The notes beneath the pieces were generated by a model, which was not told the DNA's origin, did no database searches, and saw nothing but the letters and a program-made list of their open reading frames with translations. The translations under genes were made by a program, and so were the position numbers. Of a stretch of DNA of 64,000 nt, positions 1 through 64,000 are shown in pieces. Within the stretch, counting starts at the first letter, position 1. Every line of letters starts with the position of its first letter. This DNA comes from Actinomycetospora corticicola (GTDB taxonomy: Bacteria; Actinomycetota; Actinomycetes; Mycobacteriales; Pseudonocardiaceae): contig NZ_JACCBN010000001.1 in assembly GCF_013409505.1 (NCBI RefSeq), positions 1,178,001 through 1,242,000 on the forward strand. Reading direction: 5' to 3'.

Positions 1-1152
1 GACGCCCTGACCGCGGACGCGATGCGGGCCGGCGGCTCGTGGAAGTGGTCCGGCCAGGGGGTCGGCGACGGCGTCGACCGGCACGGTCGCCCCCTCATCG
101 GGGCGTTCGTCGCGGAGATGGACTTCCCGACGGCGGGTCCGGTGGTCGAGGCGGTCCGCGCGAGCGCCGGGGCGTCGCAGTTCGGCTATCTCGCGGACGC
201 ATGGGTCGCCGACCTGGCGGCGGCGTGCGCCGCGTTCTGGGCCGACCGGTTCGGGTGGTCGGTGGACCCCGAGCGAATCCGGCCCGTTCCCGACGTCATG
301 ACGGCGCTCGTGGCGACGATCGAGCACTTCACCCCGCCGGGCACCCCGGTGCTCCTGCCGACGCCCGCCTACATGCCGTTCCTGACGGTGCCCGGGCGGC
401 TCGGGCGGGAGATGGTGCCGGTCCCGATGACCGCGGCGCCGTTCGCCCTGGACCTCGACGCACTGGACGCCGCGTTCGTCTCGTCCGGGGCGAAGCTGCT
501 GGTGCTGACGAACCCGCACAACCCGACGGGCCGGGTGTTCACCCGGGACGAGCTGCGCGCGGTGACCGCCGTCGTCGAGCGGCACGGCGCCCGGGTGTTC
601 GCCGACGAGATCCACGCCCCGTTGGTGTTCGACGGCCGCGCGCACGTGCCGTACGCGTCGACCTCGGAGGCGGCCGCGGCGCACACGGTCACGGCGACGT
701 CGGCGTCGAAGGCGTGGAACCTGCCGGGACTGAAGTGCGGCCAGGTGATCCTGTCGAACGCCGCCGACGCCGCGCGGTGGTCGGAGCGCGGCTACCTCGC
801 CGAGCACAGCACCGCGACGCCGGGCGTGCTGGCCTCGACCGCGGCGTACGCGCACGGCCGGGCGTGGCTCGACGACGTGCTCGCCTACCTCGACGGCAAC
901 CGCGCCCTCCTGCGCGACGCGCCCCTGCCCGGCGTCGGGAAGGAGATCCCGGAGGGGACGTACCTGGCGTGGCTGGACGCGTCCGGGCTCGGTCTCGACG
1001 AGCCGCCGTCGGCGTTCTTCGCCCGCGAGGCCGGCGTGGTGCTGACCGACGGGGCCCTGTGCGGCGGGCCCGGCGGGATGCGGCTCACCCTGGCGACGGC
1101 GCGGCCCGTGCTGGCCGAGGCGCTGGAGCGGATGGCGGCCGCCCTCTCCTGA
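1..1152 (+). CDS. MalY/PatB-type PLP-dependent C-S lyase / class I-II aminotransferase, 5' end outside window
   Basis: Fold-type I PLP enzyme of the MalY/PatB branch, which typically cleaves cystathionine or cysteine conjugates (beta C-S lyase). Visible hallmarks are the aminotransferase NPHNPTG motif, the FADEIHAPLVF strand that carries the Asp contacting the PLP pyridine nitrogen, and the PLP lysine in SASKAWNLPG (Lys codon 709-711). The frame is open from base 1 and reads DALTADAM before the first ATG at 22. Family members have such a lead-in before the GSWKW segment, so I infer the true start lies upstream and the gene is partial. It ends at a TGA that abuts a repeat element. The exact substrate cannot be told from sequence; the family call is secure. 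Confidence 0.85.
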   Translation, partial: DALTADAMRAGGSWKWSGQGVGDGVDRHGRPLIGAFVAEMDFPTAGPVVEAVRASAGASQFGYLADAWVADLAAACAAFWADRFGWSVDPERIRPVPDVMTALVATIEHFTPPGTPVLLPTPAYMPFLTVPGRLGREMVPVPMTAAPFALDLDALDAAFVSSGAKLLVLTNPHNPTGRVFTRDELRAVTAVVERHGARVFADEIHAPLVFDGRAHVPYASTSEAAAAHTVTATSASKAWNLPGLKCGQVILSNAADAARWSERGYLAEHSTATPGVLASTAAYAHGRAWLDDVLAYLDGNRALLRDAPLPGVGKEIPEGTYLAWLDASGLGLDEPPSAFFAREAGVVLTDGALCGGPGGMRLTLATARPVLAEALERMAAALS

Positions 1153-1198
1153 GTGGCAGGAAAGCGTCGTCGCTGTCGTCCAGTGGCGGAGAAGCCAC
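1153..1198 (+). repeat. Copy A of the GGCAGGAAAGC repeat family
   Basis: Starts directly after the stop codon of the PLP enzyme. Bases 1155-1186 are an exact 32-nt inverted copy of 1456-1487. The core starts GGCAGGAAAGCGTCGTCGC and ends GTCGTCCAGTGG. It is followed by a small hairpin with arms GTGGC/GCCAC at 1183-1198. Related copies lie at 39790-39834, 46556-46601 and 53804-53856. Confidence 0.85.
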
Positions 1199-1222
1199 CT
1201 CGTCGGCGCCTAGGGTGGAGGC

Positions 1223-1435
1223 ATGCCGCTGTCGTTCTCGGAGGAGCGCGAGACGGGCCTGGTCGCCGTCACGCTGACCGACGACGCCGGCGAGGTCGTG
1301 CAGACCCGGGTGGTCGGCGCCGACGAGCTGGCCCGGATCGCGGCCGCCGCGCGGCGTGCGGCCGCGCGGGCCCTGGAGCGGGGCGAGCCGCTGTTCGTCA
1401 CGCTCGACGAGCTGATCGACGACCCGCCGGACTGA
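1223..1435 (+). CDS. Small acidic hypothetical protein, 70 aa
   Basis: I do not recognise this 70-residue protein. It is acidic, with an N-terminal beta-like segment, a central Ala/Arg-rich helix, and a Glu/Asp-rich end finishing DELIDDPPD. A TAGGGT box (1211-1216) lies 6 nt before the ATG, which suggests a leaderless transcript; a GGAGG-like stretch also overlaps that box. The gene is bracketed by two exact, oppositely oriented 32-bp repeats (1155-1186 and 1456-1487). It could be a resident gene whose ends were each decorated by the repeat, or the cargo of a small mobile cassette. Codon composition looks like its neighbours. Confidence 0.6.
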   Translation: MPLSFSEERETGLVAVTLTDDAGEVVQTRVVGADELARIAAAARRAAARALERGEPLFVTLDELIDDPPD

Positions 1436-1455
1436 GCGAGGGTGTGGGTTTCCTC

Positions 1456-1487
1456 CCACTGGACGACAGCGACGACGCTTTCCTGCC
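1456..1487 (-). repeat. Copy B of the GGCAGGAAAGC repeat family
   Basis: Exact reverse complement of 1155-1186 (32 of 32 bases). It lies 22 bp upstream of the acs start codon, so it is in or next to the acs promoter. The flanking CCCACT and AGTGGG (about 1455-1496) extend the possible secondary structure. Confidence 0.85.
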
Positions 1488-1509
1488 GACGAGTGGGAAT
1501 CGATCCAGG

Positions 1510-3453
1510 ATGGACGACGACCGCTACGCCCCGCCCGCCGACCTCGCGGCCCGGGCCAACGTCACCGCCGCCGACGAGGCCCGGTTGCGCGCCGAGGCGG
1601 ACGCCGACCTCGACGCCTTCTGGCTCGCGCGCGCGAAGGGACTGGACTGGGAGCGGGAGCCGACGCAGGGCTACGACGGGTCCGGGCACCCGTTCGTCAC
1701 CTGGTTCGCCGACGGTCGGCTGAACGTCGCGCACAACTGCGTGGACCGGCACGTCGACGCCGGGCGCGGCGAGAAGGTGGCCCTGTCCTGGGAGGGCGAG
1801 CCGGGGGACCGGGTCGCGGTCACCTACGCGGACCTGCAGCGTCGGGTGGCGCAGGCGGCGCACGGGTTGACCGAGCTCGGCGTCCGGACGGGCGACGTCG
1901 TCGTGGTGTACCTGCCGGTGCTCGTCGAGACGGTCGTCGTGATGCTGGCGTGCGCGCGGATCGGGGCGCTGCACTCGCTGGTGTTCGGCGGGTTCTCGGC
2001 GGAGGCGCTGCGGTTCCGGGTGACCGACGGGCGGGCGAAGGTCGTCGTCACCACCGACGGGCAGTACCGGCGCGGGAAGGCCGTCCCGGTCAAGGAGAAC
2101 GCCGACCACGCGGTGGCCGGCACCGACGTCGAGCACGTCCTCGTCGTCCGCCGCACCGGCCAGGACGTGCCGTGGACCGAGGGCCGCGACGTCTGGTGGC
2201 ACGACGTCGTCGACCGGCAGCCGACCACGCACGACGCCGAGGCCTTCGACGCCGAGACGCCGCTCTTCCTCATCTACACGTCCGGGACGACGGGCCGTCC
2301 CAAGGGCCTGGTCCACACGATGGGCGGCTACCTCACCCAGACCGCGTGGACGGCGTGGGCGTGCTTCGACCACCGCGACGACGACGTCTACTGGTGCCAG
2401 GCCGACCTCGCCTGGGTCACCGCGCACACCTACGAGGTGTACGGCCCGCTCGCGAACGGCGTGACCCAGGTGCTCTACGAGGGCACGCCCGACACCCCGC
2501 ACCGCGGGCGGCACTTCGAGATCATCGCCCGCCACGGCGTCACCGTGTACTACACCGCGCCCACCCTGGTCCGGACGTTCATGACCTGGGGCACGGAGAT
2601 CACCGACGACCACGACCTGTCGTCGTTGCGCCTGCTGGGCAGCGTCGGCGAGGCGATCAACCCCGAGGCGTGGCGGTGGCTGCACGAGCACGTGGGCGGC
2701 GGGCGTGCCCCGATCGTCGACACGTGGTGGCAGTCCGAGACCGGCGCGGCGATGGTCGCCCCGCTCCCCGGCACGACGACGTTGAAGCCGGGGTCCGCGA
2801 CGCGGCCGCTGCCGGGCATCTCGGTACGGGTGGTGCGCGAGGACGGCAGCGACGCCGATCCCGACGAGGGCGGGCTGCTCGTCGTCGACCGGCCCTGGCC
2901 CGCGGTGGCCCGCACCGTCTGGGGCGACCCGGACCGGTACGTCTCGTCCTACTTCTCGAAGTTCTCGGAGCGGGGCTGGTACCTCGCGGGGGACGGCGCC
3001 CGCATCGACGACGACGGGTACGTCTGGCTGCAGGGCCGGGTGGACGACGTGATGAACGTGTCCGGGCACCGCCTGTCGTCGATCGAGCTCGAGTCGGCGC
3101 TGGTCAGCCACCCGCGGGTCGGCGAGGCCGCCGTGATCGGCGCACCGGACCCGACGACGGGGCAGGCGGTGGTGGCCTTCGTTGTCACGCGCGGGGAGGG
3201 CGCCGCCGACGAGGACCTCACCGTTGACCTGCGCGCGCACGTCACCCGCGAACTGGGCCCGGTCGCGCGCCCGCAGCAGGTGCACGTGGTGTCGGTCCTG
3301 CCGAAGACGCGCTCCGGCAAGATCCTGCGCCGCCTGCTGCTCGACCTCGCGTCCGGCCGGGAACCGGGGGACACGACGTCGATCGTCGATCCGACCGCTC
3401 TCGACCAGGCCCGAGGTGCGCTGCGCGCAGGTGAGCAGAAAAGGGGGCTATAG
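1510..3453 (+). CDS. acs: Acetyl-coenzyme A synthetase (AMP-forming)
   Basis: ANL-superfamily enzyme of 647 aa, the usual Acs length, converting acetate, ATP and CoA to acetyl-CoA. The adenylation P-loop YTSGTTGRPKG is at about residues 256-266. The acetate-pocket motif DTWWQSETG starts at residue 404, with Trp in place as in true Acs. The A8 hinge GHRLSSIELE follows, and the catalytic PKTRSGKILRR has Lys604, the residue that Pat/GNAT enzymes acetylate in this family. ATG 1510 was chosen because upstream in-frame codons run through repeat B and give no homologous residues. The last eight residues (AGEQKRGL) are encoded by the left arm of the hairpin at 3431-3470, so the C-terminal tail is set by a repeat. 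It converges on treZ. Confidence 0.93.
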   Translation: MDDDRYAPPADLAARANVTAADEARLRAEADADLDAFWLARAKGLDWEREPTQGYDGSGHPFVTWFADGRLNVAHNCVDRHVDAGRGEKVALSWEGEPGDRVAVTYADLQRRVAQAAHGLTELGVRTGDVVVVYLPVLVETVVVMLACARIGALHSLVFGGFSAEALRFRVTDGRAKVVVTTDGQYRRGKAVPVKENADHAVAGTDVEHVLVVRRTGQDVPWTEGRDVWWHDVVDRQPTTHDAEAFDAETPLFLIYTSGTTGRPKGLVHTMGGYLTQTAWTAWACFDHRDDDVYWCQADLAWVTAHTYEVYGPLANGVTQVLYEGTPDTPHRGRHFEIIARHGVTVYYTAPTLVRTFMTWGTEITDDHDLSSLRLLGSVGEAINPEAWRWLHEHVGGGRAPIVDTWWQSETGAAMVAPLPGTTTLKPGSATRPLPGISVRVVREDGSDADPDEGGLLVVDRPWPAVARTVWGDPDRYVSSYFSKFSERGWYLAGDGARIDDDGYVWLQGRVDDVMNVSGHRLSSIELESALVSHPRVGEAAVIGAPDPTTGQAVVAFVVTRGEGAADEDLTVDLRAHVTRELGPVARPQQVHVVSVLPKTRSGKILRRLLLDLASGREPGDTTSIVDPTALDQARGALRAGEQKRGL

Positions 3454-3470
3454 CCCCACTTTCTGCTCAC
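3431..3470. terminator. Palindrome between convergent acs and treZ (GTGAGCAGAAA family)
   Basis: A 40-bp inverted repeat with arms GTGAGCAGAAA...GGGGCTA and TAGCCCC...TTTCTGCTCAC and two mismatched positions near the middle. Both flanking stop codons fall inside it: acs TAG at 3451-3453 and treZ TGA at 3467-3469. A likely bidirectional terminator. The same arms recur at 35806-35853. Confidence 0.75.
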
Positions 3471-5203
3471 GAGGTGCGCAGCACCACACACGACTCGGCG
3501 GGCAGGACGACCGCGGCCTCGGAGAGCCCGACCTCGAACGGCGTCCACACCACCTCGGTGGCGCCGTCGACCGGCACCGTCGCCTCCCCGGCGCCGAGGT
3601 TGACCACGAGGCGCAGCGCCCCGCGGTGCACCACGAGGGTCCGGGCGCCCGCGTCGACGTCGACGTGCACCCGGTCCAGGCGCGGGTCGGCGAGCTCGCG
3701 CTCGGTGCGCCGCAGCGCGGTGAGCGTCCGGTAGACGTCGAGCAGCCAGGCGTGCTGGCCCTCCTCGGGCTCGGCCCAGTCCAGGCGGGAGCGCTCGAAG
3801 GTGGCGACGTCGGTGGGGTCGGGGACCTCCTCGGCGCCCCAGCCGTGCTCGGCGAACTCGCGGCGACGGCCCTCGCGCACGGCGTCCTGCAGCCCGGGGT
3901 CGTCGAACCCGACGAAGAATGCCCAGGGGGTGGAGGCGCCCCACTCCTCGCCCATCCAGATCATCGGTGTGAACGGCGAGCAGAACACGAGCGCGGCGCC
4001 GCAGGCGAGCCGGCCGGGGGACAGCGACGCGGACAGCCGGTCGCCGCCGGCGCGGTTGCCCACCTGGTCGTGGTCCTGGAGGTAGGCGAGGAACCGCCAC
4101 CCGGGCACGCGGTCGAGGTCGACGGGCCGGCCGTGGGTGCGGCCGCGGAAGGTCGACCACGTCCCGGCGTGCACGTAGGCCTCGCGCAGGACGGCCCCGA
4201 GGGTGTCCAGGTCGCCGAAGTCGACGTAGTAGCCCTGCGTCTCGCCGGTCAGTGTGGAGTGCAGGGAGTGGTGGATGTCGTCGCACCACTGCGCGTCGAG
4301 CCCGTACCCGCCGGCCTCGCGGGGGGTGACCAGCCGCGGGTCGTTCAGGTCGGACTCGGCGATCAGGGTCAGCGGCCGGCCGAGTGCCGCCTCGAGCCCC
4401 TGCACGTGGACGGCCATCTCCTCGAGCACGTGGGTGGCCCGGGTGTCGCGCAGGGCGTGCACGGCGTCGAGGCGCAGGGCGTCCACCCCGAAGTCGACGA
4501 ACCACATCGTGACGTTCTCGAGGATGTAGGCCCGGACGGTGTCCGAGCCGGGTCCGTCGAGGTTGAGCGCGGACCCCCAGTCGTTGGAGCCCGCGAAGTA
4601 GGGCCCGAAGCGGTCGAGGTAGGCCCCGGACGGCCCGAGGTGGTTGTAGACGACGTCGAGCGCCACGCCCAGCCCGCGCTCGTGGCAGGCGTCGACGAAG
4701 CGGCGGAACGCGTCCGGCCCGCCGTAGTTCTCGGTCACGGCGAACCACAGCACGCCGTCGTAGCCCCAGCCGCGGGTGCCGTCGAAGGCGTTGACCGGGA
4801 GCACCTCGACGATCGTCACGCCGAGGTCGACCAGGTGGTCGAGACGCTCGACGGCGCTGTCGAAGGTGCCGCCCGGGGTGAACGTGCCGACGTGCAGCTC
4901 GTAGATCACCGCCCCCGGCAGGCCCCGCCCCGTCCACCTGTCGTCGGGAAGGCCCGGTGGCGCCCAGACCTGCGACGGCGCGTGCACGCCGTCGGGCTGG
5001 CGGCGCGAGCGCGGGTCGGGCAGCGGGTCGGCGCCGTCCAGCGCGTAGGCGTAGGAGCTCCCGGGACCGGCGCCCTCGACGGTCGCGGTCCACCACCCCT
5101 CCTCGGCGGCCATCGGCCACGTCACACCGTCGACCACCACGCTCACCGATCCGGCCGTCGGAGCCCACACCGAGAACGTCCCGTCGACGCCCAGACCTGT
5201 CAT
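3467..5203 (-). CDS. treZ: Malto-oligosyltrehalose trehalohydrolase TreZ
   Basis: GH13 enzyme (578 aa) that releases trehalose from the maltooligosyl-trehalose made by TreY. An N-terminal carbohydrate-binding/E-set domain (about 1-90) precedes the barrel. Catalytic motifs are visible: ALDVVYNHLG (region I), nucleophile Asp246 in LRLDAVH, acid/base Glu283 in IAESD, and Asp379 in QDHDQVGNR. Its partners treY and glgX (treX) are about 9 kb away in their own operon rather than adjacent. No strong ribosome site precedes ATG 5203, so the exact start is uncertain by a few codons. It is divergent from the large sensor protein gene. Confidence 0.93.
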   Translation of the reverse strand: MTGLGVDGTFSVWAPTAGSVSVVVDGVTWPMAAEEGWWTATVEGAGPGSSYAYALDGADPLPDPRSRRQPDGVHAPSQVWAPPGLPDDRWTGRGLPGAVIYELHVGTFTPGGTFDSAVERLDHLVDLGVTIVEVLPVNAFDGTRGWGYDGVLWFAVTENYGGPDAFRRFVDACHERGLGVALDVVYNHLGPSGAYLDRFGPYFAGSNDWGSALNLDGPGSDTVRAYILENVTMWFVDFGVDALRLDAVHALRDTRATHVLEEMAVHVQGLEAALGRPLTLIAESDLNDPRLVTPREAGGYGLDAQWCDDIHHSLHSTLTGETQGYYVDFGDLDTLGAVLREAYVHAGTWSTFRGRTHGRPVDLDRVPGWRFLAYLQDHDQVGNRAGGDRLSASLSPGRLACGAALVFCSPFTPMIWMGEEWGASTPWAFFVGFDDPGLQDAVREGRRREFAEHGWGAEEVPDPTDVATFERSRLDWAEPEEGQHAWLLDVYRTLTALRRTERELADPRLDRVHVDVDAGARTLVVHRGALRLVVNLGAGEATVPVDGATEVVWTPFEVGLSEAAVVLPAESCVVLRTS

Positions 5204-5267
5204 GGGTGGCGATTGTTGCGGTCCCGACGTCCGGTCGCCGCGCGAACCGGGTACACGCCCGCGGCGA

Positions 5268-5273
5268 TAGGCT
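5268..5273 (+). promoter_or_regulatory. Probable -10 box for the multidomain sensor gene
   Basis: TAGGCT in the 102-bp divergent gap after treZ. Transcription would start near 5280, leaving a short leader with a GGGAG ribosome site before ATG 5306. The same hexamer precedes the HIT gene. Confidence 0.45.
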
Positions 5274-5305
5274 CGATCGTCGACGGCAGGACGGGAGCGG
5301 TACGG

Positions 5306-8300
5306 ATGGTGAGGACGGACGGGGAGGACGTGGATCCCCTGTTCGCCGTGGACGGTGACGTGGCCGCGGCCATGGCGGGGGTCGACTGGTCGTCGACCCC
5401 GCTCGGGCCGTCCAGGTCATGGCCCCAGGAGCTGCGCACCGTCGTCCGCGTGCTGCTGACCTCGCGGTTCTCCATGTGGATGTCGTGGGGCCCGGACCTG
5501 ACGTTCTTCTACAACGACTCCTACCGCCGCGACACGCTGCGCACGAAGCACCCGTGGGCGCTGGGCCGGCCGCTGCGCGAGGTGTGGTCGGAGATCTACG
5601 ACGCGATCCTGCCGCAGGTCCGGGCCGTCACCGAGCGGGGCGAGTCGACGTGGGACGAGGACCTGCTGCTCTACCTCGAGCGCAACGGCTGGCCCGAGGA
5701 GACCTACCACACGTTCTCCTACAGCCCGCTCACCGACGAGCAGGGGAACCTCCACGGCCTGTTCTGCGCGGTCGCCGAGACCACCCCGCGGGTGCTCTCC
5801 GAGCGCCGCATGGCGTTCCTACGCGACCTCGCCACCGCGATGACCTCGGCCCGCACCACGCGGCAGGTGGCCGACGCGTCCGGCGACGTGCTCGGCGGCG
5901 ATCACGCCGACATCCCGTTCGGGCTGGTCTACCTCCGCGACGTCGACACCGGGGACCTCGCCCTGGCTGCGGCCGTCGGGGCCCGGAGCAGCGGCCCGGC
6001 CGCCCCGACGACGGCCACCCTGGACGACGACGGGCCCTGGTCGCTCGGACGCGCCCGGGCGGGCACGGTGCCCGCGGCACTGCCGCCGGCCCTGCGCGAC
6101 GAGGTGCCGACCGACTGCGACCGCGTGGTCCTCGTGCCGCTGCGCCCGCCTGGTTCCGCCCCGGACGACCTGCTGGGGGTGCTCGTCGTCGGGCTCTCCC
6201 GCTTCCTCGCGTTCGACGACCTGTACCGGGACTTCGTGGAGCTCGTGGCCGGGCAGGTCACCTCAGGCGTGCTCGACGCGCGGGCCGCGGAGTCCGAACG
6301 GCAGCGCGCCGAGGCCCTCGCCGAGCTCGACACCGCCCGACGCCGCTTCTTCGCCGACGCCAGCCACGAGCTCCGGACGCCGCTGACCCTCATCTCGGGG
6401 CCCGTCGACGGGCTGCTCGCCGAGCCCGACCTCGCCCCGTCGCGGGCCCGCGGGGACCTCGAGGTCGTCGCCCGCAACGCCCGGCGGCTCACCCGGCTCG
6501 TGGGCGACCTGCTCGAGGTGGCGCGGCTGCAGGCCGGGAGCGCCGAGCCCCGGCGCAGCCCGGTCGACCTCGGCCGGTTCACCGTCGACGTGGCCGGCAT
6601 GGTGGCCTCGGCGATGGCGCGGGCCGGGCTGGAGTACGTCGTCGACGCCCCCTCGTGGCCGGTGCCGGTCGCGGTGAGCCGCGTCGGGTGGGAACGCATC
6701 GTGCTCAACCTCGTCGCGAACGCCCTCAAGTACACCCGCGAGGGCTCCGTCTCGGTGCGGCTGCGCCACGAGGGCGACCGCGCGGTCCTCACCGTCGCCG
6801 ACACCGGGATCGGCATCGCGGCCGACGAACTGCCCCGCCTCTTCGACCGCTTCCACCGCATCGAGGGCACCTGGGCGCGCAGCGCCGAGGGCAGCGGGAT
6901 CGGGCTCTCGCTGGTCCGGGAGCTCGTCGAGTACGACGGCGGGTCGGTCGAGGTCGCCAGCGAGCCCGGCATCGGTACCACCTTCACCGTGTCGATGCCG
7001 GTCGCCGAGCTGGCGGACGGGACCGACGACGGTGATGACGACGACGCGCCGGAGGGCGCCGTCCGGTCGCGCGCGCTGGTCGACGAGGCGGAGCTGTGGG
7101 TGCCCGCCGGGGCGGCGGGGGAGCCCGACCCCGACCAGCCGGTACTCGGCCGCGTCCTGGTCGTCGACGACAACGCGGACATGCGGGCCTACGTGAGCCG
7201 GCTGCTCGCGCCGCGCTGCGCCGTGGTCACCGCGGTCGACGGGGAGGCGGGGCTGGAGATGGCCCTCGCCGACCCGCCCGACCTGGTCGTGTCGGACGTG
7301 ATGATGCCGGGGCGGGACGGCCTCGGGCTGCTCACCGCCCTGCGCGAGGACCCGCGCACGTCCCGGGTCCCGGTGCTGCTGCTCTCGGCCCGCGCCGGGG
7401 AGGAGGCGGCGGTCGAGGGGCTCGTGGCGCAGGCCGACGACTACCTGGTCAAGCCGTTCGCCCCCGGGGAGCTGCAGGCCCGCGTCCAGGCCCACCTGCA
7501 GCTCGGGCGCGCCCGGCGCGAGGCCGAGGCGCGGTTCACCGCGGTGGCCGACCTGGCGCCCGCCCTCATCTGGGTGTCCGACGGCTCCGGACGGCGGGTG
7601 TTCCTCAACGCCGGGTGGGCCCGGTTCACCGGACGGGACCGCGCCGCGGAGCTGGGGTCGGGCTGGTTCGCCGGGGTCCACCCGGCCGACCGCGCCGGGT
7701 ACGAGGCCGTGGTCGGACCGGCCCGCGACGAGGGCCGGAGCTGGGAGACCGACCTCCGGCTGCTCCACGCCGACGGCACCTACCACCGCCTCGTCGAGCA
7801 GGCCACGCCCGTGCCCGGCCCCGACGGTCGCGCCGGCGGCTGGGTGGGGGCCGCGGTCGACGTCGAGACCCGGCTGCGCGAGGCCGACCGGGCGCGGCTG
7901 CTCGCCGAGGTGGCCGCCGGGATGGAGTCCACCGACACCGTCACCGGTCGGCTCGGGGAGCTGGCGCGGGTGCTGCGGGACGCCCACCTCGGCGACCGCG
8001 TGTTCGTGGACGACAGCGGCGACCCCGCCCCGGCGGAGGCCCCCCGCCGGCTCTGCCGTCCGTTGCGGGTGCGGGACCGGACGCTCGGGGTGCTGGTGCT
8101 CGAGCGGGATCCGGATTCCACGCCGGTCTCCGCGGCCGACCGGGAGCTGGTGGACGAGGTCGTCGCCCGGACGCTGCCGAGCCTCGACAACGCGATGCTC
8201 CACGCCGACGAGCGCAGCGCCGCGCACCGGCTGGCGATCGTCCACCACGCCACGACGGCGTTCTCGGCCGCCGCGACGCCCGCCGAGGTCGGCCGGGCGA

Positions 8301-10171
8301 TGATGGAGCACATCGTCGAGCTGCTCGGCGAGGACGCGCAGGCCGCCGTGTTCGAGTACGACCGGGGCCTGCGCCGGCTGCGCCTGGTCACCCGTCGTCC
8401 GCCGGCCGGGGACCCGCGCTCGAACGGCGACGACGTGCCCCTCGAGGTGGACACCCTGCTCACCCGCGCGGTGCTCAGCGAGCGGTCGATCTGGGTCCAC
8501 GAGCCGGAACCGGGGGAGCCGGAGGACGCGCAGGACCCGGAGCTGGTCGCGCTGATGCGTGCCCGGGGGCTGCGCAAGGTCGTGACGATCCCGCTGATCG
8601 CCGCGGGTCAGGTCGTCGGTGCCCTCGCCGTCGGGCGGGACGTCCTCGGCCGGCTGGACGCGGGGGAGCGGACCACGCTGCTGGCGCTCGCCGAGCCCTG
8701 TGCAGTCGCGCTCGACCGCGCCCGTCTCTTCCGCGCCGAGCACGAGATCGCGCAGACCCTGCAACGCTCGTTGCTGCCGCAGGCGCTGCCCGAGATCGCG
8801 CGGCTGCCGATCGCGGTGCGCTACCTGCCGGGCGCGGTCGGGACCTCCGCCGGCGGCGACTGGTACGACGTCGTGGAGGTCGGCCCGCACCACGTGGCGG
8901 TCGTGGTCGGCGACGTCGTCGGCCAGGGCACCGCGGCGGCGGCCGTGATGGGGCAGCTGCGGACGGCTCTCTCCGGCTACCTGCTCGCGGGCCACGGCCC
9001 CGGTCCGGCCCTCGACCTGCTCGACGGGCTGGTCGCCCGGGTCCCCGGCGCGCGGGCGTCCACCGCCATCTGCCTGCTCGTCGACACCGACTCCGGCGAG
9101 GTGCGTTGGGCCCGCGCCGGCCACCTGCCCGCCCTGCTCGTCGACGACCCCGGGCCCCGGCTCCTCACCGACCCGGCGGGCCACGGCCCGCTGCTCGGGC
9201 TCGGGCTGGACGCCCGCGCGCCGCGGACCGAGGGCACGATCACGATCCGGGACGGCGACGACCTGGTGCTCTACACCGACGGTCTCGTCGAGCGGCGCGG
9301 GGAGTCCCTCGACGAGGGACTGGACCGCCTGGTCGAGGTCACGGCGGCCCGCCCCGACCCGGCGCCCGAGCAGACGGCCACCTACCTGCTCGACGCCCTC
9401 GCCCCGAGCGAGGCGATCGACGACGTCGCTGTGGTGGTGCTCCGTCTCGCCCCGTCCCCGATGACCCGCACCTTCCCGGCGGACCCGTCCGAGCTCGCCC
9501 GCATGCGCCGGGCCGTCCGCGTCTGGGCCGGGCCCGCCGGCCTGCGGGACGAGGTCGCCGAGGACGTCCAGCTCGCGCTCGGCGAGGCCGCCACCAATGC
9601 CGTCGAGCACGCCTACGGGCCGGTCCCGCCGCCCGACGCCGAGGTCCGCGTCACCCTCACCGTCCTGCCCGACGGCGGGGTGACGGTGGACGTCACCGAC
9701 CATGGATCCTGGCGTGCCATTCCGAGCGACCCCGGGCACCGGGGCCGCGGCCTCTCGATGATCCGGGCGCTCGCCTCCGACGTGGTGCTCGACGCGGGTC
9801 CTGACGGGACCACGGTGACGTTCACCGTGCCCCCGGCCCGGCGGTCGCAGGAACCCGTCCGGGAGCACGCGCGGGTGTCGGAGTCCGACCGGGAGGTGTC
9901 GGTGACCGTCGAGGGGAGCACCGTGACCGTGCAGGGCGACCTCGACCTCGCGGGCGCCGACGTGCTCTCACGGGTGGTCGCGGCACCGCCGGCGCGGTCC
10001 TGGACGCTGGACGTCTCCGCCGTCGGGCACCTCGCCAGTGCCGGCATCGGGGTGCTCCTCGCGGCCGCGGACGTCGGCGCGGAGCTGGTGCTGCCGCAGT
10101 CGGGCCCCGCGGCGAGGGTTCTCGCGCTGGGCGGGCTCCCCGCACCCCCGCAGGCGGCCGTCCGATCCTGA
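5306..10171 (+). CDS. Hybrid sensor kinase / response regulator / SpoIIE phosphatase / RsbW-like kinase / STAS protein
   Basis: A 1621-residue cytoplasmic signalling protein with no membrane segment. Domain order: PAS-like (about 35-150), GAF (about 165-320), HisKA with the phospho-acceptor His354 in SHELRTPL, HATPase_c (N-box Asn472, then DTGIGI and GSGIGLSL), a receiver with Asp664 in VSDVMMPG and the conserved Lys in VKPF, PAS (about 735-855), GAF regions (about 860-1140), SpoIIE PP2C phosphatase (metal-binding Asp1185 in GGDWYD and Asp1203 in VGDVVGQG), an RsbW-type HATPase (Asn1431 in EAATNAVEHAY) and a C-terminal STAS domain (Ser1578 in LASAGIG). The last three modules are the anti-anti-sigma phosphatase, the anti-sigma kinase and the anti-anti-sigma factor, normally separate proteins. 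In the STAS loop the usual DSS/TG reads ASAG, so phosphorylation is uncertain. ATG 5306 has GGGAG at a proper distance. The sigma factor it controls is not in the window. Confidence 0.92.
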   Translation: MVRTDGEDVDPLFAVDGDVAAAMAGVDWSSTPLGPSRSWPQELRTVVRVLLTSRFSMWMSWGPDLTFFYNDSYRRDTLRTKHPWALGRPLREVWSEIYDAILPQVRAVTERGESTWDEDLLLYLERNGWPEETYHTFSYSPLTDEQGNLHGLFCAVAETTPRVLSERRMAFLRDLATAMTSARTTRQVADASGDVLGGDHADIPFGLVYLRDVDTGDLALAAAVGARSSGPAAPTTATLDDDGPWSLGRARAGTVPAALPPALRDEVPTDCDRVVLVPLRPPGSAPDDLLGVLVVGLSRFLAFDDLYRDFVELVAGQVTSGVLDARAAESERQRAEALAELDTARRRFFADASHELRTPLTLISGPVDGLLAEPDLAPSRARGDLEVVARNARRLTRLVGDLLEVARLQAGSAEPRRSPVDLGRFTVDVAGMVASAMARAGLEYVVDAPSWPVPVAVSRVGWERIVLNLVANALKYTREGSVSVRLRHEGDRAVLTVADTGIGIAADELPRLFDRFHRIEGTWARSAEGSGIGLSLVRELVEYDGGSVEVASEPGIGTTFTVSMPVAELADGTDDGDDDDAPEGAVRSRALVDEAELWVPAGAAGEPDPDQPVLGRVLVVDDNADMRAYVSRLLAPRCAVVTAVDGEAGLEMALADPPDLVVSDVMMPGRDGLGLLTALREDPRTSRVPVLLLSARAGEEAAVEGLVAQADDYLVKPFAPGELQARVQAHLQLGRARREAEARFTAVADLAPALIWVSDGSGRRVFLNAGWARFTGRDRAAELGSGWFAGVHPADRAGYEAVVGPARDEGRSWETDLRLLHADGTYHRLVEQATPVPGPDGRAGGWVGAAVDVETRLREADRARLLAEVAAGMESTDTVTGRLGELARVLRDAHLGDRVFVDDSGDPAPAEAPRRLCRPLRVRDRTLGVLVLERDPDSTPVSAADRELVDEVVARTLPSLDNAMLHADERSAAHRLAIVHHATTAFSAAATPAEVGRAMMEHIVELLGEDAQAAVFEYDRGLRRLRLVTRRPPAGDPRSNGDDVPLEVDTLLTRAVLSERSIWVHEPEPGEPEDAQDPELVALMRARGLRKVVTIPLIAAGQVVGALAVGRDVLGRLDAGERTTLLALAEPCAVALDRARLFRAEHEIAQTLQRSLLPQALPEIARLPIAVRYLPGAVGTSAGGDWYDVVEVGPHHVAVVVGDVVGQGTAAAAVMGQLRTALSGYLLAGHGPGPALDLLDGLVARVPGARASTAICLLVDTDSGEVRWARAGHLPALLVDDPGPRLLTDPAGHGPLLGLGLDARAPRTEGTITIRDGDDLVLYTDGLVERRGESLDEGLDRLVEVTAARPDPAPEQTATYLLDALAPSEAIDDVAVVVLRLAPSPMTRTFPADPSELARMRRAVRVWAGPAGLRDEVAEDVQLALGEAATNAVEHAYGPVPPPDAEVRVTLTVLPDGGVTVDVTDHGSWRAIPSDPGHRGRGLSMIRALASDVVLDAGPDGTTVTFTVPPARRSQEPVREHARVSESDREVSVTVEGSTVTVQGDLDLAGADVLSRVVAAPPARSWTLDVSAVGHLASAGIGVLLAAADVGAELVLPQSGPAARVLALGGLPAPPQAAVRS

Positions 10172-10223
10172 CGGCGGGCCCGGCCGCTGTTCGGGGACGT
10201 CTCCGGGCGGGCATCCGGCGGGC

Positions 10224-11264
10224 ATGGAGTACAGGCAGCTGGGCCGGTCGGGACTCAAGGTCTCGACGATGACGATGGGCACGATGACCTTCGGCGGCCG
10301 GGGCATGTTCGAACAGCTCGGCACCACCGACGTCGAGGGCGCCACGCGGCAGATCGACCTGTGCGTCGAGCACGGGGTCAACCTCGTCGACACGGCCGAC
10401 ATGTACTCGGCCGGGCAGTCCGAGGAGATCGTCGGGCAGGCGACGAAGAACCACCGGGACGACCTCTACCTCGCCACGAAGATGCGCTTCCCGATGGGCG
10501 ACGGGCCGAACGACGGCGGGGCCTCCCGGACCCGCATCGTCCGGTCGTGCGAGGACAGCCTGCGCCGGCTCGGCGTCGAGCACATCGACCTCTACCAGCT
10601 GCACGGCTGGGACGGCCAGACCCCGCTCGAGGAGACCCTCGAGGCGCTGGACACGCTCGTGCGCAAGGGCAAGATCCGGTACATCGGCTGCTCGAACTAC
10701 TCGGCGTGGCACATCATGAAGGCGCTGGGCGTCTCGGAGCGGGGCGAGTTCCAGCGCTTCGTCTCCCAGCAGATCCACTACACGCTGCAGGCCCGCGAGG
10801 CGGAGAACGAGCTGGTCCCGGTCTCGATCGACCAGGGGCTCGGCATCCTCGTGTGGAGCCCGATCGCCGGTGGGCTGCTGTCCGGCAAGTTCCGGCGCGG
10901 CCAGGACGACCCGGAGACCTCGCGCCACCTCGGCGAGTGGTCCGAGCCGCCGGTCCACGACCGCGACCGGCTCTACGACATCATCGAGGTCGCCGCGGAG
11001 GTCGCGGAGGCCCACGGCGTGTCGGTGGCGCAGGTGGCCAACGCGTGGCTGCTCCACAAGCCCGGCGTGACCTCGCTGGTGATCGGCGCCCGCACCGAGG
11101 AGCAGCTCGCCGACAACCTCGCCGCCGCCGACCTCGCCCTGACCGACGACGAGGTGCGCCGCCTCGACGAGGTCTCGGCGATGCCGCTGCTCTACCCCTA
11201 CTGGCACCAGAAGAACACGATCACCGACCGGCTCTCCCCGGCGGACGCGACGCTGCTCGGGTAG
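10224..11264 (+). CDS. Aldo/keto reductase
   Basis: NADPH-dependent oxidoreductase of the AKR superfamily (346 aa, TIM barrel). The catalytic tetrad is readable: Asp56 and Tyr61 in DTADMYS, Lys86 in LATKMRF and His127 in QLHGWD. The late SLVIGARTEEQL segment matches the cofactor-binding end of the family. It resembles the AKR12/YdhF-YajO-like group of sugar or aldehyde reductases, but the substrate is not determined. The gene lies 52 bp after the sensor protein on the same strand; ATG 10224 starts the canonical MEYRQLGRSGLKVS opening. Confidence 0.9.
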   Translation: MEYRQLGRSGLKVSTMTMGTMTFGGRGMFEQLGTTDVEGATRQIDLCVEHGVNLVDTADMYSAGQSEEIVGQATKNHRDDLYLATKMRFPMGDGPNDGGASRTRIVRSCEDSLRRLGVEHIDLYQLHGWDGQTPLEETLEALDTLVRKGKIRYIGCSNYSAWHIMKALGVSERGEFQRFVSQQIHYTLQAREAENELVPVSIDQGLGILVWSPIAGGLLSGKFRRGQDDPETSRHLGEWSEPPVHDRDRLYDIIEVAAEVAEAHGVSVAQVANAWLLHKPGVTSLVIGARTEEQLADNLAAADLALTDDEVRRLDEVSAMPLLYPYWHQKNTITDRLSPADATLLG

Positions 11265-11346
11265 GGGCGCTGCACGTGGGCCGCCCGGGGGCGTCGGCGA
11301 CGCCCTCGGGTGATCTCACGGGGACCTCATCCGGCATCCTGGAGGC

Positions 11347-11595
11347 GTGGCGGCGTCGGGAGCGGTGCGGGCGGGCTCGGGCGCGCGCAAGAAGTCCCAG
11401 CACGAGACGAACAAGCGCATGATCGTCGAGACCACCGCCTGGATCACCGCGATCGCCGCCGCGCTCACCGTCGGGCTGCAGGCCGCGATCTCGGCGACGG
11501 CCTCCGCGCCGGACGTGCCGCGGGTGACGCCGCTGGAGTACCAGTACACGCGCCCGCAGGAGGGGCCGCTCGTCTACACCCCGTTCACGCGGTGA
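11347..11595 (+). CDS. Small single-span membrane protein, 82 aa
   Basis: I do not recognise the family. A basic N-terminus (GARKKSQHETNKR) is followed by one hydrophobic span (about residues 26-53, AWITAIAAALTVGLQAAIS) and a short polar C-terminus, so it probably inserts with the N-terminus inside. GTG 11347 has GGAGG 1-2 nt upstream, which is very close. The stop is 4 bp before the next gene, a ferric-reductase-like membrane protein, so the two are likely co-translated and may interact. Confidence 0.65.
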   Translation: MAASGAVRAGSGARKKSQHETNKRMIVETTAWITAIAAALTVGLQAAISATASAPDVPRVTPLEYQYTRPQEGPLVYTPFTR

Positions 11596-11599
11596 CCCG

Positions 11600-12340
11600 G
11601 TGCTCCAACTCTGGTTCGTCTCGCGCGCCCTCGGGGCCATGGGCCTGCTGCTGCTCAGCCTCGTCGTCGTCCTGGGGATCCTGCACAACACCTCGGTGGT
11701 GAAGAACGCGGACCTGGGGCTGCCCCGGTTCGTCCTGGTCGCGCTGCACCGCAACCTCTCCCTGATCACCGTCGTGTTCGTGGCGCTGCACGTGGTGACG
11801 GTGCTGGTCACCGACTACGTGCACCTGCGCGTGGTCGACGTGTTCGTGCCCGGCATCGCCGAGTACAACCCGATCGGCGCCGCCTTCGGCACGGTCGCGA
11901 CCGACCTGATCCTCGCGATCATCCTGACGTCGGTGCTGCGGTCGCGGATCTCGCGGCGGGTGTGGTTCTGGGTGCACTGGTCGTCGTACCTGTGCTGGCC
12001 GATCGTCGTGGTGCACGCCGTGCTCAACCTGTCGTTCCGGGGGACGACGTGGTGGACGCTGGTGGTCCCGCTCATCGCGACGCTCGCGATCCTCGGCGCG
12101 CTGATCTACCGGCGCCGCGACAAGCGGCGGACCGCCGTGCCGGTCGCCGAGCGCGGGCGCGTGCCGGAGGAGGCGATCCGCGCCGTGACGGGGGAGCTGC
12201 CGCTCGCGCGGGCATCCAGGGCCGACCCCGGTGAGGCGGTGACCGAGACGATGGCACCGGTCGAGGCCGCGACCGAGGTGCTCCCCGCCGTCCGGCCGGC
12301 CCGACGGGTGGTCCCGTTGGCCCCGAAGCGGCGTCCGTAG
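11600..12340 (+). CDS. Ferric-reductase-like transmembrane protein
   Basis: A 246-residue membrane protein with about six hydrophobic segments in residues 5-165 and a charged, proline-rich cytoplasmic tail. Histidines spaced across two helices (LHRNLSLITVVFVALH and later HWSSYLCWPIVVVH) resemble the heme-ligating pattern of the ferric reductase / cytochrome b-type fold. There is no FAD- or NADPH-binding domain, so it would need a partner for electrons. It starts at GTG 11600, 4 bp after the preceding small membrane protein. It ends opposite treY, with two hairpins between. Confidence 0.75.
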   Translation: MLQLWFVSRALGAMGLLLLSLVVVLGILHNTSVVKNADLGLPRFVLVALHRNLSLITVVFVALHVVTVLVTDYVHLRVVDVFVPGIAEYNPIGAAFGTVATDLILAIILTSVLRSRISRRVWFWVHWSSYLCWPIVVVHAVLNLSFRGTTWWTLVVPLIATLAILGALIYRRRDKRRTAVPVAERGRVPEEAIRAVTGELPLARASRADPGEAVTETMAPVEAATEVLPAVRPARRVVPLAPKRRP

Positions 12341-12344
12341 CCCC

Positions 12345-12402
12345 GCGAGGGTCACCTCAGGCAGGCTCCGGGTCGCCCGGGGCTGCCTGGTGTCGACCTC
12401 GC
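12345..12402. terminator. Hairpin 1 of the GCGAGGGTCAC family, convergent gap
   Basis: Imperfect inverted repeat: GCGAGGGTCACCTCAGGCAG pairs with a right arm ending TGCCTGGTGTCGACCTCGC. It sits between the convergent stop codons at 12340 and 12494. The copy at 12428-12485 and the one at 62771-62829 share the arm sequence. Confidence 0.65.
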
Positions 12403-12427
12403 GAACGGACCAGCGGGCCACGCGTCC

Positions 12428-12485
12428 GCGAGGGCCACGTCAGGCAGGTCCCGCAGCGCGCGGAGCTGCCTGATGTGACCCTCGC
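12428..12485. terminator. Hairpin 2 of the GCGAGGGTCAC family, convergent gap
   Basis: Arms GCGAGGGCCACGTCAGGCAG and CTGCCTGATGTGACCCTCGC pair almost perfectly around a GC-rich loop. It stands in tandem with 12345-12402, so each convergent transcript meets two stem-loops. Confidence 0.68.
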
Positions 12486-12493
12486 CGGACGAG

Positions 12494-14845
12494 TCAGGCG
12501 GGCCGGACCAGCAACGCCACGGGATAGCGGGCGAGGAGCTCCGACAACGCCGGGGCGGAGCCGTCGACGGCCTCACCGGTGACCATGTCGGTCCAGTCGG
12601 AGGCCCCGGCGGGCAGCGGGAGGACCGTGTCGGCCCACCCGCCGGCGGCCTCGAGCCCGACCGGCAGCCGGGTCGCCACGACGACGAGCCGCTCCCGCCC
12701 GGCCGGACCGCCCCGGGCGAACGCCACCGCGTGGTCGGCCGCCGGACCGGCGGCGATCAGCGGGGCGTACCCCTCGAAGAGCTCCGGCCGGAACCGGCGC
12801 AGGCGCAGTGCCGCCGCGGTCACCAGCAGCTTCGTGGCCCCGTCCGGGTCGTCCCCGGGCGGCAGCCATCCCCCGTCGATCCGGCCGAGCAGCTCCCGAC
12901 GGCGGGCGAACTCGACGGGCCGCCGGTTGTCCGGGTCGACCAGCGAGTACTCGAACAGCTCGGTGCCCTGGTAGACGTCGGGCACGCCCGGCCCGGCGAT
13001 CTGCAGGAGCTTCTGGCCGAGCGAGTTCGACCGCGCGTGGGCGTCGATGCCCGCGACGAAGGCCTCGATCTCGGCGACCGTGTCGGCTTCGGAGAGGACC
13101 TGGGCCGGCCACGCGGCGATCTGCTCGTCGACCTCGGCGTTCGCGTCGACGTGCGCCGTGACGAGCTTCGCCTCCTTCGACGCCTTCGTCAGGTAGCCGC
13201 CGAGCCGGTCCTCGGTCAGCGGCCACGCCCCGATCACCGACTGCCACGCCAGGAGCTCGAGCGAGGGCGAGGGGAGCGGGTGGCGGGCCGACAGGGTGCG
13301 CAGCAGCGCGCCCCACTCCGCCGTGAGCTCCGAGAGCACCGCGAGCCGGGCCCGCACGTCCTCGGAGCGCTTCGTGTCGTGGGTCGACAGGGTCGTCATC
13401 GCGACCGGCGTCGCGGCGGCCCGGTGGGCGGCGGCGACGTGGAACTCCGCGGGGGAGACGCCGAACCGGTCGGGCGCGCCGCCGACCTCGTTGAGCGCGA
13501 CGAACCGGTTCCACCGGTAGAAGGTCGTGTCCTCGACGCCCTTCGCGGTGACCATCCCGCTGGTCTGCTCCACGCGCAGGGTCAGCGGCCCGTCCGGGTC
13601 GGCGATCATCGCCGCGCGGATACGGCGGACGACGGGGGCCAGCTCGGGACGGGCGGTCGACGCCGTGTCGACCGCGCGCTCCAGGTCGGCCCGCCCCTCC
13701 GGCAGGTACGACCGGTACACCGGGTACGCCGCCAGCAGCTCCGCCACCGCGTCCCGGACCGTCGCCTCGTCGTCACCGTCCTCGGCGGGCACCAGGGCCG
13801 CGATCCGGCGCACCTCCGCGACCAGGATCTCGTCGGTGACCAGCCGCTTCGCCGTGTGCTCGGCCACCGACAGGCGCTGCCGCGCCCCGGTGTGCTCCGC
13901 GGCGATCTGCTCGACCAGCGACTCGCCGCGCGGGTCGACGAACAGCCCGCACACCTCGCGCAGGGCGTCGTACCCCGTCGTCCCGTCGGCGGGCCACGAC
14001 GCCGGCAGCGCCTCGGTGGCGCCGTCGGCGCGCAGGGAGGTGATCTTCTCGACCAGCAGCCAGGCGTCGTCGCCCAGCCGCTCGCGCAGGCGTCGCAGGT
14101 AGGCCCCGGGGGCGGTGAGCCCGTCGGGGTGGTCGATGCGCAGCCCGCTGACGACGTCGGGGTCCGCCCCGACCCAGCGCAGCACCTCGGCGTGCGTCGC
14201 GTCGAAGACCGCCGGGTCGTCCACCCGGACGGCGGCCAGGTCGGACACGTCGAAGAACCGGCGGTACGTCAGCTCCGCGTTGCCGCGCCGCCAGTGCACG
14301 AGCCGGTAGTGCTGGCGCTCGTGCACCTCCTGGGGCGAGCCCTCGCCCGTCCCCGGCGCCACCGGGTACCGGTGCTCGAAGTACCGCAGCTCGGTCCCGT
14401 CGTCGGACAGCTCGAGCTTCTCGACGTCCTCGGGCGAGCCGAGCACCGGGATCAGGACCGGCACCGAGAGGTCGACGTCGTACCAGGACGCGTACGGCGA
14501 CTCCGGGCCGAGCTGCAGCAGCGACCACCACGACGGGTTCGCCTCCGGCACCGCGACGCCCATGTGGTTCGGCACGAGGTCGATCAGCGCCTTCAGGCCC
14601 GCCTCGCGCAGCGCCCCGATCAGCGCCACGCGGGCCTGCTCGCCGCCCAGCTCGTCGTTGACCTTCGTGGGGTCGACGACGTCGTAGCCGTGCATCGACC
14701 CGGGGGAGGGCTGCAGCAGCGGGGAGCAGTACAGCGCGCCCGCGCCGAGGTCACCGAGGTAGCCGACGAGGTCGGTGGCCGAGGCGAAGTCCTGCTCGGG
14801 CGAGAGCTGGAGCCGGTAGGTCGAGCTGGGGATCCGGGTGCTCAC
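12494..14845 (-). CDS. treY: Malto-oligosyltrehalose synthase TreY
   Basis: GH13 intramolecular transglucosylase (783 aa) that converts the reducing end of a malto-oligosaccharide to a trehalosyl unit for TreZ. The N-terminus [16 protein letters not shown] is the typical TreY opening. Catalytic residues by position: Asp238 in GLRIDHPDG (nucleophile), Glu266 in LLVEKIT (acid/base) and Asp490 in [11 protein letters not shown]. The GTG start at 14845 overlaps the glgX stop by 4 bp (GTGA), so translation is coupled to the debranching enzyme. The gene ends in the double-hairpin convergent gap. Confidence 0.93.
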
Positions 14846-17055
14846 GAGCCGGCGTCCGTCTTCTGCAGCAGGAGCATCGAGCGGGCGGTGAGGGTGACCG
14901 TGTCGCCGCCGCCGAGGGTGTCGAGGTCCTCGGGCAGGGCGTCCACGGTGGTGAGTGCGGTCGACCGGGCCGTCCCGACGACCACGGTGCCGTCGACGGT
15001 GTCGAGCACCGTGCCCCAGCGCTCGGGCAGCCCGTGCCCGGGCAGCGTCACCTCGACGTCCTCGTGGTGGGCGTTGAACATCAGCAGGAACGAGTCGTCC
15101 ACGACCCGCTGCCCCCGCTGGTCGGCCTCGGCGATCCCGTCGCCGTTCAGGAAGACCGTCAGCGTCGCGGCGGTGCCGGCCTCCCAGTCCTCGTCGCCCA
15201 TCTCCTCGCCGGAGGGCGAGAACCAGGCGATGTCGCGCTGGGGCTCGTCGGAGGAGCCGGGCAGGGCGGGGCGGATCTCGCGGCCGTTGAAGAAGCGGCG
15301 CCGGCGGAACACCGGGTGTGCCGCCCGGAGCGCGGAGAGCCCACCGGTATAGGTCATCAGCTCGGAGTCGGACTTCTCCGGCGACCACTCCATCCAGGAG
15401 ATCTCGGAGTCCTGGCAGTAGCCGTTGTTGTTGCCGTCCTGGGTGCGGCCCTGCTCGTCGCCGTGCAGGAGCATCGGGACGCCCTGGGACAGGAACAGCG
15501 TGGCCAGGAAGTTCCGCCGCTGGCGCTGGCGCAGCTCGAGCACCGCCGCGTCGTCGGTGGGGCCCTCGACGCCGCAGTTCCAGGAGTTGTTGTCGTCGGC
15601 GCCGTCGTTGCCGCCCTCGCCGTTGGCCTCGTTGTGCTTCTCGTTGTACGAGACGAGGTCGTTGAGGGTGAAGCCGTCGTGCGCGGTGACGAAGTTGATC
15701 GAGGCGTACGGCCGGCGCCCGTCGTCCTGGTAGAGGTCCGAGGAGCCGGTGAGCCGGGCCGCGAACTCGCCCATGGTGCCGGGGGTGCCGCGCCAGAAGT
15801 CGCGGACGGTGTCGCGGTACTTGCCGTTCCACTCCGTCCACGCGGGCGGGAAGTTGCCCACCTGGTACCCGCCGGGCCCGACGTCCCAGGGCTCCGCGAT
15901 GAGCTTGACCTGGGAGATCACCGGGTCCTGCTGGACGAGGTCGAAGAACGTCGAGAGCCGGTCGACGTCGTAGAACTCCCGCGCGAGGGTGGACGCGAGG
16001 TCGAACCGGAAGCCGTCGACGTGCATCTCGGTGACCCAGTACCGCAGCGAGTCCATGATCAGCTGCAACGTGTGCGGCTGCCGGACGTTCAGCGAGTTCC
16101 CGGTGCCCGTGTAGTCCATGTAGTACTGCGGCTGGTCGTCGACGAGGCGGTAGTAGGCCTGGTTGTCGATGCCGCGCATGGACAGCGTCGGGCCCTGGTG
16201 GTTGCCCTCGGCGGTGTGGTTGTAGACGACGTCGAGGATCACCTCGATGCCCGCGGCGTGCAGGTCGCGCACCATCGCCTTGAACTCCTGCACCTGCGCG
16301 CCCGGCGACGTCGTGCCCGTGGGCCCGGTGCTCGCGTAGCCGAAATGCGGGGCGAAGAAGGCGATGGTGTTGTAGCCCCAGTAGTTGCGCAGACCGCGCT
16401 GGACCAGCGCGTCGTCGTGCACGAACTGGTGCACCGGCATGAGCTCGATCGCGGTGATCCCGAGCCGCTGCAGGTGGGAGATCGTGGCCGGGTGCGCGAC
16501 GGCGGAGTACGTGCCGCGCATCTCCTCGGGGATGTCCGGGTGCTGGTAGGTCAGGCCCTTGACGTGGGCCTCGTAGATGACCGTCTCGTGGTAGGGCGTC
16601 CGCGGCGGTCGGTCGTCGTGCCAGTCGAAGAAGGGGTTGACCACGACGGCCTTCGGCACGTGCTGCGCCGAGTCGTCGTGGTTCACCTCGTCCGGGTTCT
16701 CGAAGTGGTAGCCGAACAGGCTCTCGTCCCAGGCGTAGGTCTGGCCGAGGCTCCCGTCGATGGACTTCGCGTACGGGTCGATCAGCAGCTTGTGCGGGTT
16801 GCACCGCTGGCCCGCCTCGGGGTCGAGGGGGCCGTCCACGCGGTAGCCGTAGCGCTGCCCGGGCACCACGCCGGGCAGGTAGCCGTGCCAGACGAACCCG
16901 TCCCGCTCCGGGAGCGGGATCGACGTCTCGGAGCCGTCGGGGTCGTAGAGACACAGCGTGACCCCGGTCGCCACCTCGCTGAAGAGCGCGAAGTTCGTGC
17001 CGGCCCCGTCGTAGGTGGCACCCAGCGGGTAGGACGTGCCCGGCCAGGGCTGCAT
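14842..17055 (-). CDS. glgX: Glycogen debranching enzyme GlgX/TreX
   Basis: GH13 isoamylase-type enzyme (737 aa) that cleaves alpha-1,6 branches to supply linear chains to TreY. An N-terminal CBM48-like domain ([20 protein letters not shown]) precedes the barrel. Catalytic Asp352 in GFRFDLAS, Glu388 in LIAEPWD and Asp460 in TAHDGFT are present, with the GlgX loop [21 protein letters not shown] lies 6 nt upstream of ATG 17055. It is first in the glgX-treY pair and divergent from the HIT gene. Confidence 0.95.
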
Positions 17056-17149
17056 CGATTCTCCTCAACACCTTCGAACACCGACAGGACGCCGGCCCGA
17101 CCACGCTACCGGCCCGCACCGACCCTTCCGGGTCGTTAGGCTCCGGCGC

Positions 17150-17578
17150 GTGGCGACCGTCTTCACCAAGATCATCAACGGCGAGATCCCCGGGCGATTC
17201 GTGTGGTCCGACGACCAGGTCGTCGGGTTCCTCTCGATCAACCCCCTGGGGCCCGGCCACACCCTCGTGGTGCCCCGCGAGGAGATTGACCAGTGGATCG
17301 ACGCGCCAACCGGGCTCTTCGAGCACGCGATGGCGACGGCGCGCACGCTCGGGACCGTGATCCGCGACGTCTTCGAGCCCCCGCGGGTCGCGCTGATGAT
17401 CGCGGGCTTCGAGGTGCCGCACCTCCACGTGCACGTCCACCCGGCGTGGGGTCTCGAGGCGTTCGACTTCACACAGGCGGCGACCGACCCCGACCCGGCG
17501 GCGATGGACGACCAGGCCGAGCGCATCCGCGCGGGGCTCCGGGCCGCCGGCCACGGCGACCACGTCCCGGCGTCCTGA
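17150..17578 (+). CDS. HIT family nucleotide hydrolase/transferase
   Basis: Histidine-triad protein (142 aa) with catalytic HLHVHVHP at His91, 93, 95 and 97. The family hydrolyses nucleotide phosphoramidates or dinucleoside polyphosphates. A TAGGCT box (17137-17142) ends 7 nt before GTG 17150, which indicates a leaderless start. The stop overlaps the next gene's ATG by one base (TGATG). It leads a three-gene operon with a histidine phosphatase and a TMEM175-like protein. Confidence 0.9.
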   Translation: MATVFTKIINGEIPGRFVWSDDQVVGFLSINPLGPGHTLVVPREEIDQWIDAPTGLFEHAMATARTLGTVIRDVFEPPRVALMIAGFEVPHLHVHVHPAWGLEAFDFTQAATDPDPAAMDDQAERIRAGLRAAGHGDHVPAS

Positions 17579-18192
17579 TGCAGCTCATCCTCGCCCGCCA
17601 TGCCGAGCCGGTCGCGGCCGACCCGACGCCCGACGGCGCCCCGGCCGACCCCGAGCTCTCCTCCCGCGGTCGCGTGCAGGCCAGCGCGCTGGGCTGGTGG
17701 GCCGCGAACAACACCGGCGAGAAGATCACCGAGATCGTCGTGTCCGGCATGCGGCGCGCCCAGGAGACCGCCGCGCCGGCCGCGGACGCCCTCGGCCTGA
17801 CCCCCGTCGTCGACGAGGAGCTCGCGGAGTTCGACGCCGGGCGCTCCTCCTACACCCCGGTGCACCTGCGGCTCGGGTCCGACGACCCGGACTGGCAGCG
17901 GATCCAGGAGGGGTTCCTGCCGGAGTTCGTCGACGTCGGGGCCTTCACCGCCCGGGTCCGCGGCGCCTTCGACCGCATCGTCGCCCGGCACGCCGACGCG
18001 GGCCGCGAGTCGGTGCTCGTGGTCTGCCACGCGGGCACGATCAACATGTTCCTCGCCCTCGAGCTCGCCCTGGGGCGTCCACTGACCTTCCCGCTCGACC
18101 ACGTGGGCCTGAGCCGGGTGCTCGTCTCCCGGTCGGGACGCCGCAAGGTGCGGTCGGTCAACGAGACGGGGCACGTCGCGGAGCTGCTGTGA
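17578..18192 (+). CDS. Histidine phosphatase superfamily protein
   Basis: Phosphoglycerate-mutase-like phosphatase (204 aa). The catalytic RHG box reads ARHAEP at residues 6-11. Further family features are SSRGRVQA, the SGMRRAQETA helix and the second catalytic histidine in VVCHAGTIN. Substrate unknown; members act on phosphosugars, phosphoproteins or metabolites. Its start overlaps the HIT stop and its stop overlaps the next GTG by 4 bp, so the three proteins are made together. Confidence 0.88.
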   Translation: MQLILARHAEPVAADPTPDGAPADPELSSRGRVQASALGWWAANNTGEKITEIVVSGMRRAQETAAPAADALGLTPVVDEELAEFDAGRSSYTPVHLRLGSDDPDWQRIQEGFLPEFVDVGAFTARVRGAFDRIVARHADAGRESVLVVCHAGTINMFLALELALGRPLTFPLDHVGLSRVLVSRSGRRKVRSVNETGHVAELL

Positions 18193-18806
18193 GCGCCCCG
18201 GACCGGCTCCCGCCCCCCGGACGCATGGTGGCGTTCACCGACGCCGCGGTCGCCATCGCCCTGACCCTGCTCGTGCTGCCCCTCGTGGAGCTCGTGCCGG
18301 AGGCGGCGCGCGCCGGGGAGCCGGGGGCCGGCGCGATCATCGCGGGCAATCTCCCGGCGATCGGCAGCTTCCTGCTGGGGTTCGCGGTGATCGCCCGGCT
18401 CTGGGTCTCCCACCACCAGCTGTTCGGGTTCGCCGTCCGTCTCACCCCGTCCCTGGTCACGCTCAACCTCGTCTGGGTCCTGACGATCACGGCGTTGCCG
18501 TTCTTCGTGGAGCTGGTCTCCTCGTACGGGCCGAGCGACGTGGTGCTGCGGTCCTTCGTGGGCAACCTCCTGGTGTCCAGCGTCCTGCTCACCACGATGA
18601 CCGTGGTGATGCGCCGGACGGGAGAGGCGGACGGCGACGGCAGCGGCCCGTCGGAGGAGTTCGTGACGTCCTCGATCGCGGCGACGGTCAACTTCCTCGT
18701 CGCCTTCCTGCTCACGCTGATCGTCCCGTGGCTGAGCTACTACTCGATGCTCGTGCTGTTCCTCGACCCGCTCACGACGCGGCTGGTGACCCGCCTGCGC
18801 CGCTGA
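18189..18806 (+). CDS. TMEM175/DUF1211-type membrane protein (putative K+ channel)
   Basis: A 205-residue membrane protein with about six hydrophobic segments. The first helix carries the family signature R-x-x-x-F-T-D-A-x-x-A-I-x-x-T-L-L-V-L (GRMVAFTDAAVAIALTLLVL), which in TMEM175 homologues lines a potassium pore. Bacterial members form tetrameric K+ channels; here conduction is inferred only. The GTG start overlaps the preceding phosphatase stop (GTGA). Confidence 0.82.
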   Translation: MSAPDRLPPPGRMVAFTDAAVAIALTLLVLPLVELVPEAARAGEPGAGAIIAGNLPAIGSFLLGFAVIARLWVSHHQLFGFAVRLTPSLVTLNLVWVLTITALPFFVELVSSYGPSDVVLRSFVGNLLVSSVLLTTMTVVMRRTGEADGDGSGPSEEFVTSSIAATVNFLVAFLLTLIVPWLSYYSMLVLFLDPLTTRLVTRLRR

Positions 18807-18839
18807 GGTCGCTCGCGTTGCCGGGCCGTGCGTCCCGTG

Positions 18840-18851
18840 GTTGCGTGCAAC
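18840..18851. promoter_or_regulatory. Palindrome GTTGCGTGCAAC upstream of the methyltransferase
   Basis: Perfect 12-bp palindrome, 59 bp before the methyltransferase start. A near copy with the same TTGC-N2-GCAA core is at 57208-57217 in another intergenic gap. Possibly a dimeric repressor site; the factor is unknown. Confidence 0.35.
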
Positions 18852-18910
18852 GGAACGGCCGTTCCTCCACTCCCGGGGGCCACGGCGCCGAGCACGGAGG
18901 CACCCCACCC

Positions 18911-19747
18911 ATGCCCCAACCGGGCAGCACGGAAGAACGCAGTCTGGCCCACTGGGCCGAGCAGGGCCGCGCGGGGATGGAGGCGTTCTACGCCCTCGCC
19001 GCCGAGGACTACCGGCAGATGGTTGCCGCCCGCGACTGGGCGGCCGACCTGCGCGAGCACGGCGACGCCGCGCGGGCGCGCGTCCTCGACGTCGCGTGCG
19101 GCAGCGGGAAGTTCCCCGCCGAGCTGCAGCGCCGGGGTCTCGCCGGGGCGGTCGGGGACCTGCGGGTCGAGGTCGACCTGCTCGACCCGTCGGCCTTCTC
19201 GATCGCCGAGGCCCGCTCGGTGCTCGCGGCGCCGTTCGTGCCGGTCGGCGAGCACGAGGTCCGCATCCAGGACCTGCCCGACGACGTCGGCGGCTTCGAC
19301 GTCGCCTGGGCGACGCACGCTCTCTACGTCGTCCCGCCCACCGAGATCGGGGCCGGGATCGCGCGGATGGTCGCGGCTCTGCGCCCCGGCGGGTTCGGCG
19401 CGGTCGTCCACGCCTCGGAGACCTCGCACTACATGCGCTTCGCGCAGGCGTTCCGCACCACCTTCGCGCCGGACGCGACGCCGTTCACCACCTCCGAGCA
19501 GGTGCGGGACGCCCTGGGCGCGGCCGGGATCGAGCCGGACGTCACCACGATCCGCTACGACGTCGGGCACCCCGACCGGGCCGTGATCGAGGGCTTCCTG
19601 CAGCGCTGCGCGTTCGACGACTCGGTCGGACTCGAGCGGATGGAGACCGAGGGCGCGGTGGGGGAGTACCTCGCCGGCACGCACGGCGACGACGGCTACC
19701 GCTTCAGCCAGGTCGTCGACGTCATCACGTGGGAGGTCGCGCGATGA
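18911..19747 (+). CDS. Class I SAM-dependent methyltransferase
   Basis: A 278-residue protein with Rossmann motif I VLDVACGSGKF (about residues 58-68) and the later LRPGGFGAVVH strand. It opens with GSTEERSLAHWAEQGRAG and ends in a helix-rich region. ATG 18911 has GGAGG about 8 nt upstream. The stop overlaps the start of the PhyH dioxygenase by 4 bp, so a methylation and an oxygenation step are translationally linked. The substrate is unknown; a small specialised-metabolite tailoring pair is one possibility. Confidence 0.82.
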   Translation: MPQPGSTEERSLAHWAEQGRAGMEAFYALAAEDYRQMVAARDWAADLREHGDAARARVLDVACGSGKFPAELQRRGLAGAVGDLRVEVDLLDPSAFSIAEARSVLAAPFVPVGEHEVRIQDLPDDVGGFDVAWATHALYVVPPTEIGAGIARMVAALRPGGFGAVVHASETSHYMRFAQAFRTTFAPDATPFTTSEQVRDALGAAGIEPDVTTIRYDVGHPDRAVIEGFLQRCAFDDSVGLERMETEGAVGEYLAGTHGDDGYRFSQVVDVITWEVAR

Positions 19748-20703
19748 ACCCGCACCTCAGCGAGGCCACCGCGGCCGGTGCCCCGGACGACGTCGCCCCC
19801 GCGTGGGACGGCGACAACGAGCAGTGGTGGGACTGGTACATGTCCCTCGCGGGCAACGAGGCGCCGCCGGAGCTCGTCGACGTCCCCGTCACCGACCCGG
19901 GCCCGCTGCCCGACGAGGACGCGGTCGTCGCCGAGCTCGCGGCGCCCTACGAGCTGCCCGTCGGCGCGGCGGGCGCGTTCGCCGCCGACGGCTTCGTCGT
20001 GCTGCCCCGTGTCGTGTCCCCCGGGGCGGCGGAGGTGCTGCGCCGGCGGCTGACCGACCTGCTCGCCGACACGACCGGCACGTCGCTGCGCGCCCGCGAG
20101 ATGATGTGGCTGGAGGACCCGCTGGTCCGCGCGGCCGTCCTCTCGCCGCGCATCGCCGGGATCTGCGCGGCCCTGCTCGGGCACGACACGCTGCGGCTCT
20201 ACCACGACAGCGCGCTGTGCAAGGAGCCCGGCGCCGGTCGTACCCCGTGGCACTACGACGCCCACCACTTCCCGCTGGACTCCCACGACGTCATCTCGAC
20301 GTGGATGCCGCTGCAGGCGGTACCCGCCGCGATGGGTCCGTTGTCGTTCGCCCGCGGGATGGACACGTGGCGGCTGGTCGAGGACGTGCCGTTCGACAAG
20401 GTCGGGACCTCCTACGACCTGCAGGTCTCCGAGACGCTGCGCGAGGCCGGGGTCGTCGTGCATGACGAGCCGTTCGCCCTCGGCGACGTCAGCTTCCACT
20501 CGACGCTGTGCTTCCACACCGCCGGCGCGAACCACACCACGCGCCCGCGCATGGTGCTCGGGGCGACCTACTACGCCGACGGAGCGCGGGTGATCGACCA
20601 CCCGACGATGGTCAGCGGCGACTGGCGGCTGTTCGTCCCGGACACCGAGCCGGGCGAGGCGGCGGCCAGCGCGCACAACCCGATCGTCACGGGGAACGGC
20701 TGA
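19744..20703 (+). CDS. PhyH-family Fe(II)/2-oxoglutarate dioxygenase
   Basis: Phytanoyl-CoA-hydroxylase-like oxygenase (319 aa). The iron facial triad is visible as His-x-Asp in TPWHYDAHH and a distal His in FHTAGANHTTRPR, whose Arg would hold 2-oxoglutarate. The N-terminal 60 residues, rich in Trp and acidic residues (DNEQWWDWYMSL), are not part of the catalytic core. Its start overlaps the preceding methyltransferase (ATGA). An EthD-like protein follows 78 bp downstream. Function in detail unknown. Confidence 0.85.
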   Translation: MNPHLSEATAAGAPDDVAPAWDGDNEQWWDWYMSLAGNEAPPELVDVPVTDPGPLPDEDAVVAELAAPYELPVGAAGAFAADGFVVLPRVVSPGAAEVLRRRLTDLLADTTGTSLRAREMMWLEDPLVRAAVLSPRIAGICAALLGHDTLRLYHDSALCKEPGAGRTPWHYDAHHFPLDSHDVISTWMPLQAVPAAMGPLSFARGMDTWRLVEDVPFDKVGTSYDLQVSETLREAGVVVHDEPFALGDVSFHSTLCFHTAGANHTTRPRMVLGATYYADGARVIDHPTMVSGDWRLFVPDTEPGEAAASAHNPIVTGNG

Positions 20704-20717
20704 TCGCCGCCGACCCC

Positions 20718-20732
20718 TTCCCGACGGCGGGT
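20718..20732. repeat. 15-mer TTCCCGACGGCGGGT, intergenic
   Basis: One of about a dozen near-identical motifs in the window. It sits in the gap before the EthD-like gene. See the finding on TTCCCGACGRCGGGT. Confidence 0.6.
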
Positions 20733-20781
20733 GGGGCTGGTTGTGTTGCACCGCACACGGAATTCAGCTCCGGAGGGTCCG

Positions 20782-21093
20782 ATGACGTACCGCCTGACCG
20801 CCAGCTATCACCACCCGGCCGACAAGGAGAAGTTCGTCGCGCACTACCGCGACACCCACGCGCCGCTGGCCGCGAAGCTGCCCGACGTCCGCTCCTTCAC
20901 CTGGGGCGTCTGCGAGACGCCGGACGGCTCGCAGCCGGCCCACGCGCTCGTCGCGGTCCTCGACTGGGACTCGAAGGAGGCCGCCCAGGCCTCGCTGGGC
21001 TCCGAGCCCGGGCAGGCCGCCGTCGCCGACTTGGACAACTTCGCCCGGGCCGGCGTGGACATGGAGTTCCAGGAGATCACCACGACGGTGTGA
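20782..21093 (+). CDS. EthD-family ferredoxin-like-fold protein
   Basis: A 103-residue EthD/dimeric alpha-beta-barrel protein. The RDTHAPLAAKLPDVRSFTWG segment contains the H-x-P-L pattern typical of EthD-like proteins, which are often small oxygenase partners or degradation accessories. GGAGG lies close upstream of ATG 20782. Its 3' end overlaps the convergent TPR gene by 17 bp. It may belong with the methyltransferase-dioxygenase pair, but the 78-bp gap suggests a separate promoter. Confidence 0.8.
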   Translation: MTYRLTASYHHPADKEKFVAHYRDTHAPLAAKLPDVRSFTWGVCETPDGSQPAHALVAVLDWDSKEAAQASLGSEPGQAAVADLDNFARAGVDMEFQEITTTV

Positions 21094-22240
21094 CGTCGGG
21101 TCGTGGCGGCCGCTCGCGCGGCCGCCACAGCTCGGACCGCTCGGTCCGTCGCTCCCGCCCGTAGCGCGCGGTCCGCGCCCGGCTGAGCAGGACGGCGACC
21201 ACCCGCACCACCAGCCCGAGCACGAGCAGCGGCGGGACGTGCACGCCGTTCGGCACGGGTAGGGCGACCATGACGACGCCCAGCACCGCCGTCAGCGCCG
21301 ACGACACCGTCAGCGGCGCGACCACCGGGTCCCGACGCCAGGCCCGCGCCGCGGCGGGCCGGATCGCCCGGGGGACGGCGCGGTGCAGCCGGGCGAGGAC
21401 CACCCCGACGACGGCGAGCACCACCACGACCGCCAGCGCGTGGGCGAGGGCACCTGCGCCCGCCGAGGCACCCGCGCCCGATGTCGGGAGCCGGGGGGCG
21501 AGCGCCACCCCGGCGACGGTCGAGGCGAGGAACAGCAGGGTCAGCACCAGGCCCGCCCGGCGGACGAGCCCGAGCATCGCGAGCGGCACGTTGAACGCCG
21601 CCGGCTCCAGCGTCGGGTCGAGGGCCAGGGCGTCGGCGAACGAGCGCAGCGCGCGCCGCGACCGGCCGAGGGTCAGGTCGACGACGCCGAGGGCGTTGAG
21701 GTTGGCCGGGTCGTCGGGCTTCAGCCGCACGGCCTCCTGCAGGCGGGGGAGCGCCTCGCGGGCGCCCCGTCGACCGTGGGTGGAGGCGAGGACCTGCCCC
21801 AGGGCGTAGTGCGCGTGGTCGTTCTCCGGCGCGAGCGTCACCGCGTACTCGCCGTGCGCGCGGGCGCGTGGGTAGTCCGCGCGGCCTTCGCTCCCCAGCA
21901 TCTGGGCGAGCAGGATGTGCGCGAGGACGTGCTGCGGGTCGTGGCGCAGGAGGTCCTCGCCGGCCGCGACGGCCTCGGGGAAGCGGCGCGCGTGGTAGAG
22001 CGTGTTCAGCCGGGTGGCCAGGTGGCTGGTCGGCGGGAGCCCGAGGGCGGCGGCCCGGTCGAGCGCGGCGAGCGCGTCGTCGTGGTGGCCCACCCGCTGC
22101 TCCAGCAGGGCGAGCACGTGGAAGGCGGCCGCGTCCTCCGGGTCCTCGGCGAGCGCCCGGGCGATCTCGGGACGTGCGAGGTCGTACTGCCGGGCGTCGA
22201 CGAGCAGGCCCGCCCGTCGCCGGGCCTCCCCGGCGGTCAT
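21077..22240 (-). CDS. TPR-repeat membrane protein
   Basis: A 387-residue protein. Residues 1-225 are tandem tetratricopeptide repeats (for example AFHVLALLEQRVGHHDDALAA and NLNALGVVDLTLGRSRRALR), followed by three to four hydrophobic segments (about 228-345) and a very basic C-terminal tail. The family is not recognised beyond the TPR architecture. It lies 16 bp downstream of a TPR-AAA+ ATPase on the same strand, suggesting a two-protein module in which the TPR membrane protein anchors or adapts the ATPase. Its end overlaps the EthD gene in convergent orientation. Confidence 0.78.
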   Translation of the reverse strand: MTAGEARRRAGLLVDARQYDLARPEIARALAEDPEDAAAFHVLALLEQRVGHHDDALAALDRAAALGLPPTSHLATRLNTLYHARRFPEAVAAGEDLLRHDPQHVLAHILLAQMLGSEGRADYPRARAHGEYAVTLAPENDHAHYALGQVLASTHGRRGAREALPRLQEAVRLKPDDPANLNALGVVDLTLGRSRRALRSFADALALDPTLEPAAFNVPLAMLGLVRRAGLVLTLLFLASTVAGVALAPRLPTSGAGASAGAGALAHALAVVVVLAVVGVVLARLHRAVPRAIRPAAARAWRRDPVVAPLTVSSALTAVLGVVMVALPVPNGVHVPPLLVLGLVVRVVAVLLSRARTARYGRERRTERSELWRPRERPPRPDVTPSW

Positions 22241-22256
22241 GCCCCGCCCGCCCGGC

Positions 22257-23504
22257 TCACAGCAGCTTGCGGCGCTTCATGTAGGCGGCGAGCTCGTCGT
22301 AGGACCCGTCCCCGTTCGCGTACAGGGCGACCTGCCGGGCGGTGGTGAACCACGGGCCGGTCGACGGACGGAGCTCACCGGCCGCCGCGAGCAGGTCGGC
22401 CTGCGTGATCCTCCGGACGGTGCCGGTGGCGACCGAGTCGAGCAGGGCGTGCTCGGTCGCGGCCTCGCAGAGGTGGGCGAGATCGGCGCCGGAGAACCCC
22501 TCGGTGCGCGCGACCAGGGGCTTGAGCGCGACGTTCTCCACCGGACGGTCGCGCAGGTGGTACTCCAGGATCGCGCGCCGGGCGTCGCCGTCCGGCGGCA
22601 CCACCAGCACCGTCCGGTCGAAGCGCCCGGGCCGGCGCAGCGCGGGGTCGACGTCCCAGGGCATGTTGCTCGCCGCGAGCACGAACACGCCCTCGTTGTC
22701 CGCGGACACCCCGTCGAGCTCGGCGAGCAGCTGCGTGATGACCTGCCGGAGCACCCCGCCCACGACCGCCGACCGCTTCTGCGCGATGCCGTCCAGCTCG
22801 TCGAAGAACAGGATGCAGGGCGCCGCGGCCCGGGCGGCGAGGAAGACGTCGTGCATGTTGCGCTCGGAGTTCCCGGCCCACTGGTCGAGGACGTCGTGGA
22901 TGCCCACCGCCAGGAAGTTCGCCCCGAGCTCTCCCGCGAGCGCCCGCGCGAAGAACGTCTTCCCGCACCCGGGCGGCCCGTAGAGCAGCAGTCCGCCCCG
23001 CAGGCTCTTGCCGTACAGCGCGCGCAGCTCTTCGTTGCGCAACGGCGCCAGGAACGCGGCCTCCAGGCGCTTCTTCACCGCGTCCATGCCGCCGACGTCG
23101 GCCAGGCGCAGGTCGGGCCGCTCCACCACGAAGCGCCCGCCGCCGGTCGGCGCGTGCGCCGGGACCCGCTCGGGTTCGTCGTCGGGGGCGAACCGCGGCG
23201 CCACGACGTCGCTGACCTCGGCCTCCGCGGCCTCCCAGTCGAAGGAGGGCTTCCCGACGACGGGTGCGGGCTCCGGCCGGGGTGGTCGCGGCGGCTGCTG
23301 CGGGGTGAGCCCGCGGGCCATCAGGGCCGCGGCGTCGGCGTTCCCGGGGTCGCGCCCGAGCACGGCGGCGACGTGGGAGACTGCCTCCTGCTGCTCGCCG
23401 GCGTCGAGGAGCAGGCCCGCCAGGTGGAGCCGCAGCGTCGGGTCGTCCGGGGAGGCGGCGACCGCGGACCGGAGGCTGTCGAGCAGGGGATCGGCGCCGC
23501 TCAC
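22257..23504 (-). CDS. TPR-AAA+ ATPase (classic AAA, Vps4/p97-like)
   Basis: A 415-residue protein. The N-terminus has TPR-like helices (to about residue 65) and a Pro-rich linker. The AAA module follows: DVGGMDAVKKRLEAA lead-in, Walker A GPPGCGKTFFA, Walker B ILFFDELDG, sensor 1 AASN, arginine fingers in RRPGRFDR, and the GFSGADLAHLCEAA helix of classic AAA proteins. The pore-loop region (GIHDVLDQWAGNSE) resembles the substrate-threading type. The start was set at GTG 23504 because a TAGGGT box ends 7 nt upstream; the next upstream GTG (23513) lies inside that box. No protease domain, so a remodelling ATPase is inferred. Confidence 0.85.
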   Translation of the reverse strand: MSGADPLLDSLRSAVAASPDDPTLRLHLAGLLLDAGEQQEAVSHVAAVLGRDPGNADAAALMARGLTPQQPPRPPRPEPAPVVGKPSFDWEAAEAEVSDVVAPRFAPDDEPERVPAHAPTGGGRFVVERPDLRLADVGGMDAVKKRLEAAFLAPLRNEELRALYGKSLRGGLLLYGPPGCGKTFFARALAGELGANFLAVGIHDVLDQWAGNSERNMHDVFLAARAAAPCILFFDELDGIAQKRSAVVGGVLRQVITQLLAELDGVSADNEGVFVLAASNMPWDVDPALRRPGRFDRTVLVVPPDGDARRAILEYHLRDRPVENVALKPLVARTEGFSGADLAHLCEAATEHALLDSVATGTVRRITQADLLAAAGELRPSTGPWFTTARQVALYANGDGSYDELAAYMKRRKLL

Positions 23505-23532
23505 GCCCGGCACCCTAGCGACCGCCGGAGCG

Positions 23533-23547
23533 ACCCGTCGTCGGGAA
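23533..23547. repeat. 15-mer ACCCGTCGTCGGGAA abutting an antiporter stop codon
   Basis: Exact reverse complement of TTCCCGACGACGGGT. It touches the stop codon of the antiporter gene. Other exact copies are at 23251-23265 and 45300-45314. Confidence 0.65.
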
Positions 23548-25107
23548 TCAGCGGTCGAGCATGGCCTCCTCGTAGTCCAGCTCGCGGAGCAGTTCGCGCA
23601 TGGTGCCCTCCTCGAGGCGACCCATGTCGCGGAAGCGGACGAAGGTGGTGCGCTCGGCGTCGAGCATGGCGCGGCGCAGCCGGACGAACGTCACCGACGG
23701 GGACTCGCCGATCTCCTCGGCGGGGCGGCCGAGGCGTTCCCAGGCGCCGTTCGAGCGCTGCTCGGCCCACGAGCGCAGCTGCGAGGTGATGTGCTCGGGC
23801 GTGTGGTTCCCGGGGCCGGTCAGCTCCTCCAGCGTCTCCAGTGCCCGCTCGGCCGCCGCCTGCTTCGCCGCGGCCTCCTGGAGGGTGTCGTGCTGGGCGC
23901 CGCGGTCGTGGACGTTCAGTCGGCGGATGACCCACGGCAGGGACAGGCCGTGGATCAGCAGCGTCCCCACGGTGACGACGAAGGCGAGGAACAGGACGAT
24001 GTCGCGCCCGGGCATCGCGGGGTCGATCGTGAACGCCGCGGCGAGCGTGACCACCCCCCGCATCCCCGCCCAGGAGAGCACCGTCGGCACCTGCCAGGGC
24101 AGGGCCGGCCCACGCGCCCGGACCTTGGGCAGGAGCCGCGGCAGGTAGATCGTCGGGAACATCCAGACGAACCGGGCGAGGATCGTCGCGGCGAGGACGG
24201 CGAGCGAGGACGCGACGACGAGGCCGAAGGGGATGCGGAGTTCGGCGACCACGATCGGTAGCTGCAGCCCGATGAGGGCGAACACGAGCGCCTCGAGGAG
24301 CCGGTCGAGCGCCTTCCACACCGCCTGGTCCTGGATGCGGGTCGCGAAGCCGCCCTCGGTCGACTTGTGCCCGAGGTAGAGGCCCGCGATCACGACGGCG
24401 AGCACGCCGCTCGCGTGGAGCTCCTCGGCGAGCAGGTAGATCGCGAACGGCACGACGAGGCCGACCGCGCTCTCCAGCGACGAGTCCCCGAGCCGCAGGC
24501 GCACGCGGTGGATCACCCAGCCGACGGCCGCGCCGACCAGGATCCCGCCGCCGGCCGCCAGCACGAACTCGCCGAGCCCCTCGAGCAGGGACGCGCCGGT
24601 ACCCAGGGCGACGGCGAGCAGGACCCGGAACAGGGTCAGCGCGGTCGCGTCGTTGAGCAGGCTCTCGCCCTCGATGATCGTCATCATCCGGCGCGGCAGC
24701 CCCAGCCGGCGCCCGATGGACGCGGCGGCGACCGCGTCCGGCGGGGCGACGACCGCGCCGAGGACGAGCGCACTCGCGAGCGGGAGCCCCGGGACCACCC
24801 ACCACGCGACGAGACCCACCACCGCCGTCGTGAAGATGACGAGCCCGAACGCGAGCTGGCCGATGCGGTTGAGGTTCTCGCGCAGCCGCAGCGCCGAGGA
24901 CTCGAGCGCGGCGGAGTAGAGGAGCGGCGGGAGGACGAGGAAGAGGACGAGGTCGGGGTCGAGCGGGACGTTCGGGATGCCCGGGAGGTAGGACAGCGCG
25001 AGCCCGACCAGCACGAGCAGCAGCGGCGACGACACCCGGAACCGGTCCGCGAGGGCGGTGACCGCGAGCGAGACGACGAGGACGATCAGCAGGGCGAGGC
25101 CGTTCAC
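23548..25107 (-). CDS. CPA1-family Na+(K+)/H+ antiporter
   Basis: A 519-residue antiporter of the NhaP/CPA1 type with about 12 hydrophobic segments up to residue 400 and a 110-residue cytoplasmic tail containing a predicted coiled coil (AAAKQAAAERALETLEELTG). Conserved features are VAPPDAVAAASIGRR, the EGESLLNDATAL helix with the ND ion-binding pair, and RGVVTLAAAF. It exchanges cytoplasmic cations for protons. The GTG start at 25107 overlaps the methyltransferase stop (GTGA). Confidence 0.9.
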   Translation of the reverse strand: MNGLALLIVLVVSLAVTALADRFRVSSPLLLVLVGLALSYLPGIPNVPLDPDLVLFLVLPPLLYSAALESSALRLRENLNRIGQLAFGLVIFTTAVVGLVAWWVVPGLPLASALVLGAVVAPPDAVAAASIGRRLGLPRRMMTIIEGESLLNDATALTLFRVLLAVALGTGASLLEGLGEFVLAAGGGILVGAAVGWVIHRVRLRLGDSSLESAVGLVVPFAIYLLAEELHASGVLAVVIAGLYLGHKSTEGGFATRIQDQAVWKALDRLLEALVFALIGLQLPIVVAELRIPFGLVVASSLAVLAATILARFVWMFPTIYLPRLLPKVRARGPALPWQVPTVLSWAGMRGVVTLAAAFTIDPAMPGRDIVLFLAFVVTVGTLLIHGLSLPWVIRRLNVHDRGAQHDTLQEAAAKQAAAERALETLEELTGPGNHTPEHITSQLRSWAEQRSNGAWERLGRPAEEIGESPSVTFVRLRRAMLDAERTTFVRFRDMGRLEEGTMRELLRELDYEEAMLDR

Positions 25108-25736
25108 GGCGCGGTGCTCCCTCGGCGGTGGACGCTGACCGCGTAGCCGCCGCCGGTGTACGGCTCGGCGCCGTCCCAGTCGGCGGTGCGCGTGTGCAGG
25201 TGGAGGCCGGCGCCGACGGCGGCCGTGTCGTAGGCGTGCAGGTCGGGCACGGCGACGTCGTCGGGCAGCGAGGTCGGCACGTGCTCGGGGCCCAGGCCGA
25301 ACCCGAGCACGAGCAGCCCGCCCGGCCGCAGGTGCGCGGCCAGCCGGGCGAGCACCCGCGCGTGGGTCCCGGGGGTGAGGAACGGCCAGATGTTGCCCGC
25401 GCCGACGACGAGGTCGAACCGCTGCCCGAGGTCCAGCGCGGTGAGGTCGCGCAGGTGCCAGGACAGCCCGGGCGCCGCGCGCCGGGCCTCGTCGAGCATC
25501 GAGGCGTCGAGGTCGACCCCGACCACGCGGTGGCCGAGCTCCGCCAGGTGGATCGCGACCCGCCCCGTCCCGCACCCGGCGTCGAGCACGTCGGACGGCG
25601 TCCCGTCGAGCAGGGCGTGGACCCGCCGCGCCTCGCCGTGCAGGTCGGCGCCCTCGGCGGCCAGGGTCGCGAACCGTTCCGCGTAGCCGGGTCCGGCGGT
25701 GCCTCCGGTGACGGCGAGCCAGGGGTTGTCGGGCAC
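25104..25736 (-). CDS. Class I SAM-dependent methyltransferase
   Basis: A 210-residue methyltransferase with motif I VLDAGCGTGRV, acidic motif II VVGVDLDASM, and LRPGGLLVLGFG. A TAGAGT box ends 6 nt upstream of GTG 25736, indicating a leaderless start. It is coupled to the downstream antiporter by a 4-bp overlap. Substrate unknown. Confidence 0.85.
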   Translation of the reverse strand: MPDNPWLAVTGGTAGPGYAERFATLAAEGADLHGEARRVHALLDGTPSDVLDAGCGTGRVAIHLAELGHRVVGVDLDASMLDEARRAAPGLSWHLRDLTALDLGQRFDLVVGAGNIWPFLTPGTHARVLARLAAHLRPGGLLVLGFGLGPEHVPTSLPDDVAVPDLHAYDTAAVGAGLHLHTRTADWDGAEPYTGGGYAVSVHRRGSTAP

Positions 25737-25745
25737 CGGCGCACT

Positions 25746-26312
25746 CTAGTGCCGGGGCGAGCGTGCGGGACGGGGATCGGGTCGGTCCAGGCGGTACACG
25801 CGGTGGTCCGGTGGGTCGATCGGGTTGTCCGGCGCCGCCGAGGCGTGGGCGACGAAGCGGAACCCGGCCTTCTCCAGCGCCCGCCACGAGGCCGGGTTGC
25901 CCGTGACCACGGGGACGAGGAGGACCCCGCAGTCGTGGTGGGCGGCGAAGGTGTCGGCGGCCAGGTCCCGGATCAGGGCGGTGCCGAGGCCGTGCCCGAC
26001 GTCGGCGGGGTCGCCGATCAGGTAGTCGATCGTCATGGCGTCGCGCGGGACGTCGAGGAACGGCGCGAACTCCTCGACCTCCTCGGGGTAGGCGTGCCAG
26101 AAGGACCGCTGGCACAGTCCGATCGGGCGGCCGTCCAGCTCGGCGATCAGATCCTCGGCCGGCTCCTCGCCGCGCAGCGTCGGCCCGAAGTCGCGCTCGA
26201 CCGCCTCCGGGGACCACTCGTGCGCCCACCACCGCGCGACGTGCGGCTCGGCGAGCCACCGGCCGATCAGCGGGAAGTCGTCGGCCGTCACCGGGCGGAA
26301 CGTCACCTCCAC
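25746..26312 (-). CDS. GNAT acetyltransferase, AAC(6')-Ib-like
   Basis: A 188-residue N-acetyltransferase. The N-terminal RWLAEPHVARWWAHEWSPE segment and the acetyl-CoA-binding loop DVGHGLGTALI followed by NPASWRALEKAGF match the aminoglycoside 6'-N-acetyltransferase / IucA-like branch of GNAT. Whether it acts on aminoglycosides cannot be told. The start was placed at GTG 26312 because TAGCCT ends 7 nt upstream; a longer frame reaches 26360 but adds non-homologous residues. It is separated from the SDR gene by about 50 bp holding a CCCGACGACGGG motif (26331-26344). Confidence 0.82.
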   Translation of the reverse strand: MEVTFRPVTADDFPLIGRWLAEPHVARWWAHEWSPEAVERDFGPTLRGEEPAEDLIAELDGRPIGLCQRSFWHAYPEEVEEFAPFLDVPRDAMTIDYLIGDPADVGHGLGTALIRDLAADTFAAHHDCGVLLVPVVTGNPASWRALEKAGFRFVAHASAAPDNPIDPPDHRVYRLDRPDPRPARSPRH

Positions 26313-26361
26313 GGCGCGGAGGCTAGTTCCGCCCGACGACGGGCCGCACCTGCTTTCCACC

Positions 26362-27144
26362 TCAGACGGTGGGGACGGTCCCGCCGTCGATCACGTACTC
26401 GGCGCCGACGATCGCCGTGGCGCGGTCCGAGACGAGGAAGCCCACCAGGTCGGCGATCTCCTCGGGGTGCGCGAACCGTCCCAGGGGCACACCGCCCAGG
26501 GAGTCGACGATCTGCTGTTTCGCGTCGTCCCGGGTGAGGCCGTTGCCCCCGGCGATCCGGTCCACGAACTCCTCGTACGCCTCGGTCTCGATCCCGCCCG
26601 GGCTGACGGCGTTGACCCGGACGCCGCGTGGCGCGACCTCGTTGGCGCGCCCCTTGCTGTAGGTGCGCAACGCCGCCTTCGCCGCCGCGTACGCCAGCGA
26701 CGCGTCGTACAGGGGCAGTTCCCGCTGGATCGAGGTCACGTGGACGATCGCGCCCGAGCCGGCCTCGACCATGGCCGGCAGGAGCGCGCGGTCGAGCCGC
26801 ACCGCGCCCAGGAGGTTCAGGTTCAGCTCGACGAGCCACTGCTCGTCGGTGATGGCCGCGAACCCGCCGGGCGGCGTCGAGGCCCCGCCCACGACGTGTA
26901 CCAGGACGTCGAGCGGCCCGTCCTCCGCGAGCCGCGCGACCACGGCGTCGGTGCCGCCCGCCGTCGAGGTGTCGGCCGCGATGAAGCGGTCGGGCCGCTC
27001 GTACCCGCCGGGCATGGTCCGGGCCGTCGTGTACACGTCGGCGCCCATCTCCCGCAGGCGCTCGACGACGGCCCGGCCGGAGCTCTTCGAGCCGCCGGTG
27101 ACGAGCGCCCGGCGCCCGTCGAGACGATCGCGATCCGTTCCCAT
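26362..27144 (-). CDS. Short-chain dehydrogenase/reductase
   Basis: Classical SDR oxidoreductase (260 aa). The nucleotide-binding [11 protein letters not shown] is near the N-terminus, HVVGG stands for the NNAG position, the catalytic Ser lies in VTSIQ, Tyr and Lys in YAAAK, and [10 protein letters not shown] follows. The Arg at the end of TTAR suggests NADP preference (inference). It lies 15 bp after the NTF2-like gene, probably one operon controlled by the divergent MerR regulator. Confidence 0.9.
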
Positions 27145-27159
27145 GGTCTTCGTGTCCGC

Positions 27160-27522
27160 TCAGGCGTCGTGGGTGGCGATGACGAGCTCGGCCACGAGGT
27201 CGTCCCGGAGCGCGAACCGGTAGTCGAGCTCGGCGACCCCGCCCGGGAAGGTGCCTTCGAGCCGCACGGTGACCACCGCGTGGGTGTCGTCGACGCGGCG
27301 GGCGCCGATCTGCTCGGTCGTGGTCTCGAACCGGGCGCCGGCATCCCGCAGGAACGCGTGGACCTGCTCGCGGCCGCGCAGGGTCTCGCCCACGTCGACG
27401 AGCACCACGTCCTCGGTGAAGAACGACGAGGCGCCGTCGTCGTCACCGGCCACATGGGCGGCCATGAAATCGCGGACGGTGGTCGGGAGCGTGTCGGACG
27501 GGAGGTCGGTGCGCTGTGTCAT
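27160..27522 (-). CDS. SnoaL/NTF2-like protein
   Basis: A 120-residue cone-shaped alpha+beta-barrel protein of the SnoaL-like NTF2 superfamily: RDFMAAHVAGDDDGASSFFTEDVVLVDVGETLRG is the usual helix-strand lead, with the GxxxI/V-type REQVHAFL helix after it. Members are small isomerases, hydrolases or dehydratases; no catalytic assignment is possible. Likely the first gene of the MerR-controlled operon with the SDR. Confidence 0.78.
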   Translation of the reverse strand: MTQRTDLPSDTLPTTVRDFMAAHVAGDDDGASSFFTEDVVLVDVGETLRGREQVHAFLRDAGARFETTTEQIGARRVDDTHAVVTVRLEGTFPGGVAELDYRFALRDDLVAELVIATHDA

Positions 27523-27550
27523 GGGACCACCGTGGGAGCTCGCGGCGCGG

Positions 27551-27590
27551 GAGGGTCAAGGGCTGGACCCTCTCCCCGGGGGAGGGTCCA
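27551..27590. promoter_or_regulatory. Probable MerR operator between SnoaL/SDR operon and merR-type gene
   Basis: Nested inverted repeats in the 78-bp divergent gap: GAGGGTC/GACCCTC at 27551-27572, and a symmetric 27-bp element with arms TGGACCCTC/GAGGGTCCA at 27564-27590. On the minus strand TTGACC (27559-27554) could be a -35 with the long spacer typical of MerR-controlled promoters. Confidence 0.6.
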
Positions 27591-27600
27591 GGCTGCAGGG

Positions 27601-28395
27601 GTGCTGACCATCGGGGAGTTCTCGCAACTGACCCACCTGAGCGTGCGCACCCTGCGCCGGTACCACGAGGCGACCCTGCTGGAGCCCGCCGTCGTGGACG
27701 AGGCCAGCGGCCACCGCTACTACGCGGTGGACCAGATCCCGGTCGCGCAGGTCATCCAGCGTCTCCGGGAGCTCGACGTCCCCCTGGGCGACGTCCTCCG
27801 GATCCTGCGGACCCCCGACCCGGAGGTCCGGGCGGCGCTGGTCGCGGACCACCTGGAGCGTCTCGAGGACGAGCTCGCGAGGACGCGGACCGCCGTGGTC
27901 TCGCTGCGCCGCCTGCTCCGGCCCGACCCCGCGCCGCTCGACGTCGAGCTGCGCGCGGAGCCCGCCTGCACGGTCGCAGCGGTCGAGGGCGTCCTCGGGG
28001 CCCACGAGGTGGAGAGCTGGTTCGCCGGCGCGGTGGCCGAACTGGAGGCCGCCGTCGGCGCGGCGGCCGTCGGCCCACTCGGCGGCACCTACGAGAACGC
28101 CCTCTTCCAGCAGGAGCGTGGTCACGCGCTCCTGTACCTGCCGACCGCGGCACCCCCACGCACCGGGCGCGTCCACCCCGCGGACCTGCCGCCCGTGGAA
28201 CTGGCCGTCACCACACACGCGGGCGAGCACGACGGCATCGAGGTCACCTACGGCCAGCTCGGCACCTGGGTCGTGGAGAACGCGATGGCGGTCGCCGGGC
28301 CGGTCCGCGAGCGCTACCTCGTCGGTCCGCGGGACAGCCCCGATCCGGCCGCGTGGCGCACCGAGATCGGTTGGCCGGTCTTCCGGGTCGGCTGA
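27601..28395 (+). CDS. MerR-family regulator with GyrI-like effector domain
   Basis: A 264-residue transcriptional regulator. The N-terminal winged helix (LTIGEFSQLTHLSVRTLRRY, then HRYYAVDQI) is MerR-type. A coiled-coil dimerisation helix (about 75-110) leads to a C-terminal GyrI-like/BmrR-type ligand-binding domain (about 115-264). Such regulators sense hydrophobic cations or drugs and twist the promoter. It is divergent from the SnoaL-SDR pair across a strongly palindromic gap, so it likely controls that pair and itself. Starts at GTG 27601. Confidence 0.9.
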   Translation: MLTIGEFSQLTHLSVRTLRRYHEATLLEPAVVDEASGHRYYAVDQIPVAQVIQRLRELDVPLGDVLRILRTPDPEVRAALVADHLERLEDELARTRTAVVSLRRLLRPDPAPLDVELRAEPACTVAAVEGVLGAHEVESWFAGAVAELEAAVGAAAVGPLGGTYENALFQQERGHALLYLPTAAPPRTGRVHPADLPPVELAVTTHAGEHDGIEVTYGQLGTWVVENAMAVAGPVRERYLVGPRDSPDPAAWRTEIGWPVFRVG

Positions 28396-28409
28396 TCGTC
28401 GTGGGAGCG

Positions 28410-29501
28410 ATGGACGAGATGATCGACGCCGCCGTGATCGGACAGCTCGCACGGCTGCTGCGGCAGGTCGGCGTCGAGCCGACGGCGCTCGGGGCGGCTC
28501 GCGTCGCCGACCAGAAGCTCCGGCGTCGGGTGGACGTCGTCCGCGACGCCCTCCTGGTCGATCTCCCTCCCGGGTACCGGGAGACCGCCGCGGCGGTCCG
28601 CGCCGCGTTCGAGGACGAGGCCTTCGCGGGCTGGATGTTGTGGCCGGTGTCCGAGGCCGTCGTCGACCGGGCCCTGGCGTCGGGTTCCGCGCTGTGCTTC
28701 GACGACGCCTTGGACGTCCTCGCCCTGCTCACGACCCGGCTGTCCGGCGAGTTCGCCATCCGCCGCATGCTCGACGCCGGGCTCGAGCGGACACTCGAGG
28801 TGGCCACCCGCTGGACGGAGGACCCGGACCTGCACGTCCGCCGGCTCGCGAGCGAGGGGACACGCTCCCACCTCCCGTGGGCCACGGGCGTGCCCGAGCT
28901 GGTCTGGCGGCCCGGGGTCACCCGCCCGATCGTCGACGCGCTCTACACCGACGAGTCGGAGTACGTGCGCCGGTCGGTGGCCAACCACGTCAACGACCTC
29001 GCGCGCGACGATCCCGACCTCGCGGCCGACATCGTGGCGGGCTGGCTCGACCGTCCGGACGGGAACACGCCCCGGGTCGCCCGGCACGCCCTGCGCACCC
29101 TGGTCAAGAAGGGGCATCCCGGGGCGCTCGCGCTGATGGGGTTCGAGGGCTCCGACTTCCGGGTGGACGGGCCTCGGGTCGATGACCACGAGGTCCCCCT
29201 GGGCGGGGACGTCCGGTTCACCGCGCAGGTCACCAACACCGGGACCCTCCCGGCCCGGACCGCGATCGACTACGTCCTGCACTTCCGGAAGGCGCGCGGT
29301 GAGCTCCGGCCGAAGGTCTTCAAGCTCACGACGCGGTCGATCGCCCCGGGCGAGACGGTCGCCGTGGACACGTCCTACTCGTTCCGGGCCCGGACGACCC
29401 GGACCTTCCACCTCGGCGAGCACGCGATCGAGCTCCAGGTCAACGGGCGGCCCCACGGCCGCGCCACCTTCGACCTCGTGGAACAGGAGGAGTCGTCGTG
29501 A
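28410..29501 (+). CDS. DNA alkylation repair protein, AlkC-like
   Basis: A 363-residue protein. Residues 1-240 form ALK/HEAT-like helical repeats (HVRRLASEGTRSHLPWA and YVRRSVANHVNDLARDDP are the typical basic repeat helices of AlkC/AlkD glycosylases). Residues 250-360 look like an immunoglobulin-type beta sandwich (VRFTAQVTNTGTLPARTAIDY). AlkC proteins of Pseudomonas carry such an Ig-like tail and excise 3-methyl-adenine and 3-methylcytosine without base flipping. Function here is inferred. ATG 28410 has GGGAG 5 nt upstream; GTG 28401 is an alternative. Confidence 0.85.
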   Translation: MDEMIDAAVIGQLARLLRQVGVEPTALGAARVADQKLRRRVDVVRDALLVDLPPGYRETAAAVRAAFEDEAFAGWMLWPVSEAVVDRALASGSALCFDDALDVLALLTTRLSGEFAIRRMLDAGLERTLEVATRWTEDPDLHVRRLASEGTRSHLPWATGVPELVWRPGVTRPIVDALYTDESEYVRRSVANHVNDLARDDPDLAADIVAGWLDRPDGNTPRVARHALRTLVKKGHPGALALMGFEGSDFRVDGPRVDDHEVPLGGDVRFTAQVTNTGTLPARTAIDYVLHFRKARGELRPKVFKLTTRSIAPGETVAVDTSYSFRARTTRTFHLGEHAIELQVNGRPHGRATFDLVEQEESS

Positions 29502-29547
29502 CGGCCGGCACGCCGAGGATGCGTCGGCGCCTTCGGGATGAGCGAAC

Positions 29548-29593
29548 GGCACACCGGCGGGTTCCGGGGATGCCCCGACCTGCACGGTGTGCC
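29548..29593. terminator. Stem-loop between convergent alkC-like and secreted-protein genes
   Basis: Arms GGCACACCG (29548-29556) and CGGTGTGCC (29585-29593) with further internal pairing around CCGGGG/CCCCG. It lies in the 114-bp convergent gap. Confidence 0.6.
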
Positions 29594-29615
29594 ACTCGTG
29601 GTCCTGCAGGGGAGA

Positions 29616-30554
29616 TCAGCTGCAGACGCAGTGCCCGTTGCCGCCGCCGTTGTTGCCGTTGTTCCCGCCGGTGCCGTGCCCGTTGCCGTTCCCGCCGCCG
29701 TTGCCGTGCCCGTGACCGCCGCCGTTGTCGCCGCCCTGACCGGGCTCGGTGGTCGGGGGAGTGGTGGGCGTGGTCGGGTCGACCGGAGTGGTCGGCTTCG
29801 TCAGCTCGAAGTCGTAGGTCGTGGTCGGGGTCGAGATGAGGTCCACCGCCGACTCCAGGCCTGCGTTCCCGCTGCCCTGGTTGATCACGACGCGCTGGAC
29901 GACGAGGTCCGGCGCAGCCGCGACGTAATCGGCGAGCGGCTTGGCGCCGCCGTTCGAGCAACCGCGCTGGGCTTCCTCGATGACGCCGGGAATCGCCCTG
30001 GTCGAGCACCAGTTGCCGGCGCCGGCCAGGAAGCGGTTCCACTGACCCGGAGTGGTGCTGTCACCGGGGTTGTAGACCGGTTCGTACGTGAGGTTCGAGT
30101 ACCCGCCGTCGGCCGGACCGTTGAAGTCCACGGTGAGCTGGAGGCTCGGGAACTGGACCGGGTTGTCGGCGGCGCCCTGGTAGGCGGAGTACGCCCCCGC
30201 CGCGATCCAGTTCTCGAGGTCGGCGTCGGCGCCGGACACCGTCGCGTAGTAGTTGACCTTGTCCGAGCCCGCGGGTGTCGACAGACGGAGTGCCGCCTTC
30301 CCGCCTCCGGTCGGTGCGCCGTACTCGTCCGACACCTCGGCCTTCCCGTCGCCGCGGGTGTCGTCCTTGACGAACGGGTCGAGGTCCGGCAGGACGTACG
30401 TCGTCGTCGCCGGGGAGCTGATCGGGAGGATGTCGAGGGGGGCGGCGCTCCCGGTGCCGAACATGACCGCGGAGGTCCCCCCGATCACCAGCGCGCCGGT
30501 CGCGGCGAGCATCGCCACGCCCCGTCGTCCGATGCTGACCCTGTGCTTGCCCAT
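29616..30554 (-). CDS. Secreted protein with Gly/Asn/His-rich tail
   Basis: A 312-residue exported protein of unknown family. Basic n-region (KHRVSIGRRG), hydrophobic core, and probable cleavage after GTGSAA (about residue 38). The middle (about 50-230) looks like an extracellular beta-rich domain with two Cys (NWCSTRAIP and RGCSNGG). A Pro/Thr linker (TPTTPPTTEP) leads to a 50-residue low-complexity tail of Gly, Asn and His ending HCVCS. His and Cys there could bind metal, and the divergent neighbour is a CDF metal exporter, but the link is inference. Confidence 0.75.
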   Translation of the reverse strand: MGKHRVSIGRRGVAMLAATGALVIGGTSAVMFGTGSAAPLDILPISSPATTTYVLPDLDPFVKDDTRGDGKAEVSDEYGAPTGGGKAALRLSTPAGSDKVNYYATVSGADADLENWIAAGAYSAYQGAADNPVQFPSLQLTVDFNGPADGGYSNLTYEPVYNPGDSTTPGQWNRFLAGAGNWCSTRAIPGVIEEAQRGCSNGGAKPLADYVAAAPDLVVQRVVINQGSGNAGLESAVDLISTPTTTYDFELTKPTTPVDPTTPTTPPTTEPGQGGDNGGGHGHGNGGGNGNGHGTGGNNGNNGGGNGHCVCS

Positions 30555-30684
30555 GCGAGCGATCCCCCCGAGTACTGCGGCGTGCGACCGAGAGCACGGT
30601 CACGCAACGGGTAACGACGGGGTCACGAAAGAGTGATGACGGGTCCTCGATCGTGGCGGTACGGGTCACCTCCACGCCGACTCC

Positions 30685-30709
30685 ACATGCGCATGCGTGC
30701 ATGTATTGT
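30685..30709 (+). promoter_or_regulatory. Palindrome and -10 box upstream of the CDF exporter
   Basis: ACATGC (30685-30690) and GCATGT (30699-30704) form an inverted repeat overlapping TATTGT (30704-30709), which ends 7 nt before ATG 30717. A metal-responsive repressor of the ArsR/SmtB type could use such a site; no regulator gene is adjacent. Confidence 0.45.
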
Positions 30710-30716
30710 CCGGGTC

Positions 30717-31700
30717 ATGGGGCACGACCACGGGCACGGTCACGGACACGGTCACGGGGCCGCCACGGACGGACGTCGGCTGACCGTCGCGCTGGTGATC
30801 ACGGCCGTCGTGCTCGTGTCGGGGGCGATCGGCGCCTGGGTCACCGGGTCGCTGTCGCTGCTCGCCGACCTCGGGCACCAGGTCACGGACGTCGCGGCGC
30901 TGGTCACCGCGGTCGTCGCGGCCCGGCTCGCGCAGCGCCCCCCGAGCGCCCGGCGGACCTTCGGGCTCGGGCGCAGCGAGGTGCTCGGCGCCGCCGTGAA
31001 CGCCCTGGCCCTGCTCGCCGTCACGGTGTGGGTCGCGGTCGAGGCGGTGGAGCGGCTCCTCGCCGACACCCCGCCCGAGGTGCCGGGGTTCGCGCTGCTG
31101 ATCTTCGGTGCGATCGGTCTCGTCGGGAACCTCGTGTCCCTGGCCGTGCTCTCCGGCGGGAGCGGCTCGCTCAACGTCCGCGGGGCGGCCCTGCACGTGC
31201 TCGGCGACGCGCTCGGGTCGGTGGCGGTGATGGTGGCGGCCGCCGTGCTGCTGCTGACCGGCTGGCCCTACGCGGACGTCGTGGCCTCGCTGGTCATCGT
31301 CGCGATCCTCGTGCCGCGTACGGTCGCCCTCCTCTCCACCACCGCGCACGTCCTGCTCGAGGGCACACCCCCCGGGATGGACGTCGAAGAGGTCCGCGCC
31401 GCCCTGCTGGCGGTGCCCGGCGTCCGCGAGGTGCACGACCTGCACGTGTGGGTCATCTCCGACCGCACCCCCGCCGCGTCCGCGCACCTCGTCGTCGAGG
31501 ACGGGACCACGCCGCAGTGCGAGGGCACCGGGCACTCCAGCGTCCTCGACCGGGCGGCCGCCGCCCTGCGCGAGGAGTTCGGGCTCGATCACTCCACGTT
31601 GCAGATCGAGACGCCCGAGCACGCCGACCACGAGGAGCACTGCCCCCCGCCCCCCGTTCGGGTGGCCGTTAACGACCCCGTGACACCGCGGCAAACCTGA
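30717..31700 (+). CDS. CDF-family divalent metal cation exporter
   Basis: Cation diffusion facilitator (327 aa), probably a Zn2+/Co2+-proton antiporter of the ZitB/CzcD type. The N-terminus GHDHGHGHGHGHG is a His-rich metal-collecting stretch. Six hydrophobic helices carry the two HxxxD metal sites, in DLGHQVTD (TM2) and HVLGDALGS (TM5). The C-terminal domain (about 215-300, with HDLHVWVIS) is the ferredoxin-like dimerisation module. A -10 box 7 nt from ATG suggests leaderless translation. Confidence 0.92.
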   Translation: MGHDHGHGHGHGHGAATDGRRLTVALVITAVVLVSGAIGAWVTGSLSLLADLGHQVTDVAALVTAVVAARLAQRPPSARRTFGLGRSEVLGAAVNALALLAVTVWVAVEAVERLLADTPPEVPGFALLIFGAIGLVGNLVSLAVLSGGSGSLNVRGAALHVLGDALGSVAVMVAAAVLLLTGWPYADVVASLVIVAILVPRTVALLSTTAHVLLEGTPPGMDVEEVRAALLAVPGVREVHDLHVWVISDRTPAASAHLVVEDGTTPQCEGTGHSSVLDRAAAALREEFGLDHSTLQIETPEHADHEEHCPPPPVRVAVNDPVTPRQT

Positions 31701-31770
31701 CCACATCGGGCTCACCCAGGCTTCACCCTGCGCCACCCGAGCGGGTCGGCCGGTGTGAAGGGGTGGGCAG

Positions 31771-33408
31771 ATGTCGCAGGACGTGCAGGCGCCGGCGGCG
31801 GCGCCCCCGGCGAAGGCCAACGAGACCCTCGAGGACTACACCCTCCGGTTCGCGCCGCGCAGTTACCGGAAGTGGTCCACGGGCGTGGTCGCCACCTCGG
31901 CGCTGGGCGGAATCGCCTATCTCGCCGACTTCGCGATCGGCGCGAACATCGGCATCTCGTACGGCACGGTGAACGCGCTGTGGGGGATCGGCGTGTTCGC
32001 GGTCGTCATCTTCCTGTCCGGGTTCCCGCTGGCCTTCTACGCCGCGCGCTACAACCTCGACCTGGACCTCATCACCCGGGGGAGCGGCTTCGGCTACTAC
32101 GGCTCCGTCGTCACGAACATCATCTTCGCGACGTTCACCTTCATCTTCTTCGCCCTCGAGGGCTCGATCATGGCGCAGGGTCTCGAACTGGGGCTCGGCC
32201 TGCCGTTGTGGGCGGGTTACGCGCTCTCGACGGTCATCATCTTCCCGCTCGTGGTCTACGGGATGAGCCTGCTCTCGAAACTGCAGCTCTGGACGACGCC
32301 GCTGTGGCTGATCCTCATGGTCGCGCCGTTCGTCTACCTGTTGCTGAGCCACCCCGAGTCGGTGCAGACGTTCTTCGCCTACCAGGGTGAGGAAGGCCAG
32401 GGGACGCCGTCGCTCGGCGCCGTCTTCCTCGCCGCCGGGGTCTGCCTCTCGCTGATCGCGCAGATCGCCGAGCAGATCGACTACCTGCGCTTCATGCCGC
32501 CGAAGACGCCCGAGAACTCGCGGCGCTGGTGGACCGCCGTGGTCCTGGCGGGGCCGGGCTGGGTCATCTTCGGCGCCGCCAAGCAGGTGGTCGGCCTGTT
32601 CCTCGCGGTGTACCTGCTCGCGAACGTGGCGGGGGCGTCGGAGTTCGCGAACGAACCGGTGCGCCAGTTCGTCGTCATCTACAACGACATCCTGCCCGGC
32701 TGGCTCGCCCTCACCCTCGCGGTCATCCTCGTCGTCATCAGCCAGATCAAGATCAACGTGACGAACGCCTACTCCGGGTCGCTGGCGTGGACGAACTCGT
32801 TCACCCGCGTCACGAAGTACTACCCGGGCCGGCTCGTGTTCCTCGGCGTGAACCTCGTGATCGCGCTGATCCTCATGGAAGCCAACATGTTCGACTTCCT
32901 GAACACGATCCTCGGCTTCTACGCGAACTGCGGCATGGCGTGGGTGGTCGTGGTCGCCACCGATATCGCGATCAACAAGTACGTCCTCGGGCTCTCGCCG
33001 AAGCAGCCGGAGTTCCGGCGCGGGATGATCTACGACGTGAACCCGGTCGGGTTCGTCTCGATGATCGTCTCCGCCGGGGTCTCGATCCTCGCGTTCTTCG
33101 GAGCCCTCGGGTCGACGCTCGCCTCGTACTCCCCGCTGGTCGCGATCGGGCTCGCCTTCGTGCTCCCGCCGATCCTCGCGATCGCCACGAAGGGGAAGTA
33201 CTACCTGCGCCGTCCCGACGACGGGATCGACGCCCCGATGCTCGACGAGCTCGGCAACCCCTCGGGCGAGACGCTGCACTGCCAGGTGTGCGACCAGGAC
33301 TTCGAGCGCCCCGACATGACCGCCTCGGGCACCGGGACCGGCCACGTCTGCTCGCTGTGCCTGTCGACCGATCGCAGTGGGGACCACGTCCTGCCGGCCG
33401 CCCCGTAG
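31771..33408 (+). CDS. NCS1-type permease with C-terminal zinc-ribbon-like tail
   Basis: A 545-residue membrane transporter of the nucleobase-cation-symport-1 / cytosine-purine permease type with about 12 hydrophobic segments (opening [37 protein letters not shown] is the TM8 signature). It precedes the urease genes, so it probably imports a ureide, purine or related nitrogen source whose breakdown gives urea (inference). Unusually, the C-terminus carries a Cys4 pattern, CQVCDQDFE then HVCSLC, resembling a small zinc ribbon. The stop TAG is part of a likely -10 box for ureA. Confidence 0.85.
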
Positions 33409-33411
33409 TCT
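33406..33411 (+). promoter_or_regulatory. Possible internal -10 box for ureA
   Basis: TAGTCT begins with the stop codon of the permease gene. Transcription from it would start near 33418, upstream of the GGGAGGAG ribosome site of ureA. Confidence 0.35.
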
Positions 33412-33441
33412 CGCCGCCACCCGACCGGGAGGAGCCCCGAG

Positions 33442-33744
33442 GTGCTGCTGTCGCCCCACGAACAGGAGAAGCTGCTGCTGCACGTGGCGGCCAACCTCGC
33501 GCGGGAACGGCGGGGCCGCGGGCTCCGGCTCAACCATCCCGAGGCGGTCGCCCTGCTCAGCTCGTGGATCCTCGAGGGCGCGCGGGACGGCCGGTCGGTG
33601 GCCGAGCTGATGGCGGACGGACAGCACGTGCTGACCCGCGACGACGTCATGGAGGGTGTGCCCGAGATGGTGCCCAGCGTGGCCGTCGAGGCGACGTTCC
33701 CGGACGGGACGAAGCTCGTCACCGTGCACGAGCCGATCCAGTGA
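33442..33744 (+). CDS. ureA: Urease gamma subunit UreA
   Basis: Urease structural gamma subunit (100 aa, standard length). Conserved [21 protein letters not shown] and [28 protein letters not shown] are complete. GTG 33442 is preceded by GGGAGGAG. Its stop overlaps the start of the beta-alpha fusion gene by 4 bp (GTGA). It assembles with the beta and alpha parts into the nickel enzyme that hydrolyses urea to ammonia and carbamate. Confidence 0.95.
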
Positions 33745-35792
33745 GCGCACCGGGAGAGGTGTTCCCCGGCGACGGCGAGATCGTCGCGGGGGAGGGCGCG
33801 CGGACGCTCTCGCTCACGGTGACGAACACGGGCGACCGGCCGATCCAGGTCGGGTCGCACATGCACTTCGCGTCGACCAATCCGGCGCTCGCCTTCGACC
33901 GCGAGGCCGCGACGGGCATGCGGCTCGCCATCCAGGCGGGGACCTCGGTGCGGTTCGAGCCCGGCGTCGAGAAGGACGTCGACCTCGTGGCGCTGGGCGG
34001 GCGCGGGTCGTTCCCCGGTGGGCGGCTGGACGTGGCGGACCCCGCCGGCACCGACCCGTCATCGGGAAGGACGGGCAGTGGCTGGAGCGTGGGGCGCGAC
34101 CGGTACGCGGCGCTGTTCGGCCCGACGACGGGTGACCGTGTCCGCCTCGCGGACACCGACCTGACCATCCGCGTCGAGGAGGACCGCTCGCGCGGGCCGC
34201 GGGGCGGCGACGAGGCGGTCTTCGGCGGCGGGAAGGTCATCCGCGAGTCGATGGGCCAGTCGCGCGCCACCCGGGCCGAGGGTGCCGCCGATCTGATCAT
34301 CACCGGCGCGCTGGTGCTCGACCACTGGGGCGTCGTGAAGGCCGACGTCGGGGTGCGCGACGGGCGGATCGTCGGGCTGGGCAAGGCCGGGAACCCGGAC
34401 ACGATGGACGGGGTCTCGCCGGAGCTCGTCATCGGCCCGTCCACCGAGATCCTCGCCGGGAACGGCCTCATCCTGACGGCGGGCGCGGTCGACTGCCACG
34501 TCCACCTCATCAGCCCGCAGCAGATCCCGGAGGCGCTCGGCTCCGGCGTCACGACGTGGATCGCGGGCGGCACCGGACCGGCCGAGGGCACGAAGGCGAC
34601 GACCGTGACACCGGGCGCCTGGTGGCTCGCGCGCATGTTCACGGCGCTCGACGCGGTGCCGCTCAACGTGTCCCTGCTCGGCAAGGGCAACACGGTGGGC
34701 CTGGAGGCGATGCGCGAGCAGGTCGCTGCGGGCGCCTCCGGGTTCAAGGTGCACGAGGACTGGGGCGCGACGCCCGCCGCGATCGACGCCGCGCTGCGGG
34801 TGGCCGACGAGACCGGTGTGCAGGTCGCCCTGCACACCGACACCCTGAACGAGGCGGGCTACGTCGACTCGACGCTCGCCGCGATCGCGGGCCGGTCGAT
34901 CCACGCGTACCACACCGAGGGGGCCGGGGGCGGGCACGCGCCGGACATCATCACCGTCGCCGGCCAGCCCCACGTGCTCCCGTCGTCGACCAATCCGACG
35001 CGCCCGCACACGGTGAACACCGTCGACGAGCACCTCGACATGCTGATGGTCTGCCACCACCTCTCCCCGTCGATCCCGGAGGACCTGGCGTTCGCCGAGT
35101 CGCGCATCCGGGCGTCGACGATCGCCGCGGAGGACCTGCTCCACGACCTCGGCGCGATCTCGATGATCGGCTCCGACTCGCAGGCGATGGGGCGGGTCGG
35201 CGAGGTCGTGCTGCGGACCTGGCAGACCGCGCACGCCGCCCGACGACGGGTGACCGGACAGTCCGGCGTCTCGGCCTCGGGCGACGACAACGACCGCGCG
35301 CGCCGCTACGTCGCCAAGTACACGATCTGCCCGGCCGTCGCCCACGGGCTCGACGGCGAGGTGGGGTCGGTGGAGGTCGGGAAGCTGGCCGACCTCGTGC
35401 TGTGGGACCCGGCGTTCTTCGGCGTCCGCCCGCAGGTCGTGGTCAAGGGCGGCATGATCGCCTGGGGCCGGATGGGCGACGCCAACGCCTCGATCCCGAC
35501 CCCGCAGCCCGAACTGTCCCGCCCGATGTTCGGTGCGATGGGTGCGGCCCCGGCGGCGTCGTCGGTCTTCTTCACGGCGCCCGGCGTCACCCCGCCCGAC
35601 GTGGACGTGGCGCGTCGGTTCGTGCCCGTCAAGTCGACCCGGGCGGTGGCCAAGGCCGACATGCCGCAGAACGCGGCGACCCCGGACATCCGGGTCGACC
35701 CGGAGACGTTCACCGTGACGATCGACGGCTCCGTGGTCGACCCCGACCCGGTGCGCGAGCTGCCGATGGCGCAGCGGTACTTCCTGTTCTAG
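33741..35792 (+). CDS. ureC: Fused urease beta-alpha subunit (UreB-UreC in one reading frame)
   Basis: One uninterrupted 683-residue frame. Residues 1 to about 105 are UreB ([19 protein letters not shown] and NPALAFDR are diagnostic). Residues from about 120 onward are UreC. All active-site residues are present at the Klebsiella UreC positions plus exactly 119: His253 and His255 (DCHVHL), carbamylated Lys336 and His338 (GFKVHEDWG), His365, His391, flap Cys438-His439 (MVCHHL) and Asp479 (SDSQAMG). No stop separates the halves; an in-frame GTG (34089) could permit separate UreC initiation. The linker [14 protein letters not shown] contains a variant of the 15-mer repeat (34054-34068). UreA-UreB and full UreABC fusions are known elsewhere; a beta-alpha fusion is unusual. 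A natural fusion and a sequencing error that removed the ureB stop are both possible, but the frame is clean. Confidence 0.9.
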
Positions 35793-35805
35793 ATGTGGCC
35801 TGCGG

Positions 35806-35853
35806 CCATGTGAGCAGAAAGGGTCGCCATAGCGACCCTTTCTGCTCACATGG
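35806..35853. terminator. Perfect 22-bp stem-loop after ureC (GTGAGCAGAAA family)
   Basis: Left arm 35806-35827 and right arm 35832-35853 pair perfectly around a CATA loop; the arm includes TGTGAGCAGAAAGGGTCGC. It is 13 bp after the ureC stop. The right arm supplies an ATG (35850) that lengthens the next frame. Confidence 0.8.
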
Positions 35854-35864
35854 ACCATGTCCAC

Positions 35865-36359
35865 ATGGCGGTCACGCACTCGATCACGGACAGCCCGCTC
35901 GGCCCGCTGACGTTGCGGGCCGACGACGGCGTGCTGTCCGGGCTGTACATGACCGAGCACCGCCACGGGCCCTCCGCCGACGCCCTGGGGGAGCGGGTCG
36001 ACGACGCGGCGCCCGCCGCCCGCGAGGAGCTGGCCGCCTACTTCGACGGGGACCTCCGCGAGTTCACCGTCGACGTCGTGCTGCGCGGCACCGAGTTCCA
36101 GTCGCGGGTGTGGGCGGCGCTGCGGACGATCCCGTACGGCGAGACGTGGACCTACGGCGAGCTCGCGGCGCGGATCGATGCGCCGACCGCCGTGCGCGCG
36201 GTCGGGCTCGCGAACGGGAAGAACCCGATCAGCATCGTCGTCCCGTGCCACCGGGTGGTCGGGGCGAACGGGTCGCTCACCGGCTACGGCGGCGGCATGG
36301 AGCGCAAGCGCGCGCTGCTCGACCTCGAGGGCCTCGGGGCGCCCACGCTGTTCGGCTGA
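35865..36359 (+). CDS. ogt: Methylated-DNA--protein-cysteine methyltransferase
   Basis: O6-alkylguanine-DNA alkyltransferase (164 aa from this start). It transfers alkyl groups to Cys128 in the PCHRVVG active site. The helix-turn-helix TYGELAARIDAP, the Asn hinge in GLANGKNP and the C-terminal GGMERKRALLDLEG are conserved. ATG 35865 is chosen because the upstream ATG 35850 lies in the hairpin arm; neither has a good ribosome site. The gene interrupts the urease cluster between ureC and ureF. Confidence 0.92.
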   Translation: MAVTHSITDSPLGPLTLRADDGVLSGLYMTEHRHGPSADALGERVDDAAPAAREELAAYFDGDLREFTVDVVLRGTEFQSRVWAALRTIPYGETWTYGELAARIDAPTAVRAVGLANGKNPISIVVPCHRVVGANGSLTGYGGGMERKRALLDLEGLGAPTLFG

Positions 36360-36373
36360 GCGAAGGTCCGGAC

Positions 36374-36415
36374 GTGTGGGGCGCGTCGCCGGCGCCCGTG
36401 GGCGTGTCGCCACAC
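36374..36415. terminator. Weak stem-loop between ogt and ureF
   Basis: GTGTGG (36374-36379) pairs with CCACAC (36410-36415) around a GC-rich loop with partial internal pairing. It could end ogt transcription before the separate ureF promoter. Confidence 0.4.
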
Positions 36416-36461
36416 AGGTCGGGATCTCCTGGTCGTAACAGAGCCCGACTACGGTGTCCGC

Positions 36462-37196
36462 GTGCCCGCGCCGGAGCTGTGGTTGCTCGCCGACTCCCGG
36501 CTGCCGACCGGCGGGCACGCGCACTCCGGCGGCATCGAGGCGGCGGTCCGACGCGGGTTGGTGCGGGCTCCCGACGACGTGGCGGCCTGGCTCGCCGGAC
36601 GGGTCCCGACGGCGGGTCTGGTCACCGCCGCCGCTGCGGCCGCGGCGTGCGCGCTGGTCCATCCGCGAGGGGAGGATCCGAGCGCTCTTGTGGCCCGAGG
36701 GTTCCCCTCACGCGGGACGGCGGTGACCGACTGGGCGCCCTGGGACGCGGCGATCTCGGCGCGCACCCCGGTGGCGGCACTGCGTGAGGTGTCCCGCCAG
36801 CAGGGCCGGGCGATGCTGCGGACGGTCCGGCAGGCCTGGCCGCACGCCGAGGTCGCGGGCCTCGGGACCCGGCCGCACCAGGCCCTCGTGCTGGGCGTGG
36901 CGGCGGCCGCCGCCGGGGCCACTCCCGAGGACGCGGCCGGCCTCGCCGTCCACCACCTCGTCGGCCAGGTCTGCTCGGCCGCGGTCCGACTGCTCGGGCT
37001 CGACCCCCTGGCGCTCGCGGGTGTGCACGCGCGGGCCCTGGCCGAGCACGCACCCGTCGTCGGGACGGCCTCGGACGCCGGGACGACGGCGGCCGCGGCG
37101 CTCGACCCCCGACTGCTGCCCACCGCGACGACGCCGTTGCCGGAGGTGCTCGCCGTCCTGCACGCCCGATCCGAGGGAGCCCTCTTTGCTTCATAG
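36462..37196 (+). CDS. ureF: Urease accessory protein UreF
   Basis: Nickel-insertion accessory protein (244 aa), mostly helical. The family signature [25 protein letters not shown] opening is present (read as [11 protein letters not shown] then HSGGIEAAV), and the C-terminal [11 protein letters not shown] end is typical. It recruits UreG to apo-urease-UreD. TACGGT (36450-36455) ends 6 nt before GTG 36462, so this gene likely has its own leaderless promoter rather than depending on ureC transcription. It overlaps ureG by 11 bp. Confidence 0.92.
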
Positions 37197-37845
37197 ACTC
37201 GACGAACTCGACCTGTCCGGCGGCTCGCACGACCACCCGAAGCCCGGTCGGGCGGTGCGCATCGGCATCGGTGGGCCGGTCGGCTGCGGGAAGACCGCGC
37301 TGGTGGCGGCCCTGTGCCGGGCGCTGCGGGACGAGCTGGCGCTCGCCGTCGTCACCAACGACATCTACACCACCGAGGACGCCGACTTCCTGCGCCGCGA
37401 GGCGGTGCTCGACGCCGAGCGGATCGTCGCCGTCCGCACCGGGTGCTGCCCGCACACCGCCATCCGGGACGACGTGACCGCGAACCTCGACGCCGTCGAG
37501 GACCTCGTCGAGCGATTCGACCCGGACCTCGTGCTCGTCGAGTCCGGCGGCGACAACCTCACCGCGACCTTCAGCTACGGCCTCATCGACCGCCAGATCT
37601 TCGTCATCGACACCGCGGGCGGGGACGACGTGCCCCGGAAGGGCGGTCCCGGCGTGGCCGGCGCCGACCTGCTGGTGATCAACAAGGTCGACCTGGCGCC
37701 GCTCGTCGGCGCCGACACCGACCGGATGGCCGGCGACGCGGCGCGGGTGCGGGACGGGAAGCCGACCGCCCTGGTGAGCGTCCGGACCGCTCCGATCACC
37801 GAGGTCGTCGACTGGGTGCGCGCGCAGGTGCGGGTCGCGGCATGA
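37186..37845 (+). CDS. ureG: Urease accessory GTPase UreG
   Basis: SIMIBI-class GTPase (219 aa) that delivers nickel to urease. P-loop [11 protein letters not shown] with Lys36, the metal-binding Cys88-Pro89-His90 motif in [24 protein letters not shown], and guanine motif NKVD are all present. A short His-containing N-terminus (SGGSHDHP) may help nickel binding. The start is inferred as TTG 37186, preceded by GAGGGAG at 6 nt and overlapping ureF; no ATG or GTG fits. Its stop overlaps the ureD ATG. Confidence 0.93.
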
Positions 37846-38573
37846 CGGGTGCCGTCCTCGCGGCGGCGCGGGTGTCGGTCACCGGCGGGCGCCTGACGTG
37901 GGCCTCGGCCCCGCCGGTGGTGCTGCGGCGGACCGGGCCCCGGCAGGTGCACGTGGTGGCCGTCGGCGGCGGCCCGCTCGGTGGTGACCGGCTGGGCCTC
38001 GAGATCGACCTCGGGCCGGGGGAGCGCCTGACGGTGCACTCGGCCGCGGCGACGCTGGTCCAACCCGGCCGTGACCCGGCCGCCGAGGCCTCCTTCGACG
38101 TGGTGGCCCGCCTCGCACCGGGCGCGGATCTCCTCTGGGCGCCGGAGCCGACCGTGGTGTGCGACGGGGCGGTCTGGGCCCCGTCGGTCCGGCTCGAGGT
38201 GGCCGAGGGCGCGACGGCTCAGGTCGTCGAGCAGGTCGTGCTGGGGCGGGCCGGCCAGGCCGGCGGTCGGTGTTCCTCGTCGGTGGACGTGACGTTCGGC
38301 GGTCGGTCCCTGCTCGCGACGACGACGGTGCTCGCCGGCGGCGACCCGGCCCTGGCCGGCATCGGCGGGACCGGGGGTGCGCGGTCGGTCGGGACGGTGG
38401 TGCGGGTGGGTGCCGGGCCGCACGGTGAGGACGGCGGCATCGACGACGACGTGCTCTGGGCCCGGAGCCCGTTGGACGGGCCGGGGTCGGTGCTGTCGGT
38501 GGTCGGGACGGTCCGCGGGGTCGCGCGCGTGCTGGCGGCGGACGGGGCCGGGGTGATGTCGTCGGTCGGCTAG
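37842..38573 (+). CDS. ureD: Urease accessory protein UreD (UreH)
   Basis: Beta-rich scaffold protein (243 aa) that binds apo-urease and forms the tunnel carrying nickel from UreG/UreF. The [30 protein letters not shown] region, here read as [16 protein letters not shown], is diagnostic. The ATG overlaps the ureG stop (ATGA). It is the last gene of the cluster; no ureE is present, as is common in actinobacteria. It ends at a 39-bp perfect palindrome. Confidence 0.9.
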
Positions 38574-38584
38574 GTTGCTGAATC

Positions 38585-38623
38585 CCGTGTCTGGTGCGCA
38601 GGAATCCTGCGCACCAGACACGG
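38585..38623. terminator. Perfect 39-bp palindrome between ureD and the Pro/Ala-rich gene
   Basis: Left arm CCGTGTCTGGTGCGCAGGA and its exact complement flank a single A (38604). It lies in the 90-bp gap between convergent genes. No second copy of the arm was seen in the window. Confidence 0.7.
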
Positions 38624-38663
38624 CGCTCAGTGACCTGGCGGGTGGGGGGCACTCGCCCCGGCG

Positions 38664-40466
38664 TCAGTTGTCCCGGTTCTCCGTGCCGAACCCCTCGGCC
38701 GCGCCGTCCGTGACCGGCTCGAACCAGCCCGCGACCGGTGCCTTCGAGGAGCGCCGCGGAGTCTGCGGCTCGGCGGGTGTCCCGCCGACCGCCTCGTCGG
38801 AGACCTCCGGGAGCGGAGCCGACGGGCTGAAGAGGTCCGTTCCCGCTGCGGGGGTCGGCGTCGGCCGCGGTGTCCGTATCGTCCCGGCGAGGCCGGGGTG
38901 GCTCGCGGGAGCCGGTCCCGGCGACGGGTCGTCGGTGTCGGTCCGGGGCTCGTCGGCCGGGGCCGAGGGCCGGGGGCTGGGCCGCGACGACGGCTGGGAC
39001 CCGGGCCCCTGATCGGCCGGGGCGGCCGCCGACCCGGTGGCAGCGGGCTGCGGCGCGGACGCAGGGCCGACCGGAGTCACGGCCGGCTGCGACGCCGACG
39101 TCGGACCGGCGGACGGCGTGACGGCGGGCTGGGGGCCGGACGACGGGCTGGGCGACGGCGCGACGGCGGGCTGCGAGCCGGACGACGGGCTCGGCGACGG
39201 CGCGACGGCGGGCTGCGGTGCGGACGCCGGGCCGGCCGGGCGGGTCACCGCCGGCTGCGGTGCGGACGCCGGGCCCGCCGCGGGCTGCGACGGCGGAACG
39301 GCCGGCATCGGCGAGGACGGCGAGGGAGAGGGCTGCGGCGACGGACGCACGGCGGGCGACGGTGCGGAGGCGGGCCCGGTGGACGCGCCGTCGCGGGCGG
39401 GCGGGGGCGTGCCCGGGTCGGCGTCGGCGGTGGTCGGGGTGCCGCCCACGGCGGCCTCGTCGACGTCGACCGCGGCGGCCGCGGTGACCCCGTTGACCCC
39501 GTTGACCGAGCGGGAGGCGGCGGGCGTCAGGTCGGTGTCGGCCTCGTCGGGGTCGGCGCCGGTGGGCGTGCCGCCGACCGCGGCCTCGTCGACCCCGGCC
39601 GGACCCGGGTCGGACGGCGGCGACACGCGAGCCGCGGAGGTCACGGGCACGTCGGGCTGTGCCACCTCGGCGGGCGAGGAGGGGGCCTCGGCGGCGTCGG
39701 GGTCGGCGCCGGTGGGTGTCCCGCCGACGGCGGACTCGTCGACCCCGGCCGGGCCCGGGTCGGGCCGGTCGGTGCCCTCGACGGTGCCCGCTTCCCTGTC
39801 ACCGGGTGCACGCAGCGACGCCTTGCCTGCACTCGAGGTGCTCAGGACCGGCACGGCCTCGGTGGGCAGGTCCGCGGTGTGCTCCGGGGCGGCCGCGAAC
39901 GGACCGGAGCCGGAGGCCGCGGCGGCCGCACCGAGCCCCGCGGCGCCGACGGCTGCGCCGCCCGCCGCGAGGCCGGCCGTCTGCGGCGAGAGCCGGACCC
40001 CGGCCTGGGCGACCACCTGCTGGCCGTGCTCGTCGAGCAGCGCGTGCCGTCCGGTCGGCGCGTCGTCGGCGAACGGCTCGGGCGCGAACCCCGGGGGAGG
40101 GGTGGGCACGGCCGTGGTCGGTGCGTCCGCCCCCGCGGCGGCCGCCTCGGCGGGCAGCCGGCGGAACAGCGCGGTGAGGATGAGGACCCAGGAGACGACG
40201 GTGAGGGCCGCGACCACCAGGGCGATGACGGTCGCCACCGTCACGGCCGTCTGCGGGTCCCCGCCGCCCCGGACGATCGAGGAGGGGATCACGTTGACCA
40301 GTGCGCCGGCGATGATCGCCACGAGCTGCAGGGCGAGGCCCCAGAGCGCGGGGGTGGCGACGTCGGGCTGCACCCGACGCCGCTGGATGGCGAGCACCAG
40401 GCCCACGACGACGGCGACGCCCGCCGGCAGGAAGGCGAACGCGAACCGCAGACCGGACTCGACCAT
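38664..40466 (-). CDS. Membrane protein with long Pro/Ala/Ser-rich repeat tail
   Basis: A 600-residue protein of unknown family. Three hydrophobic segments lie in residues 8-105 (VAVVVGLVLAI, ALQLVAIIAGALV, VIALVVAALTVVSWVLILTAL), followed by about 490 disordered residues. The tail contains four copies of a D-E-(S/A)-A-V-G-G-T-P motif, two inside a roughly 70-bp DNA direct repeat (about 39542-39612 and 39692-39760), and at least seven Q-P-A-V-containing units (about 39040-39310). It ends with VAGWFEPVTDG. A degenerate repeat-family copy (39790-39834) is in frame in the tail. TAGATT (40478-40473) 6 nt before ATG 40466 suggests a leaderless start. Possibly a multivalent scaffold; function unknown. 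Confidence 0.7.
   Translation of the reverse strand: MVESGLRFAFAFLPAGVAVVVGLVLAIQRRRVQPDVATPALWGLALQLVAIIAGALVNVIPSSIVRGGGDPQTAVTVATVIALVVAALTVVSWVLILTALFRRLPAEAAAAGADAPTTAVPTPPPGFAPEPFADDAPTGRHALLDEHGQQVVAQAGVRLSPQTAGLAAGGAAVGAAGLGAAAAASGSGPFAAAPEHTADLPTEAVPVLSTSSAGKASLRAPGDREAGTVEGTDRPDPGPAGVDESAVGGTPTGADPDAAEAPSSPAEVAQPDVPVTSAARVSPPSDPGPAGVDEAAVGGTPTGADPDEADTDLTPAASRSVNGVNGVTAAAAVDVDEAAVGGTPTTADADPGTPPPARDGASTGPASAPSPAVRPSPQPSPSPSSPMPAVPPSQPAAGPASAPQPAVTRPAGPASAPQPAVAPSPSPSSGSQPAVAPSPSPSSGPQPAVTPSAGPTSASQPAVTPVGPASAPQPAATGSAAAPADQGPGSQPSSRPSPRPSAPADEPRTDTDDPSPGPAPASHPGLAGTIRTPRPTPTPAAGTDLFSPSAPLPEVSDEAVGGTPAEPQTPRRSSKAPVAGWFEPVTDGAAEGFGTENRDN
39790..39834 (-). repeat. Degenerate copy E of the GGCAGGAAAGC repeat, in frame in a coding region
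   Basis: On the minus strand it reads TGCAGGCAAGGCGTCGCTGC, then GTGCACCCGGTGACAGGGAA. It aligns across its length with the copy at 46556-46601. It encodes AGKASLRAPGDREAG within the disordered tail of the Pro/Ala-rich protein. Confidence 0.6.
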
Positions 40467-40527
40467 GCGCCGAATCTAACGAATGGGTACGACATCCACC
40501 GCGACGTGGTTCCGGGACGATGGACCC

Positions 40528-41229
40528 GTGGAACCGATCACGGCCGCCGAGGCCCTCGTCGACGTCGACACCCTGGGCGGGTTCTTCGTCCTGGCCATCG
40601 GCCCGGTCGAGGGCGCCGACCCCTCGTGGCGGCCCCTCGGGGAGTTCGCCGGCGACGTCCTGGACGCCCGGATCGACGCGATCGCCGAGCAGCTCGGGGC
40701 CACCCGCCGGGTGGCCGGATCCCTGCTCGGGCTCTCGGTGTCGGCGCGGGTGACCGGGCTCGTCCTGGGCGCGGCGGCCCTGCACGGCCTGGTGCCCCGG
40801 CTGCACGACCGGCTGCACTGGCGCCCCTGGGCCGGTGGTCCCGCCCCCCTCTGGCTGGGCGAACCCGAGGCCCTGGCTCCCGACGACGGGCTCGGCGCGA
40901 CCGCCGCGGCGGAGATCGACCGGACCCTCGCGCCGGTCCTCGGGGCGATCCGCGCCCAGGCGAGCGTGTCCGACCAGGTCCTCCGGGGGAACGTGGCCTC
41001 GTCGGTCGGCGGCGCGCTGCGGATGATCCTCACCGACCGCCCCGCGACCGGCGCCCGGGCGCTCGAGGTGGCCCGGTCCGTCGTCGGGAACCCGCCCTGG
41101 GAGGGCCTGGGGGAGTTCGGGCCCGAGCCCGCGCACCCCACCGGGGTCGGCTTCCGGCGCCGGACGTGCTGCCTCTTCTACCAGGTGCCTGGCGGCGGGA
41201 CCTGCGCCGACTGCGTCCTGGCGAGCTGA
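40528..41229 (+). CDS. FhuF-like (2Fe-2S) ferric-siderophore reductase
   Basis: A 233-residue protein from this start. The C-terminal cysteine signature RRTCCLFYQVPG followed by GTCADC is the Cys-Cys-x10-Cys-x2-Cys [2Fe-2S] site of FhuF-type proteins, which reduce siderophore-bound iron. The rest matches the alpha-helical FhuF fold only loosely. A longer start (ATG 40483) would leave only 16 bp to the divergent neighbour, so GTG 40528 is preferred. It converges with the M50 protease gene with one base between stops. Confidence 0.8.
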   Translation: MEPITAAEALVDVDTLGGFFVLAIGPVEGADPSWRPLGEFAGDVLDARIDAIAEQLGATRRVAGSLLGLSVSARVTGLVLGAAALHGLVPRLHDRLHWRPWAGGPAPLWLGEPEALAPDDGLGATAAAEIDRTLAPVLGAIRAQASVSDQVLRGNVASSVGGALRMILTDRPATGARALEVARSVVGNPPWEGLGEFGPEPAHPTGVGFRRRTCCLFYQVPGGGTCADCVLAS

Positions 41230-41230
41230 C

Positions 41231-41944
41231 TCACGGCAGCGGCGGCCACGCGAGCAGCAGGTTCGCCGCGAGGATCAGCGAGATCACGCCGACCAGCGCG
41301 AACAGGGCGACGACGGCACCCGCCGGGACGCCGGTGAGGCGCTCGACCTGGTCCGGGTCGGACGTCGGCGCACCGCGGCGCTGCAGCCGGGAGCGCTTCT
41401 GCGCCATCTCCAGCACCGTCTTCAGCCCGCCCACGATGAGGAACCACGTGACGAAGCAGGCGAACGCGTACTGGGTGGTCACCGAGCCGTACGCGATGAC
41501 GAGCGCGACGACGGCGCCGGTGAGCACCACCGACACGACCCCGAAGACGTTGCGGATCAGCACCAGCGTGCCGAGCAGCACCATGATCGCGAGGCCCAGC
41601 ATCGTCGGGACCGCCCCGCCCGCCACGAGCGCGGCCGCACCCAGCCCGAGCAGCGGCGGCGTCGGGTAGCCCGCGAAGGCCGTCGCCGCCATGCCGGGCC
41701 CCGTCGGTCGACCCTTCGACAGGGTCACGCCGGACGTGTCGGAGTGCAGCCGGATCCGGGTCATCGTCCGGCCGGTCATGATCGCGACGAGGGCGTGCCC
41801 GCCCTCGTGGGCGATGGTCACGACGTTGCGGGCCACCCGCCAGGTGGTGTCGAACGCGATCACGAGCAGCGCGACGAGGCCGGCGCAGACGACCAGGGCG
41901 ACCTGGGTCTGGGCGGCGGTGAGGTCACCGAGTGGTTCGAGCAC
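41231..41944 (-). CDS. M50-like membrane metalloprotease
   Basis: A 237-residue membrane protein with about six hydrophobic segments. The zinc-binding HEGGH motif is at His46-Glu47-His50 inside a helix (TIAHEGGHALVAIMTGR), as in site-2-type M50 peptidases. The second metal ligand (an Asp/Asn in a later helix) is not obvious to me. GTG 41944 is preceded by AGGAG at about 5 nt. It shares a 27-bp divergent promoter with the DHA2 exporter. Confidence 0.8.
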   Translation of the reverse strand: MLEPLGDLTAAQTQVALVVCAGLVALLVIAFDTTWRVARNVVTIAHEGGHALVAIMTGRTMTRIRLHSDTSGVTLSKGRPTGPGMAATAFAGYPTPPLLGLGAAALVAGGAVPTMLGLAIMVLLGTLVLIRNVFGVVSVVLTGAVVALVIAYGSVTTQYAFACFVTWFLIVGGLKTVLEMAQKRSRLQRRGAPTSDPDQVERLTGVPAGAVVALFALVGVISLILAANLLLAWPPLP

Positions 41945-41954
41945 AGTGCTCCTG

Positions 41955-41964
41955 ACCGTAGCGT
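41955..41964. promoter_or_regulatory. Overlapping divergent -10 boxes
   Basis: TAGCGT on the plus strand (41959-41964) and TACGGT on the minus strand (41960-41955) share the central TA. The plus box ends 7 nt before GTG 41972; the minus box would give a leader of only a few bases before GTG 41944. The two promoters should exclude each other. Confidence 0.5.
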
Positions 41965-41971
41965 GGTGCCC

Positions 41972-43420
41972 GTGGCGGACGAGCTGCGCATGAGGACCCC
42001 CGCGGGGCGCTGGGTCCTGGCGACGACGGTGCTGGGTACGGGGCTCGCGATGCTGGACTCGACGGTGGTCAACGTCGCCCTCGAGCGCATCGGGTCGGAC
42101 TTCGGCGCCGCCTTCGCGGACCTGCAGTGGACGATCAACGCCTACACGCTCACCCTCGCCGGCTTCATCCTGCTCGGCGGCTCCCTGGGCGACCGCTTCG
42201 GACGCCGCCGGATCTTCCTCGTCGGGGTGGTCTGGTTCGCCCTCGCGTCCGCGCTGTGCGGGCTCGCGCCGTCGGTCGAGGTGCTCATCGCGGCGCGCGC
42301 GCTGCAGGGCGTCGGCGGGGCCCTCCTGACGCCGGGCTCGCTCGCACTGATCTCCGCGTCCTTCCGCGGCGAGGACCGGGCCGCGGCCATCGGGGCGTGG
42401 TCGGGCCTCGCCGGGGTGGCGGGCGCCGTCGGCCCCTTCGTCGGCGGGTGGCTCGTGGAGTGGAACTGGCGGGCGGTGTTCCTGGTCAACCTGCCGGTCG
42501 CCGCCGTCATCGTCGTGGCCGCGCTGCGCCACGTCCCCGAGTCGGTCGACCCCTCGGCCGTGAAGCACCTCGACCTGCCGGGCACGGTGCTCGCGCTGCT
42601 CGGGCTCGGGGCCCTGACCTGGTCGCTGACCGAGGCCGGCGCGGCCGGGGCCTCCCCGGCGGTCCTGACGACGGGGGTGGCCGGGGTGGTCGCGCTCGCC
42701 GCCTTCGTCGTGGTCGAGCGCCGCTCGCGGTCGCCGCTCGTGCCACCCGACCTGTTCGCCAACCCGCGCTTCTCCGCCCTCAACGTGGTGACGCTGCTGA
42801 TGTACGCCGCGCTCGGGGTGCTGTTCGTGCTCCTGGTGCTGCAGCTGCAGGTCGTCGCGGGCTTCTCGCCGCTACGGGCCGGGCTGTCCACGCTGCCCAT
42901 CACGCTGGTGATGCTGCTGCTGTCCGCGCGGGCCGGACGGCTCGCGTCCCGGATCGGTCCGCGCCTCCCGATGACGGTGGGGCTCGTCGTCGCGTCCGCC
43001 GGGATGCTGCTGCTCCTGCGCGTCGGCCCCGACGCCTCGTACTGGACCGACGTGCTGCCCGCGGTGCTGCTCTTCGCGCTCGGGCTCTCGGCCACGGTCG
43101 CCCCGCTCACCGCCACCGTGCTCGACGCGGCCGACGACCGGCACGCGGGCGTCGCCTCCGGGGTGAACAACGCCGTCGCCCGCGCCGCCGGCCTGCTCGC
43201 CGTCGCCGTCATCCCGGCCGCGGCGGGGATCGCGGGGGCGGACTACACGGACCCGGTCGCCTTCTCCGCGGGCTACCACCGCGCCGTCGTCATCGCGGCG
43301 TCCCTGCTGCTGGGTGCGGCCGTGCTGACCGTCCTGCTGCTGCGCCCGTCCCCGCGCTTCCAGGTGCACGAGTGCACGCACTGCGGGGTGACCGAGCCCG
43401 CGCCCGACCCGTCGTCGTGA
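41972..43420 (+). CDS. DHA2-family MFS exporter (14 TM) with C-terminal CxxC motif
   Basis: A 482-residue drug:H+ antiporter-2-type transporter. Motif LDSTVVNVAL in helix 1, GSLGDRFGRRR between helices 2 and 3, and ARALQGVGGALLTPGSLALI (motif C-like) are present, with about 14 hydrophobic segments. The tail ends HECTHCGVTEP, a CxxC unit that could bind metal; the NCS1 permease in the window also ends in a Cys-rich tail. GTG 41972 fits the leaderless -10 spacing; ATG 41990 is the alternative. The substrate is unknown. Confidence 0.88.
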   Translation: MADELRMRTPAGRWVLATTVLGTGLAMLDSTVVNVALERIGSDFGAAFADLQWTINAYTLTLAGFILLGGSLGDRFGRRRIFLVGVVWFALASALCGLAPSVEVLIAARALQGVGGALLTPGSLALISASFRGEDRAAAIGAWSGLAGVAGAVGPFVGGWLVEWNWRAVFLVNLPVAAVIVVAALRHVPESVDPSAVKHLDLPGTVLALLGLGALTWSLTEAGAAGASPAVLTTGVAGVVALAAFVVVERRSRSPLVPPDLFANPRFSALNVVTLLMYAALGVLFVLLVLQLQVVAGFSPLRAGLSTLPITLVMLLLSARAGRLASRIGPRLPMTVGLVVASAGMLLLLRVGPDASYWTDVLPAVLLFALGLSATVAPLTATVLDAADDRHAGVASGVNNAVARAAGLLAVAVIPAAAGIAGADYTDPVAFSAGYHRAVVIAASLLLGAAVLTVLLLRPSPRFQVHECTHCGVTEPAPDPSS

Positions 43421-43469
43421 TGGGCGCCGGGACGTGTCAACCGCGCTCCGGTGGGGGAAGCTCGTCTTC

Positions 43470-44936
43470 GTGACCGATCAGGGAGACACCCCGCCCACCG
43501 TCTTCGTGCTGTTCGGCGCGAGCGGAGACCTCGCGGCGCGGCTCGTGCTGCCGGCCTTCTTCCGGCTCGCCCAGGAGAAGCTCCTGCCCGCGCAGTGGCA
43601 GCTGATCGGCAGCGGGCGGCGACAGCTCTCCGACGACGACTTCCGCGACCACGTGCACGAGAAGCTCACCGAGTTCGGGCCGAAGCCCGAGGACGGGCCC
43701 CGCGAGGTCTGGGACGAGTTCGCGTCGCGCCTGCACTTCGCCGGGAACGGCTTCACCGCCGACGACCCCGGCGAGCTCGTCGACAAGGTCGCGCAGGCCG
43801 AGCAGGAGCTCGGTGACGGCGACCCGTCGTCGGTGCAGCGCGTGCACTACCTGGGCCTGCCGCCCACCACCTTCGAGGCCTACACCGAGGCGCTCGCGGC
43901 CCACGACCTCGTCGAGCGCAGCCGCGTGGTCTACGAGAAGCCGTTCGGCACGTCGCTGGAGTCGTTCCGCTCCCTCGACGAGGCGGTCCACCGCGTCTAC
44001 GACGAGTCGGTCATCTACCGGATCGACCACTTCCTCGGGAAGGAGGCGACGCAGCAGCTGCGGGCGCTGCGCTTCGCCAACGGTCTGTTCGGATCGAGCT
44101 GGGACCGCCACCACGTCGCCGCCGTGCAGATCGACGTCCCGGAGACCCTCGACGTCGCCGACCGCGCCGAGTTCTACGACGAGACCGGCGCCGTGCTCGA
44201 CATGCTCGTCACGCACCTGTTCCAGGTCGCCGCCGAGATCGCGATGGAGCCGCCGAAGAGCCTCGCCGCCGACGACATCGCCCAGGCCCGCGCGGACGCG
44301 GTGAAGGCCTTCCGCCCGCTCACCACCGACGACGTGGTGCGCGGCCAGTTCGACGGCTACCGCGACATCGACGAGGTCGCCGACGACTCGGACACCGAGA
44401 CCTTCGTGGCGGCGCGGATGTTCGTCGACACCGACCGGTGGCGCGACGTCCCGTTCCTCATGCGGACCGGGAAGATGATGGCCGAGAGCCACCAGAAGGT
44501 CTCCCTGGTGATGCGCGACCCGCAGGGCGGCCCGTACTGCGCCCCCGACGAGGCCGGGAACCCGGACTGCGCCGACATCCCGCGACGCGGCAACGTCGTC
44601 CGCTTCGACCTCTCCGGCGACGGGGAGCTCGGCATCTCGATGAACATCGAGCTGCCCGGCAGCGCGTCCGCGCTGACCACGCAGTGGACGACGATCTCGC
44701 TGCACGACGTGCACGGCGGCGACCCGTTGCCGCCCTACGTGCGGCTCATCCACGACATCCTGCTCGGCGACCGGACGCTGTTCACCCGGCCCGACGGGCT
44801 CGAGGAGGTCTGGGAGGCCGCCGGGGCCGCCCTCGACGGGTCGGCGGAGATCCGCCCGTACGAGCGCGGCTCCTGGGGCCCGAGCGAGGCCCTGCGCCTG
44901 GCCGAGCCGGTCGGCTGGACGTTAGGCGACCAGTAG
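43470..44936 (+). CDS. zwf: Glucose-6-phosphate 1-dehydrogenase
   Basis: NADP-dependent entry enzyme of the oxidative pentose phosphate pathway (488 aa). Nucleotide-binding GASGDLA is at the N-terminus, the substrate/catalytic motif RIDHFLGKE has His187, and VYEKPFGTS is conserved. It stands alone, without tal, opcA or pgl neighbours. GTG 43470 is chosen because the family opens near the VFVLFGASGDL strand; a longer start at 43434 is possible. Its 3' end overlaps the convergent hypothetical gene by 15 bp. Confidence 0.93.
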   Translation: MTDQGDTPPTVFVLFGASGDLAARLVLPAFFRLAQEKLLPAQWQLIGSGRRQLSDDDFRDHVHEKLTEFGPKPEDGPREVWDEFASRLHFAGNGFTADDPGELVDKVAQAEQELGDGDPSSVQRVHYLGLPPTTFEAYTEALAAHDLVERSRVVYEKPFGTSLESFRSLDEAVHRVYDESVIYRIDHFLGKEATQQLRALRFANGLFGSSWDRHHVAAVQIDVPETLDVADRAEFYDETGAVLDMLVTHLFQVAAEIAMEPPKSLAADDIAQARADAVKAFRPLTTDDVVRGQFDGYRDIDEVADDSDTETFVAARMFVDTDRWRDVPFLMRTGKMMAESHQKVSLVMRDPQGGPYCAPDEAGNPDCADIPRRGNVVRFDLSGDGELGISMNIELPGSASALTTQWTTISLHDVHGGDPLPPYVRLIHDILLGDRTLFTRPDGLEEVWEAAGAALDGSAEIRPYERGSWGPSEALRLAEPVGWTLGDQ

Positions 44937-45251
44937 GGCCGGCCCGGGCCCGTCGTCGGGGTGCAGCCAGCTGCTGACCACCAGGTCGGGCCCGGCGGCG
45001 GGCCACAGCGGAGAGTCCTCCGGGTGGTCGTCGTCGACGATCCGGTGGGCGAGCGCCGTGGCCTCCTCGCGCAGCGTCGTCGACACGGCGCGCGGGTCGA
45101 CGGCGATACCGGTCAGGCCGTTGCTGACGACGTTGACCGCGGCGTCGGAGAGCTCGGGGTAGCGCCCGCTGCGGCGGCGGATCAGCACGAGCGAGCGGGC
45201 CCGCAGGAGCAGGCCGGTCACGGCGTGGTGGTGACGGGTACGGGTGCGCAT
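44922..45251 (-). CDS. Hypothetical protein, 109 aa
   Basis: Not recognised. The N-terminus is basic (MRTRTRHHHAVTGLLLRAR), the middle is mixed alpha/beta, and the end is acidic to hydrophobic. ATG 45251 has GGAGGTGCC directly upstream, a good ribosome site; a longer frame to 45278 does not. It overlaps the zwf 3' end in convergent orientation. Upstream is a gap containing an exact TTCCCGACGACGGGT. Confidence 0.55.
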   Translation of the reverse strand: MRTRTRHHHAVTGLLLRARSLVLIRRRSGRYPELSDAAVNVVSNGLTGIAVDPRAVSTTLREEATALAHRIVDDDHPEDSPLWPAAGPDLVVSSWLHPDDGPGPALLVA

Positions 45252-45541
45252 GGCACCTCCAGGGATGCGGGGGAGCACCCCCAGGGTGCCCGCGGGTCCT
45301 TCCCGACGACGGGTGACGCTGATCGCCTCGCGCGTCGGTGCAGGTCAGGCGCCTGCCGTGGACCCCGGGCCGTGACGACCCCCACCTCCCGGCTCCACCC
45401 GCTTCGACGGCGAGTGCGGCGGAGTGCACTCCGGGTGACACACTCCGCCGCACTCGTGCGCGACGTACCGGCTGCCGCCGAGCCGTCGGTGACGGTGCGC
45501 CAGGTCGCCGCCGACCATCGCCGTGGGCTCGTGGCGCTGCC
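45252..45541. other. 290-bp gap with 15-mer repeat and stem-loop
   Basis: No convincing gene. It holds the exact 15-mer TTCCCGACGACGGGT (45300-45314), the stem-loop at 45411-45456, and presumably the promoter of the hypothetical gene at 44922-45251. Confidence 0.6.
45411..45456. terminator. 16-bp perfect stem-loop downstream of the aminotransferase
   Basis: CGAGTGCGGCGGAGTG (45411-45426) pairs exactly with CACTCCGCCGCACTCG (45441-45456) around 14 nt. It lies 85 bp after the aminotransferase stop, on the transcript running leftward from the nuo operon. Confidence 0.6.
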
Positions 45542-46543
45542 TCACCGCAGGGCGTCCAGCACGAGGTCGACGTCGGCGTCGGTGTTGTGCAGGTGGAAGC
45601 CCACCCGGATGGCGCCCGCACGGGCGGCGCAGCGCACTCCGGCGTCGAGCAGGCGCTGCGGGTCGCCGGGGACGGAGACGATCGGGCTCGGCGACGGCGG
45701 GAGGTCGAGCGCGGTCCGCAGGCGGGTCGCGAGCCCGACGCCGTGGGCGTGCACCGCGGACCGGTCGAGCCCGGCGAGCCACGGCAGGGCGACGGCGGCG
45801 CCGACGAAGGACGACCAGGCGGGGGAGACGTCGAGCCGTCGTGCCGTCCCGGCGAGGCGCAGCGGGAGGCCGTAGACCGTGCTCCACCGGTCCTCGCCCG
45901 CGTACCAGCCCGCCGCGCTCGGCGTGGTCCGCTCGAGGGCCCGCCCGGAGTACGCGGCCCACGCACAGCCGCGCGGGGACAGCAGCCACTTGTAGCCCCC
46001 GGCCACCACCACGTCGGCCCACGACAGGTCCGCCGGCAGCCAGCCCAGCGACTGCGTCGCGTCGAGCACGACGAACGCGCCCGACGCGCGGAGGGCCTCG
46101 AGGTCGACCAGCGCGCCGTCGGCGGACTGGGCCACGCTCACGGCGACGACCTCGTGCTCGGCCGCCCGTGCGCCGACCTCGGCCACCGGAACCTCGGTGA
46201 CCTCGTGTCCGCAGGCCGCGAACGGGAAGCTGACGCTGGTGAACTCGCCGGCGGCGGTGAGCACGCGGGTGCCCGCGGGGAAGGACGCCGCCACCGGTCC
46301 GAGCAGCCCGGAGACGACCGAGCCGACCGCCACGCCCGTCGTCGGGAAGCCGGTGAGCGCGGCGAAGGCCTCGCGCGTGGCGTCGACCGGGGCGTCCATC
46401 GCGGGCGCGGAGACGGCGCCGGTCGCCCAGTCGTCCACCCAGGCGCGGACGGCGTCGACCACGTGCCGCGGCGGAACGCCGACCGAGGGGGTGTTCAGGT
46501 AGCCGGGTCCGACGTCGAACCGGGCGTCGAAGGCGGTGATCAC
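45542..46543 (-). CDS. Class V PLP-dependent aminotransferase family protein
   Basis: Fold-type I PLP enzyme (333 aa) similar to isopenicillin-N epimerase / cysteine desulfurase-like proteins. The PLP lysine is Lys185 in VVAGGYKWLLSPRG; the cofactor-stacking Asp lies in VVLDATQSLGW. It is shorter than full cysteine desulfurases and lacks an obvious catalytic Cys loop, so desulfurase activity is unlikely (inference). It starts at GTG 46543, 55 bp after the nuoN stop, with repeat copy C filling that gap. Confidence 0.83.
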   Translation of the reverse strand: MITAFDARFDVGPGYLNTPSVGVPPRHVVDAVRAWVDDWATGAVSAPAMDAPVDATREAFAALTGFPTTGVAVGSVVSGLLGPVAASFPAGTRVLTAAGEFTSVSFPFAACGHEVTEVPVAEVGARAAEHEVVAVSVAQSADGALVDLEALRASGAFVVLDATQSLGWLPADLSWADVVVAGGYKWLLSPRGCAWAAYSGRALERTTPSAAGWYAGEDRWSTVYGLPLRLAGTARRLDVSPAWSSFVGAAVALPWLAGLDRSAVHAHGVGLATRLRTALDLPPSPSPIVSVPGDPQRLLDAGVRCAARAGAIRVGFHLHNTDADVDLVLDALR

Positions 46544-46555
46544 GGCACCGACGAT

Positions 46556-46601
46556 GTGGCTTTCCTGCCACTGGATGCAAGCAACGACGCTTTCCTGTCA
46601 C
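46556..46601 (-). repeat. Copy C of the GGCAGGAAAGC repeat, at the nuoN stop
   Basis: Minus-strand sequence begins at the nuoN TGA: GTGACAGGAAAGCGTCGTTG, continues CTTGCATCCA, then GTGGCAGGAAAGCCAC. The unit GTGRCAGGAAAGC is thus repeated at a 30-bp spacing. It fills the nuoN-aminotransferase gap. Confidence 0.8.
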
Positions 46602-48022
46602 AGGGGGACGAGCGCGAGCGCCGCCGATCCCACGACCGATCCCACGGCGAGCACGACCGCCACCACCCGCGCCCGCGGCGCCACCGGGTCGCGCAGCACC
46701 GGGTCGCCCGCGGAGAAGACCGGGGCGATCCAGCGCAGGTAGTAGAAGAGGCTCGCGATCGAGTTCAGCACCACCACGACGGCGAGCCACGCCGCCCCGC
46801 TGTCGAGGGCCGCGGCGAGCACGCCGAGCTTGCCGGCGAAGACGACGGTCGGCGGGGTCCCCACGAGGCCGAGCAACCCGGCCGCCAGGGCCACCGCGAG
46901 CGCCGGGTGCCGACGGGCCAGTCCACGCTGCTCGCCGATCTCGACGGCGTGCGGGCGGGCGGCGAGGACGGCGAAGGCGACGAGGTTGGTGACGGTGTAC
47001 GCGGCGAGGTAGCCGAGCAGGGTCGGCAGCGCGAGCACGGTGTCCCGCGCCACCGCGACCGGCACCAGGAGGTACCCGACCTGGCTCACCGTCGAGTAGG
47101 CCAGCAACCGGCGCAGGGAGGTCTGGGCGAACGCCGCGAGGTTGCCCAGGGTCATGGACGCGACGGCGAGGATCGCGACGACGAGCGGCGTCGGCACGCC
47201 CGGGACGGCGAGCGTCAGCCGCCACACGGCCACGAGCGCGCCGATCTTGGCGGTGGTGGTGAGCACGGCGCCCGTGACCGGGGCGGTGCCGTCCACGGCG
47301 TCCGGCACCCAGAAGTGCGCCGGGACGGCGCCCGCCGCCATCAGCAGCCCCGCCAGGACCAGGATCATCCCGACGGCGGGTGCGGGTCCGGTCAGCCCCG
47401 CGAGGGCCGGGTAGGCGGTGGCCCCGGCGAGCCCGAGCAGCAGTGTCGTGCCGGTGAGGGCGAGCAGCCCGAAGAGCGCCGAGGACAGGAAGTACTTCAG
47501 CGCCGCCTCGGTGGCGCGCCCGTCCCGTCCGAGGCCGGCCAGGGCGGCGAGCGGCAGGCCGGCGAGCAGGATCGCGGCGGCGAGCAGGAGCAGGTCGGTC
47601 GCGCCGCCGAGCAGCATCGCGCCGACCGCCGAGAGCTGGAGCAGGACGGCGAACGCGGTGTCGACCCGGGCCGTCGTCGGGGAGTCCGCGGTCAGCGGTG
47701 GCCCACCGCTGCCGCTCGACGTCAGCCGTGGCCCACCGCTGACGTCCGGGCGGTCCCCGGCGAGCACCAGCGTCACCACGACGGCACCGGCCACGACGAC
47801 GCGCACCACCGTGGTGGCCGCGTCCACCAGGTACGTGCCGTCGAAGGCGGCTCCCCGGGGACCGACGAGCGCGACCACGACGGCGGCCAGCGCGAACAGC
47901 ACCCCGATCCCGCGGACCGCGCCCTCCCGGCCGGGCGGCAGCCACGTCCCGACGGCGAGCCCCAGCACCGCCCCGAGCGCGACCAGCGCCTCCGGGGCGA
48001 GCGCGAGCAGGTCGGCGGTCAC
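46598..48022 (-). CDS. nuoN: NADH-quinone oxidoreductase subunit N-like (complex I membrane arm)
   Basis: Antiporter-like membrane subunit (474 aa, about 13-14 hydrophobic segments). PAHFWVPDAVDGTAPVTGAVLTT, read as AHFWVPDAVDG, is the proton_antipo_M signature with its conserved Lys partner in TTTAKIGAL; SLRRLLAYSTVSQVGYLL is also canonical. An extra polar insert (RPDVSGGPRLTSSGSGGPPL) near residues 93-112 is encoded by a tandem palindromic repeat. The GTG start overlaps the nuoM stop; the stop merges with repeat copy C. Last gene of the operon. Confidence 0.9.
   Translation of the reverse strand: MTADLLALAPEALVALGAVLGLAVGTWLPPGREGAVRGIGVLFALAAVVVALVGPRGAAFDGTYLVDAATTVVRVVVAGAVVVTLVLAGDRPDVSGGPRLTSSGSGGPPLTADSPTTARVDTAFAVLLQLSAVGAMLLGGATDLLLLAAAILLAGLPLAALAGLGRDGRATEAALKYFLSSALFGLLALTGTTLLLGLAGATAYPALAGLTGPAPAVGMILVLAGLLMAAGAVPAHFWVPDAVDGTAPVTGAVLTTTAKIGALVAVWRLTLAVPGVPTPLVVAILAVASMTLGNLAAFAQTSLRRLLAYSTVSQVGYLLVPVAVARDTVLALPTLLGYLAAYTVTNLVAFAVLAARPHAVEIGEQRGLARRHPALAVALAAGLLGLVGTPPTVVFAGKLGVLAAALDSGAAWLAVVVVLNSIASLFYYLRWIAPVFSAGDPVLRDPVAPRARVVAVVLAVGSVVGSAALALVPL
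47691..47743 (-). repeat. Tandem palindrome GTCAGCSGTGGCCCACCGCTG inside nuoN
   Basis: Two copies 30 bp apart (47691-47711 and 47721-47743); each is nearly self-complementary, with arms CAGCGGTGG/CCACCGCTG. They encode a polar loop insert in NuoN between hydrophobic segments. The unit differs from the GGCAGGAAAGC family. Confidence 0.65.
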
Positions 48023-49590
48023 CGTGACACCAGGTCCACCACGGTCGCGGCGGCCGGGGCGATCGTGGAGGTCACCAGCGCGGGCGCGAGCCCGATCGCG
48101 AGGGAGCCGGCGAGGAGCAGGCCGACCGCGGCGGTCTGGGTGACCCGCAGGTCGGGGGAGGCGGGACGGCGGAACGTCCCGGTGCGCGGCGGGGTCCGGT
48201 CGGCGGCGCGGGGGAGGTGCCGGTCGCCCAGCAGCATCGACTGCAGGGCCCGCACGAACAGCGCGGCGGTCACGGCCAGGCCGAGGGCGGCCAGCGCCGC
48301 GGCGACGGGGACGGCGGGCAGCGATCCCGCGATCATCGAGAACTCGGCCACGAACCCCGACAGCCCGGGGAGTCCCAGCGAGGCGAAGGCCGCCACCGCG
48401 AACGTCCACGAGAAGCGCGGCATCGGGCCGGCGATCCCCGACCACGCGGCGATGTCGGAGGTCCCGCCCCGCTCCCGCAGCACGCCGGCCAGCAGGAACA
48501 GCGCTGCGGTGACGAGCCCGTGCGAGACCATCTGCACCGTCGCCCCCGTGACGGCGAGGCCCCGGGCCTCCGGACCCGCCGTCAGGAACCCCGCGGCGCC
48601 GAGCGCGAGCAGGACGTAGCCCATGTGGTTCACCGACGTGTAGGCGACCATCCGCTTGAGGTCGCGCTGCGCGAGCGCCACCAGCGCCCCCCACAGGACC
48701 GACACCACGCCGAGGACCACGGCGATGAGCGCGACCGAGCGCCACGGGCCGGGCAGCAGCGGCAGCGCGATCCGGAGGAATCCGTAGGTGCCCATCTTCA
48801 GCAGCACGGCCGCGAGGATCGCGGAGCCGCCGGCCGGGGCGTCGGTGTGCGCGGGCGGCAGCCAGGTGTGCACCGGCCAGACCGGGGTCTTGATCGCGAG
48901 CCCGATCCCGATCGCGACCAGGGCGAGGGTCCCGGCCACGCCGCCGAGGGGGCGGGCGGCCAGCGTCGGGATGTCGAAGGTGAGCTGCGGCCCGGACACG
49001 GCGAGCGCGAGGAAGCCGAGCAGCATGACCAGCGACCCGACGAACGTGTAGAGGAAGAACTGGAGCGCCGACCGGGCCGCCGTCGAGGTTCCGGCTCCGC
49101 TGCGCTGCGCGTCCTGCGCCCCCGACCCCCACCCGGCGATCACGAAGTACATCAGCACGATCGCGACGTCGAAGAAGACGAAGAACAGCACGAGGTCGAG
49201 GGCGACGAACACGCCGATCGACACGGCCTCGAGCCCGAGGAAGAGCAGCACGTAGCCGCGGGTCCGGCGCGGATCGGTGTCGCCGTCCTGGGCCGGGTCG
49301 GCGCGCAGCGAGTACAGCGCGACGGCGAGGAACACCAGCGCCGTCATCCCCACCAGCGGCGCGGACAGTCCGTCGAGCCCGACGTGGTAGCCGACCCCGA
49401 ACGCCGGGATCCACGGCACCACCACCTCGTGCGCGTAGCCGACCCCCACCCCCGCCCACGCGATGCCCGCGAGCACCACCTCGAGCAGGGCGAGCACCGT
49501 CCACGCGCCGAGCAGCACCTCCCGGCGCGTCACCGGTACGAGCAGCAGCGCCACCACCAGCGGCGCGACCCACATCGCCGTCAGCATCAC
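48019..49590 (-). CDS. nuoM: NADH-quinone oxidoreductase subunit M-like
   Basis: Antiporter-like membrane subunit (523 aa). The helix with the key carboxylate reads VLFFVFFDVAIVLMYF: Asp141 stands where NuoM normally has Glu (Glu144 in E. coli). The proton-channel AIKTPVWPVHTWLPPAHTDAP is conserved, as is LKRMVAYTSVNHMGY. The N-terminus is GTG 49590, overlapping the nuoL stop; the 3' end overlaps nuoN. The substitution keeps the charge, so proton pumping may persist. Confidence 0.9.
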   Translation of the reverse strand: MMLTAMWVAPLVVALLLVPVTRREVLLGAWTVLALLEVVLAGIAWAGVGVGYAHEVVVPWIPAFGVGYHVGLDGLSAPLVGMTALVFLAVALYSLRADPAQDGDTDPRRTRGYVLLFLGLEAVSIGVFVALDLVLFFVFFDVAIVLMYFVIAGWGSGAQDAQRSGAGTSTAARSALQFFLYTFVGSLVMLLGFLALAVSGPQLTFDIPTLAARPLGGVAGTLALVAIGIGLAIKTPVWPVHTWLPPAHTDAPAGGSAILAAVLLKMGTYGFLRIALPLLPGPWRSVALIAVVLGVVSVLWGALVALAQRDLKRMVAYTSVNHMGYVLLALGAAGFLTAGPEARGLAVTGATVQMVSHGLVTAALFLLAGVLRERGGTSDIAAWSGIAGPMPRFSWTFAVAAFASLGLPGLSGFVAEFSMIAGSLPAVPVAAALAALGLAVTAALFVRALQSMLLGDRHLPRAADRTPPRTGTFRRPASPDLRVTQTAAVGLLLAGSLAIGLAPALVTSTIAPAAATVVDLVSR

Positions 49591-51461
49591 CGCACCCCCG
49601 CCGTCACCACGACCACCGCCACCCCCGCCAGCACGCCGATCGCGATCACCCCCTGCGCGTAGTACTGGTGCTGCTGTCCGGTCTGCGGGCGCCGCGCCAG
49701 GTCACCGAGGCGCCGGACCCCGGCGGCCAGCCGGTCGATCGCCCCCGCGAGCGGCCGCTCGCCGTACCGGTCCACGCCCCGCGCGAGGGTCGGAACCGTC
49801 GCCGCGGCCCGGGGCACGGCCCGGCCGAGCGTCGCGTCGGCCCGGTCGAGCAGGCGCGCCAGCGCGAGGACGGGTGTCCCGACGACGGGTCCGACCAGCG
49901 CCTCGAGCCCCAGCCAGCCGCGCGCGGTGGCGGCCGCCCGACCCCACGCCGACGAGCGCAGCCGCACCGGCCGGCTGTGCAGCACCCAGGTGGCGGCGGC
50001 CGCGAGCAGCACCACCACCCCCGTCGTCACGAGCTCGCCCGGGTCGGCGCCGGGGACGAGGCCGACCGCCACCGCGACGCCGCCGAGGGCCACGGCGGGC
50101 ACCGCGAGCACGGCGAGGGCGACGGTGATCGCGACCGGCACGTGGCGCCGGGGGCGGTCCCCGTCGGTGCCGCGCCGGATCGACGGCGAGCGCACCGGCC
50201 GCCACACGAACCAGGCGGCGCGCGTGGCCGAGACCGCGGAGAGGACCGTGGCGAGCAGGGCGGCGACGGTGAGCCCGCCGTCGCCGAGCGGGATCCCGGT
50301 GAGGACGGCGTCCTTGGTCCACCACAGCGAGAGCGGGGGCACGCCGGCGAGGGCGACCGCGCCGAGGGTGAACGGCACGCCGACCGCCGGGTGGCGCCGG
50401 GCCGCGCCGCGCAGCGCGGGCAGGGCCCGGGTACGGAGGAGGGCGAGCCACCCGCCCGCGGCGAGGAAGAGGAGCGCCTTGACCGCGGCGTGGGCGACGA
50501 GCAGGCCCGCCGCCCCGGCGGACGCGCCGACCCCGGCGCCCAGCACCATCAGGCCCACCTGCGAGCAGGTCGAGGCGGCGAGCAGCTGCTTGAGGTCGCG
50601 CTGCACGCAGGCGACCACGCCGAGGACCACCGCGGTGAGGCCGCCGACCCAGGCGACGGTGCCGGCGGCCCAGCCGGTCGCGGCGAGCAGCGGCGCGGAC
50701 CGCAGGAGCAGCACGGCCCCGGCGGCGACCATGGTGGCCGAGTGCAGCAGGGCCGACACCGGGCTCGGCCCGATCATCGCCCCGGAGAGCCAGCCGGAGA
50801 ACGGCAGCTGGGCGGACTTGCCGAGCGCGGCGACCACCAGCCCGGCCGCGACCGGTGAGCTCCACGCCGGGTCGGCGTCGCCGAGGGCGGCGAACGAGAG
50901 GCCGGGCACCCCGGCCGCGAGGGCCGCGCCGGTGGCGACGTAGAGCCCGACGTCGGCCGTCCTCGTCGTCAGGAAGGCCCGGCCCGCGGCGGGGCCGACC
51001 GCCGGGTCGCGGCGGTCGAAGGCGATGAGCGCCCAGCTCGCCGCGCCCATGACCTCCCACGGGGCGAGCAGCGCGGGCAGCGTCGCGGCGGTGACGGTCG
51101 CGAGCATCGCGCCCAGGAAGACCAGCACCATCCCCACGAAACGACCGCGCCGGAGCCGTTCCTCACCGGCCGCGGCGAGCAGCACGAGGGCGCCGATCAC
51201 CGCCACCGTCACGGCGAGGACGGCGCCGAGGCCGTCGACGGCGTAGGTGAACGTGATCCCGGGGACGAGCGGGACGACCAGGGCGGGGGTCATGACGGCC
51301 GGCCGGGAGGCGGCGAGCTCCACCGCGAGGACCGCGGTCACCACCGCCGCGACGCCCCCGGCCGCGACGACGGGCGCCCCCGTGGCGCGGGGGAACGCGG
51401 TGACCAGCAGCAGCCCGGCGAGGATCGGGACGGCGAGCAGCAGCGCCAGCAGGAGGCTCAT
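49587..51461 (-). CDS. nuoL: NADH-quinone oxidoreductase subunit L-like
   Basis: Largest antiporter-like subunit (624 aa). Conserved carboxylate region PWEVMGAASWALIAFD keeps the Trp-Glu pair, unlike NuoM here. PSPVSALLHSATMVAAG and DLKQLLAASTCSQVG are canonical. The C-terminal part has a long amphipathic stretch and a final transmembrane segment (QTGQQHQYYAQGVIA), as in the lateral helix of NuoL. ATG 51461 overlaps the nuoK stop by 4 bp. Confidence 0.9.
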   Translation of the reverse strand: MSLLLALLLAVPILAGLLLVTAFPRATGAPVVAAGGVAAVVTAVLAVELAASRPAVMTPALVVPLVPGITFTYAVDGLGAVLAVTVAVIGALVLLAAAGEERLRRGRFVGMVLVFLGAMLATVTAATLPALLAPWEVMGAASWALIAFDRRDPAVGPAAGRAFLTTRTADVGLYVATGAALAAGVPGLSFAALGDADPAWSSPVAAGLVVAALGKSAQLPFSGWLSGAMIGPSPVSALLHSATMVAAGAVLLLRSAPLLAATGWAAGTVAWVGGLTAVVLGVVACVQRDLKQLLAASTCSQVGLMVLGAGVGASAGAAGLLVAHAAVKALLFLAAGGWLALLRTRALPALRGAARRHPAVGVPFTLGAVALAGVPPLSLWWTKDAVLTGIPLGDGGLTVAALLATVLSAVSATRAAWFVWRPVRSPSIRRGTDGDRPRRHVPVAITVALAVLAVPAVALGGVAVAVGLVPGADPGELVTTGVVVLLAAAATWVLHSRPVRLRSSAWGRAAATARGWLGLEALVGPVVGTPVLALARLLDRADATLGRAVPRAAATVPTLARGVDRYGERPLAGAIDRLAAGVRRLGDLARRPQTGQQHQYYAQGVIAIGVLAGVAVVVVTAGVR

Positions 51462-51769
51462 CCGGCGAGCTCCCCGGCGTCGTCGGTGAGGTCGACCTGC
51501 CGCGCGCGGTAGATCGCGAGGGCCACGGCGAACCCCATCGCCATCTCCACGGCCATGACGGTCACGAGCACCACGACCAGCACGCTCGCCGCGACCGGCT
51601 GCCCACCGGCCCACCAGAACGCGCCCGCGCCGAGGATCAGGCCGTTCACCACGAGCTCCAACCCCATCATGATCATCACGATCGACTGCTGGGACAGCGC
51701 GCCGTAGAGCCCGGTGGCCACCAGCGCGGCGGCCGCGGTGAGCGCGAGGCGCAGGACGAGCTCGGTCAC
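51458..51769 (-). CDS. nuoK: NADH-quinone oxidoreductase subunit K-like
   Basis: Three-helix membrane subunit (103 aa). The proton-path Glu is kept in VMIMMGLELVVNGLIL, and AVEMAMGFAVALAIYR matches helix 3 with its second Glu. GTG 51769 overlaps nuoJ; the 3' end overlaps nuoL. Confidence 0.9.
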   Translation of the reverse strand: MTELVLRLALTAAAALVATGLYGALSQQSIVMIMMGLELVVNGLILGAGAFWWAGGQPVAASVLVVVLVTVMAVEMAMGFAVALAIYRARQVDLTDDAGELAG

Positions 51770-52251
51770 CGTCGACTCACCGCCACGGCCACGGTCCCGA
51801 CGATCGTGGCCAGCAGCGCGAGCCCGAGCGTCATCATCGTCAGCATCTGCCCGCCCATGAGCGCGTCGCCGAGGGCGGCCGTGGGGTCCGGACCCGGGGC
51901 AGGACCCGACGTCGGGAAGGGGACCAGCCACACCCCGGCAGTGAGGAGCCCGAAGACGACGAGCGCGATCGCCCAGGAGCCGCGCCGGTTGTGGACCATC
52001 GTCATCGGCATCAGCCCCGCCGGGTTCATCATCAGCATGACCATGAAGACGACCATGATCATCATCTCGGTCGTCATCATGAGGATGACGACCGTGCCGA
52101 GGTAGCCGAGCCCGAACGCGATCAGCACGACCGCCACCGCGACGAACGAGGCCAGGAGCAGGAACGTCGCCCGGGCCATCGAGTCCACCGTGAACACCAG
52201 GAGCCCGGTGATCACCGCGACCGCGCCGAGGGCGCTCACCAGCGCGATCAC
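51766..52251 (-). CDS. nuoJ: NADH-quinone oxidoreductase subunit J-like
   Basis: Five-helix membrane subunit (161 aa). Helix 3, the site of the pi-bulge in complex I, is here unusually Met-rich (GTVVILMMTTEMMIMVVFMVMLMM region), a divergence from standard NuoJ. GTG 52251 overlaps nuoH. Met-rich membrane segments sometimes contact Cu(I), and this operon begins with copA; that connection is speculative. Confidence 0.83.
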   Translation of the reverse strand: MIALVSALGAVAVITGLLVFTVDSMARATFLLLASFVAVAVVLIAFGLGYLGTVVILMMTTEMMIMVVFMVMLMMNPAGLMPMTMVHNRRGSWAIALVVFGLLTAGVWLVPFPTSGPAPGPDPTAALGDALMGGQMLTMMTLGLALLATIVGTVAVAVSRR

Positions 52252-53168
52252 GCGAGCACCACCAGCGTGACGACGAGCGACTGGGCGACGGCGAGCGGGA
52301 GCAGGACGACCCAGGAGAGCGTCGCGAACCGGGCCATCCGCAGCATCGGCACGGCGCGGCGCAGGGCCAGGAGCAGGCCGAGCACGACCACGAGCTTCAC
52401 CGCGAACCACAACACCGGCAGGCCGGGGAAGGGGTCGGGGCCGGTGATCGGCGGCGGTGCGCCTCCGCCGAGGAACAGGGGCACCGCCATCGCCGCGGCG
52501 GCGGTGAGCAGCATCCAGCGGCCGGCGAGCAGGAGCAGCCGGTCGAGCCCCGCGTGCTCGGCGGCGGCCCCGCCCGCGAGGTCGCGGCCCAGTGGCGCGG
52601 CGAACGGGCCCCAGAAGGCCATCGCGGCGACCGAGAGCAGGTAGAGCAGGAACGCCGCCGGCATCCAGACGACGTACCAGAGGTCCTGCTGGGCCGCGGC
52701 GATCGCGGTGGGGGAGAGCGACCCGGCGGCGATGGCCGGGGTGATGATCGCGAACATGTGCGGCAGCTCGTAGGCCAGGCCCAGCGGCAGGACGCGGTAG
52801 CCGCCGGCCAGGGTCGTGGCGGCGTTCGGCCCCCACCCGAACACCCACACCGCGAACCAGGCCACGACCTCCATCGCGTTGAACCACACGACGCCGACGT
52901 CGAGGTCGACCGGGGCCCGGTCGCCGAGCGGCACGACGGCGAGCGCGAGGACGGCCGCGACCGGCAGGGCGACGAGCCCGATCCGGGCGAGGGCCGGGTC
53001 GTCCGCGGGGGTGCGGCGGCGCTGGGTGCCCAGGAGCCGGAGGGTCTCGACGACGGGGGTGCTCGGGCGCTCCCCGGCCGTCACCGCCTTCGCGCCCGCG
53101 GCGAGCCCGGCGACGAGGACGAGGGCCGGGGCGAGGAGGACGAGGACGAGGAGCTCAGTGGTGCTGAT
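52248..53168 (-). CDS. nuoH: NADH-quinone oxidoreductase subunit H-like, probable AUC start
   Basis: Membrane subunit (306 aa from AUC) that in complex I links the quinone site to the pumping arm. Eight or so hydrophobic helices; the EVVAWFAVWVFGWGPN-type middle and LWFAVKLVVVLG near the end fit NuoH, but the peripheral-arm contact loops are shortened. The frame has no ATG, GTG or TTG between an in-frame TGA and GTG 53084. Starting there would lose a complete first helix (TTELLVLVLLAPALVLVAG). AGGAGG (53180-53175) lies 6 nt before ATC 53168-53166, so AUC initiation is proposed; GTG 53084 is the conservative alternative. Confidence 0.72.
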   Translation of the reverse strand: MSTTELLVLVLLAPALVLVAGLAAGAKAVTAGERPSTPVVETLRLLGTQRRRTPADDPALARIGLVALPVAAVLALAVVPLGDRAPVDLDVGVVWFNAMEVVAWFAVWVFGWGPNAATTLAGGYRVLPLGLAYELPHMFAIITPAIAAGSLSPTAIAAAQQDLWYVVWMPAAFLLYLLSVAAMAFWGPFAAPLGRDLAGGAAAEHAGLDRLLLLAGRWMLLTAAAAMAVPLFLGGGAPPPITGPDPFPGLPVLWFAVKLVVVLGLLLALRRAVPMLRMARFATLSWVVLLPLAVAQSLVVTLVVLA

Positions 53169-54153
53169 GGGTCACCTCCTCCGGCGTGTGGGCGGCGACC
53201 GGGCCGGCGCCGAGCGTGGTGTCGGGGTCCATCGCGGCGAGCGCGAGCCGGGCGGCCCCGAGCTCGAGCCCCACGAGCGCCCCCACCGCCTTCTCCGCCG
53301 TCGGGCGGACCGGCGGGGCGAGGCTGCCCCCGAGACCGCCCGCGAGGTTCGCCACCCGCTGCTCCAGCGTGCGCTCCTCGACCGGCCCACCCACGAGCGG
53401 GACCCCGCGGACGGCCCACCGCAGCGGGCGGTTCCGGCGCAGGCGCCGCCCGAAGGCGGTGAGGTCACCGGGGGCGGGGTCCTGGTCGCGGAGCCGGCGG
53501 GCGCGGACGGCGAGGTGGTCGGCGCCGAGCAGGCCGAACACGCGGGTGAGGATGTCGAGCCGGGTCCGGTCGGGCCCGAGGGGTGAGCGGCCGCGGCTGC
53601 CGGGACCGACGCTCGCCGGGACGTCGAGCACCTCGGCCCGGGCGTCGGTGATCAGGTCGCCCGCGAGCGTGGCGTGCACCACGAGCCCGGCCGGCCAGTG
53701 CGGGAGCACCGGCCCCAGCGCCACGTGCAGGGCGTCGAGGGCGAGCCCGTCGCGGTCGTAGAACGCGAGGTCGGCCATCTGGGCCTCGGGCCCCGTCCCT
53801 CCTGGCAGGAGAGCGTCGTTGCTGTCGTCGGGCGACAGCAACGACGCTTTCCTGCCATGCGGGTCGACGAGCGCCGCCGCCGCGTCGTCGAGCACCGACC
53901 GGACCACACCGGTCGTCGGGACGGTTGTGAGCACCCGCGGCGCCGGGACTCCTGCCCACACGGCACGCACCACTCCGCCCAGCCGCGGGCCCGGCGTCCC
54001 CAGCACGAGGACGACGTCGGTGTCGGCGGGGGAGTCCGCGACGGGCCACCGACGGCGGCCGAGCTCGGCCTCCACGGCGAGGCGCAGCGCGGGGTCGACG
54101 GTCGCGGGCGCGATCGTCAGGACGTGCGGGCGGCGGGCGACCAGCGACCCCAC
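53155..54153 (-). CDS. Degenerate NuoB-NuoD-like fusion (protein X of the nuo operon)
   Basis: A 332-residue soluble protein between nuoA and nuoH, where nuoB, C and D usually lie. Residues about 25-110 resemble NuoB (ADTDVVLVLGTPGPRLGGVVRAVW and PAPRVL recall the NuoB strand-helix before its cluster) but lack the cluster cysteines. Residues about 145-190 (DALHVALGPVLPHWPAGLVV) resemble the NuoD start LxLGPxHPxxxG with the invariant residues altered. Between the halves is an in-frame repeat copy (53804-53856). No FeS, FMN or quinone-site motif is visible. GTG 54153 has GAGG upstream. Whether it caps the membrane arm as a redox-silent adapter is inference. Confidence 0.6.
   Translation of the reverse strand: MGSLVARRPHVLTIAPATVDPALRLAVEAELGRRRWPVADSPADTDVVLVLGTPGPRLGGVVRAVWAGVPAPRVLTTVPTTGVVRSVLDDAAAALVDPHGRKASLLSPDDSNDALLPGGTGPEAQMADLAFYDRDGLALDALHVALGPVLPHWPAGLVVHATLAGDLITDARAEVLDVPASVGPGSRGRSPLGPDRTRLDILTRVFGLLGADHLAVRARRLRDQDPAPGDLTAFGRRLRRNRPLRWAVRGVPLVGGPVEERTLEQRVANLAGGLGGSLAPPVRPTAEKAVGALVGLELGAARLALAAMDPDTTLGAGPVAAHTPEEVTHQHH
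53804..53856. repeat. Copy D: 24-bp stem hairpin of the GGCAGGAAAGC family, in frame inside gene X
   Basis: Two opposed copies of the repeat core flank a 5-nt loop (TCGGG), with a single mismatch in the stem. On the minus strand it encodes about GRKASLLSPDDSNDALLPG, inserted between the two halves of the NuoB/NuoD-like protein without breaking the frame. Confidence 0.8.
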
Positions 54154-54158
54154 GGACC

Positions 54159-54518
54159 TCAGGACCACCGGAAGGCGCCCTCCCGCCAGGCGTAGCCGAC
54201 CCCGACCAGCAGGATCCCGAGGAACACGAACATCTCCACGGCCGCGCCCGTCCCGGTCCGCGCCACGACGAGCGTCCACGGGTACATGAAGAGCATCTCC
54301 ATGTCGAAGGCCAGGAAGACCAGCGCGAGCGTCGGCCACCGGACGTGCCAGCGGGAGACGGCGTGCTCCGTCACCGGCATCCCGCCGGCGTGCGGGGCGG
54401 CGACGAGCGGGCGACGCACCCCGGCGGCCGCCCGGACCAACCACGACACCGCGACGACGATCCCGACCCCGACGAGGGCTGCCCCGCCGACGACGGCGAG
54501 CGCCACGAACGGGTTCAC
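54159..54518 (-). CDS. nuoA: NADH-quinone oxidoreductase subunit A-like
   Basis: Three-helix subunit (119 aa). The diagnostic FDMEMLFMYPW motif (normally FDVEVVFLYPW) in helix 2 and the C-terminal GVGYAWREGAFRW are present. GTG 54518 overlaps the copA stop by 4 bp, so nuoA translation is coupled to the copper ATPase. Confidence 0.88.
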   Translation of the reverse strand: MNPFVALAVVGGAALVGVGIVVAVSWLVRAAAGVRRPLVAAPHAGGMPVTEHAVSRWHVRWPTLALVFLAFDMEMLFMYPWTLVVARTGTGAAVEMFVFLGILLVGVGYAWREGAFRWS

Positions 54519-56713
54519 CGGAACCGCCGCAGCCGCAGGCTGTTGCCCACGACGAACACGCTGGAGAACGCCATCGCGGCGCCCGCGACCATCGGGTTGA
54601 GCAGCCCGAGAGCCGCCAGCGGGATGGCCGCGACGTTGTAGGCGAACGCCCAGAAGAGGTTGCCCCGGATCGTCGCGAGCGTGCGGCGGGCGAGCCGCAG
54701 CGCGTCCGGGACGGCGAGGAGGTCCTCGCGGACGAGGGTCACGTCGCCGGCCTCGATCGCCACGTCCGTCCCCGTGCCCATCGCGAGCCCGAGGTCGGCC
54801 CGGGCGAGCGCGGCGGCGTCGTTCACCCCGTCGCCCACCATCGCGACGGCGTGGCCCTCGGCCTGCAGCGCGGCGACGGCGTCGGCCTTCTGCTCCGGCA
54901 GCACACCCGCACGGACGTCGTCGATCCCCACGCTCGTCGCCACCGCCCGCGCGGCGGCCTCGTGGTCACCGGTGAGCAGCACCGGGCGCACCCCGAGCGC
55001 CCGCAGCGCCCGGACGGCGTCGGCGGAGGTCTCCCGCACGGTGTCGGTCACGGCGAGCACCGCCCGCGCGGCACCGTCCCAGCCCACGACGACGGCGGTG
55101 GCCCCGTCGGCCTGCGCGGCCTCGAGATGGGCGGTCAGTGCGGGTGAGAGCGGCATCCCGCGCTCGGCGAGCAGCGCGGGTCGGCCGACGAGCACCTCGG
55201 TACCGTCCACCGTCCCGCTCACCCCCAGCCCGTCGATCGTCCGTGCCTCCGTCGCGGCCGGCAGCGGGCCGTCCCGACGGCCCGCCTCCGCGATCGCCCG
55301 GGCGATCGGGTGCGTGGACCCGTCCTCCACCGCGGCCGCGTACCGCAGGGCGGTGTCGTCCACGTCCCCCACGACGCGCATCCGCCCCGTGGTGAGGGTG
55401 CCGGTCTTGTCGAGCACCACCGTGTCGACGCGCCGGGTGGACTCCAACACCTCCGGGCCACGCAGCAGGATGCCCAGCTGCGCCCCGCGGCCGGTGCCGA
55501 CCATGAGCGCGGTCGGCGTGGCCAGCCCCAGCGCGCACGGGCAGGCGATGATGAGGACGGCGACGGCCGCGGTGAAGGCCCCGCTCACGTCGCCGGCGAG
55601 CACGAGCCAGCCCACGAAGGTGGCGACGGCCATCAGCACGACGACGGGCACGAAGACGCCCGACACCCGGTCGGCCAGGCGCTGGATCTCCGCCTTGCCG
55701 TTCTGGGCATCGGCCACCCGTCGGGCGATCCGGGCGAGCTGGGTGTCCGCGCCGACCTTCGTGGCCCGCACCACCAGCCGCGAGCCCACCGCCACGCAGC
55801 CGCCCACCACGTCCGCCCCCGGCGCGACCTCGACCGGCACCGACTCCCCGGTCACGGTGCTCGCGTCGACCGCGCCCACGCCGGAGACGACGACGCCGTC
55901 GGTCGCCACGCGCTCGCCGGGCCGGACCACGAACTCGCTCCCGACGACGAGCCGCTCCACCGGCACCCGCGTCTCGGTGCCGTCGACCAGGAGCGCGACG
56001 TCCTTCGCGCCGAGGTCGAGCAGCGCCCGCAGCGCGGCACCCGCCCGGCGCTTGGCGCGGGCCTCGAAGAACCGGCCGGCGAGCACGAACGTGGTGACCG
56101 CGGCCGCGGTCTCCAGGTAGATGGCGTCCCCGGGGTCGGCGGTGAAGGACAGCGTGTGGGTCATCCCGGGCATCCCGGCGTCCCCGAACAGCAGCGCCCA
56201 CACCGACCACAGCAGGGCGGCCAGCGTGCCGAGCGAGATCAGGGTGTCCATCGTCGCCGTGCCGTGCCGCAGGTTCACGGCCGCGGCCCGGTGGAAGCGC
56301 CAACCGCCCCAGACGACCACGGGCGCGGCGAGCACCAGCGAGATCCACTGCCAGTCGACGAACTGCCAGGCCGGGGCCATCGCGAGGACCACGACCGGCA
56401 CGGACAGCGCCGCACTGACGAGCACGCGGTGCCGGAGCTCGTCGACCTCGCTCCCGTCGTGCCCGGCGTCGGGCTCCTCGCCTGCGGACGGCGGGGTGGC
56501 GCCGTAGCCGAGCTGCTCGACCGTCTCGACCAGCGTGCCGGTCGACATCCCGGCGGGGTGGTCGACGTGCGCGTTCTCGGTCGCGTAGTTGACGCTCGCC
56601 GTGACGCCCTCGAGGCGGTTCAGCTTCTTCTCGATACGCATCGCGCACGAGGCGCACGTCATCCCGGAGATGGCGAGCTGGGTGCTCGCGCGGCCGTCGA
56701 GGGCGGGCGTCAT
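54515..56713 (-). CDS. copA: Copper-exporting P1B-type ATPase
   Basis: Cu(I)-pumping ATPase (732 aa). N-terminal heavy-metal domain with GMTCASC (Cys20, Cys23), the transmembrane Cys-Pro-Cys at 391-393, actuator TGES, phosphorylation site DKTGTLT with Asp435, nucleotide-domain His-Pro (STHPIARAI) and GDGVNDAAAL. The gene is divergent from csoR across a copper-repressor operator. Its stop overlaps nuoA. ATG 56713 is chosen; GTG 56722 is also possible. Confidence 0.95.
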   Translation of the reverse strand: MTPALDGRASTQLAISGMTCASCAMRIEKKLNRLEGVTASVNYATENAHVDHPAGMSTGTLVETVEQLGYGATPPSAGEEPDAGHDGSEVDELRHRVLVSAALSVPVVVLAMAPAWQFVDWQWISLVLAAPVVVWGGWRFHRAAAVNLRHGTATMDTLISLGTLAALLWSVWALLFGDAGMPGMTHTLSFTADPGDAIYLETAAAVTTFVLAGRFFEARAKRRAGAALRALLDLGAKDVALLVDGTETRVPVERLVVGSEFVVRPGERVATDGVVVSGVGAVDASTVTGESVPVEVAPGADVVGGCVAVGSRLVVRATKVGADTQLARIARRVADAQNGKAEIQRLADRVSGVFVPVVVLMAVATFVGWLVLAGDVSGAFTAAVAVLIIACPCALGLATPTALMVGTGRGAQLGILLRGPEVLESTRRVDTVVLDKTGTLTTGRMRVVGDVDDTALRYAAAVEDGSTHPIARAIAEAGRRDGPLPAATEARTIDGLGVSGTVDGTEVLVGRPALLAERGMPLSPALTAHLEAAQADGATAVVVGWDGAARAVLAVTDTVRETSADAVRALRALGVRPVLLTGDHEAAARAVATSVGIDDVRAGVLPEQKADAVAALQAEGHAVAMVGDGVNDAAALARADLGLAMGTGTDVAIEAGDVTLVREDLLAVPDALRLARRTLATIRGNLFWAFAYNVAAIPLAALGLLNPMVAGAAMAFSSVFVVGNSLRLRRFR

Positions 56714-56730
56714 CGTCTCCACGTCTCCAG

Positions 56731-56786
56731 GGATACCCCCAGGGGGTACCGGCGTCAATCCTCGTAGGGATACCCCACCCCGGTAT
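56731..56786. promoter_or_regulatory. CsoR operator pair between copA and csoR
   Basis: Two GC-rich inverted elements: GGATACCCCCAGGGGGTACC (56731-56750) and GGGATACCCCACCCCGGTAT (56768-56787). Such ATACCCCC/GGGGGTAT dyads are typical CsoR sites. The second overlaps the TATGAT -10 of csoR (56784-56789). Copper binding to CsoR should release both promoters. Confidence 0.8.
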
Positions 56787-56796
56787 GATGACACCC

Positions 56797-57090
56797 GTGA
56801 GCGAGCACCAGCACGGCTACTCCCCGCACAAGGACGCCCACCTGCGTCGCCTCAAGCGTGTCGAGGGGCAGGTGCGGGGGATCGCGCGGATGGTCGAGGA
56901 GGACAAGTACTGCATCGACGTCCTCACGCAGGTCAGTGCGGTGACCGGGGCCCTGCAGAACCTCGCGCTCGCGCTCCTCGAGGAGCACATGGGCTCCTGC
57001 GTGGTCGACGCCGCGAAGGCGGGCGACGAGGAGGCGAAGGAGAAGGTCGCCGAGGCCTCGGCCGCGATCGCGCGGCTCGTGCGGTCCTGA
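56797..57090 (+). CDS. csoR: Copper-sensing repressor CsoR
   Basis: All-helical DUF156 repressor (97 aa from this start). The Cu(I) ligands are readable as Cys39 (DKYCIDVL), His64 and Cys68 (EEHMGSC). DNA contacts come from the conserved RRLKRVEGQVRGI helix. TATGAT ends 7 nt before GTG 56797, giving a leaderless start; ATGs at 56785 and 56788 lie inside that box and are less likely. Together with copA it forms the copper switch. Confidence 0.92.
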   Translation: MSEHQHGYSPHKDAHLRRLKRVEGQVRGIARMVEEDKYCIDVLTQVSAVTGALQNLALALLEEHMGSCVVDAAKAGDEEAKEKVAEASAAIARLVRS

Positions 57091-57454
57091 CGGCGGTCCC
57101 TCCCGGACGAGGTGACCCCGCCGCCCCGGGGGGAGGGGCGACGGGGTCGGTGCGGTCCACTCGGGGGGCGAGGGACCGGCGCGCAGGACTGTCCCATCTT
57201 CACCTAGTTGCACGCAATGTGAGCAACCCCGCGCCGCGCGCGCCGAACCGACGGGCTGCGGGCCGCCCGGGTCCCGGTGCACGCGGGGTGCCGCCGGCCG
57301 CGACCCGGACATGACCGACGCCACGCCCTGCCCGCGCCCCGCGCGGATGCCTCCGACCGGCCGCGGTGTTGGACAGGATGCCGCTCCGACACCGTTCCGA
57401 GACCGGGACCCGGGGCGGCGGATCCGGGCAACGGCGCCCGGGGAGGAGGACGTC
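57091..57454. other. 364-bp gap between csoR and DUF3099 gene
   Basis: No supported coding region. It contains the csoR terminator (57114-57148) and the TTGCACGCAA palindrome (57208-57217), related to 18840-18851. A frame open from 57311 is low-complexity and is not supported; the promoter of the DUF3099 gene was not located. Confidence 0.6.
57114..57148 (+). terminator. Terminator stem-loop after csoR
   Basis: GACCCCGCCGCCCC (57114-57127) pairs with GGGGCGACGGGGTC (57135-57148) with one mismatch around a 7-nt loop. Twenty-three bases after the csoR stop. Confidence 0.7.
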
Positions 57455-57823
57455 GTGGGATGTCGTCAGGCACCCTTACTCATCACCGACGCGGCGGTCT
57501 CGTTCGAGCAGGAGTTCGCCGCCCGTCGTCGTCGCTACTCGTGGATCATGGCGATGCGCATCCCGTGCCTCGTGCTCGCCGGGGTCTTCGGCATCGCCTT
57601 CGGCTGGACCTGGGTGGCGGTCGCGCTGATCGTCGCCTCGGTACCCCTGCCGTGGATCGCGGTCCTCATCGCCAACGACGCGCCGCCGCGCCGGGCCGAG
57701 CAGCCCGCCCGGTTCCGCGCCGACCACCGGGAGCACCAGCTCGAGGTCTCGACGCACGAGGTCATCGAGCCGACCGAGATCGTCGGTGCCCCGGTGGACG
57801 ACGAGTACCACCGCGCGGCCTGA
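57455..57823 (+). CDS. DUF3099 family membrane protein
   Basis: A 122-residue protein of the actinobacterial DUF3099 family: LLITDAAVSFEQEF, then an Arg-rich stretch (ARRRRYSWIMAMRIP) and two hydrophobic segments (CLVLAGVFGIAFGW and ALIVASVPLPWIAVLIAND), ending in a polar tail. Function unknown. GTG 57455 is chosen because GGAGGAGG lies 7 nt upstream; the frame is open further back but is Pro-rich there. Confidence 0.83.
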   Translation: MGCRQAPLLITDAAVSFEQEFAARRRRYSWIMAMRIPCLVLAGVFGIAFGWTWVAVALIVASVPLPWIAVLIANDAPPRRAEQPARFRADHREHQLEVSTHEVIEPTEIVGAPVDDEYHRAA

Positions 57824-57831
57824 GCACCGCC

Positions 57832-57845
57832 TTCCCGACGACGGG
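57832..57845. repeat. TTCCCGACGACGGG in a convergent gap
   Basis: 14-nt member of the recurring 15-mer family, filling half of the 27-bp gap between the convergent genes at 57823 and 57851. Confidence 0.55.
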
Positions 57846-57850
57846 CCGGG

Positions 57851-58186
57851 TCAGCCCAGCGCGGCGACCCGCGCCCGCAGCTCCGCCGCGAGGTTCTCCA
57901 CGCCGCCGAAGCGCCGGTCGACGATGAGCTGTCCGAGGCAGGACAGCAGGACGGCGGGCCACTCGACGAGGCCGAGGAAGCCGGCGCCCACGAAGAGCGC
58001 GTAGAGCAGCAGGCTCTCCGGCTCCGGCACGTGCGCCGCGATCCACGCCCGGACCGCCGCGTCGTCGCCGCGGTCGAGGGCGGCGAGCAGGTCCGGGGCG
58101 TGCAGCGGGTCGCCGTGCTTCTCCGGCGGGAGGGCCGGTGCCGCCTCGGGACCCGTCGGGACGCTGGTGAGCACGCGGTCTGCCAT
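57851..58186 (-). CDS. Hypothetical protein, 111 aa
   Basis: Unrecognised. A polar N-terminal half (PEKHGDPLHAPDLLAALDRG) is followed by a hydrophobic helix (ESLLLYALFVGAGFLGLVEW) and an amphipathic C-terminus. Perhaps a small membrane-associated protein. TAGCGT (58199-58194) ends 7 nt before ATG 58186, supporting the start as leaderless. Confidence 0.6.
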   Translation of the reverse strand: MADRVLTSVPTGPEAAPALPPEKHGDPLHAPDLLAALDRGDDAAVRAWIAAHVPEPESLLLYALFVGAGFLGLVEWPAVLLSCLGQLIVDRRFGGVENLAAELRARVAALG

Positions 58187-58312
58187 CGCTCCGACGCTAC
58201 CCGCCGTTCATGCTCCTGTCGCCGGATCGCTGTCCGTCGGAGGTCGCGCCCATCGGGTGACCCCTTTGCCGGACATCGGGCGACGACGAAAGGGGGGTCG
58301 GAAACCCGGAGC

Positions 58313-58651
58313 GTGATCAGTAAGACTGCCTACGTGAATGCCGAAGCTTCCGACCGGGCCGTCGCACACGAGTGCGAGGGGCTCGAGGACCTCGGGGCAG
58401 CCGTCCTGGCGCAGGCCGAGGGCTGGATCGAGAACGGGGTCGGCGAGGACGTCGGGCTGGCCCTCGTGCAGAACGCCCTGCCGTTGATCGAGGACACCGG
58501 CCACCTCACCCGCCTGCAGCGACGCTCGCACGCCCAGGTGCTGCTGGGGTTGCTCCTGCTGCTCGACGACCCGATGGCCGGGGGGATCGCGACCGAGCTC
58601 GTCGAGCTCCTGCACGGCGCGGCCACGGAGGCACGCGTCCTCGCGAGCTAG
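58313..58651 (+). CDS. Hypothetical helical protein, 112 aa
   Basis: Unrecognised. Predominantly helical and acidic, with a Leu-rich segment (QVLLGLLLLLDDP) near residues 78-91. GTG 58313 or GTG 58334 could start it. The 3' end overlaps the convergent CoA-transferase gene by 4 bp. Confidence 0.5.
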   Translation: MISKTAYVNAEASDRAVAHECEGLEDLGAAVLAQAEGWIENGVGEDVGLALVQNALPLIEDTGHLTRLQRRSHAQVLLGLLLLLDDPMAGGIATELVELLHGAATEARVLAS

Positions 58652-59838
58652 TCGGGCCAGAGCGGACGCAGCGCCCGCCGTCGCTCCCCACGGTCCAGGC
58701 CGCGCAGGTCGGCCACCCCGTGCTCGGTGACCACGACGTCGACGTCGTGGCTCGCCGTCGTCACCGGCCGCGACAGCCGTTCGACCATCGTGGGGACGCC
58801 GCGGTGCGTGCTGGCCAGGGCGATCACGGAGAGACCGTGGCGCGACCGGGTGGCGGCCGCGGCGTAGTCCGGGTGCCCGCCGATCCCGCCGACGATCGCG
58901 GACGCCGGGCCCTCGACGTTGACCTGACCGTCGCGGTCGATCTCCACGGCCGTGTTGACCGCGACGAGGGGTGGGTCGGCGGCGAGCCGGTTCGGGTCGT
59001 GGGTGACCTCGACGCCGTGGAGCACGGGGCGGCCCGCGCGACCGTGCTCGTCGGCCCACCCGTACAGCCGGGGGGTGCCGACGAGGTAGGTGGCGGTCGG
59101 GGTCGAGGCGAGCAGGCCCGCCTCGTCGAGGTCCACCACGGGGTCGCCGAGCAGGCCGGAGTCGGCGTGCACGGGGCGACCGCGGTCCAGGATGCCCCGC
59201 ACCACGGCCTGGCCGAGCTGGCCGGGCGCCCACTGGACCCGGGCGTCGTCGGGGAGCAGCCCCGCGACGAGCTCGCCGATGCGGCGGTGCTCCGGGCTCG
59301 GCTCGGGGGCCACCGGCACGACGGCCGGACCGTCCGACGCGTGCCCGATCACGAAGGTCTGGTCCTCCGGCAGCGGTGGACCCGACGCGGCGCGGGGGAG
59401 CGCGTCGTCGAGCACGACCGCGAGCGGCACCCCGGCGTCGATCGCGACCCGCATCCACGAGACCTCGCTGCCGAGCACCGGCCCGTAGGGTCCCGGCGCC
59501 GCGGACACCACGAGGAGGTCCGGGCGCAGCGGTCCCGCGAGGAGCGCGGGCATCGCCGACAGGCGCGCCGGGACGGCCCGGACATGCCCCTGCGACACCC
59601 CCGCACGCAGCCCCCAGCCCGGCATGACCGTGCGGGCGTCGGCGAAGGCGGCGAGGTCGAGGCCCTCCACGGGCGCCGGCATCCACCCGAGCACGAGCCG
59701 CAGGTCCCCCCGCTCGCGTGCGATCCCGCCGAGCGCGGGGAACGCCGCGCGCGGGGTCCCGCACCCGTCGGCCACCGCGATCCGCGCCCCCGGCCGCATC
59801 AACGAGGACAGGGCCCGCGTGTCGATCTCCGCGTTCAC
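58648..59838 (-). CDS. Acetyl-CoA hydrolase/transferase family CoA-transferase
   Basis: Class I CoA-transferase of the 4-hydroxybutyrate / acetyl-CoA hydrolase type (396 aa). The IGGHPDYAAAA glycine loop is diagnostic. The catalytic Glu is likely that in VNTAVEIDRDGQVN. It would exchange CoA between acetyl-CoA and another carboxylate. GTG 59838 has GAGGAG about 8 nt upstream. No obvious pathway partner adjoins it. Confidence 0.85.
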   Translation of the reverse strand: MNAEIDTRALSSLMRPGARIAVADGCGTPRAAFPALGGIARERGDLRLVLGWMPAPVEGLDLAAFADARTVMPGWGLRAGVSQGHVRAVPARLSAMPALLAGPLRPDLLVVSAAPGPYGPVLGSEVSWMRVAIDAGVPLAVVLDDALPRAASGPPLPEDQTFVIGHASDGPAVVPVAPEPSPEHRRIGELVAGLLPDDARVQWAPGQLGQAVVRGILDRGRPVHADSGLLGDPVVDLDEAGLLASTPTATYLVGTPRLYGWADEHGRAGRPVLHGVEVTHDPNRLAADPPLVAVNTAVEIDRDGQVNVEGPASAIVGGIGGHPDYAAAATRSRHGLSVIALASTHRGVPTMVERLSRPVTTASHDVDVVVTEHGVADLRGLDRGERRRALRPLWPD

Positions 59839-59988
59839 GTTCGGTACTCCTCGGACGGGGTGGTGGAGGGCGCAGGGTGATCATGCCGGACGGGCCGACG
59901 GGTCCCCGGGTGGTCGTTGGGACACCTGTGGGTGACGGGGTGTTTCGCGGCCCCGGTCCGGCCGCCGGGATTCCTAGCGTGCGCCCGC

Positions 59989-61431
59989 ATGGAGCTCCTC
60001 CGACCGCCGCGGCGTCCCCGGCGGGTCCTCCCCGCGTTGACCGCCGGTCTGGTCGCCCTCGTCGGCTTCACGGTCGGGACGGCCGCGCTGGCGGCCCCGG
60101 CGGACGCCGGGTCGTGGGCGGTCCAGCGCTCGTCCACGGCGAAGGTCGCCGATCTCGTGGGCGCCGGGTCGATCAACGACACGGGCGCACGGTACGGCGT
60201 CGAGGGCACCGACCTCGGACACATGTTCATGGTGGGCCCGCGCATGGCGATGGCCTTCGGCGACACCTTCGGCGCCCCGGCGGCGAAGGACTTCTTCTCG
60301 GTGAAGCACACCGACTGGCGCTCCAACGTCATCGCCTCGATCGACCCGCCCGCGAGCCCGGCGCAGGGCCTGCCGTTCAAGGGGATGATCTCCGACCGGG
60401 ACGGGCACGCCAAGGAACTGATCCCCTCGCAGAAGCGCAAGGGCGTGCAGGAGACGGTGATCCCGACCTACGGCATCGCGACCGGGCCGAAGAACACCAC
60501 GATGAACCTGCAGTTCATGTCGGTGAAGAGCTTCGACACGCCGGGCCGCTGGCAGCTCACCGGCTCGGGGATCGTCACCTCGACCGACGGCGGCACGACG
60601 TGGAAGGACAGCGGGGCCCGCTGGCCGGCGAACTCGAGGTTCGGGCAGGTCGCGTACGTCCGCCCCGGCGGACCCGACGACCCCGCCTCGCCCGTCGCGG
60701 CCGGGACGTCGCCGGGCTCGGAGATCTACGTCTACGGCATCCCCGGCGGACGGTACGGCGACCTGTCCCTGGCCAGGGTGGCGGCGGACCGGCTCACCGA
60801 CACGGCCGCCTACCGGTACTGGAACGGCACGACCTGGGTGGCGGGGGAGGCGAACGCCGTACCCGTGGTGAAGGGTCCGGTCGGCGAGCTCTCGGTGCGC
60901 TGGAACGCGTTCTACCGGCGGTGGATCATGATGTACCTGGTCGACGACACCGGCGAGGTCGTCCTGCGCACCGCGACCACGCCGACCGGCCCGTGGACGC
61001 CCGCCCAGGTGGTCACCACCACGAAGGACTTCCCGCAGGCCTACGCGCCCTATCTCACCCCGCGCTGGAACGACGGGCCCGACATCTGGTTCACGATGTC
61101 GCAGTTCACCACCTACCGCGTCGCGCTGATGAAGACCCGGCTCACCCCGCTCGCCGCCGGCGCCGCGCTCCCCACGTCGGTGGTCCCGCGGTCCGCGCCG
61201 GCCCGCCTGGCCTCGGTCAGTGCGCCGGCCTTCCGGACGGCGGGTCCTGCCGGACCGGGGGAGACCACCTCGGCCCCGCCGACGAGCTCGACGTCGTCGG
61301 CCCCGCCGACCGGGGCGACCACGACCACCGCGCCCGCCACACCCGCGACGACGACCGCGACACCCGCGAGTCCGCCGCCGACCATCGACACAGCGTCGCC
61401 GGAGCCGGGGGAGAACCCGCCTCCGGCGTGA
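59989..61431 (+). CDS. Secreted DUF4185 beta-propeller protein
   Basis: An exported protein (480 aa). Signal peptide with RPPRRPRR, a hydrophobic core and a cleavage region near AAPADAG (about residue 37). The DUF4185 domain (about 40-390) shows the expected blocks (GHMFMVGPRMAMAFGDTFG, STDGGTTWKDS, WNAFYRRWIMMYL), consistent with a five-bladed propeller glycosidase-like fold. A Thr/Pro/Ala-rich C-terminal stretch (ATTTTAPATPATTTA) is a cell-wall-spanning or linker region; no sortase motif is seen. TAGCGT (59975-59980) lies 8 nt before the ATG. Confidence 0.83.
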   Translation: MELLRPPRRPRRVLPALTAGLVALVGFTVGTAALAAPADAGSWAVQRSSTAKVADLVGAGSINDTGARYGVEGTDLGHMFMVGPRMAMAFGDTFGAPAAKDFFSVKHTDWRSNVIASIDPPASPAQGLPFKGMISDRDGHAKELIPSQKRKGVQETVIPTYGIATGPKNTTMNLQFMSVKSFDTPGRWQLTGSGIVTSTDGGTTWKDSGARWPANSRFGQVAYVRPGGPDDPASPVAAGTSPGSEIYVYGIPGGRYGDLSLARVAADRLTDTAAYRYWNGTTWVAGEANAVPVVKGPVGELSVRWNAFYRRWIMMYLVDDTGEVVLRTATTPTGPWTPAQVVTTTKDFPQAYAPYLTPRWNDGPDIWFTMSQFTTYRVALMKTRLTPLAAGAALPTSVVPRSAPARLASVSAPAFRTAGPAGPGETTSAPPTSSTSSAPPTGATTTTAPATPATTTATPASPPPTIDTASPEPGENPPPA

Positions 61432-61536
61432 TCTGCTGGGCCGGACGAGGGAACCTCGACCACCGACCGTCGCAACTTCGACCGTCCACTCGAACAACCG
61501 TGCTACTCCTCATGAGGGGAGTTACGGAACGGGGGG

Positions 61537-61680
61537 ATGGCAGTGATCCAGTCGTGGATGCTGGTGCTGGGTGCCGGTGGGGTCGGCGGCTTCTTCGTCG
61601 GGCGGTGGAGCGCGGAGGTCCGCCGCGCCCGCTACGACGGACGACGTCTGTGGGCGCAGCGCAAGAACTACCGTTTGTAG
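61537..61680 (+). CDS. Small membrane protein, 47 aa
   Basis: A short gene with one hydrophobic span (MLVLGAGGVGGFFVG, residues 8-22) and a strongly basic C-terminal tail rich in Arg, ending AQRKNYRL. GGGGGG immediately upstream of ATG 61537 and the N-in/basic-tail logic suggest an inner-membrane protein with its tail in the cytoplasm (inference). It sits 68 bp before a zinc metallopeptidase gene. No family recognised. Confidence 0.6.
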   Translation: MAVIQSWMLVLGAGGVGGFFVGRWSAEVRRARYDGRRLWAQRKNYRL

Positions 61681-61748
61681 GCCCCGACTTCCGGCGAAGC
61701 GGGTGATCGCGACAGGATCGTCGCGACCCGACACCGCCGGAGGACGCG

Positions 61749-62762
61749 ATGCGCTACGACGACGACGCCCAGCTCGACGCGTCCGAGGTCACCGACCGCC
61801 GGGGCGGCTCCGACGGGGGCGGTCTCGGCGGAGGCGGTGGCTTCGGGGGAGGTGGCGGGGGCGGGATCCTCGGGCTGGTCCTCGGCCTGCTGCTCCGCGG
61901 CCGGGGCGGCAAGGCGAGCCTCGGCGTCATCGTCGTCGCGATCATCGGCTTCGTCGCCGCGCAGTACCTCGGCGGCGGTTCGGGGACGACGACGGGCGTG
62001 GCCGGCGGGTTCGGGGACCCGGGTGGCCCGGCGCAGGTCGGCACGAGCGACCTCGCGAGCGAGTGCCGCACGGGCGCGGACGCGAACTCCAAGCTCGACT
62101 GCGCGATCGTCGCGGACATCAACTCGATCCAGGGCTACTGGGCCGGCGGTGGCTACGCCCGGGCGGCCTCGGCGGTGCGGGGCGCGCAGCCGACCTACGA
62201 GCGGGTCGACACGGTGTTCTTCACCGGCGGGGTGCGGACGGCCTGCGGGTCGGCCGACTCGAGCGCCGGGCCGTTCTACTGCCCGGGCGACAACCTCGTG
62301 TACATCGACCTGAGCTTCTACGACCAGCTCCAGCAGCAGTTCGGGGCGCAGGGCGGGCCGCTGGTGAACGCCTACGTGCTCGCCCACGAGTACGGCCACC
62401 ACGTGCAGGCCCAGCTCGGCACCGAGGCGAAGGTCCGCTCCCGGCAGGGGGCGACCTCCGACTCGGTCCGCCTCGAGCTGCAGGCCGACTGCTACGCCGG
62501 GGTGTGGATGAACCACGCGAGCCAGCCGTCGAACGGTCGGCCCGCGCTCATCGAGGACATCACTCCGGCGGACCTGAGCTCCGCGGTCGACGCCGCGCAG
62601 CGGATCGGCGACGACTACATCCAGGGCAAGCTCGGCGGCGGGACGGTCAACCCCGACACCTTCACCCACGGGTCGTCCGACCAGCGCAAGCGCTGGCTCA
62701 CCACCGGCTACACCGGCGGCGACCCGACCCGCTGCGACACCTTCGCCACGAACAGTCTCTGA
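61749..62762 (+). CDS. Neutral zinc metallopeptidase (YpfJ family)
   Basis: A 337-residue single-pass membrane protease of the YpfJ type. Gly-rich cytoplasmic N-terminus (to about 38), one hydrophobic segment region (about 40-73), then the external domain with zinc motif HEYGH (His213-Glu214-His217). The third ligand is likely the Glu/Asp in RLELQADCYAG. Conserved DNLVYIDLSFY precedes the active site. RBS region is GGAGGACGCG before ATG 61749. Confidence 0.9.
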   Translation: MRYDDDAQLDASEVTDRRGGSDGGGLGGGGGFGGGGGGGILGLVLGLLLRGRGGKASLGVIVVAIIGFVAAQYLGGGSGTTTGVAGGFGDPGGPAQVGTSDLASECRTGADANSKLDCAIVADINSIQGYWAGGGYARAASAVRGAQPTYERVDTVFFTGGVRTACGSADSSAGPFYCPGDNLVYIDLSFYDQLQQQFGAQGGPLVNAYVLAHEYGHHVQAQLGTEAKVRSRQGATSDSVRLELQADCYAGVWMNHASQPSNGRPALIEDITPADLSSAVDAAQRIGDDYIQGKLGGGTVNPDTFTHGSSDQRKRWLTTGYTGGDPTRCDTFATNSL

Positions 62763-62770
62763 CGCGCTCC

Positions 62771-62829
62771 GCGAGGGTCACGTGACGCAGGTTCCGGGGC
62801 GCCCGGACCTGCCCCACGTGCACCTCTCG
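62771..62829. terminator. Hairpin of the GCGAGGGTCAC family between convergent genes
   Basis: Left arm starts GCGAGGGTCACGTGACGCAG; right arm ends CACGTGCACCTCTCG, partly mismatched. It shares its 5' arm with 12345-12402 and 12428-12485, again at a convergent gene end. Confidence 0.65.
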
Positions 62830-62836
62830 ACGGAGG

Positions 62837-64000
62837 TCAGCGCACCCCACGCATCGCCCGCCGCACCCACGGCGCGAGGGCGAGCAGCACTCCACCGAGC
62901 ACCAGGGCCGCGATCCCGATGACGGAGAAGTAGGTGCCCTCCGTCGACGGGTCGTAGAAGCCCGCCATGGTGCCCGCGAGTGTCGAGCCGAGCGACACCG
63001 ACAGGTAGAACAGCGCGACCGACTGCGAGCGGAACGCGTCCGGCCCGATGCGGGTGGACAGCGACAGCCCGACCGGCGACAGGTTCATCTCCGCCAGTGC
63101 GAACACCAGCATGATCAGCACGATCGCGAGCACGGGGGTCGTGTTGCCGGTGCCGCCGGCCCAGGGCAGGAAGAGCAGGAACGCCACGCCCATGCCGCCC
63201 GCGCCGATCGCGAACTTCACCGGCGTCGACGGGCCGCGCTCCCCGAGCCGGGTCCACAGGATCGCGAACAGGGGCGCCAGGACGATCACGAAGAACGGCT
63301 CGAGCGAGTTCACCCACGCGATCGGCATCTCCCAACCGCCGAGCATCCGGTCGAGGCGCTCGTCGGTGTAGAGCGTGACCACCGTGAACTGCTGCTGGAA
63401 CAGCGACCAGAACACGACGCTCGCGAGCCACATCGGGATGTAGGCGCGGGTGCGCGACCGCTCGTCCGCCGACACCTTCGGGCTGCGCAGCAGGAGCGTG
63501 AACAGCGCGATCGCGATCAGAGCCACGACGATCGCCACGGCCGTCGAGAGGTTCTCGGCGGTCAGCACACCGAACACGAACAGCAGGGCGATCACGACGA
63601 CGGCGCCCACGACGATCCCCACCGGACGCTGCCAGGCACCCGGCGTCAGGGGGGTGGGGACCACGTTCGCGGAGGCCGGGAGGTTCTTGCGACCCGTGAC
63701 GTAGATGCCGAGGCCGAGCGCCATCCCGATCGCGGCGAGGCCGAAGGCCCAGTGGAAGCCGATCGTGGTCTGCGCGAGCCCCGTGAGCAGCGGCCCGACC
63801 AGGGCACCGATGTTCACGCCCATGTAGAAGATCGAGAACCCGGCGTCGGCCCGCGGGTCGTCGCGCCGGTAGAGGGAGCCGACGACGGAGGTGGCCGCCG
63901 TCTTCACGCCGCCGGAGCCGAGCGCCACGAGGACGAGGCCGACCACGACGCCGGCGAGCCCCGGGATCAGGGCGAGCGCGATGTGGCCGAGCATGACGGT
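62837..64000 (-). CDS. POT-family peptide/H+ symporter, 5' end outside window
   Basis: C-terminal 385-plus residues of a proton-coupled oligopeptide transporter. The first visible residues MLGHIALALIPGLAG belong to an internal helix, so the N-terminal ExxER helix lies past the window edge. GGVKTAATSVVG and FSIFYMGVNIGALVGPLLTG (PTR2 signature 2) are diagnostic, and WSLFQQQ lies in helix 7. About 11 hydrophobic segments are present. Ends 75 bp from the metallopeptidase stop, with a hairpin between. Confidence 0.9.
   Translation of the reverse strand, partial: TVMLGHIALALIPGLAGVVVGLVLVALGSGGVKTAATSVVGSLYRRDDPRADAGFSIFYMGVNIGALVGPLLTGLAQTTIGFHWAFGLAAIGMALGLGIYVTGRKNLPASANVVPTPLTPGAWQRPVGIVVGAVVVIALLFVFGVLTAENLSTAVAIVVALIAIALFTLLLRSPKVSADERSRTRAYIPMWLASVVFWSLFQQQFTVVTLYTDERLDRMLGGWEMPIAWVNSLEPFFVIVLAPLFAILWTRLGERGPSTPVKFAIGAGGMGVAFLLFLPWAGGTGNTTPVLAIVLIMLVFALAEMNLSPVGLSLSTRIGPDAFRSQSVALFYLSVSLGSTLAGTMAGFYDPSTEGTYFSVIGIAALVLGGVLLALAPWVRRAMRGVR

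Follow-up and report, generated by a model that had tools for sequence, protein, structure and literature searches.

What is a complex I membrane arm doing when its genes stand behind a copper repressor and no redox subunit is encoded with them? This question is raised by a gene string within a 64,000-nucleotide stretch of the Actinomycetospora corticicola genome, referred to here as the window. Behind a divergent csoR gene, nine overlapping minus-strand genes follow in the order copA-nuoA-X-nuoH-J-K-L-M-N. Pfam identified NuoA (54159..54518; PF00507, E 7.5e-22), NuoH (52248..53168; PF00146, E 5e-37; predicted start codon ATC), NuoJ (51766..52251; PF00499, E 1e-13), NuoK (51458..51769; PF00420, E 1e-10) and three antiporter-type subunits recognized by PF00361, NuoL (49587..51461; E 6e-41), NuoM (48019..49590; E 3e-54) and NuoN (46598..48022; E 7e-41). 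No gene of the string gave a Pfam match to the redox subunits of complex I (including NuoC, E, F, G and I), which bears out the description of the locus in an earlier note as a membrane arm devoid of them. The GTGA/ATGA linkage described there also stands: genes overlap at each of the eight junctions between copA and nuoN, by four bases in six cases (GTGA at copA/nuoA, H/J, J/K, L/M and M/N; ATGA at K/L), by 10 bases at nuoA/X and, if nuoH starts at ATC 53168, by 14 bases at X/nuoH. Neither terminator-like nor sigma-70-like patterns were found between 46400 and 57200, but both are weak tests as shuffled sequences are expected to give 0.8 and 0.0 of them, respectively. All reading frames of the string are open, and the nuo genes and X have pN/pS values of 0.09-0.30 against three Actinomycetospora species (0.30 for X). 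The genome search suggested in the earlier note did reveal a separate, complete nuo operon at about 4.02-4.04 Mb, and the same genome encodes separate MrpA- and MrpD-like genes. The possibility of an ordinary second complex I was considered and dropped, and a sequencing artefact was rejected because the same gene order occurs in many genomes.

The divergent csoR gene (56785..57090, plus strand) encodes a copper repressor of the CsoR/RicR family (PF02583, E 9e-30; 149 bits with the NCBIfam RicR model, below the cut-off of 175), carrying Cys43, His68 and Cys72, which we take to be the C-H-C copper site. Two operator-like sites are present between csoR and copA, in agreement with the copper-repressor dyads first noticed at the copA promoter: a perfect type-2 CsoR-like operator upstream of copA (TACCCCCTGGGGGTA, 56734-56748 in minus-strand reading, TACCC-N5-GGGTA) and a second site at the csoR start (TACCGGGGTGGGGTA, 56771-56785 in minus-strand reading, 9/10 matches). 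The region carries TAC-N9-GTA with C/G tracts at a promoter, and TAC-N9-GTA is what a CsoR type-2 operator requires according to PMC3902906. Exact TACCC-N5-GGGTA occurs at a single place in the 6.17-Mb genome, and the reversed pattern, used as a control, at none. The copA gene (54515..56722) is predicted to encode a copper-translocating P1B ATPase, and all features of the P1B-1 type (CopA) are there: HMA and E1-E2 ATPase domains (Pfam), MTCASC, CPC and DKTGT motifs, and 516.7 bits with the curated NCBIfam model TIGR01511 (copper-translocating type; cut-off 397). Its start had been put at 56794; most likely it is GTG 56722, downstream of the operator. CsoR-type control leads to induction under copper excess, and the nuo locus is probably copper-regulated in A. 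corticicola.

Gene X (53155..54168) is no unrelated filler but, judging from its predicted model, a fused, cofactor-free NuoB-NuoD homologue, with a NuoB-like part (residues 1-104) and a NuoD-like part (residues 131-321) placed by this model and VIA-align. Window X has no Pfam match; with E values up to 10, three of ten X relatives gave weak NuoB or NuoD matches, and it was the long relatives that then settled the assignment. By hhalign, A1 (X) matched NuoB with an E value of 5e-5, and its match to one NuoD sequence was insignificant; the NuoD assignment of window X is made on the basis of the modelled fold and the long relatives. The best Foldseek E value for the model was 0.012. X does not carry the N2 [4Fe-4S] cysteines of NuoB. 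The window protein has no Cys at all, and among 106 homologues comprising the short relatives, 63 are equally free of Cys and 86 contain no more than one. A Cys-Cys pair within the first 140 residues was seen in 2 of these 106 and in 0 of 120 long relatives, 31 of which have at least one Cys in the first 130 residues, none in a pair. GPxHPxxHG, the quinone-site His motif of NuoD, was found in 0 of 226 X proteins, and the quinone-loop acids of NuoH are gone. The long proteins used were the 120 listed out of 1186 matches, not all of which are X proteins, as the query contains PF19335. This heavy-metal-binding domain (CxMHPE...CGM) is absent from window X, the tail of which is His-rich (4 His in 25 residues) and the linker of which has no His and harbors a palindromic dispersed repeat (53804..53856, minus strand). 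PF19335 domains are carried by X of Rubrobacter and Proteobacteria (7/7 of the Rubrobacter-type frames scanned), and many actinobacterial relatives have a His/Met-rich X linker. PF19335 may bind metals other than copper.

Relatives were compared using the best 80 of 257 loci, a set skewed to the query's genus. The order A-X-H-J-K-L-M-N is maintained in 74 of them, the other six being incomplete on short or cut stretches. Matches to canonical redox subunits amounted to two distant NuoG pieces (L056 and L072) and two weak NuoB pieces (L108), the latter mapping onto X itself. Many of these homologous loci lack copA, but none of the 80 sits beside intact redox subunits. With copZ counts including HMA domains of copA, at least one of copA, csoR and copZ was present upstream in 35 loci and none of the three in 45 (among them Actinomadura, 0/9 with such a gene, and Cryobacterium, 0/4); the link to copper genes is frequent but not constant. 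Because of the skew, an even sample was drawn, in which 24 of 396 genomes gave an X match of at least 43 bits and 20 loci from 19 genomes were taken, leaving out four Rubrobacter-type genomes (G164, G173, G142 and G222) and the window's own. None of the three genes was upstream in 12 of these 20 loci, the upstream stretch being shorter than 7 kb in three of the 20 and in one control. The overlap of nuoA with the copA stop, pointed out earlier for the window (GTGA), recurs as a 4-base overlap in 6/6 of the related loci in Actinomycetospora (the matched start gives it in three, the upstream-most start in the other three). Thirteen other loci have a divergent csoR at 195-349 bp from nuoA itself, and CsoR-type operators were found upstream of nuoA. 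Multicopper oxidase, Sco or CopD genes lie near the operon in some loci (a multicopper oxidase cluster in 6/80), and relatives occur on plasmids too, where metal genes are common. In a NuoL tree built from 34 operon rows (out of 96 available) and three plasmid rows, the operon family falls on one side of a branch; the place of Mrp in this tree says little since its single row has a very long branch. The membrane arm is very probably both redox-free and associated with copper.

The proton-channel residues expected of a complex I membrane arm are kept in NuoL (E136, K215, K291, K328 and K383) and NuoM (D141, a Glu in canonical proteins, K234, K265 and E416), and partly in NuoN. In the latter, Leu152 replaces the canonical TM5 Glu and, in the window, Ala229 replaces one Lys, so proton coupling may differ. 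Methionines distinguish the central subunits from their canonical counterparts, with the 30 loci scoring highest in a phylum sample of 119 genomes as the control. NuoJ has a stripe of M58, M59, E62, M63, M66, M70, M74 and M75, followed by M83, M85 and H87 (51991..52080, minus strand), and the portion from M58 to M75 lies within helix 49-75 of the predicted model (pLDDT 78.6). Eleven lineage-specific NuoJ methionines are kept across two phyla, in 97 of 97-98 relatives versus 0-1 of 29-30 canonical NuoJ proteins. NuoA Met75 and Met78, beside Asp72/Glu74 (54285..54296, minus strand), are each present in 100/100 relatives and in all four plasmid loci compared, versus 0/29 and 2/29 canonical proteins. 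In NuoK, Met32 and Met34 near Glu38 (51665..51676, minus strand) are found in 97/98 and 97/97 relatives, in 4/4 and 1/4 plasmid loci and in 0/28 canonical proteins each, while Met72 and Met76 around Glu75 (51542..51556, minus strand) are found in 97/98 and 94/97 relatives, in 4/4 plasmid loci and in 0/29 canonical proteins each. Such methionine-rich helices suggest Cu(I), short of proof. The identity of X, the metal-binding domains of the relatives and the conserved methionines had all been missed in the earlier note.

We favor the explanation that the locus probably encodes a Cu(I) transporter that is induced by copper, driven by protons and derived from a membrane arm of the complex I type. 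Copper would lift CsoR, and the whole string would then be transcribed. X would sit at the position of the complex I quinone module, collect cytoplasmic Cu(I) through its His tail in the window, or through a His/Met-rich linker or PF19335 in relatives, and pass it to NuoJ. There, Cu(I) could travel by Met83, Met85 and His87 to the stripe Met74-70-66-63-59, and from this stripe to the methionines that neighbor acidic residues in NuoK and NuoA, with proton flow via NuoL and NuoM as the driving force. As relatives in at least two phyla have predicted metal-binding domains and methionine-rich helices, copper would be a likelier cargo than electrons; whether the arm moves copper through the membrane is an evenly balanced matter. 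Export may be its task, though with less assurance, and is the more likely direction because the string is shared with copA and CsoR-type control. Tentatively, and at just under even confidence, this can be extended to an entire branch within the complex I superfamily (Actinomycetota and Proteobacteria, partly on plasmids) that would have given up electron transfer and converted the quinone module and central axis into a proton-driven copper pump, often CsoR-controlled, with a metal-binding NuoB-NuoD fusion feeding Cu(I) to the NuoJ/NuoK/NuoA methionine stripe and NuoL/M supplying the proton drive.

The published reading of the seven-gene set, the Salinispora "partial NDH-1" (PMC3314556, PMC4018334 and PMC6002675), would make the arm a redox-free antiporter, of the proton or sodium/proton kind, that deals with salt and pH, with copper genes as merely co-regulated stress neighbors. 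Its Mrp-like NuoL/M/N with largely kept proton residues, and the many relatives with no copper gene nearby, are consistent with this, but it leaves unexplained why X has PF19335 domains and His-rich linkers, why 11 NuoJ methionines are kept across two phyla and why CsoR-type operators lie upstream of nuoA, and we consider it unlikely. A proton channel gated by copper, or a pump regulator, in which X senses Cu(I), the arm alters the proton-motive force and copper exits only via CopA, would account for metal-binding modules on a subunit expected to couple to the channel, for the kept proton residues and for copA in the same string. Sensing by X, however, needs neither a methionine stripe in a NuoJ helix nor Met beside the NuoA and NuoK acids, which leaves this possibility just as improbable as the antiporter. 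The metal domains and methionines together point to copper handling rather than to a merely copper-induced proton pump.

If copper is handled, the arm might instead import Cu(I) or load it into cuproenzymes (multicopper oxidase, cytochrome oxidase), as the multicopper oxidase, Sco and CopD genes near some loci could indicate; yet CsoR-type control means induction at copper excess, and the window string overlaps an export-type ATPase gene, making this less likely still. The complete nuo operon in the genome invites the idea of a spare membrane arm at which the peripheral arm from the chromosomal complex I docks. X, however, fills the NuoB-NuoD place without N2 cysteines, the NuoH acids and NuoD His motif are gone and the family is confined to one side of its branch in the tree, so that such docking is very improbable. 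Slightly less credible again is the view of the locus as the decaying remnant of a nuo operon duplication, which would fit the repeat in the X linker and the channel residues lost from NuoN; selection (the pN/pS values), open frames and the maintained gene order led us to reject it.

Copper export by a proton-driven complex I derivative, if true, would join P1B ATPases and Cus-type pumps in bacterial copper defense. Debate continues over how complex I links electron transfer with proton pumping, and the locus would offer an experimental handle on this coupling: a natural complex I with its electron half swapped for a cofactor-free metal-domain module and its central acidic axis relined with methionine, showing that a membrane arm can power, or be powered by, a non-redox process. 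It would also give a function to a gene set regarded since 2012 as a partial NDH-1 that serves marine life.

That set is not new: nuoA, H, J, K, L, M and N were published by Penn and Jensen (2012, PMC3314556) under the name "partial NDH-1" with a role in marine life, and they appear in PMC4018334 and PMC6002675 as well. The Salinispora/actinobacterial "Partial 2" operon has the same seven subunits without redox subunits as the window locus, and both belong to an actinobacterial clade with proteobacterial nearest clades. It was interpreted as providing ion-motive force in marine life, unlike the copper reading, and X, copper genes, operators and methionines are unmentioned in the examined part of PMC3314556. 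A connection between copper and this operon, or between copper and a NuoB-NuoD protein with a heavy-metal domain, was not found in the open-access literature searched. The S. lividans CopA/CopZ/CsoR copper-export operons share the operator type, repressor family, ATPase and chaperone neighbors with the locus, but complex I genes are unmentioned in the examined part of PMC3902906. Complex I-type enzymes without NuoEFG have that absence in common with the locus but, in the part of the source examined, retain a Q-module, in place of which the locus has a fusion free of cofactors that carries metal domains in long relatives. The Mrp multisubunit antiporter is a redox-free complex I relative with antiporter-type subunits. 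It is not known to have NuoH, NuoA or NuoB-NuoD parts, and the locus differs from the MrpA-G set in having NuoA and NuoH (Pfam). With respiratory complex I (NDH-1, 14 subunits), the locus shares the membrane-arm subunits and the NuoB and NuoD folds, but it is without the NADH module, iron-sulfur ligands, quinone motif and NuoC/E/F/G/I, and its NuoJ, NuoK and NuoA are rich in methionine.

In the window (G000:C1:1178001-1242000 of a genome of one 6.17-Mb contig), copA (54515-56722), nuoA (54159-54518), X (53155-54168), nuoH (52248-53168), nuoJ (51766-52251), nuoK (51458-51769), nuoL (49587-51461), nuoM (48019-49590) and nuoN (46598-48022) follow one another on the minus strand, and all neighbours from copA to nuoN overlap, consistent with the coupling of copA to nuoA described in the earlier note. 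The csoR gene (56785-57090) is divergent from this string. All of these genes were identified by Pfam except X, a fused NuoB-like and NuoD-like protein; no gene of the string has a Pfam match to a redox subunit of complex I, as had also been claimed. The P-ATPase scores above the curated copper model TIGR01511 and carries the motifs MTCASC, CPC and DKTGT. At the X/nuoH junction (53155-53168), the expected nuoH start shows no ATG, GTG or TTG. ATC is found instead, also in three close relatives (L034, L035 and L036), while L037 and L038 have ATG; an AUC start codon is thus likely for nuoH of the window and of the former three.

A genome search for a separate full nuo locus, suggested in the earlier note, revealed a canonical operon at 4.0 Mb. 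NuoD (PF00346) matches a single place in the genome, at 4.034 Mb, and NuoA, B, C, E, G, H, J, L, M and N of this operon were also identified by Pfam, NuoI and NuoK by reading the translation. PF00361 matches eight places, three in the full operon, three at the copA-linked locus and two at 4.042-4.046 Mb; in NCBIfam the latter two match Mrp subunits D and A best, though only in pieces and below the cut-off. Likely genes for MrpA and MrpD are thus close neighbours of the full operon, at a distance of a few kb (G000:C1:4021000-4047000; L010 and L011).

Named genomes yielded 257 relatives, of which the best 80 were analysed as loci. The order A-X-H-J-K-L-M-N was found in 74 of these 80, the remaining six being incomplete on short or cut stretches. 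Canonical redox-subunit matches in the 80 loci comprised two distant NuoG pieces and two weak NuoB pieces, both of the latter in one locus and on X itself, so that none sits beside intact redox subunits, an arrangement that would have spoken against the earlier proposal. In a NuoL tree of 68 rows, a branch with support 100/96 separates 37 operon rows from 30 canonical (respiratory complex I) rows. When compared to three Actinomycetospora species, X had a pN/pS of 0.30, and the nuo genes had values of 0.09-0.24.

Clustering of flanking frames in the same best 80 of 257 loci, ranked by genera, placed near the operon a copper-type P-ATPase (34 loci, 15 genera), CsoR (27 loci, 11 genera), DUF305 (18 loci, 10 genera), a small HMA protein (13 loci, 8 genera) and multicopper oxidase (6 loci). 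At least one of copA, csoR and copZ lay no more than 9.6 kb upstream of nuoA in 35 of the 80 named loci and in 8 of 20 loci from an even, phylum-wide sample, and upstream of canonical nuoA in none of 20 regions. That homologous loci lack copA, named in the earlier note as part of what would refute the proposal, holds for many loci. Linkage is uneven (Actinomycetospora 12/12, Pseudonocardia 7/14, Actinomadura 0/9, Cryobacterium 0/4; in the even sample, Rubrobacter-type 6/7 and other loci 2/13). When any of five upstream copper markers or an operator was counted, 13 of 20 even-sample loci had a copper link. A protein of about 350 residues, whose representative had no Pfam or NCBIfam match, adjoins csoR/copA in 16 of 80 loci and 7 genera (L052:726-1781 and 15 further loci), and BNR-repeat proteins recur near the operon in 8 of 80 (BNR/DUF305 examples: L083:5402-6445, L060 and L124).

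The CsoR operator of S. lividans is described, in passages of one report, as a type-2 site in which TAC-N9-GTA is essential (PMC3902906). Two operator-like sites, TACCCCCTGGGGGTA and TACCGGGGTGGGGTA, lie in the csoR-copA gap of the window, in agreement with the copper-repressor dyads noted earlier at the copA promoter, the promoter itself being a candidate: by eye, a TTGACG hexamer lies directly upstream, with the operator within the spacer after it. A promoter scan found no site at this region. The exact pattern TACCC-N5-GGGTA occurs at one site in the 6.17-Mb genome (reversed control, 0). The copA/nuoA overlap leaves no space for a terminator between the two genes, one of the two elements held to argue against the earlier proposal; the other, a promoter, may lie within copA, ahead of nuoA.

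Two layouts recur: csoR divergent from copA, with a four-base copA/nuoA overlap in 6/6 related Actinomycetospora loci; and csoR divergent from nuoA itself, across a gap of 195-349 bp (13 loci, 4 genera) that often carries two operators. In the roughly 700 bp preceding nuoA, the operator was exact in 17 of 79 loci and had at least nine of ten matches in 29, while eight control patterns gave 0 exact and 0-3 at nine of ten or better. Five of 20 even-sample loci carried it, compared to 0/20 for canonical nuoA. On the fetched stretch of some operator-bearing loci (L040, Arthrobacter echini; L056, Rhodococcus), csoR was not found.

The operon is also present on plasmids. Using tblastn with Thiogranum X, eight plasmid records covered at least 80% of the query, and each of the four opened had an annotated eight-gene operon. 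Within 16 kb, the Sulfitobacter plasmid carries a CusA-type RND protein, Sco, CopB, a cupredoxin and multicopper oxidase; that of Rubrobacter tropicus DUF305, a metal P-ATPase, a metal-sensitive regulator and a copper-binding protein set directly upstream of nuoA; that of Nitratireductor MerR, multicopper oxidase, DUF1775 and CopD; and that of Paracoccus a single metal P-ATPase, downstream of the operon. As plasmids in general are rich in metal genes, these neighbours on four plasmids may reflect that background.

X occurs in short and long forms. In the even sample, 24 of 396 genomes had an X match of 43 bits or more, and in a divergent group the frames measured 669-860 residues stop to stop. 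The heavy-metal-binding domain PF19335 was found in 7/7 long frames scanned (example: Rubrobacter xylanophilus RxyAA322_22050), PF00346 in 7/7 (one below cut-off), and PF01058 (NuoB) weakly. Precomputed annotation of the best 120 long-X homologues listed, which include Thiogranum longum and another gammaproteobacterial sequence, gave PF19335 in 120 and PF00346 in 118; CxMHPE matched in 111, with up to 11 copies, and 89 have no Cys in the first 130 residues. One listed homologue, P0214, is named a copper-translocating ATPase in its source. In 100 short sequences parsed of 106, the linker between the two folds has at least four His in 50 and the last 25 residues at least three in 41; 86 have a His-rich linker or tail. 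The window's X is at the poor end (linker 0 His, with a dispersed repeat; last 25 residues 4 His).

The membrane subunits are rich in methionine. Median contents in relatives and canonical subunits were 10.7 vs 3.0% (NuoJ), 8.7 vs 4.0% (NuoK) and 5.1 vs 2.4% (NuoA). Counting from the GTG start, NuoJ M25, M58, M59, M63, M66, M70, M74, M75, M83, M85 and M136 are each present in 97 of 97-98 relatives; the eleven occur in 4/4 plasmid loci but in 0-1 of 29-30 canonical NuoJ. M59, M63, M66, M70 and M74, spaced 4, 3, 4 and 4, form a single helix face, and residues 49 to 75 are one helix in a structural model (pLDDT 78.6, pTM 0.59). Canonical NuoJ has mostly Val, Tyr, Ile, Leu and Val at these positions, Met59 replacing the nearly universal Tyr. 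E62 is Glu in 97/97 relatives vs Ala in 30/30 canonical, and H87 is His in 97/99 vs mostly Gly. NuoK M32, M72 and M76, near Glu38 and Glu75, and NuoA M75 and M78, near Asp72 and Glu74, are kept in relatives, without (NuoA, largely without) canonical counterparts. Cu(I) is carried by methionine pairs and stripes in, e.g., Ctr1 and CusA.

Residues of NuoL, M, N and H with channel and quinone-side roles were compared with canonical subunits of the same genome. NuoL Glu136, Lys215, Lys291, Lys328 and Lys383 (92 rows) and NuoM Lys234, Lys265 and Glu416 (94 rows) are kept. A canonical NuoM Glu is Asp141 in 92% of 94 rows and Glu in the Rubrobacter type; the NuoN TM5 Glu is Leu in 94% of 47 rows, and the window's NuoN has Ala where 72% of rows keep Lys. 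Quinone-side acids of NuoH are replaced, e.g. canonical Glu260 by Arg in 92/92 rows.

By their defining tests, the X operon is neither complex I, to which its parts are plainly homologous, nor Mrp. The system is defined by such failures: redox centre and quinone motif are absent, and in long relatives metal-binding modules take their place. Methionines appear to line the central axis, copper genes or operators often adjoin, and the predicted proton channels are largely kept. Taken together, these features are most economically explained by a proton-coupled Cu(I) transporter, and we regard the locus as encoding a candidate for one. Among the papers retrieved, no description of such a copper-associated complex I-type system was found. 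In the portions available, the closest published account is of a seven-gene partial nuo set read as a marine adaptation (PMC3314556, PMC4018334, PMC6002675), and the accessible text of an Alteromonas copper-resistance survey contains no nuo terms, although it mentions a copA island with hydrogenase genes (PMC8478169). As the locus also falls outside complex I and Mrp by their defining features, the system would be new in kind; what would be new is the system as a whole, the seven-gene set being already known.

The genome contains a dispersed palindromic repeat: with at most two mismatches, GGCAGGAAAGCGTCGTTGC or its complement matches at 161 places (83 + 78; reversed control, 0). A pair lies in frame inside X (53804-53856), with further copies at 46581-46599 (one arm, end of nuoN), 1155-1173 and 1469-1487. 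The coding region of nuoN also contains two copies of another short repeat, CAGCGGTGGGCC (47700-47741). A frame at 58648-59838 resembles acetyl-CoA hydrolase/transferase, chiefly matching the C-terminal domain model.
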